NCBI GenBank assembly: GCA_020012075.1
Contig: DWUP01000011.1
Coordinates: 1 to 40,963 of the forward strand
Direction of reading: 5' to 3'
Length of the DNA: 40,963 bases
Source: Candidatus Avibacteroides avistercoris
GTDB taxonomy: Bacteria; Bacteroidota; Bacteroidia; Bacteroidales; Bacteroidaceae
Made by a program: the position numbers and the translations under genes. Below the pieces are notes generated by a model, which worked only from the letters and a program-made list of their open reading frames with translations, did no database searches and was not told where the DNA came from. Shown here in pieces: positions 1 to 40,963 of the stretch; position 1 is the first letter of the stretch, and each line of letters opens with the position of its first letter.

Positions 1-2
1 GA

Positions 3-197
<195 letters not shown>

Positions 198-215
198 ACA
201 CCCATAACATGCAGG

Positions 216-250
216 AATAATGCGGGCATAATTATGCCCGCATTATTTTT
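216..250 (+). terminator. Rho-independent terminator of the PPi-PFK gene
   Basis: Perfect inverted repeat AATAATGCGGGCATAA/TTATGCCCGCATTATT (216-247) followed by T-rich tract. Confidence 0.85.
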
Positions 251-319
251 ATATACATCCGGCGAGACTCACCATATCAGCCACAGGAAAGACATCTGCG
301 GAAGAATAAAATTTTGCAT

Positions 320-327
320 TATCTTTG
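320..327 (+). promoter_or_regulatory. Bacteroidetes -7 element TATCTTTG directly upstream of the ATG at 333
   Basis: Matches TAnnTTTG; only 5 nt separate it from the start codon. Confidence 0.5.
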
Positions 328-332
328 CGCCC

Positions 333-539
333 ATGACATCAAGGAACACAAACAAAAAGGTCGTAAGCAAGACCCAAAAAGGTAGAACCCCAAGGGCCAA
401 AACATCTGACCCCAATCGAAATACATACAATGATTTTGACGAAATCAAAGGAGTATTGACGATAACGCTCACATTCATCATCATCGGCGCTGTGATAGCC
501 ATCATCTCATTCATAAGCGACAAATGGCTGCTCAAATGA
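333..539 (+). CDS. Small single-pass membrane protein (hypothetical)
   Basis: Start re-assigned from 234 (which lies in the upstream terminator) to MTSRNTNKK...; basic N-terminus then a C-terminal TM segment. Confidence 0.6.
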   Translation: MTSRNTNKKVVSKTQKGRTPRAKTSDPNRNTYNDFDEIKGVLTITLTFIIIGAVIAIISFISDKWLLK

Positions 540-545
540 ATCGCG

Positions 546-3143
546 TCAGAACAACAGCATGACCATCAGCCGGACACCATGCTTATTGACATCGGGATTG
601 CCGAGATAATTTATCCTGCGCACGTAGTCAATATGCACCAACTTGAAAATATTGTGTATGCCGACATAGAACTCCATATACGGCTTGTTGCCCATCACAA
701 AACTTGTCGGCTCACCGTTGCGCTCAGGGAACCTGAAGATTGACGGGTCGTCAGTGTTCTTATACGGATTGTTCTTATCAGACAATTTGCCATACAGCAT
801 CTTGAATCCAAATGCCTCCCTCCACTTCAGACGCCTGAGACCGGGTATGCGGTTGAAGAATTTGCCACCCATGTCATAATCAATCATAAGCGAGACGAAA
901 CGGTCGTTGAGGAATTCCATGTTGTTGATCAGACTGAACGTGTTCTTCTGCGTGATAAACGACTGGTTGGCCTCGGGCATGATGAGCAGCGGGAATGGGA
1001 CCTTGTTCCACTGGATACCGCCCTTGACGTTGATATCGACTTTTCCCCACGACTTCAGCCAGAAGCGCTTGAATATCCCCGCCTCGGTGTAATTATAATT
1101 GAAGTCCCCGCCCAAGAAACCTTTGATACCCACTTGGTGCGACAAAGTAAAGACAGGAGCATCGAGATTGAGCGGACGACGGCGCTGTTTGGTGTTGATG
1201 AACGTCTCGCCGGGAGCATAGCGGAGATTGACTCCAAACTCTGCCGTGGTGATAGACTTTATAGCATTCGCCGGGTCATTGGCAAGGGTATTAGGGATAT
1301 AAAACAGATTCCCGGTCGGCGTGTCCTTTTTGTGATCAGCCGACAGCTTGAACGAAAAGCCGGAGAGAAACTCCCTTTCATACACGACCCTTATATCGCG
1401 CACGTATGACATCTGATCCACCGTGCTGGCCTTGAGCGAGACGAAGACATTGTCCTTATCCGTACTGAGGAATTTGTCCATCGGCGACATCACATCATAC
1501 TGATATGAGACGGCAATACTATGCTTGGGGTATTCGCGTGCAAGAAACTTCTTTTTGTCAAATGAATATTCAGCCTTAGCCATGTACTTGAACTTTTCGT
1601 CCTTGAAGCCATAGGCCACATATCCGCTCAGGAAGAGGTGGGGATTGAGCTGCCCCGTCGTCTGGCCACTGAGCCTGAGCCTGAATCCATCGACATAGTT
1701 GCTCGTAAACATCGTGTTAATAGGGCCTATGTCAAACTTACTCGGCTTGCCGTCCCAACTCAGCTCCACAAAGTTTTCGATAAATGCCTTAGCGATGAAG
1801 ACTATCCAATTGACACCCGGGATGGCTGTGAGTTTCTTGATGAGCAAGTCGAGGGTGCTCTCTTGTTTGGTCAGTGGCACCTGACGCTTCTCCGCCCAGA
1901 ACTCGTCATCTTTCATACTATAGTCATTCATGCGCACGACATCGCCCTTCAGTTTGAACAGCCTCGGGTTGATCGGGTCAAAGCTATAATTCTCATACTT
2001 GGTCTGCCGCCTGACCATAAATCCCTGAAGCGCCTTCACGACATACAATTCTACAATCATGTCATCATTCTTGATGACCCATTGGCCATTGGGCAACTGC
2101 AGGAATTCCTGTGTGACAGAGAGAGACTCGACAAAATTCACTCCCGTGTTCTTCGGCAGATTCATCGTACACCTCTTGACAGCATAGGTCGAATCATTGA
2201 GTACGAAAATATGCCCCGTAAAACCAAAATCCTGAGAATTATGAGGGACAAACGACAAATCTATGCACTGCTGGCCATCCACCATAACAGTGTCCATGAT
2301 ATAGAACTTGTAGAAAGATATGGCTGAAGTGGATGACAGCGGGCTGACGAAACGCAGGTGCATGAGGTCAATGTCATTGTCATAGATGTTGATGTCAGTG
2401 AACACGTCCTTGAGGGCGGCGCCAAGATTGTCGCCGGTAGAAAACAACTTGTCAATGCCCGAGGATGTCGCTCCCTCGATGATGGTCTTTTTTGATTCTG
2501 GCTCCTTGCGATATATGATTTTAGTAGCGGTCTCTTGGACAGACAGCGGCAATATCAGATTGTTTGTCTCGGGACTCGGCTGCACTTGGTCTACGAGAAA
2601 CGGCATCTTTTTGAATATCCCTTTGTCGAACATATCAGGCGTAATGTCATTGATTGACGAAGTCATCTTCTGATACACGTCATATTGATAGTATTCATTC
2701 GACGAGAGGTCCTGCAAATTCTTGTGCGCAATGACTTTGCGCATCAATTCCACAGCAGGATTATTCTTCTTGGAATATTTCTCGCGTTTAGGCTTTATGA
2801 CTACCTCAGTCAGTGTAATATTGTCGGGGGTCACAATCACATTGAGCGTCTGTTCCCGCCCGGCAACAATAGCCACTTTCTTGGTCCTATATCCTACGGC
2901 AGCAAAAGTCAATTCGTTTTGATTTGGCTGGGCCTTCAACGAGAAATATCCGTTGTCGTCAGTCATGGTGCCGACACTCGTCCCGTCATAATAGACCGCC
3001 ATATAAGATACAGCTTCGTTCGTGAGCGAATCTTTCACATATCCACTGACCATCTGCGCTGAGACAGTAACGCACGAAACGATGAAAAGTGCCAGAGACA
3101 ATAACAGCCTGCAAATATGTTTTCTTCTTTTCACCAATTTCAT
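546..3143 (-). CDS. DUF5686 / carboxypeptidase-regulatory-like domain outer-membrane protein
   Basis: 865 aa with signal peptide, CarboxypepD_reg-like N-domain (VSGYVKDSLTNEAVSYMAVYYDG), beta-barrel-like C-terminus ending in F. Confidence 0.8.
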   Translation of the reverse strand: MKLVKRRKHICRLLLSLALFIVSCVTVSAQMVSGYVKDSLTNEAVSYMAVYYDGTSVGTMTDDNGYFSLKAQPNQNELTFAAVGYRTKKVAIVAGREQTLNVIVTPDNITLTEVVIKPKREKYSKKNNPAVELMRKVIAHKNLQDLSSNEYYQYDVYQKMTSSINDITPDMFDKGIFKKMPFLVDQVQPSPETNNLILPLSVQETATKIIYRKEPESKKTIIEGATSSGIDKLFSTGDNLGAALKDVFTDINIYDNDIDLMHLRFVSPLSSTSAISFYKFYIMDTVMVDGQQCIDLSFVPHNSQDFGFTGHIFVLNDSTYAVKRCTMNLPKNTGVNFVESLSVTQEFLQLPNGQWVIKNDDMIVELYVVKALQGFMVRRQTKYENYSFDPINPRLFKLKGDVVRMNDYSMKDDEFWAEKRQVPLTKQESTLDLLIKKLTAIPGVNWIVFIAKAFIENFVELSWDGKPSKFDIGPINTMFTSNYVDGFRLRLSGQTTGQLNPHLFLSGYVAYGFKDEKFKYMAKAEYSFDKKKFLAREYPKHSIAVSYQYDVMSPMDKFLSTDKDNVFVSLKASTVDQMSYVRDIRVVYEREFLSGFSFKLSADHKKDTPTGNLFYIPNTLANDPANAIKSITTAEFGVNLRYAPGETFINTKQRRRPLNLDAPVFTLSHQVGIKGFLGGDFNYNYTEAGIFKRFWLKSWGKVDINVKGGIQWNKVPFPLLIMPEANQSFITQKNTFSLINNMEFLNDRFVSLMIDYDMGGKFFNRIPGLRRLKWREAFGFKMLYGKLSDKNNPYKNTDDPSIFRFPERNGEPTSFVMGNKPYMEFYVGIHNIFKLVHIDYVRRINYLGNPDVNKHGVRLMVMLLF

Positions 3144-3167
3144 TCTTACCTAATATATAGGGGTGTG

Positions 3168-3175
3168 CAAAGTTA
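3168..3175 (-). promoter_or_regulatory. -7 element TAACTTTG for the DUF5686 gene
   Basis: TAnnTTTG match on the minus strand 25 nt upstream of the ATG. Confidence 0.45.
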
Positions 3176-3570
3176 CAACTTATAGTTTATATAAAAACTT
3201 ATGGCTGACGGCAAGCAACTATTTGACCATAAAATCCGAAATATAGGACATATCAAACAGATATTAGATATGCCCGTCATTTAATAAGAAAAGTTAATCT
3301 CGCATCTGCTGACGACATGGGCAAAATGTCGGAAAAGACAATAATCCATCCCCTGCGGCACGGCTACGGTAGTCGAACAATTGATGAGACAAAACAGACA
3401 TTCCATAACAATACTTAAAAAGGTGTGCCATTGGTAACAGAACGCTCCAATCTGTTAAAAAAGAATAAAACAATTTTAATAACCGGCCAAAACATTCCGT
3501 CAAACGATGAATATGCCTATTTTTGAGCACGTTTTTTTCATAGAGATTTAGATTTAGAGTTAATGAGGAT

Positions 3571-3594
3571 AAAGGAAGTCGGGAGACTTCCTTT
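3571..3594. terminator. Hairpin, probable terminator of the CPBP gene (minus) and/or a short plus-strand transcript
   Basis: AAAGGAAGTC GGGA GACTTCCTTT perfect 10-bp stem with 4-nt loop. Confidence 0.6.
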
Positions 3595-3601
3595 ATTCAT
3601 T

Positions 3602-4393
3602 TTAGTCTTTTATTATAATAGTCCGCATGGCAATGACTGAACAGACACCACCGAACAGCATAAACAGCCATAATGGTAAGTCAAGCACATAATCACATAA
3701 AGCCAATAGATTGTATGCTGCATGTATTATGATTACTGCCCAGATATTACGAAACGACAAATAGGCATAGCCAAGGAAAATACCCATCACCAAACGGGGC
3801 AAAAAAGCAGAAACCTGAGAATGGATACATACAAACATAATTGAGACAATCAACACCGCTATTACACGGGGCAACCCGCACCTCAACAAAAATCCAAGGA
3901 ATACGCCTCTGAAAAGCAATTCCTCACAGACAGCTGCGACAACAACTATCAGAAACACATTAGCGGCCCATCCCAACGGAGATGCACCGACCAATACAAG
4001 AGCATAATAACTATTCAGAGCCTCATCCTGCCCGATGGCGTATTCATGAAGCCATCCATCCGATGGCATCAAAGCCGCATTGAGGCCGGAAAGCAGCATT
4101 ATCACAGGCACAGCGATTGCCGCCAACGACAATGCCAGAACCACACCCCTCAATGAGGGCATAGTATTGAGACTGTATATTAAGCGGTCTCCTCCATCAC
4201 GCCGCAATACCTTATCAAGCAAAATAGCAGGAGCAAACATAGCGGTGAGCTGCATGATGAATGTCGCCGCTCTAAGCCGGACAGCAGGCGGCCATCCGTC
4301 ACCATACATTTGTACAACAAACTGCGAAGCAAGATTGGCAACAAGCAAAGCAAACAGACAAACGGCAATTATAATAATGAAATCACGCGTCAT
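3602..4393 (-). CDS. CPBP family intramembrane glutamic endopeptidase
   Basis: Multi-TM protein with EELLFRG motif and a later H-containing TM segment; start likely MTRDF (4393) rather than 4426. Confidence 0.8.
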   Translation of the reverse strand: MTRDFIIIIAVCLFALLVANLASQFVVQMYGDGWPPAVRLRAATFIMQLTAMFAPAILLDKVLRRDGGDRLIYSLNTMPSLRGVVLALSLAAIAVPVIMLLSGLNAALMPSDGWLHEYAIGQDEALNSYYALVLVGASPLGWAANVFLIVVVAAVCEELLFRGVFLGFLLRCGLPRVIAVLIVSIMFVCIHSQVSAFLPRLVMGIFLGYAYLSFRNIWAVIIIHAAYNLLALCDYVLDLPLWLFMLFGGVCSVIAMRTIIIKD

Positions 4394-4439
4394 GTCACCC
4401 CGGCTATAATCATTCCACCGACACATATCAAAAACACAA

Positions 4440-4471
4440 CAAGGCTCAAAAGCTTTAACTTTTGAGCCTTG
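4440..4471 (-). terminator. Terminator downstream of fba
   Basis: CAAGGCTCAAAAG...CTTTTGAGCCTTG inverted repeat; minus strand continues TTGTGTTTTT. Confidence 0.75.
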
Positions 4472-4506
4472 CCTTATCTAAATCCTACGGATTCTGGACA
4501 AGTGGC

Positions 4507-5511
4507 TTATTGAGCCAATTTGCCGTCTGAGCCAAGGACATTGACAATCTTGTGGATATAGAGTTTCTTCATCTCATCGCGAGCCGGGCCGAGGTACTTG
4601 CGCGGGTCAAACTCTGCAGGTTTCTCAGCGAATACGCGACGGATGGAAGCAGTCATTGCCAAGCGGCTGTCAGAATCGATGTTAATCTTGCAGACAGCAG
4701 AGCGTGCAGCTTTCCTCAACTCTTCTTCAGGAATACCGATAGCAGCTTCGAGTTTGCCGCCGAATTTATTAATCATATCGACATATTCCTGTGGAACAGA
4801 AGATGAGCCATGGAGTACTATCGGGAAACCGGGGAGCTCACGCATTACGCCATCGAGCACGTCGAATGCGAGTGGGGGCGGGACGAGCCTTCCTGTCTTG
4901 GGATCTACGGTGCATTGCTCGGGTTTGAACTTGTATGCGCCGTGAGAAGTACCGATAGAGATAGCCAAAGAGTCGCAACCGGTCTTTGTAGTGAAGTCTA
5001 CGACTTCTTCGGGTCTCGTATAGGTATGATGCTCAGCCTGCACTTCATCCTCCACGCCGGCCAGCACACCGAGTTCACCCTCTACAGTCACATCATATTG
5101 GTGAGCATAATCTACGACCTTGCGCGTCAAAGCCACGTTTTCATCGTAGGGGAGGTGCGAACCGTCAATCATCACAGAAGAGAAGCCCAGATCCACACAG
5201 CTCTTGCAGAGCTCGAACGAATCACCATGATCGAGGTGGAGCACCAATTCCGGATGTTCGCAGCCAAGTTCCTTTGCAAACTGAACCGCACCCTCAGCCA
5301 TATACCGGAGCAATGTCTGGTTTGCATAGTTGCGGGCACCTTTAGAGACTTGCAGAATCACAGGTGACTTAGTCTCTACAGAAGCTTGGACAATCGCCTG
5401 GAGCTGCTCCATATTATTAAAATTGAAAGCAGGGATGGCATAGCCGCCTTTAATGGCCCTTGCAAACATTTCTCTCGTGTTCACAAGACCTAAGTCTTTG
5501 TAGTTTACCAT
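4507..5511 (-). CDS. fba: Class II fructose-1,6-bisphosphate aldolase
   Basis: 334 aa; YAIPAFNFNNMEQLQAIVQA, LHLDHGDSFE, SVMIDGSHLPYDENV motifs. Confidence 0.95.
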   Translation of the reverse strand: MVNYKDLGLVNTREMFARAIKGGYAIPAFNFNNMEQLQAIVQASVETKSPVILQVSKGARNYANQTLLRYMAEGAVQFAKELGCEHPELVLHLDHGDSFELCKSCVDLGFSSVMIDGSHLPYDENVALTRKVVDYAHQYDVTVEGELGVLAGVEDEVQAEHHTYTRPEEVVDFTTKTGCDSLAISIGTSHGAYKFKPEQCTVDPKTGRLVPPPLAFDVLDGVMRELPGFPIVLHGSSSVPQEYVDMINKFGGKLEAAIGIPEEELRKAARSAVCKINIDSDSRLAMTASIRRVFAEKPAEFDPRKYLGPARDEMKKLYIHKIVNVLGSDGKLAQ

Positions 5512-5633
5512 AATACCTATTAATTAATTGTTACTTAAACACTTCACAAAAATAGCAATTTAAAATCATTTGCCTTGCATCGACGGGTGACAATTGCTCC
5601 TCGCCCAGACCGGCAGCGGCATCTGATTTAATC

Positions 5634-6446
5634 TCATTTGAGCAAAGAAGCGGGATCTAAGTTGAAACACTCGATATCCTTAAAATATCTGTAAGTGCCG
5701 ACTGTAATCTCGGCGGTTGCTGCATCGTCGCAGACTATGATGCCTTTCTGATGCAATTGCAGCGCGCTTATGGTCCACATCTGTGTCACACTGCCTTCGA
5801 CAGCGTGCTTCAATGCGCGTGCCTTGTTGTGTCCATTGACTATGATGAGTACTTCTTTGGCCGAAAGCACAGTCCCCACTCCTACTGTCAGGGCTGTCTT
5901 GGGGACTTTGTTTACATCGTTGTCGAAGAAACGTGAATTGGCAATTATCGTGTCGGTCGTCAATGTCTTGACTCTCGTGCGGGAACTCAAGGACGAACCC
6001 GGCTCATTGAAAGCTATGTGGCCATCCGGGCCGATTCCTCCGAGGAACAGGTCTATGCCCCCGCAGTCTTTGATTTTTGCCTCATAGCGTCTGCACTCTT
6101 CCTCGAGATCAGGAGCATTGCCATTAAGTATATTGACATTCTCACGTCTGATATCTATATGACTGAAGAAATTGTTCCACATAAACGAATGATAGCTCTC
6201 GGGGTGTTCTTCAGGCAGCCCTACATATTCGTCCATGTTAAAAGTGATGACATTGGCAAATGACACTACCCCACGCTTGTTGAGGTCTATCAATTCCTTG
6301 TACATGCCTAATGGTGACGACCCGGTGGGCAATCCCAACACGAATGGTTTCTCCGGCGTCGGAGCTGCCGCATTGATTTTAGCAGCCACATAATTTGCAG
6401 CCCACTTAGAGACGTTCTGGTAGTCTGGTTCGATAATCAGTCTCAT
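5634..6446 (-). CDS. nagB: Glucosamine-6-phosphate deaminase
   Basis: 270 aa; [43 protein letters not shown]. Confidence 0.95.
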
Positions 6447-6457
6447 AGTAATTTATT

Positions 6458-7651
6458 TTATTTAAGTCCTGTATTTTTCAATCTTTCCGCCATTGCTTTG
6501 GCAAGTGCGATGCATTGTTCCCTTGTGGCGGCACTCATGGCCTGTTTCATTTCCACAGACGGTGCCACGACTTCATAACCGGTCTTGGCTGCAAAGGCAT
6601 CGAGATGTTTGACGGCCTGTCCGGCCCAAGTAAATGACCCGAATGCTGCAAACAGGCGATTCTTCAGACATCTCATCTCGAGCTTAGACATAAGTGCTTC
6701 CATCTGTGGGTAGATACCGCCATTATACGTAGGTGCCCCGAGTATAAGCCCACGATATCTGAATATGTCGGTCAGTACATACGACTGGTCGCTTTTAGAG
6801 AGGTTGTGCATCACGATATTCTTTATTCCCTCTGACGCCAGAGTCTCGGCGATGACTTCTGCCATGTCTTCTGTATGGCCATACATTGTCCCGTAGGCGA
6901 TGACCACGCCTTCGCAGGATTCATACTTGCTCAATCGGTCATAAATGGAGACGACTTTTGCCAATTCGTCCTTCCACACCGGGCCGTGGGTGGGACACAC
7001 GGTCTCGAAGCCCAGAGGTGAGAGCTTGCACAAGGCGCGCTGCACCTGCGGGCCATACTTGCCCACGATGCATGAGTAGTAACGCTCCATCTCGCCATAA
7101 TAGATGTCTGTATTCATCCCGGCATCCAAAACAGCCCCGTTCAACGCACCGAAGCAGCCGAATGCATCACCGGAGAAGAGCACACGCTCGGTCGCATCAT
7201 AGGTAGCCATAGTCTCTGGCCAATGCACCATCGGGATCAGATGAAAAGACAACTTGTGGTGTCCCAGATCAAGTCTGTCGCCATCCTTTACCTCAAGCAC
7301 GGCATCAGTATCGCCATAGTATCCTTGCACCATGGATAATGTCTGCTTGTTGCCGACAATCACGACATCGGGATAGAAAGCCTTTACCAGTTTGATTGAC
7401 CCCGAATGATCCGGCTCCATGTGATTTATGACCAGATAATCGACAGGCCTATCCCCCAGCACCTCACGCACTTTGACAATGAAGCGGTCAAAAAATGAGG
7501 AATCGACGGTGTCGATGAGTGCCGTGCGCTCATCATCTATTATATATGAATTATAGGAAACTCCGTAAGGGATGGGCCACAGACCCTCAAACAGATATTT
7601 GTTGCGGTCATTGACCCCAACATAGTGGATAGTGTCCGTAATTTTCATCAC
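6458..7651 (-). CDS. FprA family A-type flavoprotein (flavodiiron protein)
   Basis: 397 aa; beta-lactamase-like diiron domain (NHMEPDHSGS) plus C-terminal flavodoxin domain (YGTMYGHTEDMAE). Confidence 0.9.
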   Translation of the reverse strand: MMKITDTIHYVGVNDRNKYLFEGLWPIPYGVSYNSYIIDDERTALIDTVDSSFFDRFIVKVREVLGDRPVDYLVINHMEPDHSGSIKLVKAFYPDVVIVGNKQTLSMVQGYYGDTDAVLEVKDGDRLDLGHHKLSFHLIPMVHWPETMATYDATERVLFSGDAFGCFGALNGAVLDAGMNTDIYYGEMERYYSCIVGKYGPQVQRALCKLSPLGFETVCPTHGPVWKDELAKVVSIYDRLSKYESCEGVVIAYGTMYGHTEDMAEVIAETLASEGIKNIVMHNLSKSDQSYVLTDIFRYRGLILGAPTYNGGIYPQMEALMSKLEMRCLKNRLFAAFGSFTWAGQAVKHLDAFAAKTGYEVVAPSVEMKQAMSAATREQCIALAKAMAERLKNTGLK

Positions 7652-7702
7652 GACGGGGTGTTTTATTGTTTAATAAATCCACGCAAAAATAGTCATATTT
7701 TC

Positions 7703-8626
7703 TCAATCACGGTACAACCTGCCCTGATAGGTTTGTTGAGCCTCAAGCCTTTTTTTGACTTTTTCAACAAATTCATAGTTCTTTAGTCCCCAGTCGGGAG
7801 CGACCAAAAGCTCGCGTGGAGATTGCGAGACGAAACGGTCAAGCACCATCGAGGGCCGCAGCCTCTCGATATAGGCGACGACAACATCCACATAGTCATC
7901 GACATCAAACAATGCAAAACGTCCCGGGGCTGCTGCATACTCGGCCGCCATCCGTGTGCCACGGATGATCTGCAGCTGGTGCAGTTTGAGCGTGGTGAGC
8001 GGCAGTCCCGACAGGATGGCCGGCTGCCGCATGATGCTCTCGGCAGTGTCGCCCGGCAAGCCGAGGATAATGTGTCCCCCCACCGCCACACCTGCCCCGG
8101 CAGTCCTTGCGACGGCATCGCGCACGACGGCGAAATCGTGTCCGCGGTTGATATGCCGCAACATTGCGTCATCGGTGCTCTCGATGCCATATTCCACCAT
8201 AACGTACGTCTGCCGCGACAGCCGTGACAGATAGGAGAGCAACACGTCGGGCATACAGTCGGGACGCGTGCCAATGACGATGCCCACCACGCCATCGACA
8301 GACAGAGCCTCCTCATACTTGCGCATCAAGTCGTCAAGGCGGCCATAAGTGCTGGTATATGACTGGAAGTAGGCCAGATACTTCATCTGCGGATATTTCC
8401 TTGCAAAGAATGCCACGCCATCGCGCACCTGACAGGCCACAGACCGCTCACGGCGGCAATATGACGGGCTGAACGAGGCATTGTTGCAGTAAGTACAACC
8501 GCCCCATCCCACCGTCCCGTCGCGATTGGGGCACGTGAATGACGCATCGACCGACACCTTCTGCACCTTGCAACCGAAGACGCGACGCATGTAAGACGAA
8601 TAATCATTATAAAGTGCTGCCATCAT
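7703..8626 (-). CDS. TIGR01212-type radical SAM protein (YhcC-like)
   Basis: CPNRDGTVGWGGCTYCNNASFSP cluster motif; start likely MMAALYNDYSS at 8626, overlapping the upstream stop as TGATG. Confidence 0.85.
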   Translation of the reverse strand: MMAALYNDYSSYMRRVFGCKVQKVSVDASFTCPNRDGTVGWGGCTYCNNASFSPSYCRRERSVACQVRDGVAFFARKYPQMKYLAYFQSYTSTYGRLDDLMRKYEEALSVDGVVGIVIGTRPDCMPDVLLSYLSRLSRQTYVMVEYGIESTDDAMLRHINRGHDFAVVRDAVARTAGAGVAVGGHIILGLPGDTAESIMRQPAILSGLPLTTLKLHQLQIIRGTRMAAEYAAAPGRFALFDVDDYVDVVVAYIERLRPSMVLDRFVSQSPRELLVAPDWGLKNYEFVEKVKKRLEAQQTYQGRLYRD

Positions 8627-8985
8627 CACCGTGCTGTCTTGTAACTCAATATATGCCATCCCACCGCCACTGCCGCCAGAGCGAGGACGAGCCTCAGCCA
8701 CCATGACTCAGCCACACAGACTATCAGAAAAACAAATGACGCTGACATCATCACCACGGCCAAGACCTTGGCCCTGAGCGGAATGGCCCGCGTCGCCTCG
8801 AATTGCCTGATGTAAGCCCCCACTCTCGGCATCGCAAGCAGCCGCGCATGAAGGCGTGGCGACCCCTTGAGAAATAGACAGGACGACAACAGCAGCAACG
8901 GGGTCGTCGGCAGCAACGGAACGGCTATGCCCACAAGCCCCAAAGCGAGAGCCATATATCCCAACACGACAAACAAGATGCGCAT
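8626..8985 (-). CDS. YbaN/DUF454 family inner-membrane protein
   Basis: 119 aa; LGLVGIAVPLLPTTPLLLLSSCLFLKGSPRLHARLL typical of DUF454. Confidence 0.85.
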   Translation of the reverse strand: MRILFVVLGYMALALGLVGIAVPLLPTTPLLLLSSCLFLKGSPRLHARLLAMPRVGAYIRQFEATRAIPLRAKVLAVVMMSASFVFLIVCVAESWWLRLVLALAAVAVGWHILSYKTAR

Positions 8986-8989
8986 GGCG

Positions 8990-8997
8990 CAAAATTA
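8990..8997 (-). promoter_or_regulatory. -7 element TAATTTTG 4 nt upstream of the DUF454 ATG
   Basis: TAATTTTG-CGCC-ATG on the minus strand. Confidence 0.55.
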
Positions 8998-9186
8998 ATC
9001 TGTCCAGACGACATAGCCAACTGCATTTGCCACCCTGCCAGGCACATGCCGGGCTGCACCGTCGGGATAACATGCACAGATGGATAGGACATAGGCCACC
9101 GGCGCACGGCAAAAAACAGCACCATGCCCCAGCCAAAACCGACAAATAGCGTGCGTATTTATATGGCACACCGGGCAATGCAAGTC

Positions 9187-9283
9187 AGCATACGACCATA
9201 GGCATGATAGCATACGACCATAGGCACGATAGCATACGACCATAATCAAGATAGCATACGACCCCACAGCCATCAGCATACGG
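9187..9283. repeat. 22-bp tandem repeat, four units plus partial fifth (AGCATACGACCATAGGCAYGAT)
   Basis: Units start at 9187, 9209, 9231, 9253 and 9275, exactly 22 bp apart. Confidence 0.9.
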
Positions 9284-9311
9284 ACTCAGGCCGCAGATGA
9301 CGGGAGGAGTG

Positions 9312-9342
9312 CAAAAAAAGGCGGACGGCATCACTGCCGTCC
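9312..9342 (-). terminator. Terminator of the sulfatase gene
   Basis: GGACGGCA TCAC TGCCGTCC stem; minus strand continues GCCTTTTTTTGC. Confidence 0.85.
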
Positions 9343-9369
9343 ACCCCTCATGTCACCGTTATGACCCTG

Positions 9370-10953
9370 TCAAAACCCATTGAGCCGCAGCCCCAACGTG
9401 TCGCCATACTGATGCTGGAGCGAGACAAGCTCAGTGCGGAGGCTGTCGATGAGCGGCCTCATGGCCGGGTCGTCATAGATGTTGTGCATCTCGTGCGGAT
9501 CATTCTGCAAGTCATACAATTCCCACGCATCGATGTCGTTGTAGAAGTGTATCAGTTTGTAGCGGTCTGTGCGCACGCCATAATGCCTCTTGACGGCATG
9601 TTCTGCCGGATATTCATAAAAATGGTAATACAGCGACCCGCGCCAGTCAGTGAGCGAATCACCGCGCAATATGGGCAGCAGCGACACGCCCTGCACTTCG
9701 TCGGGCACTTCGAGGCCGGCCAGCTCGATGAATGTGGGAGCAAAGTCGATGTTCTGCACCAACTCATCCACGCGTCCACGACGTTTGAGTCCCTCGGGCA
9801 AGTGAATGACGAGTGGCATGTGCATCGATTCCTCATACATGAAGCGCTTGTCAAACCACCCGTGCTCACCCATATAGAATCCTTGGTCAGACGTATAGAT
9901 GACGATGGTGTTGTCCATCAGGCCGTTTCGCTCCAGATAGTCGAGCACGCGCCCCACGTTGTCGTCCAGAGATTTCAGGGTCTTGGCATAATCACGCATA
10001 TACCGCTGGTATTTCCATTCGGCCAGTTCGCGCCCGGTGAGACGCCGCGAATAGAAGTCCTCGGCTATCGGGGCATAAAAGTCGGTGAACCGCCGCCGTT
10101 CGTCGGGGGTCATCGTGCCGAGTATGCCGAGATATGCCCTCTCGAGCCCTCCCGTGATGCCGGCAGTGTCGCGCAGCATCTTGAGGTCATAGGTCAGATT
10201 CATGTCTTCGGCTATACTCATCTCTTGCCCTGCCGCCGCCTCACGGCCCGCATAATCGTCATAGAAATTGTCGGGCATGACAAATTGGCTGTCCTCATAG
10301 AGCGTCAGGTCGTCGAGCGCCGCCATCCAGTTGCGGTGCATCGCCTTGTGATGGATCATGAGACAGAACGGTTTGTCCTTGTCACGCCTGTTGTCAAGCC
10401 AGTCGATACTCTCGTCTGTGATGATGTCGGTGACATACCCCATCTTTTGCACCATCGAGTCGGCCTGCGTGATGAAATGAGGATTGTAGTAATCCCCTTG
10501 GCCGGGCAATATTTCCCAATAGTCGAAGCCGACGGGCGTGCCGCCGAGATGCCACTTGCCGACGATGGCAGTCTCATAGCCTGCCTGACGGAGCATCTTG
10601 GGGAAAGTCCATTGTGTGCCGTCGAAGACTGAAGTCGTGTTGTCCCTGAAGCCATTGGCATGGCTGTGTTTGCCGGTCAGCAGGCATGCACGGCTCGGTC
10701 CGCTGATCGAGTTGGCAACAAAGGAGTTGGTAAACAGCAGGCCGTCATCCGCAATGCGGTCTATGTTGGGCGTCTTCACATGACGGTCGTCATAACAGCT
10801 CATCATCTGCTGCGTATGGTCATCCGCCATGATAAAGACAATATTATAATGCTCCGGCACCCGGGACTGCCTGTCGCACGAGGTCAGCCATGATGCCAGA
10901 GCAATACTTGTCAATGGAATGGTCAAAAAGGTCTTGCTTGCCATGACTGTCAA
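9370..10953 (-). CDS. Sulfatase, S1 family, resembling N-acetylglucosamine-6-sulfatase (S1_11-like), Ser-type active site
   Basis: 527 aa; signal peptide; FIMADDHTQQ, NSISGPSRACLLTGKHSHANGFRDN, IVGKWHLGG, YTSDQGFYMGEHGWFDKRFMYEES. Confidence 0.85.
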   Translation of the reverse strand: MTVMASKTFLTIPLTSIALASWLTSCDRQSRVPEHYNIVFIMADDHTQQMMSCYDDRHVKTPNIDRIADDGLLFTNSFVANSISGPSRACLLTGKHSHANGFRDNTTSVFDGTQWTFPKMLRQAGYETAIVGKWHLGGTPVGFDYWEILPGQGDYYNPHFITQADSMVQKMGYVTDIITDESIDWLDNRRDKDKPFCLMIHHKAMHRNWMAALDDLTLYEDSQFVMPDNFYDDYAGREAAAGQEMSIAEDMNLTYDLKMLRDTAGITGGLERAYLGILGTMTPDERRRFTDFYAPIAEDFYSRRLTGRELAEWKYQRYMRDYAKTLKSLDDNVGRVLDYLERNGLMDNTIVIYTSDQGFYMGEHGWFDKRFMYEESMHMPLVIHLPEGLKRRGRVDELVQNIDFAPTFIELAGLEVPDEVQGVSLLPILRGDSLTDWRGSLYYHFYEYPAEHAVKRHYGVRTDRYKLIHFYNDIDAWELYDLQNDPHEMHNIYDDPAMRPLIDSLRTELVSLQHQYGDTLGLRLNGF

Positions 10954-10992
10954 TGGTTTGTCTTCTGTGATTGGATCTGTTTCGAGCCGTTG

Positions 10993-11742
10993 TCAATCAC
11001 GCAGCATCAAGAGCACCTCAGCACCCGACCCGTCGAGCAGGTGCAGGCTGTCACCCTCGACATTAAACGAACGCACCTCAGACAATGCCTTGTTTATGCT
11101 GCCCTCCAGCTCCAGATCGGGACAGGCCATCAATGTCATTTGCCCCAATCCAAACTCCAAAGTACCATTGGTGCAGTCAATGCCGATGGACGAATTATAC
11201 ATGTTGCAACCGAGATTGCCGTGCACACGTCCTTCAGACGAATATATTTCGAGGAAAGGTATATTCTCAGTCGCACCGACTTTCTGTCCTTTCACCTCCT
11301 CGAATATCCATCTGCCATCTATAGGCCGCTTGCGCACAGCAGATACTATGACTTTGCCATCTTCGTTCACAAGGGAAAGAGAATCGCCGGAAGCATTATA
11401 GGCGACCACCTCTGTTAGTGCGGAGACAAGCGAGTTTTCAACATCCATATCCGGGCAATACATACGCGTGGAGACAGGTGCGCCAAACTTGATTTTCCCA
11501 CGCTTTGCATCCGCCTCTAATTTACCCCGGATCGTATTGCACGCTGCATTCCCCCAATAGCTACCGTTGGCTGCGTCAAACGCGATATAGGGATGTACAC
11601 CGGATTTCACTTGTTCTCCCCCTATCGAGGTTACAAACCATTCAGATATCGGCATCACTGCATCTGTTTCTTGCTTGGCTTGCTTCGTGCTCGAGCATGA
11701 CAGCAGGCACACGGCAAGCAATAAAGACATGATTTTTTTCAT
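10993..11742 (-). CDS. Lipoprotein with two tandem META (HslJ-like) domains
   Basis: Signal peptide with LLSCSS lipobox; two halves each with a G-x-x-x-C-N core (WGNAACNTIRG / HGNLGCNMYNS). Confidence 0.75.
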   Translation of the reverse strand: MKKIMSLLLAVCLLSCSSTKQAKQETDAVMPISEWFVTSIGGEQVKSGVHPYIAFDAANGSYWGNAACNTIRGKLEADAKRGKIKFGAPVSTRMYCPDMDVENSLVSALTEVVAYNASGDSLSLVNEDGKVIVSAVRKRPIDGRWIFEEVKGQKVGATENIPFLEIYSSEGRVHGNLGCNMYNSSIGIDCTNGTLEFGLGQMTLMACPDLELEGSINKALSEVRSFNVEGDSLHLLDGSGAEVLLMLRD

Positions 11743-11761
11743 TTCAGGCAAATCAAACAGG

Positions 11762-13333
11762 TTATTTTATTTCGTATTCTTCCTTCATATCAATTTCTTC
11801 CTTGCCTTTATAGAATTTATATTCGAGGTAAGTCAGATTTTGATTTGGTATTACATTTATTCCAAAGCCATATTTCATCTGCCACTTCCTTTTCAACGAC
11901 ACAAGTCCTTGATTGATATAAGCAGCGACGTATGGATGGACGTGTATAGTGAATTTGGCTATCTTCAACTTATTGACCAGATAGTCCACTTTGCCCTCGA
12001 GGACGTCGGTAAAGAGCAGTGAGGGATGTATAATACCCTTGCCGTGACACGTCGGACAATTTTCGGACGTCGTGATACTCATGGCCGGACGTACCCTCTG
12101 ACGGGTAATCTGCATCAATCCGAATTTGCTGAGGGGAAGTATATTATGCTTTGCCCTATCCTGCTGCATGTTCTGACACATGCGCTCATAGAGTTTTTGT
12201 CGGTTGTCCGCCTCAGACATATCTATGAAATCCACCACTATGATGCCGCCCAAATCCCTGAGGCGCATTTGCCTGGCCAGTTCATCGGCGGCAAAGAGAT
12301 TGACATCTAATGCATTTTCTTCCTGTCCGTTGTTTTGTCTTGTCCTGTTGCCACTATTGACATCTACCACACACATTGCCTCAGTCTGCTCGATGATGAG
12401 ATATGCGCCGTTCTTATATGAGACTGCCCTCCCAAAAAGCGACTTGATTTGCTTCGTTATGGAGAAGTTGTCGAATAATGGGATCTTGCCCTCATAGAGC
12501 TTTACTATGTCCTTTTTGTCCGGCGCAATCAATGAGACATACGTCTTAATCTCTTCGTATGTTGAGCGATCATTGATATAAATATTTTCAAATGTGGAAT
12601 TAAACAGATCTCTCAACATAGCAACCGTACGACCGGTCTCTTCGTAAACCAGATTAGGGGTGGCGACAGACTTCTGTATCTTGGTTAGGCACTCATTCCA
12701 ATACTTCATCAATATGTTGAGTTCATTGTCCAGTTCCGCCACTCTCTTGCCTTCAGCCACGGTCCTGACTATGACACCGACTCTCGCAGGCTTGATGCTC
12801 TGGATCAATTGCTTCAGTCTTGTCCTCTCCTCTGATGATTTTATTTTCTGCGAGACTGAGACCTTGTCCGAAAATGGGACGAGCACGAGGAAACGACCGG
12901 CTATCGACAGTTCTGTCGTCAAACGCGGTCCTTTGGTAGATATAGGTTCTTTTACTATTTCGACTACCAACTCCTGCCCTACCTTAACAAGATTTGAAAT
13001 CGTTCCCTCCTTCTCTATCTCAGGCATCATCTGGGCTTTGGCCAGAGGGGGCAGGTTTTTTCTGTCGCTCATCACTTGCTTCATATACTTGACTTGGGTA
13101 TTAAATTGTGGTCCCAAATCCTGATAATGCAAGAAAGCGTCTTTTTCGTAGCCTATATCAACAAAACACGCATTTAGTCCCGGCATTATTTTTTTTACTT
13201 TGCCAAGATAAATGTTACCAACGGAATAGGAGCAGTCGCGGCCTTCTTTCTGCAACTCTACAAGACTCTTATCTTCCAACAAGGCTATTGTCACCTCATT
13301 GGGTTGCACATTTACAAATAATTCGCTTACCAC
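11762..13333 (-). CDS. rng: Ribonuclease G/E family
   Basis: 523 aa; S1-like N-terminus, VVDVNSGNRT, GGIIVVDFIDM, CPTCHGKG zinc link. Confidence 0.93.
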   Translation of the reverse strand: MVSELFVNVQPNEVTIALLEDKSLVELQKEGRDCSYSVGNIYLGKVKKIMPGLNACFVDIGYEKDAFLHYQDLGPQFNTQVKYMKQVMSDRKNLPPLAKAQMMPEIEKEGTISNLVKVGQELVVEIVKEPISTKGPRLTTELSIAGRFLVLVPFSDKVSVSQKIKSSEERTRLKQLIQSIKPARVGVIVRTVAEGKRVAELDNELNILMKYWNECLTKIQKSVATPNLVYEETGRTVAMLRDLFNSTFENIYINDRSTYEEIKTYVSLIAPDKKDIVKLYEGKIPLFDNFSITKQIKSLFGRAVSYKNGAYLIIEQTEAMCVVDVNSGNRTRQNNGQEENALDVNLFAADELARQMRLRDLGGIIVVDFIDMSEADNRQKLYERMCQNMQQDRAKHNILPLSKFGLMQITRQRVRPAMSITTSENCPTCHGKGIIHPSLLFTDVLEGKVDYLVNKLKIAKFTIHVHPYVAAYINQGLVSLKRKWQMKYGFGINVIPNQNLTYLEYKFYKGKEEIDMKEEYEIK

Positions 13334-13377
13334 CTATTTCCTTTTTATAGTTTATAAGTACTTTACTAAACAAAGAA

Positions 13378-13403
13378 CAAACTTCCTTCACCAAGAAAGT
13401 TTG
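13378..13403. terminator. Hairpin terminator between the small basic ORF and rng
   Basis: CAAACTTcCTT CACC AAGaAAGTTTG; T-rich tracts on both sides. Confidence 0.6.
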
Positions 13404-13432
13404 CTCTTTTTTAATCAATCAAGCAAGACTAA

Positions 13433-13525
13433 TTACTTTTTGCTCTTATGTCTGTTCTTTCTTAGTCTTTTTTTACGCTTGTGAGTAGACATTTTATGTC
13501 TTTTTCTCTTCTTTCCGCTTGGCAT
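13433..13525 (-). CDS. 30-aa AURKAIP1/COX24-domain (bS22/mS38-like) ribosomal small protein, missed by the ORF track
   Basis: Manual translation of the minus strand: MPSGKKRKRHKMSTHKRKKRLRKNRHKSKK*; matches the small conserved Bacteroidetes protein between HU and rng. Confidence 0.85.
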   Translation of the reverse strand: MPSGKKRKRHKMSTHKRKKRLRKNRHKSKK

Positions 13526-13559
13526 ATCTTCTAAGTTTTTATATTGGTTATTATATGAT

Positions 13560-13838
13560 TTATTGTTTTTTTACTGACAAAGTGAACGTTTTCGCAGGTT
13601 TGAACGCCGGTATGTTATGCTCCGGGATTATTATAGTAGTGTTCTTGGATATATTTCTGGCTGTCTTTTTAGCGCGTTTCTTTACAATAAAACTACCAAA
13701 TCCTCTAAGGTAAACATTCTCTTCATTAGACAACGATGTCTTTATGATATCCATGAATGCCTCAACAGTCCTTAGTGCATCAGCTTTTGGAATTCCTGTG
13801 GTCTTGGAAATCTCGTTCACAATATCTGCCTTTGTCAT
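13560..13838 (-). CDS. HU family DNA-binding protein
   Basis: 92 aa; MTKADIVNEISKTTGIPKADALRTVEAFMDIIKTSL, VYLRGFGSFIVKKRAKKTARN. Confidence 0.93.
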   Translation of the reverse strand: MTKADIVNEISKTTGIPKADALRTVEAFMDIIKTSLSNEENVYLRGFGSFIVKKRAKKTARNISKNTTIIIPEHNIPAFKPAKTFTLSVKKQ

Positions 13839-13882
13839 GTTTCTTTGTATTTATGTTGCGTTATTATTGTCTTTATGGGCTG

Positions 13883-13890
13883 CAAATATA
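13883..13890 (-). promoter_or_regulatory. -7 element TATATTTG for the HU gene
   Basis: TAnnTTTG match on the minus strand 45 nt upstream of the HU start. Confidence 0.5.
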
Positions 13891-14025
13891 CTGCTTTTAA
13901 TTTTAGATTGAAACATATCATCAAATATTTTCACAGCTCAAAGTAATGACTCCACCCGTGCAACTGCATGAATTTGTGAATACTATCAATCGGCTCATCC
14001 CATCATGCCCGGAGGTGTCGTGGCA

Positions 14026-15480
14026 TCATGCATTCTTCCAGAAACTGGGAGCGAACAATAATAATACGGTGAATATCTCCAGACGTCCGACAAGCATCAA
14101 AGCCGATGTGACCCACTTGGCAAAATCGGTCAAGGAACTGCACGAATAGGCCGGGCCATAATTGCCAAGCCCTACTCCCACATTACCGAGACTCGATACT
14201 GACATAGACAAAGACTCTGTAAGGCCTATGCCTGTCGTATAATAGAGGAATGTCCCGACCATGGCGATTATGATATAGACAATCGCAAATACCACTGCAC
14301 TCAGCACTGTCTTCTGTGGCAAGACCTTGCCATTCATTTTGACAGGCAGTACGGCATTGGGGTGAATCATCGAATTGAATTCATTTTTCAGCGCCTTTAC
14401 AACGACAGCTATGCGGACACACTTGATACTGCCACTCGTAGAGCCTGCACATGCGCCTATGAGCATCGAGGTCAGCAGCAAGATATTGGTCGATGCCGGC
14501 CATAGCGTAAAATCATCGGAAGCAAAACCGGATGTCGTCTGGCATGTCGCCACCTGAAACAGTGACTTACGGAAAGACTCTTCCAATCCCATTCCACCTT
14601 GCAAATAGAGTATCCCGGCAATAGCCAGGACAAAATAGCAGAATGTAGCGATGTAATATCGCAATTCCGTGTTGCGAAAAAGCTGGGAGAAACGTCCTTT
14701 GAAAGCTGCCAAATATAATAATGTAAAATTGACACCGGAGACAAACATAAATATCGACATGATATACTCTATCGCAGGCGAGTCCCAATACATGACATTG
14801 GCTTGCTTTGTGGAGAATCCGCCGGTAGCTGTCGTAGAGAATGAATGGCAAATACTGTCAAACAGCCCCATGCCGGCAGTGCACAAAAAGAATGTTTCAA
14901 GAGCCGTAATGCCCAGATATATTGACCATATCCATCTGGCCGTCACCCCGATGCGCGAATGGACACGGTCACTGGTGATGCCTGTGGCTTCGGCAGCAAA
15001 GAGCTGCACGCCGCCTGTCCCGAAAACCGGCAGTACGGCTATGGTGAAGAATACCATCCCGAGCCCCCCTACCCACTGGATAAAGCTGCGCCAGAACAAA
15101 ATCGAATGAGGCAGTGACTCGAGATTGTCTATGACAGTAAAGCCGGTAGTCGTAAAACCGGACATTGTCTCAAAGAAACAATCGGTGACTGTCTCCACAT
15201 AGCCACCAATATAAAATGGCAACAATCCGAACACCGTGAACAGCACCCAGCTCATCGTGACGATAAAGAAGCCGTCACGGCGGTTCATAATATTATCGGC
15301 ACCACGCCCGTACGTCATCATCACCACACCGGCAAGCAGTGTAATGACCGCACTCGACACGAATGAGAAGATAGTATCCTCGCCATAATACAAATCCACG
15401 CCGATCGGGACAAGCAGCAAGGCCGCCTCCACAAGCATCAGCACGCCGAGGATTTTAGCTACAAGTTTGGCATTTGTCAT
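14026..15480 (-). CDS. trkH: TrkH family potassium uptake protein
   Basis: 484 aa multi-TM; SGFTTTGFTVI, TTATGGFSTK, TTSGFASDDFT, SVSSLGNVGVGLG selectivity repeats. Confidence 0.93.
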   Translation of the reverse strand: MTNAKLVAKILGVLMLVEAALLLVPIGVDLYYGEDTIFSFVSSAVITLLAGVVMMTYGRGADNIMNRRDGFFIVTMSWVLFTVFGLLPFYIGGYVETVTDCFFETMSGFTTTGFTVIDNLESLPHSILFWRSFIQWVGGLGMVFFTIAVLPVFGTGGVQLFAAEATGITSDRVHSRIGVTARWIWSIYLGITALETFFLCTAGMGLFDSICHSFSTTATGGFSTKQANVMYWDSPAIEYIMSIFMFVSGVNFTLLYLAAFKGRFSQLFRNTELRYYIATFCYFVLAIAGILYLQGGMGLEESFRKSLFQVATCQTTSGFASDDFTLWPASTNILLLTSMLIGACAGSTSGSIKCVRIAVVVKALKNEFNSMIHPNAVLPVKMNGKVLPQKTVLSAVVFAIVYIIIAMVGTFLYYTTGIGLTESLSMSVSSLGNVGVGLGNYGPAYSCSSLTDFAKWVTSALMLVGRLEIFTVLLLFAPSFWKNA

Positions 15481-15488
15481 AGCCTGCC

Positions 15489-16823
15489 TTAATTGAAAAA
15501 GTTTTCAATCTTCTTGATCATCCCGCCGCAAAAGACCACCACATGGTCATTGGCCATGATTTCGCTATTACCATTGACTATCATGCCATGGCCATCGCGA
15601 ATCACTCCACCGATGGTGAAACCTTTAGGGAAGCCGATGTCCTTGACTTTGTGCCGTGTGACGTAGGATTTCTCCTTGACCGTAAATTCTGCCACGTCAG
15701 CATTTGCAAACGAAAGGGTCTTGACGTTGGACACATCGGCATCGAGCATCATCTGATAGATATGACTTGCCGCTATCTGCTTCTTGTTAATGACGACCCC
15801 GATGTCAAGGCTCTCTGCCATGCTTATATAATCGACGTTTTCGACCTCGGCGATTGTCTTTTTAAAACCGAGCTGGCGCGCCGAGAGACATGCGAGGATG
15901 TTGGTCTCAGAGTTGTCGGTCAATGCGACAAAAGCATGCTGCTTGGTGATTCCTTCCTCTTTCAGCAGTTCGATGTCACGTCCGTCACCGTTGATGACCA
16001 TCACCCTGTCGCCGACATGCTCCGTCAGCCACAGGCATCGGTCATAATCTGCTTCTATGATTTTCACATTGACATTGTCTGGGGCATATTGCGCCGCCTT
16101 GACAGCGATACGGCTGCCTCCCATGATAGTCATGTCGGTTATCTTGCCAAAAGAATCTTTGCCAAACGTGTGTTGCAGCTCTTCGAGATGCTCGCGCTGT
16201 GTGGTGGCATAGACAATATCGTTGAGACAAATCTCATCAGTTCCACGGGGGATTATCGTCTCATTTCCCCTCTTGATTGCCACTATGTGATATGGGATGT
16301 CGCGTCCCAATTCCATAAGTTTCTTGCCGACGATGGTCGATGATTCGCGCATCTTTGAACCGAGCATGACGAGTGCGCCCCCTCCGAATTCCCACCATTG
16401 TCTTATCCATGACATTTTGAGGGACGAGACAATCTCCTTGGCAGCGAGCATCTCGGGGCAAATCATAGAGTTTATCCCGATGTTCTTGAAGAATTGTGCA
16501 TTCTTGGGAAGCAGGTACTCATAGTTTTCAATCCTCGCTATTGTCTTTTTTGCCCCCAGACTGTTGGCAATGATACATGCAGTCATGTTGCGGCTCTCGT
16601 CGGGTGTCACTGCCACAAACAGGTCTGTGTTGCCCACTCCGGCATTCTTGAGACCGGTGATTGAGGTAGGCGGGACATTGACTGTCATGATATCAAGATA
16701 AGACTCCATCTTGCCCAGTTTGTCATGGTCCTCATCAATGAGGACTATGTCCTGCTTCTCCTTCGAGAGCAACCGGCTCAAATGTGTACCTACGGCACCG
16801 GCTCCGGCGATGATGATTTTCAT
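15489..16823 (-). CDS. trkA: Trk system potassium transporter TrkA
   Basis: 444 aa; two RCK_N/RCK_C halves, [22 protein letters not shown]. Confidence 0.94.
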
Positions 16824-18727
16824 GATTCAGCTAATTGTTCCTTTATAAAAGCTTTAAGACCCGATTTATCCAAGCCACAAATCTCATGCAGTTTGGCCAC
16901 CGGGCCATGTTCCACGAATTTGTCCGGCAACCCCAAGCGGTGTACTGGCAGGTCATAGCCGTGGTCTTCCATAAACTCAGTTACTGCCGAGCCCGCGCCT
17001 CCTGCGGCCACGCCATCTTCGACAGTGATTACTGTGCGGTAATTCTGTCCTATTTCGCTCAGCATCTCTGAATCCAGCGGCTTGACAAAACGCAGGTCAT
17101 ACAGACCGACTCGCTTCTGTTCGCCGTCAGTCAGTTCGTCCACAGCCGCACGCGCCACCTGCCCCAGAGGACCGAGCGTCACAACAGCCACATCGGTGCC
17201 GCGCTTGATGCAGCGGCCGGTGCCGACTCTGATTTCCTCATACTCGTTCTCCCAATCCACCAATGAGCCGCGTCCGCGGGGATAACGGATGACGAAAGGC
17301 CCCTTGTCGGGCAACTGGGCGGTATACATCAGGTTGCGCAATTCATGTTCGTCGTATGGCGATGCGATGGTCAGATTGGGGATGCAGCGCAGATAGGCCA
17401 CATCAAACGCTCCATGATGCGTCGGCCCGTCTTCTCCCACCAGTCCGGCACGGTCGAGGCAGAGCACTACATTGAGCCTTGAGATGGCTACGTCGTGGAT
17501 AATGTTGTCATAAGCCCGCTGGGCGAACGAAGAATAAATGTTGCAAAACGGCAGCATCCCCTCTTTGGCCAGCCCGCCCGAGAATGTGACAGCGTGTCCC
17601 TCGGCGATGCCCACGTCAAAAGCGCGGTGTGGCATGGCATTCATCAATATATTCATCGAGCAGCCGGTCGCCATGGCAGGTGTCACACCCACGATGCGGC
17701 TGTTCTTGTATGCCAAGTCAAGCAGTGTCTTGCCAAAGACCTCCTGATAGAGTGGCGGCATCCCCGCCGGGCACGAGGCCTTGCGCTTGCCGGTGGTCTT
17801 GTCAAACACACCGGGCGCGTGCCATATCGTCGCGTCCTGTTCGGCGAACTCATATCCCTTGCCCTTCACCGTGTGGATGTGCAGCAGTTTCGGGCCGCTG
17901 AGTGTCTTCAACTCACTCAGCACGCGGATAAGCCCCTCGACATCGTGCCCGTTGATAGGCCCGAAGTAGCGTATGTTCATGCCTTCGAATATATTCTGCT
18001 GGTTGGAGAGCATCGACTTGAGGCTGTTGTTGAAGCGCAATATTTTGTTTTTATGCTTCTCATCGAGCACACCGAGCGTCTTGGCGAAGTTCCACAGCGA
18101 ATAGCGTATGCGGTTGTAGTTGGACTTGGTGTTTAATTTTATGAGATACTCCTTTAGTCCCCCGACCGTGCGGTCGATGGCAATGTCATTGTCATTGAGG
18201 ACTATGAGCAGGTTGTTGGGTATCGACGATGCATTGTTCAGTCCTTCGAAAGCCAGTCCTCCCGTCATTGCTCCGTCGCCTATGACTGCCACTATCTGCC
18301 TGTCCTCATGCTTCATGGCGGCAGCCACGGCCATGCCGAGGGCCACCGAGATGGAATTTGAGGCATGGCCGCACGTGAAAGTGTCATACTCGCTCTCCTC
18401 GGGCGAGGGGAACGGCTTGAGACCATGAAACTTGCGGTTTGTAGCAAACCGCTCGCGGCGGCCTGTCAGTATCTTGTGTGCATAGGCCTGATGCCCCACA
18501 TCCCACACAATGCGGTCATAGGGCGTGTCAAACACATAATGCAATGCGACCGTCAGCTCCACCACCCCGAGGCTCGCCGCGAAATGGCCGGGATTGCACG
18601 ACAAGGCATCGATGATGAAATCGCGCAATTCACCGCACAAGACCGGCAAGTCACTGACCTTCAACCTCTTCAGGTCGTCGGGACAATTAATGTTTGATAG
18701 AAACTTATAGGCCTGTTCCATTAACAT
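16820..18727 (-). CDS. dxs: 1-deoxy-D-xylulose-5-phosphate synthase
   Basis: [28 protein letters not shown]-type motif and [19 protein letters not shown]; true start is [13 protein letters not shown] at 18727/18721, not 18913; ATGA overlap with trkA. Confidence 0.94.
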
Positions 18728-18740
18728 TTGATTTGACGTG

Positions 18741-18835
18741 CAAATATAGTGAAAGGCGATAGCATAGACAAGCCTGTGAGCTTGCTCGCATGCGGGCCGT
18801 GCCAAGCCGCACCCTATATTCGTGAAACAAATATC
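18741..18835 (-). promoter_or_regulatory. Copy A of a ~95-bp promoter/leader cassette upstream of dxs
   Basis: Aligns with 29307-29402 along its whole length; ends in -7 element TATATTTG (18741-18748). Confidence 0.7.
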
Positions 18836-18957
18836 GACAAATATTAATCCTGCTGTCGCAAATGCCCGCCTTTTAATCATCCGTGCCACGGGGAGCGGCC
18901 ATCGGCGCGGCAATACCGGAAGCCGGACGCCGTGGCATGCGGTGCAAATCGCAGCAT

Positions 18958-19030
18958 TTAGGCTGCAAATATATATATCTAACCTAAAAATATGTAGACG
19001 TTAGGCTGCAAATATATGTTTTTAGCCTAA
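18958..19030. repeat. Two copies of TTAGGCTGCAAATATAT, each closing an inverted repeat (TTAGGCT...ARCCTAA)
   Basis: 17-bp identical direct repeat at 18958-18974 and 19001-19017; AACCTAA at 18981-18987 and AGCCTAA at 19024-19030. Confidence 0.8.
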
Positions 19031-19216
19031 AGAAATCCGACAGCAACAGATGCCGGCACGCATGACATCCGTCCCCTGCCGCCACGATGCCCGGCCACCG
19101 GGAGTACAATGCCGTCAGGATGAACGCAAAAGGAGATGTAATCAAGCAAAAAGACAGTGCCAAAGGCAAATGTTCATAATATAGAGGAGATAATAACTCT
19201 GTTATCGCAATTTTTG

Positions 19217-19224
19217 TACTTTTG
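19217..19224 (+). promoter_or_regulatory. -7 element TACTTTTG for ileS
   Basis: TAnnTTTG match 37 nt upstream of ATG 19261. Confidence 0.5.
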
Positions 19225-19260
19225 CACCAATTTATAATATCAACGATTATTGCAGGACTT

Positions 19261-22200
19261 ATGGATGTAAAGAAATTCCCCGAATATTCCCGATTCGACC
19301 TCTCACAAATCAACAAAGACGTGTTGAAGAAGTGGGATGACAGCGACATCTTCCATCGCAGCATGAAGATAAGAGAAGGCGCACCGTCATTTGTGTTCTA
19401 CGAAGGCCCCCCGTCGGCCAATGGGATGCCGGGCATCCATCACGTGCTGTCACGCACGATCAAGGACATCTTCTGCCGCTACAAGACGATGAAGGGCTTC
19501 CACGTCAAGCGCAAAGCCGGGTGGGACACGCACGGACTGCCCGTCGAGCTCGGAGTGGAGAAGACTCTGGGGATAACCAAAGAGGACATAGGCAAGAAGA
19601 TCAGCATAGCCGAATACAACGCCACATGCCGCAAGGAAGTGATGAAATACACCAAGGAGTGGTCGGACCTGACACACAGGATGGGCTATTGGGTGGACTT
19701 GGACGACCCCTACATCACCTACGACAACCGCTACATCGAGACACTGTGGTGGCTGTTGCGCCAGTTGTATGACAAAGGCCTCCTCTACAAAGGCTACACC
19801 ATACAGCCCTATTCACCCGCAGCCGGCACAGGACTCAGCTCACACGAGCTCAACCAGCCCGGATGCTACCGCGACGTCAAGGACACGACGGTGACGGCAC
19901 AATTCCTCATCACCACGCCCAAGGGAGAGATGACCGGATGGGGCAACCCCTACTTCCTCGCATGGACGACCACGCCGTGGACACTGCCGTCCAACACGGC
20001 ACTCTGCGTAGGACCCAAGATTGACTATGTGGCAGTGCAGACCTACAATCCATACACCGGCGAACCGATGACCGCCGTGCTTGCCAAAGCCCTCGTCGCA
20101 TCCAACTTCAACCCCAAAGGCGAGGGACTCGACCTCGACTCCTACAAGAAAGGCGACAAGGTCGTGCCCTACCGCATCGTGGCCGAATACAAAGGCACAG
20201 AACTCGAAGGGATGCAATATGAGCAACTGCTGCCGTGGGTCAATCCCGGCGAAGGAGCATTCAGGGTGATCCTTGGCGACTACGTCTCGACCGATGACGG
20301 TACAGGCATAGTCCACATCGCGCCGACATTCGGTGCAGATGACGCATTCGTGGCCAAAGCCGCAGGAGTGCCGCCACTGCAACTCATCAACAAGCGTGGC
20401 GAAGCACGCCCGATGGTAGACCTGACCGGCAAATTCTATCCGCTCGACGAACTCGACGAAGACTTCGTGCGCCGCTCGGTCAATGTCGGGCTGTATAAGC
20501 AATACGAAGGACGCTTCGTCAAGAATGCCTACGACCCCAACCTGACGGACAAGGACGAGACACTCGACATCTCGATTTGCATGGAGCTGAAAGCTGCCAA
20601 CAAGGCGTTCAAGATAGAGAAGCACACACACAACTATCCGCACTGCTGGCGCACCGACAAGCCTATCATCTACTATCCGCTCGACAGCTGGTTTATCAGA
20701 TCCACCGCCTGCAAAGACAGGATGATAGCCCTCAACAAGACTATCAACTGGAAACCCGAATCGACAGGCACAGGCCGCTTCGGCAAATGGCTGGAGAGCC
20801 TCAACGACTGGAATCTGAGCCGCTCGCGCTATTGGGGCACCCCGCTCCCGATCTGGCGCACCGAAGACAACAGCGAGGAGAAATGCATCGGCTCGGTAGA
20901 AGAATTATACAACGAAATCGAGAAAGCCGTCGCAGCCGGCGTAATGAAAGAAAACCCGTTCAAAGACTTCACGCCGGGGCTGTATACCAAGGACAACTAT
21001 GACAAAATCGACCTGCACCGCCCCTACGTGGATGACATCACACTCATCTCACCAAGCGGCCGTCCGATGTACAGGGAAAAAGACTTGATTGACGTATGGT
21101 TTGACTCAGGCTCAATGCCGTTCGCACAAGCACACTACCCCTTCGAACATAAAGAGGAAGTGGACAAACACATAGTCTATCCGGCAGATTTCATCGCCGA
21201 GGGCGTGGACCAGACACGCGGATGGTTCTATACACTCCATGCCATCTCGACCATGGTCTTCGACCAAGTGTCATTCAAAGCAGTCATCTCAAACGGTCTT
21301 GTACTGGACAAAAACGGCAATAAGATGTCCAAGCGATTGGGCAATGCCGTAGACCCGTTCAAGACAATAGAAGAAAACGGCTCCGACCCGTTGCGATGGT
21401 ATATAATAACCAATGCATCGCCATGGGACAACCTGAAATTTGACATGGAAGGTGTAGAAGAAGTCAAGAGGAAATTCTTCGGGACGCTCTACAACACCTA
21501 CTCGTTCTTTGCCCTCTATGCCAATGTGGATGGCTTCGACGCCAACGCCGCAAGCATACCCCTCGACGAACGCCCGGAAATAGACAGATGGATTCTGTCA
21601 GAGCTCAATTCACTCATCAGGGACGTGCAACGCAACCTCGATGACTACGAGCCGACCAAAGCAGGACGCCTCATCTCGGCATTCGTCAATGACAATCTGT
21701 CCAACTGGTACGTGCGCCTCAACCGCAAACGCTTCTGGGGAGGCGGACAAAGCAAAGACAAGACCTCGGCCTACGAGACACTCTACACCTGCCTGCTCAC
21801 AGTGGCAAAACTGATGGCACCGATAGCACCGTTCTACGCCGACAGGCTCTATTGCGACCTGACCGGATGCACCCCAGACAAGGCACAGGCATCTGTACAC
21901 CTGACAGAATTCCCTGTCTGCGACGAGGCCGCCATCGACACACAATTGGAACGCAAGATGGAGCTGGCACAGCAAATCACATCGATGGTACTCGCACTGC
22001 GCCGCAAGGTAAACATCAAAGTGCGGCAGCCACTGCAGTCCATCATGATACCGGTCAGCAGCGACCCCACGCTCAAAGCACACATCGAGGCTGTCAAGAC
22101 ACTCATACTCAATGAAGTCAATGTCAAGGAGCTGAACTACGTAGACAACACCTCCGGCATATTGGTCAAGAGTGCAAAATGCGACTTCAAGAAACTCGGA

Positions 22201-22686
22201 CCAAAATTCGGCAAACAGATGAAAGATGTCAGCAAATTCGTAGCCGGCATGACACAGGACGACATTGTCAAATTGGAGACTGACGGTGCTATAACCTTCG
22301 AGCTCAACGGCCAGCCGGTCACATTGACGACAGAGGATATAGAAATACACAATGAAGATATCCCGGGATGGCTCGTGGCCAACGAAGGCAAGCTGACAGT
22401 GGCACTGGAAGTAGAACTGACCGATGAGCTGAGGCATGAAGGCATAGCGCGTGAATTGGTAAACCGCATACAGAACATGCGCAAATCCAGCAACTTCGAC
22501 ATCACAGACAAGATCAATGTGGCCATAAGCCGAAATGAAACCATTGAAATTGTCATCAAGCAATATAATACATATATTTGCAACCAAGTTTTAGCTGAGA
22601 ATATCACAATCAGCGACAACCTTGCCAACGGTGTCGAAGCAGACCTCGACTTTGCTGTCGTCAAAATTGCAGTAGAAAAAATATAA
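19261..22686 (+). CDS. ileS: Isoleucine--tRNA ligase
   Basis: FYEGPPSANGMPGIHHVLSRTIKD, GWDTHGLPVE, NKMSKRLGN; start is ATG 19261 (ORF-track start 19222 lies inside the promoter). Confidence 0.96.
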   Translation: MDVKKFPEYSRFDLSQINKDVLKKWDDSDIFHRSMKIREGAPSFVFYEGPPSANGMPGIHHVLSRTIKDIFCRYKTMKGFHVKRKAGWDTHGLPVELGVEKTLGITKEDIGKKISIAEYNATCRKEVMKYTKEWSDLTHRMGYWVDLDDPYITYDNRYIETLWWLLRQLYDKGLLYKGYTIQPYSPAAGTGLSSHELNQPGCYRDVKDTTVTAQFLITTPKGEMTGWGNPYFLAWTTTPWTLPSNTALCVGPKIDYVAVQTYNPYTGEPMTAVLAKALVASNFNPKGEGLDLDSYKKGDKVVPYRIVAEYKGTELEGMQYEQLLPWVNPGEGAFRVILGDYVSTDDGTGIVHIAPTFGADDAFVAKAAGVPPLQLINKRGEARPMVDLTGKFYPLDELDEDFVRRSVNVGLYKQYEGRFVKNAYDPNLTDKDETLDISICMELKAANKAFKIEKHTHNYPHCWRTDKPIIYYPLDSWFIRSTACKDRMIALNKTINWKPESTGTGRFGKWLESLNDWNLSRSRYWGTPLPIWRTEDNSEEKCIGSVEELYNEIEKAVAAGVMKENPFKDFTPGLYTKDNYDKIDLHRPYVDDITLISPSGRPMYREKDLIDVWFDSGSMPFAQAHYPFEHKEEVDKHIVYPADFIAEGVDQTRGWFYTLHAISTMVFDQVSFKAVISNGLVLDKNGNKMSKRLGNAVDPFKTIEENGSDPLRWYIITNASPWDNLKFDMEGVEEVKRKFFGTLYNTYSFFALYANVDGFDANAASIPLDERPEIDRWILSELNSLIRDVQRNLDDYEPTKAGRLISAFVNDNLSNWYVRLNRKRFWGGGQSKDKTSAYETLYTCLLTVAKLMAPIAPFYADRLYCDLTGCTPDKAQASVHLTEFPVCDEAAIDTQLERKMELAQQITSMVLALRRKVNIKVRQPLQSIMIPVSSDPTLKAHIEAVKTLILNEVNVKELNYVDNTSGILVKSAKCDFKKLGPKFGKQMKDVSKFVAGMTQDDIVKLETDGAITFELNGQPVTLTTEDIEIHNEDIPGWLVANEGKLTVALEVELTDELRHEGIARELVNRIQNMRKSSNFDITDKINVAISRNETIEIVIKQYNTYICNQVLAENITISDNLANGVEADLDFAVVKIAVEKI

Positions 22687-22705
22687 CCTGATCAAAAACA
22701 AAACC

Positions 22706-23086
22706 ATGAGCGAGAAGACCAGATACTCGGATGAAGAATTGGAAGAATTCAGAAAGATCATCTTAGAGAAACTGAACAAAGCACAAAAGGACTACGATGA
22801 ATTGCGCCAAAGCATGATGAACAAGGATGGCAACAACATCAATGACACATCACCCACATACAAAAATCTGGAGGAAGGCGCCAATACTCTCTGCCGTGAA
22901 GAGACCGGACAACTGGCACAGAGACAATTGAAATTCATCCAAAGCCTGAAAGCTGCGTTAGTAAGAATCGAAAACAAGACTTACGGCATCTGTCGCGAAA
23001 CCGGCAAACTAATCCCGGCAGAGAGGCTTCGTGCTGTGCCACACGCCACTCTGAGCATAGAGGCAAAGAACAATAAGAAACATTAA
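22706..23086 (+). CDS. TraR/DksA C4-type zinc-finger family protein
   Basis: 126 aa; coiled-coil then YGICRETGKLIPAERLRAVPHATLSIEAK. Confidence 0.88.
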   Translation: MSEKTRYSDEELEEFRKIILEKLNKAQKDYDELRQSMMNKDGNNINDTSPTYKNLEEGANTLCREETGQLAQRQLKFIQSLKAALVRIENKTYGICRETGKLIPAERLRAVPHATLSIEAKNNKKH

Positions 23087-23090
23087 GGAC

Positions 23091-23119
23091 TGCCGCACCG
23101 GACGATGTCCGGTGCGGCA
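23091..23119 (+). terminator. Strong GC hairpin between the dksA-like gene and lspA (terminator or attenuator)
   Basis: TGCCGCACCGGAC GAT GTCCGGTGCGGCA, 13-bp perfect stem; weak T tract TCAATTTTG. Confidence 0.6.
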
Positions 23120-23133
23120 TCAATTTTGACCGA

Positions 23134-23763
23134 ATGACAAGACGAGCCAAAAGCACCACCCTATGCATTGCCACAATCATATTGATTGTGATAATTGACC
23201 AATTGATAAAATTCGAAGTCAAGACCAACATGTTCCTAAGGGAGAGCATATACGTTGCCGACTGGTTTCAGATATTTTTCATCGAAAACGACGGCATAGC
23301 ATGGGGACTGCAAATCATGCCACAACTGTTTCTGACGCTGTTCAGACTGATTGCTGTGGGACTGATAGGCTACATGATACACCAATCCGTCAAGCATGAG
23401 GCCAAGACCGGTTTCCTGATTTGCCTGTCACTGATATTTGCCGGTGCTGCGGGCAACATAATCGACAATGTGTTCTACGGAGCCATATATACCGAAAGTA
23501 CCCCGTTCACAAAAGCCACACTGACCGCAGTAGGGCAAGGATACGGAGGCTGGATGCACGGGAAAGTGGTGGATATGTTTTATTTCCCCATTATCGACAC
23601 CTACTGGCCCGAATGGATGCCTTTCGTAGGCGGCGAGCATTTCATTTTCTTCAGCCCCGTGTTCAACTTTGCCGACGCATCCATCAGCTGCGGCGTCATA
23701 GCCCTGCTATTGTTTTATGGCAAATACTTAAACCGTCTGTTGAATGGCAAGAAGGGCGACTAA
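23134..23763 (+). CDS. lspA: Lipoprotein signal peptidase (signal peptidase II)
   Basis: IVIIDQLIKFEVK, GAAGNIIDNVFYG, FPIIDTYWPEWMPF, FNFADASISCG. Confidence 0.92.
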   Translation: MTRRAKSTTLCIATIILIVIIDQLIKFEVKTNMFLRESIYVADWFQIFFIENDGIAWGLQIMPQLFLTLFRLIAVGLIGYMIHQSVKHEAKTGFLICLSLIFAGAAGNIIDNVFYGAIYTESTPFTKATLTAVGQGYGGWMHGKVVDMFYFPIIDTYWPEWMPFVGGEHFIFFSPVFNFADASISCGVIALLLFYGKYLNRLLNGKKGD

Positions 23764-24514
23764 CATATATATAAGCCTTTGCTTCGCAGCAATACTGGCC
23801 GCAGGATGCAGGGACAAGATGCCAGAAAACGTCATCCCGCCCGACAAGATGGAGGAATTGCTCTATGACTATCACTTGGCACAATCAGTGGCGTCCGACA
23901 TCAACTATGCGCAGAAATACAAAAAAGAGCCATACAAGAATTATGCTCTGGCAAAACACGGCATAGATGAAGCCGTTTTCGATTCATCCATGGCCTGGTA
24001 CTCCAGACACACCGGACAGATAGTCCAGATCTATGAAAACGTAGAGCGGCGCGTCAGCAGCCGTCTGGACGCCATCGAGAGCGTACTGAGGATGCGTGAG
24101 AACAAGTTTGTCAAGGCCATATCGGCAGACACGGCAGACATCTGGGGAGGAATGAAAGAATACACATTGTCCACGCTGCCCAACAAATCTTTGGTTTTGT
24201 TTGACGAAAAGGCTGACACCACCTTCCATCCGGGCGACAAGGTCATGCTCAAGGCACAATATGACATCACCGGCGGCAGCGCACCAGTGACACTGCTGAC
24301 GGCCGTCACGATGAGCTATAAAAACGACTCGACGCAAACCGTCGCACTCAACACGACCGAGAGCCGCACCGACTCTATTGTGATAGAGACTCGGGACGCA
24401 AGACTTGACAAAATAGCCCTGTCATTTTACCTCACGACGTCAGAGCCATGCTGCAGCACCATGACAGCCACGGTCAAAGGGATAGAGTTCTGGCGCTATC
24501 ACAAGCAGAAGTGA
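23744..24514 (+). CDS. DUF4296 domain lipoprotein
   Basis: Lipobox LAAGC; IPPDKMEELLYDYHLAQSVASD typical of DUF4296; overlaps lspA by 20 nt. Confidence 0.8.
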   Translation: MARRATNIYISLCFAAILAAGCRDKMPENVIPPDKMEELLYDYHLAQSVASDINYAQKYKKEPYKNYALAKHGIDEAVFDSSMAWYSRHTGQIVQIYENVERRVSSRLDAIESVLRMRENKFVKAISADTADIWGGMKEYTLSTLPNKSLVLFDEKADTTFHPGDKVMLKAQYDITGGSAPVTLLTAVTMSYKNDSTQTVALNTTESRTDSIVIETRDARLDKIALSFYLTTSEPCCSTMTATVKGIEFWRYHKQK

Positions 24515-25069
24515 TCAATAGGTCTTCCAAGCATTCGCATGCTTGGCATTATGCTTCTTTGCCCTGTAAGTCTTGCTGAATATCGACTGCAATATATCTT
24601 CCATCGAAAAACTGATGACGAATCCTGCCCCGCCCGATGTCGCAGTGCTGAAACGCCCTATGCTGAACGGCACATAGACGTTTTGTTTCACCGCCCTTGG
24701 GAGTTTCATCATGCCGGCCATAGTCTGCCAATGTATAGGGTCCTCGTCGTATCTCGTGAAGCAATTATAAGGTTTCAGTGTCAGCATCGGTGCCTCACCG
24801 TCATCAATATATGACTGCGGGAGATGACGCACGCCGAGAAACAATGACAAGCTGTCGCTCATCTCCGGCTTCACACCGAAATTGAGGTCAAAATTGATTT
24901 CAAACGGCAAGTCGATACGCACCGAGTCACCCGCCACGGCATCCCTTGCCACTCCCTGCGGGGTCGTATGCAAGGAGCAAAAAGGTAGTATGATAATGCT
25001 AATGGCAAGCAACCATTTTCCAATGGGGCAGGATGATTTTTGCTCGGATGTCGGCAGTCGCATTGGCAT
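24515..25069 (-). CDS. Hypothetical exported protein
   Basis: ~185 aa with N-terminal hydrophobic segment; start probably MPMRLPTSE (25069) rather than 25120; no family recognised. Confidence 0.55.
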   Translation of the reverse strand: MPMRLPTSEQKSSCPIGKWLLAISIIILPFCSLHTTPQGVARDAVAGDSVRIDLPFEINFDLNFGVKPEMSDSLSLFLGVRHLPQSYIDDGEAPMLTLKPYNCFTRYDEDPIHWQTMAGMMKLPRAVKQNVYVPFSIGRFSTATSGGAGFVISFSMEDILQSIFSKTYRAKKHNAKHANAWKTY

Positions 25070-25232
25070 ATAAGCGATGATTGTTTCGCAGCTAAAGATA
25101 GCAAGTCTGACCGCCAACACACGTCACTGCCGCGCCGGAGTTATGATGATTTAACCTAATATAATAGATAGCAATAATACGCCTGACACACCGTGACGGC
25201 GGCCATGACGTGCCGCCGCGGCAATCGGCACA

Positions 25233-26993
25233 TCAGTCAAAATGCAAGTCAAAAGCCTTGACCAGCTCGGCGACATCTGCATTTTTTGCCTGCAACTCCT
25301 GCAACTTTTCCTTTGGCGAAACGGCAATCTTTATCTCTCCACGTTCCATTACAGACACTTGCATTGCAAGATTCGCATTGTGCAATTCCTTACGCAGGGT
25401 CGCTACAATGTCATTCTGCCTCTCGCAAATCATGTCACGCACCCTGTCTGTCTCGACTTTGACTTCAAATGTCGTGTCAGAAATCATGCGGGGGGTCATA
25501 TTCAGCATCCTCGCACTTATGGCCTTGTCTTCCAGAGGCATCTTGTTGGCATACACACGCCACTGGATGCCCAGTTCATTGTCATCGACAGGGCTGTTCG
25601 CCGCCACGCCGGCCTCATCGGATGATTGCTGTTGTTCCACTGCAGTCTGCTGCCCGGCGGGCGCGGGCTTGACCGCAGTAAATCCCTTTATCGAGAATCC
25701 TACTCCCTGCGACCTTCCGGCGGCCGTCCTGTGATAGTCCGGCTTGGGTTCGCTCGCGACCTGTCGCGGCACGGGCTGTGGGGCGGGTTCTTGCTTTTCA
25801 CTTGGCTGCTGCTTTTTGTCTGCCGCACGCTCACCGGCACTGACGGCAAACACTGGTTTCAATTCTGCGGGGCGGTGCCCCGCATACGGGTCTTCGCCTT
25901 CATCACCCAACTGCGAGACGAGAATCAATGTCAGCTCGACTTGCAGGCGCTTGTTCCTGCTTTGCTTATACTGCATATCGCACTGATTGACGAGTCTCAT
26001 GGCACTGTATATAAACTTCTGTGAGAACTTCATCGCCTGCTCGTGATAGCGGCGGCGGACATCATCGGGTGCGTCGAGCAACGGCAGTGTCACAGCATCG
26101 CGGCTGACGAGCAGATTGCGCAGATGGTCATTGAGTCCACCTATGAACTGGCCCGGGTCAAAACCTTTCTTTATGACATCATCGAGCAGCAACAGTATCT
26201 GCGGCACGTCATGCTCCTTCACTTTATCCATTACGTGGAAATAATGGTCATAGTCGATGACATTCAGATTGGCAAGTGCTGCGGCATAGGTCACCCGCCC
26301 ACTGCCGTAGCTGGCCACTTGGTCAAAGATCGAAAGGGCGTCACGCATGCCACCATCCGCCTTGCGCGCGATGAGATTGAGTGCCTCCTCCTCGACTTCT
26401 ATACCCTCTGAAGCGGCCACATGCTTCAGATGCGACATGATGTCAGCCACTTCCATGCGGCTGAAATCATATATCTGGCAGCGTGACAATATCGTGGGCA
26501 GCAGCTTATGCTTCTCGGTGGTGGCGAGTATGAATATGGCATAAGAGGGCGGTTCCTCCAATGTCTTGAGGAAGGCATTGAATGCCGCCGCACTGAGCAT
26601 GTGCACCTCGTCGATGATATACACTTTGTATTTGCCGATTTGCGGCGGGACTTGCACCTGTTCGATTATCATTCTTATGTCATCCACCGAGTTGTTTGAG
26701 GCAGCATCAAGCTCGTAAATATTCATTGACCTGCCCTCGTTGAAAGCCATGCACGATTCACATTCGTTGCAAGCCTCGCCATCGTGGGGGTTAAGACAGT
26801 TGATATTCTTGGCGAATATGCGCGCACAAGTCGTCTTGCCCACACCCCGCGGGCCGCAAAACAGATAGGCATGGGCCAGTTTGCCGCTCACTATCGAATT
26901 CTTGAGCGTCGTCGTCAATGCTCCCTGCCCTACCACATCGTCAAATCTCGCCGGGCGATACTTGCGTGCAGAGACCAGATATTGTTGTTCCAT
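25233..26993 (-). CDS. dnaX: DNA polymerase III subunit gamma/tau
   Basis: YRPARFDDVVGQGALTTTLKNSI, FCGPRGVGKTTCARIFAKNINC, zinc-binding cysteines; start MEQQYLVSARKY. Confidence 0.94.
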   Translation of the reverse strand: MEQQYLVSARKYRPARFDDVVGQGALTTTLKNSIVSGKLAHAYLFCGPRGVGKTTCARIFAKNINCLNPHDGEACNECESCMAFNEGRSMNIYELDAASNNSVDDIRMIIEQVQVPPQIGKYKVYIIDEVHMLSAAAFNAFLKTLEEPPSYAIFILATTEKHKLLPTILSRCQIYDFSRMEVADIMSHLKHVAASEGIEVEEEALNLIARKADGGMRDALSIFDQVASYGSGRVTYAAALANLNVIDYDHYFHVMDKVKEHDVPQILLLLDDVIKKGFDPGQFIGGLNDHLRNLLVSRDAVTLPLLDAPDDVRRRYHEQAMKFSQKFIYSAMRLVNQCDMQYKQSRNKRLQVELTLILVSQLGDEGEDPYAGHRPAELKPVFAVSAGERAADKKQQPSEKQEPAPQPVPRQVASEPKPDYHRTAAGRSQGVGFSIKGFTAVKPAPAGQQTAVEQQQSSDEAGVAANSPVDDNELGIQWRVYANKMPLEDKAISARMLNMTPRMISDTTFEVKVETDRVRDMICERQNDIVATLRKELHNANLAMQVSVMERGEIKIAVSPKEKLQELQAKNADVAELVKAFDLHFD

Positions 26994-27070
26994 AAAATAA
27001 AACGGATGAATGTCAGCTGACAAATTTACATTTAATTTCCACGTAAAGACTTACTCCCAAATATTATTTC

Positions 27071-27078
27071 TAATTTTG
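27071..27078 (+). promoter_or_regulatory. -7 element TAATTTTG
   Basis: TAnnTTTG match upstream of the 27117 gene. Confidence 0.45.
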
Positions 27079-27116
27079 CAGGCATAAAAGCAACGAGTCA
27101 CACAAAATCTTAGAGG

Positions 27117-27416
27117 ATGGGGAAACTACGCAAAATCTGGGTACTAATCAAGCGACACAAGTATCTGATTGTCCTTTTGGTTTTCACCATACACATCACT
27201 TTCTTTGATGATAACAACCTTATGGTCAGATTCAAGAACAAGATGACCATCAGCGAGCTGCAAAAAGAGATAGACCGCTATGACAGCGAATATGATAAAA
27301 GCACCAAAATGCTCGAAAGCATCAAGGATGACCCGCAGTCGTTCGAGAGGATTGCCCGCGAAAGGTATCTGATGAAGAAAGAAAACGAAGACATCTATCT
27401 GATAAATAAAAAATGA
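27117..27416 (+). CDS. Septum formation initiator family protein (FtsB/DivIC-like)
   Basis: 99 aa; one TM segment followed by coiled coil, ERIARERYLMKKENEDIYLI. Confidence 0.85.
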   Translation: MGKLRKIWVLIKRHKYLIVLLVFTIHITFFDDNNLMVRFKNKMTISELQKEIDRYDSEYDKSTKMLESIKDDPQSFERIARERYLMKKENEDIYLINKK

Positions 27417-27751
27417 AAAAGCTGGCAGACTTGACATTTATCCTCGGCTCACTCGCCATGCTGACCGCATTGGTGCTGCGTGCCGCCGACATGCGTCAGG
27501 CCGCAGTCATATTCTTGTGCGGCAGTATCCTTGCTGCGATAGGACGGTTGGCCGCCTACCGCCAGCCCGACGACATCACATTGAAGCGTCTCAAGATACA
27601 GCAGGTGATAGCTTCGCTGCTATTCATCGGTTGCGGAGCGTTGATGATGTCAGACCGTCCCGGCAACGAGTGGATAGGCTGCCTGTGCATTGCCACTATC
27701 TTCGAGACCTATTCAGCGTTCAGGATATCATCTATCGAGAAACATAAATGA
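27413..27751 (+). CDS. Hypothetical multi-TM membrane protein
   Basis: 112 aa, four hydrophobic segments; ATGA overlap with upstream gene. Confidence 0.7.
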   Translation: MKKLADLTFILGSLAMLTALVLRAADMRQAAVIFLCGSILAAIGRLAAYRQPDDITLKRLKIQQVIASLLFIGCGALMMSDRPGNEWIGCLCIATIFETYSAFRISSIEKHK

Positions 27752-27820
27752 CAGTCATCCGCAGGCATCGCGGGGCAACAGGAGAACAATCAAACAGACA
27801 CAAACTACATTACATACATT

Positions 27821-29008
27821 ATGGGACTGCTACAAGACAAATTGGCGAAATATGATTTGCCGCAGAGAGTTAAGGCAAAAGGCGTATACCCCTACTTCAG
27901 ATGTATAGAGAGCCAGCAAGACACCGAAGTCATTATGAGTGGCCGCAAAGTGCTTATGTTCGGCTCAAATTCTTACCTCGGGCTTACCAACCATCCCAAA
28001 GTCATTGAAGCCGCTGTCGAGGCTACAAAAAAATATGGCACCGGATGTGCCGGCTCACGATTCCTGAACGGGACTCTCGATCTGCACCTTGAACTCGAGA
28101 AAGAGCTCGCAGAGTTTGTAGGCAAAGAGGAAGCGATAATCTACTCTACGGGCTTCCAAGTCAATCTCGGCGTCGTGTCTTGTCTCACGGGACGTGAGGA
28201 CTACATCATCTGCGACGAGCTTGACCACGCCTCAATCGTCGAAGGGCGCAGGCTGTCATTTTCCAAGGGACTCAAATTCAAGCACAATGACATGGAGTCT
28301 TTGGAGAAAGTTCTCCAAGGGTGCGACCCCGACAGGGTGAAGCTGATAGTCGTGGACGGCGTCTTCAGCATGGAGGGTGACATCGCAAACCTGCCCGAAA
28401 TCACCCGTCTGGCCAAGAAATACAACGCCAATGTAATGGTCGACGAGGCCCACGGACTCGGTGTCCTCGGTGACCACGGGCGCGGCACTTGCAATCACTA
28501 TGGCTTGACAGGCGACGTGGATCTCATCATGGGCACATTCTCCAAATCACTCGCATCCATCGGCGGTTTCATCGCAGCAGACAGTACAATCATCAATTAC
28601 CTGCGGCACAACTCACGCTCCTACATTTTCAGTGCGAGCGCCACACCGGCGGCCACGGCAGCCGCGCGCGCGGCACTGCACATCATGAAGACCGAGCCCG
28701 AGCGCATCCAGCACCTTTGGGACATCACCAACTATGCTTTGGACAGTTTCCGCACCCTTGGCTTCGAAATCGGCAACACATCGACCCCGATCATACCGCT
28801 CTATGTGCGCGACATGGAGAAGACTTTCCTCGTGACAAGGATGCTCTTCGACGAAGGGGTTTTCGTCAATCCGGTCATTCCGCCGGCATGTTCGCCCGAG
28901 GACACACTCATCAGATTCTCCCTCATGGCGACACACACCAAGGAGCAAATAGACATAGCAGTGGACAAACTCTACAAATGCTTCAAGCAGCTCGGCATCC
29001 TCAAATAA
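27821..29008 (+). CDS. spt: Serine palmitoyltransferase (alpha-oxoamine synthase family)
   Basis: MGLLQDKLAKYDLPQRVKAKGVYPYFRCIES..., VDEAHGLGVLG, MGTFSKSLASIGGFIA; N-terminus and length resemble the Bacteroides SPT rather than KBL. Confidence 0.82.
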   Translation: MGLLQDKLAKYDLPQRVKAKGVYPYFRCIESQQDTEVIMSGRKVLMFGSNSYLGLTNHPKVIEAAVEATKKYGTGCAGSRFLNGTLDLHLELEKELAEFVGKEEAIIYSTGFQVNLGVVSCLTGREDYIICDELDHASIVEGRRLSFSKGLKFKHNDMESLEKVLQGCDPDRVKLIVVDGVFSMEGDIANLPEITRLAKKYNANVMVDEAHGLGVLGDHGRGTCNHYGLTGDVDLIMGTFSKSLASIGGFIAADSTIINYLRHNSRSYIFSASATPAATAAARAALHIMKTEPERIQHLWDITNYALDSFRTLGFEIGNTSTPIIPLYVRDMEKTFLVTRMLFDEGVFVNPVIPPACSPEDTLIRFSLMATHTKEQIDIAVDKLYKCFKQLGILK

Positions 29009-29034
29009 TGCCGGCACACGCGAGAGCCTGAGCA

Positions 29035-29079
29035 GACGCCGCCTGAGGGGAAAGCCCCTTCAGGCGGCGTCCGTCTTTT
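29035..29079 (+). terminator. Terminator of spt
   Basis: GACGCCGCCTGAGGGG AAAG CCCCTTCAGGCGGCGTC followed by CGTCTTTTG. Confidence 0.85.
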
Positions 29080-29112
29080 GAGCCGCGGCATCAGACCCCG
29101 TGTGCGACGGCA

Positions 29113-29200
29113 TTGCATGCCAGGTGCCAAAAGGCCGTATGCCATGACCGCTACCACCGTATGCCACCGGCAACAGGGTCAGATGCCACAGCCGCCGGCA
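29113..29200. repeat. Degenerate 22-bp-period array (NNGTATGCCA core)
   Basis: Units begin at 29113, 29135, 29157 and 29179; weaker flanking units at 29091 and 29201. Confidence 0.65.
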
Positions 29201-29306
29201 CCCGGCATGAGTCGCCGGCACTACAAAGACTTTGCAAAAACATTTCAAGGGCAGGGAGAAAAGCCAACGGCTATGCCGTGGCGATACAAGGTCCTACAAT
29301 CATCCG

Positions 29307-29402
29307 TATATTTGTTTCACGAATACAGGATGCGGCTCGGCATAGCGCGGGTGCAAGCAAGCTCCCGCCCTTGGGCTGTGCTTTCGCCTTTCGCTATATT
29401 CG
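29307..29402 (+). promoter_or_regulatory. Copy B of the ~95-bp promoter/leader cassette, upstream of the histidine phosphatase
   Basis: TATATTTGTTTCACGAATA...GCAAGCTC...TTTCGCCTTTCGCTATATTCG aligns with 18741-18835 (minus). Confidence 0.7.
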
Positions 29403-29424
29403 GCCATACTAAAAACTCTGAACA

Positions 29425-30714
29425 ATGAAGACCATCAGGCTGTGGCTCATCGCCACCACATTGCCGGTGCTTGTGACGGCACAGACGGCAAGAACCGAAA
29501 TCGAGGAATGTCCCGACCTCGCCGCCGGGAAATATCTCGCATACCATGCACCCGAAGTGAGACTGACACCTGCGCCGCGAGGCTACAGACCGTTCTACAT
29601 CTCTACATTCGCACGGCATGGCTCGCGCTATCTCACCAAGGAGCACAAATACACCCGCCCGCTGTCGGTGCTGCATGCCGCTGACGAGGCAGGGGTGCTG
29701 AGCGACGACGGCCGGAGGGCAATGGCAGTCATCGAGTCACTGGCAGAGATGGCAGAGGGACGCTATGGCGAACTGACCCCGAAGGGAGCACACCAGCACG
29801 AACAACTCATCGAGAGGATGGTCGAGACCTATCCCGCCGTGTTCGCCGACGGCGCACGCATCGATGCACGGTCCACCTACAAGACACGGGCATTCCTGTC
29901 GATGGCGGCTGCCTGCGCGCACCTCAAGGGCATGAGACCCGGCATCACGCTGACGATGGATGCCAGCCAGCACGACGCCTATTATATGAAATACAAGAAT
30001 CCAGCCTACGAAGCCATGCATCTGGCAAATGCAGACTCGGTCTACCGCGCGGCAGACAGCGCCTATGTCCACCCCGCCCGGCTCATGAGCCGGCTGTTCA
30101 CAGACACGGCATACATAGCGGCCAACATCGACGGAGTGCAAATGATGCAAGACCTCTTTGAGCTGCACGGCATAAGCCAGAGCAGTTATGACGCTCCCGG
30201 CCTCGGATTCCTGTTCGACGATGATGAGCTGTATGACCTTTGGCAGCGCAACAACTTCGAGTGGTACTATGAGAAAGGCCCTTCACCGCTGAGCGGCGGC
30301 CACATGTACTATCTGGAGTGCAACCTGTTGTCAAACTTCGTCACCATGGCTGACGAAGCCATCGCCTCGGGCATACACGGTGCCACCCTCAGATACGGGC
30401 ACGACACCAACCTTGCCCCGCTCGCAGCATTGATGGGCATCGATTCCCTCCAAGTCCGGATCCGTGACTGGCAGCGCATAGCCGACACCTATCGCACCTA
30501 TCGCATCATACCCATGTGCGGCAACGTGCAGGTCATCTTTTATAAAAGGAAAAACGACAGCGACATCATCGTCAAAGTGCTGCTCAACGAGCGCGAAGCC
30601 TCACTGCCCGTCGCGAGCGACATACTGCCCTACTACCACTGGGCTGACGTGCGCCGGCTATGGATTCAGACGGCCGAAGCCATCAGCCTGCCCGCCACAG
30701 ACGGCGACGAATGA
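29425..30714 (+). CDS. Histidine-type (clade 2) phosphatase, MINPP/phytase-like, exported
   Basis: 429 aa; signal peptide; FARHGSRYL catalytic motif and RYGHDTNLAPLAALMG HD motif. Confidence 0.85.
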   Translation: MKTIRLWLIATTLPVLVTAQTARTEIEECPDLAAGKYLAYHAPEVRLTPAPRGYRPFYISTFARHGSRYLTKEHKYTRPLSVLHAADEAGVLSDDGRRAMAVIESLAEMAEGRYGELTPKGAHQHEQLIERMVETYPAVFADGARIDARSTYKTRAFLSMAAACAHLKGMRPGITLTMDASQHDAYYMKYKNPAYEAMHLANADSVYRAADSAYVHPARLMSRLFTDTAYIAANIDGVQMMQDLFELHGISQSSYDAPGLGFLFDDDELYDLWQRNNFEWYYEKGPSPLSGGHMYYLECNLLSNFVTMADEAIASGIHGATLRYGHDTNLAPLAALMGIDSLQVRIRDWQRIADTYRTYRIIPMCGNVQVIFYKRKNDSDIIVKVLLNEREASLPVASDILPYYHWADVRRLWIQTAEAISLPATDGDE

Positions 30715-30785
30715 TGTAGCACAAATGTCACACACATTAATTCCCATCGTAACACTATCGCACAAACCATGTAAACAAGCACGGA

Positions 30786-30793
30786 TACTTTTG
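30786..30793 (+). promoter_or_regulatory. -7 element TACTTTTG for the TonB-dependent receptor
   Basis: TAnnTTTG match 29 nt upstream of the ATG. Confidence 0.55.
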
Positions 30794-30821
30794 CACCGGA
30801 ATCAGATAAAGGTACACAGAG

Positions 30822-33458
30822 ATGCAAAAGCCGTTCTTGATCAGTCTCTTCCTGCTTACGGCGCTGACAGCCAGTCCAAGCGACATCAGAGGTAAAGTCA
30901 AAGACGCAAAGACAGGGGAAGAAATAATAGGAGCCACGATTACCATAAAGGAAAACCCGTCAGAGGGGACAGTCACAGGCCTTGACGGGAGTTTCACGCT
31001 GAACAGCAAACATCAGAGATACACACTCGTATGCTCATACGTCGGCTACAAAGACTATGAAATAGAGGTAGACGACAAGAGCGGCGACATCGAAATCCCA
31101 CTCTCGACCAACGAAGTACTGCTCGAAGGCGTGACAGTCACCGCCACCAACCCCGGCAGGACCGAGGCCGGCGCACGCGGAATCGAAAAGCACGCCATGA
31201 ATGTGGTCAATGTCATGAGCGCAAAGGCCATAGAGTTGTCGCCTGACATCACGGTGGCCAACGTGATCCAAAGGATGTCGGGCGTGACCATCGAGCGCAA
31301 CAGCAGCGGCGACGGGCAGTACGCCATCCTGCGTGGCATGGACAAACGCTACAATTATACCCTCGTCAATGGCGTAAAGATACCGAGTCCGGACAACAAA
31401 AACCGCTTCGTGCCGCTCGACATATTCCCCTCAGAGATGCTGGACAGGCTCGAAGTGACCAAATCACTGACCGCAGACATGGAGGGCGACGGGATCGGCG
31501 GCGCGGTCAATCTGGTGATGAAAGACGCACCGGCGCAGAGACAATTCACGGCCAACATATCCACGGGCTACAACTCGATGTATTTCGACCGCGATTTCCA
31601 GTCATTCAACTGGGGAGCAATCAACAAGAAATCCCCCGACGAACGCCTCGGGACGACGCAGCTCGGGAGCATCATGCGGGCCGAATACTTTGACAAAGCC
31701 CCGCTGCACGTCACCGAGAGGACACCACTGCCCGACTTGACCGCCAGCATGTCCTATGGCGACCGCTTCTTCGGCGACAAACTGGGCATAATGATTGCCG
31801 GCAGCTTCCAAAGCACCAACCGCGGCCGCGAGAGCAACATCGAGTACAAGCCCGGAGAGTCGCTCCACGGTACACTCCACAGGAATTATTCCGTGCGCCA
31901 GATGCGCACCGGAGCCCACATAAAACTCGACTACAACATCAATAGCACCAACAAGCTGACGTGGTACAACGGATATATCGACATGCGCGAAGGCGAGGTG
32001 CGCGACGGACATGACGATGCAGACCGCGAAGTGAGGCTGGAGTGGAACCACCAATATATATTCAATTCGACACTCAAGGGCATCCATAAGTTCCTCGACG
32101 ACGGAGCATTGATGCTCGACTGGGCAGCCGGCGGGTCAAAAGCCTACAACGAAACTCCTGACGAGGTCAAAATGGAATTCAACGGCCGGCGGGTCTACTC
32201 GCAAAACAGTGCAGAGCGACGCTGGGAACACAACTCCGACCGAGACCTCTTCGCCCAAGCCAACCTGAGCTATAAACTGAAGATAGACGGCCGCCAAAGC
32301 ATTGACTTCAAGGTCGGCGGGCTATACAGGGACAAGCAGCGCAGCAGCTTCTTCAACAGTTACACGTTCAATTCCGAGACCGGCTATGATTGGAAGAACT
32401 TCGATGACATAGTCTTCACGCCCCGACGCCGCTATGGCAACATCGCAGACCCGCTCAACTATGACGCTACCGAGCGCATCGGCGCGGCCTACCTCATGGC
32501 CAAATATGTCAGACCATTGTGGGAAATCAACGTCGGCATCCGTGCCGAGCATACAGACCAAGGCTATGTACTGAAATTCCCGGAGGACAATTCAGCCCCC
32601 GAGGGTGCACAGAAATACTGGGACTGGCTGCCGAGCGCACATTTGAAATTCAATGTCCACGAAAACGCCAACCTGCGTTTCTCCTACTATCGTGCCATCA
32701 ATCGCCCGAGTTTCTTCGAGATTGTGCCCTACAGCCTCATAGGTGACGATTACAACGAGGAAGGCAATCCGGATTTGAGACACACCGTCGCCGACAATCT
32801 GGACCTGCGCTATGAGTTCTTCCCCAGTTCGAGCGAGCAATTCATGATAGGCCTGTTTTACAAAAACATACAAGACCCGATAGAATATGGTCTGTTCACC
32901 GAGGGAATGGACCTGACCTACAAACCCATGAATCTCGGCACAGCCACCAATCTGGGCGTTGAAGTCGATGTCATGAAGTATTTCAACTGGTTTGGCATCA
33001 AAGCCAACTACACCTACACACACTCGGCAATCACGACAGAGAAGCAGAAAATGGTCGGCAATGACGTAGTCATGGAGGAACAGACACGCCCCCTCTATGG
33101 ACAGGCATCGCACGTAGCCAACCTCTCACTGCTGTTCAAAAGCAGCAAATACGGATGGGAAGGGCAGATACTCGGGTCATACACCGGCAAACGCCTGTCC
33201 GAGATTTCGACATGGCTCGATGATGACATCTGGGAGAAAGGCTACTTCCAGCTCGATGCTTCGGTGGAGAAGAGCTTCAAATTCGGTCTGACCATCTATG
33301 CCAAGGCATCCAACCTGCTCGACACACCGCTCCTGCGCTATATCAATGCAGGCCCGCACACGGTGAATGTCACCTCAAGGCGCGTCGATGGCAATGTCGT
33401 CGAGAGAGAGTCGTGGAGTGGACGGACATTCATGATAGGCATACGTTACAGACTCTGA
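30822..33458 (+). CDS. TonB-dependent receptor with N-terminal CarboxypepD_reg-like domain
   Basis: 878 aa; DIRGKVKDAKTGEEIIGATITIKE; plug YAILRGMDKRYNYTLVNGVKIPSPDNKNRFVPLDIFPSEMLDRLEVTKSLTADMEGDGIGGAVNL; C-terminal FMIGIRYRL. Confidence 0.92.
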   Translation: MQKPFLISLFLLTALTASPSDIRGKVKDAKTGEEIIGATITIKENPSEGTVTGLDGSFTLNSKHQRYTLVCSYVGYKDYEIEVDDKSGDIEIPLSTNEVLLEGVTVTATNPGRTEAGARGIEKHAMNVVNVMSAKAIELSPDITVANVIQRMSGVTIERNSSGDGQYAILRGMDKRYNYTLVNGVKIPSPDNKNRFVPLDIFPSEMLDRLEVTKSLTADMEGDGIGGAVNLVMKDAPAQRQFTANISTGYNSMYFDRDFQSFNWGAINKKSPDERLGTTQLGSIMRAEYFDKAPLHVTERTPLPDLTASMSYGDRFFGDKLGIMIAGSFQSTNRGRESNIEYKPGESLHGTLHRNYSVRQMRTGAHIKLDYNINSTNKLTWYNGYIDMREGEVRDGHDDADREVRLEWNHQYIFNSTLKGIHKFLDDGALMLDWAAGGSKAYNETPDEVKMEFNGRRVYSQNSAERRWEHNSDRDLFAQANLSYKLKIDGRQSIDFKVGGLYRDKQRSSFFNSYTFNSETGYDWKNFDDIVFTPRRRYGNIADPLNYDATERIGAAYLMAKYVRPLWEINVGIRAEHTDQGYVLKFPEDNSAPEGAQKYWDWLPSAHLKFNVHENANLRFSYYRAINRPSFFEIVPYSLIGDDYNEEGNPDLRHTVADNLDLRYEFFPSSSEQFMIGLFYKNIQDPIEYGLFTEGMDLTYKPMNLGTATNLGVEVDVMKYFNWFGIKANYTYTHSAITTEKQKMVGNDVVMEEQTRPLYGQASHVANLSLLFKSSKYGWEGQILGSYTGKRLSEISTWLDDDIWEKGYFQLDASVEKSFKFGLTIYAKASNLLDTPLLRYINAGPHTVNVTSRRVDGNVVERESWSGRTFMIGIRYRL

Positions 33459-33510
33459 CAGAAACTATAAAATCAACTTATACAACAACATTCACAATCA
33501 ATTAATTCCT

Positions 33511-34986
33511 ATGAAATTCAAGTATCTATTCTATGCAGTTGCCATGATGGCGACAATGGGATTGGCTACGACATCATGTAGCGATGATGATGAAAATGAC
33601 ATCGTGCCACCGACACAGACAGATGACGACGATGACAAGGGAGATCCTACCGACGGAGCCGACATGGTGGTCTCGGGGGATGTGTCCGGGACTTGGACTG
33701 CCGGCACGACAGTAGCAGTGACCGACCACATCACAGTGCCCGAAGGACAGAGCCTGACTATTGAAGAGGGTGTCACCGTCGTATTCACCACCGATGGTGT
33801 CGGCTCCAACCACGTGCCTGTGGAGTTTATCGTCAGGGGCAACCTCTATTGCAAAGGGAGCGAAGAGCGCCCCATCCTGATGACCATACCTGAAGCCGAG
33901 AGGACTACGGCCAATATCCACAAAGTCGAGCATGAATGGGGCGGCATCGTGGCCTACGAGTCATGCGACGAGATGCTCATCGACCACACGATTATCGAAT
34001 ATACCGGCGGTGAAGTCGTGCAAGGCTCGCCATCTGCCGATGCAGGCTACTATGAGGCAGGTGATGACATTTATCCTCAGATAACGACCAACAACCCCAA
34101 CGGCCGCTATGTGATCACCAACAACATCATCCGCTACGGCCAGTCTGACGGCATCTACATGATGGGAGGACAAGCCATAATAGCAAACAATATCTTCGCC
34201 GGCAACGGATATGACGGTGAAGAGGCCGTAAACGTCAAGTCCGGTTGCATCGTCGATGTAGCCTACAACATCATGTATTCGCCCAACACCAACGGACTCA
34301 AGTTGTCAAGCTCAGGACAGAGCGAGACGCGCTACCAGGCCGAGATTACTGCCTACAACAACACCATCCTCAACGCGGGGTGGCGTCGTGACGGCGAGAA
34401 AGGCGGGAGCATCTATGCACAAGAGAATGTGCTGGCCAACGTCTTCAACAACATGATGGTCAATTGCAAATACCGCGCCCAAGTGCCTGACTGGGCCAAC
34501 CCCAACAATCCTGATGCAGGCTTCGACGCCCGCTCGGTCATAGACTACAACTGCTATGTCTCGGCATCGACCAAGAGCGACCTCATCATCGAGAAATGGG
34601 AAGACGATGGCGAAATCATCATGGGTCAAGGCATCGAATATGCATGGCAGGGCTACAACTATGCCCATGAGGACTATCACTTCGAGCAAAGCGTAGCCGA
34701 AGACGGCACGACTATCCCGGGCGTAGACAGCCACAGTGTCATAGCCACCGAGGGCAACTACTACAATCCGCAGTTTGCCAACTATGACCTCGAAGGGGCA
34801 AGCATGAGAAACGTCATCTATGACGACAACTGGGACTTCCACCCGACGGTCAATATCGAAGGTGCCTACAGCGGCAGCGATGAGTTTGCACGCCCGCACT
34901 TCTCGACCAGTGGCCTCAACATCGGTGGCGAAGTCTACAACTCGCCAAGTGTAGGTGCATGGTTCGGTTGCTATGCCGCTAACTGA
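33511..34986 (+). CDS. Lipoprotein with right-handed parallel beta-helix domain
   Basis: 491 aa; SPII signal ...ATTSC then SDDDENDI acidic tract; repeated YVITNNIIRYGQSDGIYM / AIIANNIFAGNGYD / CIVDVAYNIMYSPNTNGLKL rungs. Confidence 0.75.
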   Translation: MKFKYLFYAVAMMATMGLATTSCSDDDENDIVPPTQTDDDDDKGDPTDGADMVVSGDVSGTWTAGTTVAVTDHITVPEGQSLTIEEGVTVVFTTDGVGSNHVPVEFIVRGNLYCKGSEERPILMTIPEAERTTANIHKVEHEWGGIVAYESCDEMLIDHTIIEYTGGEVVQGSPSADAGYYEAGDDIYPQITTNNPNGRYVITNNIIRYGQSDGIYMMGGQAIIANNIFAGNGYDGEEAVNVKSGCIVDVAYNIMYSPNTNGLKLSSSGQSETRYQAEITAYNNTILNAGWRRDGEKGGSIYAQENVLANVFNNMMVNCKYRAQVPDWANPNNPDAGFDARSVIDYNCYVSASTKSDLIIEKWEDDGEIIMGQGIEYAWQGYNYAHEDYHFEQSVAEDGTTIPGVDSHSVIATEGNYYNPQFANYDLEGASMRNVIYDDNWDFHPTVNIEGAYSGSDEFARPHFSTSGLNIGGEVYNSPSVGAWFGCYAAN

Positions 34987-35094
34987 TCCGTCCACTCAGA
35001 CATGACATTCATTCCATTTATCACACCGCTTCTCAGGAGCATAAGGGAATGCCCCGGGAAGCGGTCTTTCATCCATCAATAACACACCAGACCA

Positions 35095-36030
35095 ATGAAC
35101 AGACTATTAACAAGCCTGCTTTTCATAGCATGTGCGGCAATAATGCAGGCTCAGGACGCAGCCGCATGGAAGCAATTGGAGCGTCCGCTCAACTTCTATC
35201 TCGCCAACGACCTCGGGCGCAACGGCTACTATGACCAGAAACCCATAGCCGAACTGATGGGACGCATGGCCGAGGCTATCGACATCGAGTTTGTCGTGGC
35301 CGCCGGTGACGTGCACCACTTCGAGGGAGTGCGCAGCGTAGATGACCCCCTCTGGATGACCAATTACGAGCTAATCTACAGTCACCCCGACCTTATGTTG
35401 CCGTGGTATCCCATCCTCGGCAACCACGAGTACCGCGGCAACACTCAGGCAGTCATCGATTACAGCAATGTCAGCGCACGCTGGCAGATGCCGGCCCGCT
35501 ACTATACCAAGGTGATGGAGGAAGACGGCATCACCGTGCGCCTTGTCATGACCGACACGCCGCCGATGATCGACAAGTACCGCAAGGACACCGACAAATA
35601 TCCCGATGCCGGCAAGCAAGACCTCAATGCACAACTCGAGTGGGTAGACTCGGTGCTGACTGTCGCCAAGGAGGACTGGGTCATCGTCGTGGGTCATCAT
35701 CCCATCTATGCAGACACCGACAAGAATGACACAGAGCGCACCGACATGCAGCGTCGCCTCGACACCATCCTGCGCAAGCACGGCAATGTCGATTTCTACA
35801 TCTGCGGCCACATCCACAACTTCCAGCACATCCGTATGCCGGAGTCAGACATCGACTATGTGGTCAATTCGTCAGGCTCGCTGTCACGCGAAGTCAAGCC
35901 TGTCGATGGCACAGTGTTTTGCAGCGATGCTACGGGCTATTCGCTGATCACGGTGAACAAAGACGAGATAGATCTCCACATGATCGACCGCGACGGCAAG
36001 GTCATACACACCGTCAAGAGGACGAAATGA
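35095..36030 (+). CDS. Metallophosphoesterase (tartrate-resistant/purple acid phosphatase-like), exported
   Basis: 311 aa; signal peptide; VVAAGDVHHFEG, LGNHEYRGN, VVGHHPIYAD, ICGHIHNFQH. Confidence 0.88.
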   Translation: MNRLLTSLLFIACAAIMQAQDAAAWKQLERPLNFYLANDLGRNGYYDQKPIAELMGRMAEAIDIEFVVAAGDVHHFEGVRSVDDPLWMTNYELIYSHPDLMLPWYPILGNHEYRGNTQAVIDYSNVSARWQMPARYYTKVMEEDGITVRLVMTDTPPMIDKYRKDTDKYPDAGKQDLNAQLEWVDSVLTVAKEDWVIVVGHHPIYADTDKNDTERTDMQRRLDTILRKHGNVDFYICGHIHNFQHIRMPESDIDYVVNSSGSLSREVKPVDGTVFCSDATGYSLITVNKDEIDLHMIDRDGKVIHTVKRTK

Positions 36031-36043
36031 CACGACACACACC

Positions 36044-36076
36044 GAGGGCATCCCCTGTGGGATGCCCTCCTTTTTT
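36044..36076 (+). terminator. Terminator of the phosphatase cluster
   Basis: GAGGGCATCCC CTGT GGGATGCCCTC followed by CTTTTTT. Confidence 0.92.
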
Positions 36077-36191
36077 ATACACGCCGCCATCCGCTGAGGC
36101 ACCATCCCCCTACACACCGGCAATCACTCATCCGTCATCGGGCAAAGCATCATTAACAGTCTTTTGGCATACGACATTTGCATATAAAACA

Positions 36192-36199
36192 TAACTTTG
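36192..36199 (+). promoter_or_regulatory. -7 element TAACTTTG for the SIMPL gene
   Basis: TAnnTTTG match 47 nt upstream of the ATG. Confidence 0.45.
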
Positions 36200-36245
36200 C
36201 CACAAACAGGCCATCAATGCATACAAACCGTAAAAACTTATAACT

Positions 36246-36941
36246 ATGAAATGGAAAATCGAAGCCATCATCATTGCATTGGGAATATTCCTATGCGGCA
36301 ATGCCATCAAAAACGGTATCAAGAGTTTCACCGAGAACTCACGCACCATCGAGGTGCGCGGACTGTCTGAGAAAGAAGTGAAGGCCGACCGTGCCACGTG
36401 GAATATCACATTCAATGCATCGGGCGACAATCTGAAAGCACTGTACACACAAATCAAGCAAACGGAAGAGACAATAGTCGAATTCCTCCACAGCAACAAG
36501 ATAGACGACAAGGACATCTACCGCAATCCGGCATCAGTCTATGACAAAATGAACGACCGCTATCTGTCTGACTCCAACAAAGCACCGCGCTACAACGTCA
36601 CAAAGACCATCACAGTATCGACATCAAACGTCGATGCCGTCTATCAGACCGTGAACAAACAGGAGCAACTCCTCGCCAAAGGCATAGTGCTGGTCAATGA
36701 ATACAACAGCATCAACTATGAGTTCACCGGGCTAAACTCCATCAAGCCGACAATGATCGAGGAAGCCACAAAAGCCGCGCGCGAAGCCGCCGACAAATTT
36801 GCAAAGGACTCTGAAAGCAAACTCGGCAAGATACAGACAGCACGCCAAGGACAATTCTCAATCAGCGACCGCGACGCCAACACACCATATATCAAGAAAG
36901 TCCGTGTCGTGACCTACATCAACTATTATCTCAAAGACTGA
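36246..36941 (+). CDS. SIMPL domain-containing protein
   Basis: 231 aa; N-terminal hydrophobic segment, RTIEVRGLSEKEVKADRATWNITF typical of SIMPL/DUF541. Confidence 0.85.
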   Translation: MKWKIEAIIIALGIFLCGNAIKNGIKSFTENSRTIEVRGLSEKEVKADRATWNITFNASGDNLKALYTQIKQTEETIVEFLHSNKIDDKDIYRNPASVYDKMNDRYLSDSNKAPRYNVTKTITVSTSNVDAVYQTVNKQEQLLAKGIVLVNEYNSINYEFTGLNSIKPTMIEEATKAAREAADKFAKDSESKLGKIQTARQGQFSISDRDANTPYIKKVRVVTYINYYLKD

Positions 36942-36970
36942 CCAACCGTAACACAGCAAAAGACACATCA

Positions 36971-37753
36971 ATGCACACACGCAAACAACAACTGGAAGCA
37001 TTCCAACGGCTGCTCGACATCATTGACGAGCTGCGCGAGAAATGCCCGTGGGACCACAAACAGACTTTCGACAGTCTGCGCACCAACACCATCGAAGAGA
37101 CCTACGAGCTGAGCGACGCCATCATCAACCACGACATGCACAACATCTGCAAGGAGCTGGGCGACGTGTTGATGCACATCGCCTTCTATTCCAAGATGGC
37201 CTCAGAGACGGGAGACTTTGACATCAAGGACGTGTGCGACGCCATCTGCGACAAACTCGTCTATCGCCACCCACATGTATTCGGTGACATCAAGGCCGAA
37301 GACACAGACCAAGTGCTCAAAAACTGGGAATCACTCAAGCTGAAAGAAAAGGACGGCAACAAGACCGTCCTCGGCGGAGTGCCCGACAGCCTGCCATCGC
37401 TCATCAAAGCCTACCGCATACAGGACAAGGCACGCAACGTAGGTTTCGACTGGGAGAAACGCGAAGACGTCTGGGACAAAGTGGCCGAAGAGAACGCAGA
37501 GGTCAGAGAAGCCATCACACGCGGCGACCAAGACGACATCGAGGCCGAGTTTGGCGACCTGCTGTTCAGCATCATCAACGCCGCAAGACTCTATGGAGTC
37601 AATCCCGACAATGCACTCGAGAGGACAAACAAGAAGTTCATCAAGCGTTTCAACTACCTCGAAACCGAGAGCAAGAAAGACGGCAAAACGCTGGGCGACA
37701 TGACCCTCGGCGAGATGGACCAATACTGGGACAGGGCAAAGACAGAAGCCTGA
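36971..37753 (+). CDS. mazG: Nucleoside triphosphate pyrophosphohydrolase
   Basis: LREKCPWDHKQTFDSLRTNTIEETYELSDAI and second EENAEVREA...EFGDLLFSIINAAR. Confidence 0.94.
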   Translation: MHTRKQQLEAFQRLLDIIDELREKCPWDHKQTFDSLRTNTIEETYELSDAIINHDMHNICKELGDVLMHIAFYSKMASETGDFDIKDVCDAICDKLVYRHPHVFGDIKAEDTDQVLKNWESLKLKEKDGNKTVLGGVPDSLPSLIKAYRIQDKARNVGFDWEKREDVWDKVAEENAEVREAITRGDQDDIEAEFGDLLFSIINAARLYGVNPDNALERTNKKFIKRFNYLETESKKDGKTLGDMTLGEMDQYWDRAKTEA

Positions 37754-37826
37754 CACTTGCCACGACGACCGCGGCCATGCCCGCCAGATGCCACACCGAC
37801 GGCACACGGTGAGCATGGCCTTTTTA

Positions 37827-37909
37827 CATACTATGCCACGGCGACAGCATACGACCCCGCAAGCCACGGCATAGCACCCTAAGGCCGACGACATACTATG
37901 CCATCGGGC
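37827..37909. repeat. Degenerate 22-bp-period array with CATAC/CATAG core
   Basis: CATA[C/G] at 37827, 37848, 37870 and 37892 (21, 22, 22 bp spacing). Confidence 0.65.
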
Positions 37910-37917
37910 AAAAGTCT

Positions 37918-37949
37918 AAATGCAGCCCCGGGATGCCGGGGCTGCATTT
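37918..37949. terminator. Bidirectional terminator between convergent mazG and mrp
   Basis: AAATGCAGCCCCGG GATG CCGGGGCTGCATTT perfect 14-bp stem. Confidence 0.88.
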
Positions 37950-38001
37950 ATCGTTATTACTGACCTTGCTGTGAAATTGCACAAAACAAGGTGACAGGGG
38001 G

Positions 38002-39111
38002 TCATTTGCGCGTGACCTTGACGATGCGTGTCGGTTCGAGGTCGGCGTTGCGTTGCTCGGTCTGGCGTACCACATTTTCAGCCAGTTCAACAAACGCCCG
38101 CCCTGTGACGGTATTGTCATCGAGTGCTGCAGGAGCACCGTTGTCTCCGCTTTCGCAAATGCTTTGCACGATAGGAATCTGCCCGAGCAGCGGCACTCCA
38201 GTCTCTTCGGCGAGACGCCGTGCGCCATCTTTGCCGAAGATATAGTAACGGTGGTCAGGCAACTCGGCGGGAGTAAACCATGACATATTCTCGATAATGC
38301 CAAGGATAGGGACATTGACCTTATCATTGGTGAACATATTTATACCTTTGCGTGCATCGGCCAAAGCGACATCCTGCGGTGTAGTGACCACTACCACACC
38401 TGTCACTGCCAATGTCTGCACTATGGTCAGGTGAATATCACTCGTCCCGGGCGGCAAGTCTATGACGAAGTAATCGAGGTCACCCCATGCGCTGTCGCCG
38501 ATGAGCTGCTTCAAAGCATTGCTTGCCATACCGCCACGCCACAATGTAGCCTGGTCAGGATCGACGAAGAAACCTATCGACAGCAGCTTGATGCCATATT
38601 TTTCAATCGGGACAATCAAGTCACGACCGTCGATGGTCTCGGCATAAGGACGTGCATCCTCGACGTGGAACATCTTTGGCACAGACGGCCCGAATATGTC
38701 AGCATCGAGCAGGCCGACTTTATAGCCGAGCCGCGACAGTGCCACGGCGAGATTGGCCGCCACGGTCGATTTGCCTACGCCGCCCTTGCCCGACGACACG
38801 GCTATTATGTTCTTGACATCCGGCAGGAGTTTTTCCACCTCAGGACGTGCCTTCTTGCGTGTCACGACCGAGATGTTGCCTCGTATCTGCACTTGCTCAC
38901 CCACGTATGTCAATATGGCTGCCTCGCAAGCCTTGACGACAGAGTTGATAAAAGGGTCTGTGGGACGGTCGAAGATGAGCGAAAACGAGACTTTGTCGCC
39001 ATCGATTCTGATATCGTCTTCGACCATGTCCATCTCGACGACACTCTTGCCCGTACCGGGATAGCGGACCGTAGCGAGAGCATCGGTTATCATCTTGGGA
39101 TAAATAGTCAT
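38002..39111 (-). CDS. Mrp/NBP35 family ATP-binding protein (Fe-S carrier, ApbC-like)
   Basis: 369 aa; IIAVSSGKGGVGKSTVAANLAVAL, DADIFGPSVPKMF, VIDLPPGTSDIHL. Confidence 0.93.
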   Translation of the reverse strand: MTIYPKMITDALATVRYPGTGKSVVEMDMVEDDIRIDGDKVSFSLIFDRPTDPFINSVVKACEAAILTYVGEQVQIRGNISVVTRKKARPEVEKLLPDVKNIIAVSSGKGGVGKSTVAANLAVALSRLGYKVGLLDADIFGPSVPKMFHVEDARPYAETIDGRDLIVPIEKYGIKLLSIGFFVDPDQATLWRGGMASNALKQLIGDSAWGDLDYFVIDLPPGTSDIHLTIVQTLAVTGVVVVTTPQDVALADARKGINMFTNDKVNVPILGIIENMSWFTPAELPDHRYYIFGKDGARRLAEETGVPLLGQIPIVQSICESGDNGAPAALDDNTVTGRAFVELAENVVRQTEQRNADLEPTRIVKVTRK

Positions 39112-39170
39112 AAGTTCAATTATTTTGTTCGGTTCGTTCTATCATTTACTATTCCGTCACATCATGCTCC

Positions 39171-39926
39171 TCATCGCGATGTCGCCTTGCCGCTACGCTT
39201 GCTGCGGTTGTAGCTGCGATAAGAGTCGAGTTCGATTTCCACATCAGGCTCTACGAGCAAACCTTCGTGCGGGAGGCGGAAACAGATGTAACGTATGGAC
39301 AAGCCGCGCTCAATCCATTGCATCTCATAGTATGTCTTGATTGACAGGATGTCACCCGCCATGCCTGAGCCGTAAAGGTCGTTGGTCATGACCTCGACGG
39401 GCAGACCGTTGGCCTTGACCATATAGGATGTATAGGTATAAAGAAAATTGCTGTCTGTCTTGAGGTGCACCAGCCCGCCGTCTTTGAGGAAATGACGGTA
39501 GCGCTGCATGAAATATGTCGATGTCAGCCTTTTGGTGGCCTTCTTCATTTGCGGGTCGGGAAAGGTAATCCACACTTCATCCACCTCATCGGTGTCAAAG
39601 AGGTTGTCGATCATCTCGATGTTTGTCCTCAGGAAAGCCACATTATGCAATCCGTCACGCAACGATTGTGTCGCTCCGCTCCACATCCTCGCCCCCTTGA
39701 TGTCCACGCCTATGAAATTACGGTCGGCATATCGTGATGCCAGCCCCACAGTATATTCACCTCGACCGCACCCCAACTCGAGCACGATGGGATTGTCGTT
39801 GCCGAAGAATTCATTCCATTTGCCCTTGACATCCACATTGCCATCGCGCAATACTGAATAGGGGAATTCGAACACATGTGGGTAAGTGGCCATGTCAGCA
39901 AACTTCGATAACTTGTTTTTGCTCAT
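39171..39926 (-). CDS. trmB: tRNA (guanine-N7-)-methyltransferase
   Basis: 251 aa; [42 protein letters not shown]. Confidence 0.9.
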
Positions 39927-39959
39927 ACTGTCGGTCTTTTAACTATATTATTGGTCGGG

Positions 39960-39967
39960 CAAAGATA
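39960..39967 (-). promoter_or_regulatory. -7 element TATCTTTG for trmB
   Basis: TAnnTTTG match in the context CCTTTCACTATCTTTGCCCG. Confidence 0.5.
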
Positions 39968-39994
39968 GTGAAAGGCTTGCAAATGGCACAGACT

Positions 39995-40858
39995 TCAGAA
40001 AATGCGGCCTATCAGCTTCAGGCTGACGACGGGATAGACTGTCATATTGCCCAATGCCTCGACGAGCCCGTTGCTTTCGAGTCCGTCGCCATGGACAGGC
40101 ATGACCGAGGCATTGGCACTGGTGATGGCAGGCTTGCCGTGAAACATGACACCGACGTCAAACTGACAACCGAAACGACGCTCAGGGATAGCATGACCTA
40201 TGCCTATGCCGATATATGGATTGACACGCCATGCACTTATCTCCGCGTCGAGCCGTCCGTCGCCGTCGGTCGAGATGACATGACCAGAGAGGTTGATGGC
40301 CGTGCGGTACTGCTCCTCCACTCCGCCATCGATGACCCCTGCCACAGCTGTCACTTGGTCGGGCATCGAGCCACGGAGTGACAATAGCCGCCCGTTGTTG
40401 AAATATATGCCCGCCGTCAGATGAAAGGTGGTGCGTCTGAAAGGGTAATAGTCGAAGAGCAACTTGCCGCGCAGCAGCCCGAAGCGGGCAGTGAAATCTA
40501 CGTCCTCGGGCAAGTCCTTGCTGGTGACAGGCAGCCCCCTGTCGCGCAATTCATCCCTCAACCACGGATGCGAAGCAATCAGCCCGTCCATAGACCTGTC
40601 ACCATCCCCATAGTCGATGTCAAACCGCGCATTGAAGTTGAGCGGCATGACCGTCAGCCCCGTCCTCAGCACCAGACACCGGTGCAGCGGCGTAGCCACC
40701 TCAAGCCCTATACCCGTGACGCCGGCCCCAAATGCCACAGCCAGATTGCCAAACGGCGTCACCGGCACATTCTGGGCTCTCGATGCCAAGGCCGCTGACG
40801 AACAGGCCATGACACACGCCACTGTCACCTTAAGTATTACACTTCGCATGGCTCTCAC
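39995..40858 (-). CDS. Hypothetical exported outer-membrane beta-barrel protein
   Basis: 287 aa; signal peptide, alternating amphipathic strands, ends KLIGRIF. Confidence 0.65.
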   Translation of the reverse strand: MRAMRSVILKVTVACVMACSSAALASRAQNVPVTPFGNLAVAFGAGVTGIGLEVATPLHRCLVLRTGLTVMPLNFNARFDIDYGDGDRSMDGLIASHPWLRDELRDRGLPVTSKDLPEDVDFTARFGLLRGKLLFDYYPFRRTTFHLTAGIYFNNGRLLSLRGSMPDQVTAVAGVIDGGVEEQYRTAINLSGHVISTDGDGRLDAEISAWRVNPYIGIGIGHAIPERRFGCQFDVGVMFHGKPAITSANASVMPVHGDGLESNGLVEALGNMTVYPVVSLKLIGRIF

Positions 40859-40963
40859 TGTTTACAGTCAAACTGAGCTTCTTGGCTGTAAAGATAAAAA
40901 ACGGGTGGCATTATCGTGTTACAAAAGGAATAATTCTTCCGGGCGTAACGCGGCGTGGCGGGA

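Follow-up and report, generated by a model that had tools for sequence, protein, structure and literature searches.

Clusters that pair a TBDT with a lipoprotein of pectin-lyase fold and are induced at low phosphate (Pi) have already been published (PMC8115612, PMC2996285). In Flavobacterium johnsoniae, PUSIII (Fjoh_3857/3856) and PUSIV (Fjoh_0545/0546, with phoBR) each have a TBDT gene adjoining that of a lipoprotein with pectin-lyase fold or homology, and the same study reports a low-Pi-induced pair, Fjoh_1368/1367, made up of a TBDT and a beta-propeller phytase (Lidbury et al., PMC8115612). Another precedent is ElpS and Cc0171 of Caulobacter crescentus: a surface lipoprotein induced by phosphate starvation and tied to phosphatase activity, whose gene is found together with one for a TonB-dependent receptor (PMC2996285). 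For Bacteroides thetaiotaomicron, PMC3969271 describes BtMinpp as a secreted inositol-phosphate phosphatase packed in vesicles, and gives the proton-donor tripeptide HAE as the mark of MINPP. According to a 2025 review, phytate cannot cross bacterial membranes (PMC12482443).

The window analysed here is the whole of a 40,963-nucleotide stretch from Candidatus Avibacteroides avistercoris (contig DWUP01000011.1, positions 1 to 40,963 of the forward strand). It holds four plus-strand genes in the order HP-TBDR-BH-MPE. An initial annotation had reported four same-strand genes, no SusD and a closing terminator, and all of these were recovered; no SusD-family lipoprotein gene was found among the cluster genes by Pfam. 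The features of the locus are:

29232 to 29247, minus strand: predicted Pho-box-like pair of 11-bp-phased repeats upstream of HP, TGAAATGTTTTTGCAA, a strict match to TGNAAN6TGNAA
29425 to 30714, plus strand: HP, 429 aa, exported HP2-family histidine phosphatase; accessory gene
30714 to 30785, plus strand: degenerate array of 11-bp Pho-box-like repeats upstream of TBDR, predicted by position weight matrix (PWM)
30786 to 30793, plus strand: -7 promoter element of TBDR, TACTTTTG, of the TAnnTTTG type, its position invariant in aligned relatives
30822 to 33458, plus strand: TBDR, 878 aa, TonB-dependent receptor with N-terminal CarboxypepD_reg-like domain
33511 to 34986, plus strand: BH, 491 aa, right-handed beta-helix lipoprotein
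35095 to 36030, plus strand: MPE, 311 aa, exported metallophosphoesterase of purple-acid-phosphatase (TRAP) fold
36044 to 36069, plus strand: intrinsic terminator closing the cluster, 11 pairs (8 GC) and a T-run

A stronger terminator than the closing one, at 29035-29071, parts HP from the gene upstream. The gap between HP and TBDR spans 108 bp and has its own -7 element, TAnnTTTG being the -7 consensus of Bacteroidota promoters; HP therefore need not share a transcript with TBDR.

Across Bacteroidales we found the TBDR-BH-MPE triad repeatedly, in many different genomic settings: of 59 named loci, 58 have BH and 53 have MPE, and HP lies upstream of the triad in only 11. The conserved core is this triad and not all four genes. 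The initial annotation, which had proposed a four-gene system and named conservation of its neighbourhood in Bacteroidales as a check, holds for the triad, which is conserved far beyond this strain, and not for HP: the infrequency of HP, together with its own upstream region, rules out a simple four-gene operon, and HP is an optional neighbour, accessory to the triad. Close orthologues of HP are enriched in receptor-bearing genomes (8/11 vs 11/140, P = 2e-6, phylogeny ignored). Lower-identity MPE orthologues occur without this receptor (loci L012-L014 and L185-L189), which counts against the organophosphate-acquisition reading given below.

TBDR has plug, barrel and CarboxypepD domains (Pfam). 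It scores 292 bits against TIGR01782, slightly below the cut-off of 310, and its PDB matches are limited to a SusC-type N-terminal domain and the plug of the colicin I receptor Cir. Receptors partnered with BH form one clade that includes TBDR (support 100/99).

BH, which the initial annotation had called a beta-helix lipoprotein, matches Beta_helix weakly (19.7 bits, below the Pfam cut-off) and has no PDB match at sequence level; the assignment is backed by an AlphaFold2 model (pLDDT 83.5, pTM 0.85) whose nearest PDB folds by Foldseek, at marginal E-values, belong to right-handed beta-helix enzymes, AlgG among them. BH could be an enzyme instead of a binding protein. Its lipobox cysteine, Cys23 (33577-33579), is invariant in the orthologue alignment and is followed directly by SDDDE, a signal of the S(D/E)3 type which, beside the lipidated cysteine, is the surface-export rule for Bacteroides lipoproteins (PMC6222051); some orthologues have shorter acidic runs after the cysteine.

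MPE matches Metallophos (Pfam, E = 5e-16) and, in the PDB, purple acid phosphatases (E about 1e-32). In fold it aligns with the pig and human enzymes at TM 0.79-0.82 and about 25% identity, and the wheat purple acid phosphatase (PAP) phytase is also among its structural matches. The metal ligands D39, D72, N110, H201, H239 and H241 are invariant in the alignment, so that fold and Asp, Asn and His ligands are those of a purple acid phosphatase. The tyrosine ligand (GDxxY) is absent, its place being taken by GDVHH with a nearly invariant His75; given this substitution, MPE should not be purple. By eye, some MPE-family proteins adjoin SusD-like proteins or a phospholipase-C-like protein.

HP was initially assigned to the MINPP/phytase family of histidine phosphatases. 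The broader placement stands: HP matches His_Phos_2 (PF00328, E = 6e-13), carries the RHGSRY and YGHDTN motifs of a branch-2 histidine phosphatase (RHGxR and an HD proton donor), and has a signal peptide visible on inspection. MINPP proper is ruled out, as HDT occupies the aligned position of HAE. Its PDB matches include 7r5y (E = 1e-171), for which our literature search turned up no publication, and BtMINPP (E = 2e-45); HP is closest to phytase-type enzymes.

The partners of the receptor-lipoprotein pair are exchangeable. Remote TBDR-BH pairs adjoin a beta-propeller phytase, a phytase-like protein, PhoD, other metallophosphatases or an exported pyrophosphatase, and also weak endonuclease/exonuclease/phosphatase matches, while the nearest Bacteroidales relatives recruit phytases (L023, L028, L030). 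That the same pair sits beside independently recruited phosphatases of unrelated folds supports an organophosphate substrate. MPE and the beta-propeller phytase replace one another behind two separate receptor clades, and this swap suggests a common, phytate-like substrate. Flavobacterial-type loci adjoin phosphodiesterase-like proteins, and the substrate may thus differ among lineages.

Using a Pho PWM built without the window sequence, we found that the array upstream of TBDR contains the sites ranked 1 (start 30714) and 5 (start 30736) among 81,846 positions, its clearest unit being TGTAA at 30770-30774. The array is conserved in 46 non-redundant relatives, whose TBDR upstream regions hold 28 repeat pairs at spacing 11 vs 0.07 expected. 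The site upstream of HP is sixth-best in the window, its reverse orientation is that found upstream of other HP genes, and HP upstream regions in relatives bear the same 11-bp repeats. Genome-wide, the pattern has 14 matches vs 0 for reversed controls (27 vs 3 with one mismatch allowed), which precede pst, pit, ppk, phosphate-porin and phosphatase genes; some precede non-phosphate genes, which counts against a Pho reading. In relatives the tandem 11-bp direct repeats are shared with the pst promoter, as in a Pho regulon; the window copies are degenerate, which likewise weighs against it. The repeat has the geometry of a PhoB box and is a predicted Pho operator; the accessible part of a paper on Bacteroides PhoB gives no motif (PMC3547664). 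Such a predicted Pho-box for gut Bacteroidales could be used to predict phosphate regulons. The other high-scoring PWM sites of the window, 3574, 3763 and 5569 on the minus strand, fall in AT-rich stretches close to housekeeping genes and were taken as chance, and TGCAA-type matches before Cu/Zn transporters in the genus were treated as a different operator.

The organophosphate-acquisition reading of the initial annotation is supported on genomic grounds, by the partner phosphatases and the predicted Pho-box, and the locus is probably a Pho-regulated system of this kind. As predicted from sequence, PhoB would bind the tandem repeats upstream of TBDR and HP at low phosphate and switch the genes on. 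BH would then capture an anionic substrate at the cell surface and TBDR, on family-level precedent, would import it with TonB energy; MPE, and HP if present, would free phosphate in the periplasm or in outer-membrane vesicles, a location suggested by the signal peptides and the BtMinpp precedent, and the phosphate would enter the cell via Pst/Pit. In the diet, phytate is both a major store of phosphorus and an antinutrient. Inositol phosphates such as phytate are the likeliest substrate, and that they are specifically the substrate we judge an even chance. It is a tentative further proposal, to which we give rather less than even credence, that MPE, with its TRAP fold and histidine for the tyrosine ligand, founds a class of bacterial phytases and works behind a TBDR devoted to phytate transport in gut Bacteroidales, with BH capturing inositol phosphates and the receptor bringing them in intact. 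Since the receptor is conserved, predicted to be under Pho control and accompanied by exchangeable phytases, the question of phytate import can be tested directly in cultured Phocaeicola.

Pho-regulated uptake of phosphodiesters or nucleotides (nucleic acid fragments, glycerophosphodiesters, phospholipid head groups), with MPE and HP merely finishing dephosphorylation, would agree with the PhoD and weak nuclease-type matches beside remote pairs, with a GDPD gene in the window's genome that has the same operator pattern, and with the SusD-like or phospholipase-C-like neighbours of some MPE-family proteins. We consider it unlikely: no nuclease or diesterase is encoded in the window cluster, phytases accompany the pair in the nearest Bacteroidales relatives, and the enzymes nearest to HP are of phytase type. 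Uptake of polyphosphate, pyrophosphate or a metal-phosphate complex, with the phosphatases secondary, is suggested by the exported inorganic pyrophosphatase that follows BH in L029 and by ppk and ppx genes adjoining the triad in some Coprenecus/Cryptobacteroides-type genomes; this neighbourhood is confined to one lineage, however, and a PAP-fold phosphomonoesterase as core enzyme, with phytases as its usual alternatives, makes such uptake highly unlikely.

The resemblance of the BH model to polysaccharide-active beta-helix enzymes, and the plant-glycan binding proposed for FI/FII (Lidbury et al., PMC8115612), would fit a phosphorylated-glycan utilisation locus, with BH acting as a polysaccharide lyase or as a binding protein. 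The ORF list and Pfam, however, show neither a glycoside hydrolase nor a glycan sensor in the cluster, which lacks SusD as well, and with a Pho-type operator and phosphatases as constant partners this reading is very improbable. That TBDR takes up siderophores, haem or cobalamin and adjoins the phosphatases by chance is extremely unlikely: it belongs to the TonB-dependent receptors and its plug weakly resembles that of Cir, but it scores only 42 bits against the siderophore model TIGR01783 (cut-off 223.5) and matches no cobalamin receptor model in the TIGR family scan, its phosphatase linkage is conserved, and the operator is of Pho type. On family scores and PDB matches a siderophore or cobalamin receptor was rejected, and TBDR stands apart from these families, as the initial annotation required.

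Compared with known systems, the window cluster shares with PUSIII/PUSIV a phosphate-starvation theme (PMC8115612) and a receptor gene next to one for a pectin-lyase-fold lipoprotein. A BH profile aligns with similar (FII-like) lipoproteins beside PhoB-PhoR (hhalign 99.5%, E = 4e-23), a score that solenoid repeats can inflate; BH may be a homologue of FI/FII. The window receptor falls in a separate clade from the PhoBR-adjacent (PUS-type) receptors, and the cluster differs from PUSIII/IV in that its core enzyme is a PAP-fold phosphatase, encoded in tight linkage, with an HP2 phosphatase as an optional addition; unlike PUSIV, it is not beside phoBR, and its host group is gut Bacteroidales. Equivalents of the Fjoh_1368/1367 pair occur at L126 and L128-L130, and MPE can take the phytase's place behind that receptor clade; the pair differs from the window cluster in its receptor clade and in lacking a beta-helix lipoprotein. 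ElpS, likened here by description, belongs to another phylum and needs the T2SS for release, and the accessible part of its description reports no PAP or HP2 phosphatase partner. BtMinpp is homologous to HP, differs in having HAE for HDT, and is not placed within such a cluster in the accessible part of its own. Mammalian purple acid phosphatase (TRAP) and the wheat PAP phytase resemble MPE in fold and metal-binding motifs and differ in the tyrosine ligand and, at about one-quarter identity, in sequence; activity on phytate is within reach of the wider PAP fold, as the wheat enzyme shows. Our literature search found no match to the exact gene combination. The initial annotation had gone further, knowing of no named system of this composition, and here it needs correcting: the cluster is not wholly without precedent, given the published clusters of a TBDT with a pectin-lyase-fold lipoprotein.

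Upstream of the cluster, a strong terminator (29035-29071) sets it apart from the preceding gene. The four open reading frames proposed in the initial annotation are all present, as is the terminator that it placed after the last of them:

29425-30714, forward strand: HP2 histidine phosphatase (HP)
30822-33458, forward strand: TonB-dependent receptor (TBDR)
33511-34986, forward strand: beta-helix lipoprotein (BH)
35095-36030, forward strand: metallophosphoesterase (MPE)
36044-36069: terminator

Domain calls were backed by Pfam, NCBIfam and PDB sequence searches; the genome is a 1.99 Mb draft in 201 contigs. The gene 5' of HP (27821-29008), a class I/II aminotransferase family member resembling serine palmitoyltransferase, is cut off from the cluster by its own terminator.

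A search with the receptor sequence, whose best-matching named records are Bacteroidales (e.g. Paraprevotella, Phocaeicola), yielded 59 named loci. In 58 of them BH comes after TBDR, and 53 contain MPE; of the six without it, two stop at a contig edge. HP lies 5' of TBDR in only 11, from Phocaeicola and relatives, as it does in the window; close HP orthologues are also found unlinked, yet by statistics that ignore phylogeny even these are mostly in receptor-bearing genomes. Of the four-gene neighbourhood, TBDR-BH-MPE is the conserved part and HP an accessory gene. Hosts of this triad include Phocaeicola plebeius, P. coprocola, P. coprophilus and P. barnesiae, together with Parabacteroides, Paraprevotella, Coprenecus and Cryptobacteroides, and because the flanking genes vary from genus to genus, the triad behaves as one unit. 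MPE precedes TBDR in a few genomes (L049, L051, L097, L098), and occurrence is patchy (19/151 family and 9/119 order genomes sampled).

Several loci show particular features. The system looks decayed in a Parabacteroides distasonis strain (locus L110: receptor split, BH down to 104 aa), and a transposase-like gene appears to break it after TBDR in Phocaeicola coprocola (locus L054). Polyphosphate kinase adjoins the triad at seven loci of one Bacteroidales lineage, most of which also carry an exopolyphosphatase-like gene. Many record titles and names of host genomes for loci L053-L110 suggest poultry or other gut sources; cereal diets of such hosts are phytate-rich.

MPE has a TRAP/purple acid phosphatase (PAP) fold (TM about 0.8) with invariant Asp, Asn and His ligands, His standing in for the Tyr ligand. 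BH, modelled as a right-handed beta-helix, has an invariant lipid cysteine, an S(D/E)3-type export signal and invariant residues K243, K264 and R292; judged from sequence, these three could make up a basic patch suited to an anionic ligand. Among PDB entries HP, an HP2 phosphatase whose proton donor is of the HD type, is closest to 7r5y.

Remote TBDR-BH pairs adjoin other enzymes: phytase-like PF13449 (L030, L114), PhoD (L121), Metallophos enzymes (six loci) and an exported inorganic pyrophosphatase (L029). Beta-propeller phytase PF02333 adjoins at L023, L028 and L111; at L023 it adjoins BH, and a receptor was not detected. Five BH-less MPE orthologues lie directly 3' of another TBDR. In a maximum-likelihood tree, four of the latter receptors group with those preceding beta-propeller phytases (support 100/100), and all BH-partner receptors form a single clade (100/99). 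Because both enzymes occur behind two receptor clades, MPE and beta-propeller phytase are interchangeable partners; chiefly on this exchange, they probably have a common substrate class. Judged by eye, MPE-family proteins also come after a SusD-like protein at L182 and L183 and after a phospholipase-C-like one at L184, an arrangement like that of PUSI-type phosphate utilisation systems (PUS).

PHO-box geometry consists of two 11-nt direct repeats (PMC4415409). Across 46 non-redundant TBDR upstream regions, TGNAA units lie at -16, -27, -38, -49, -60 and -71, counted from the -7 element TAnnTTTG (94 units versus 19.0+/-4.1 in shuffles; 28 spacing-11 pairs versus 0.07 expected). These repeats also occur, reversed, upstream of HP genes (16 spacing-11 pairs versus 0.09 expected). 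A PWM built without the window's own site ranked the window's TBDR and HP upstream regions 1 and 6 of 81,846 positions; individual repeats there are degenerate. In B. fragilis, PhoB is known to bind the pstC promoter (PMC3547664).

Genome-wide, a pattern combining two repeats with the -7 element was matched 14 times versus 0 in reversed controls, or 27 versus 3 with one mismatch allowed. Behind it lie porin then pstS (three genomes), DUF47 then pit, PHO4, ppk (three genomes), Porin_O_P, a PafA-like Type I phosphodiesterase, metallophosphatases, the cluster's TBDR and, in the window's own genome, a glycerophosphodiesterase gene; glmS, SusC-like receptors, a fimbrillin-like protein and unknowns follow other matches. 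The predicted Bacteroidales Pho-box (TGNAA/TGWAAY units in 11-bp phase, 16 bp 5' of TAnnTTTG) marks many phosphate genes (15 loci); a published description was not found in the literature searched. Another, metal-responsive operator is suggested for the window's genus, where copper P-type ATPase and cation-efflux genes (identified by eye) are preceded by TTGCAA repeats that come in pairs close to a -7 element (four loci).

Low phosphate would be expected to induce the cluster through PhoB; BH would catch a phosphate ester for import by TBDR, MPE and HP would release phosphate, and Pst/Pit would take it in.

In Flavobacterium johnsoniae, the TBDT of PUSIII and of PUSIV is paired with a pectin-lyase-type lipoprotein (FI/FII) that is induced at low Pi, PUSIV being located with phoBR, and these lipoproteins are reported to share 31-36% identity with Caulobacter ElpS (PMC8115612). 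The ElpS gene in turn co-occurs with cc0171, which encodes a TBDR (PMC2996285). Two triad-bearing Bacteroidales genomes (L164, L165) carry a second, FII-like TBDR and beta-helix lipoprotein pair. The BH profile finds TBDR-paired lipoproteins of ~400 aa beside genes that by eye are PhoB-PhoR-like (L166, L167, L169), and aligns with them at 99.5% probability, a kind of profile score that solenoid proteins can inflate. The window system shares with PUSIII/PUSIV a receptor paired with a beta-helix/pectin-lyase-type lipoprotein, whereas the PAP-fold core enzyme and optional HP2 phosphatase are its own features. From this likeness and the profile matches we conclude that it is probably a distinct branch of TBDT plus pectin-lyase-type lipoprotein systems, F. 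johnsoniae and Caulobacter being compared by published description.
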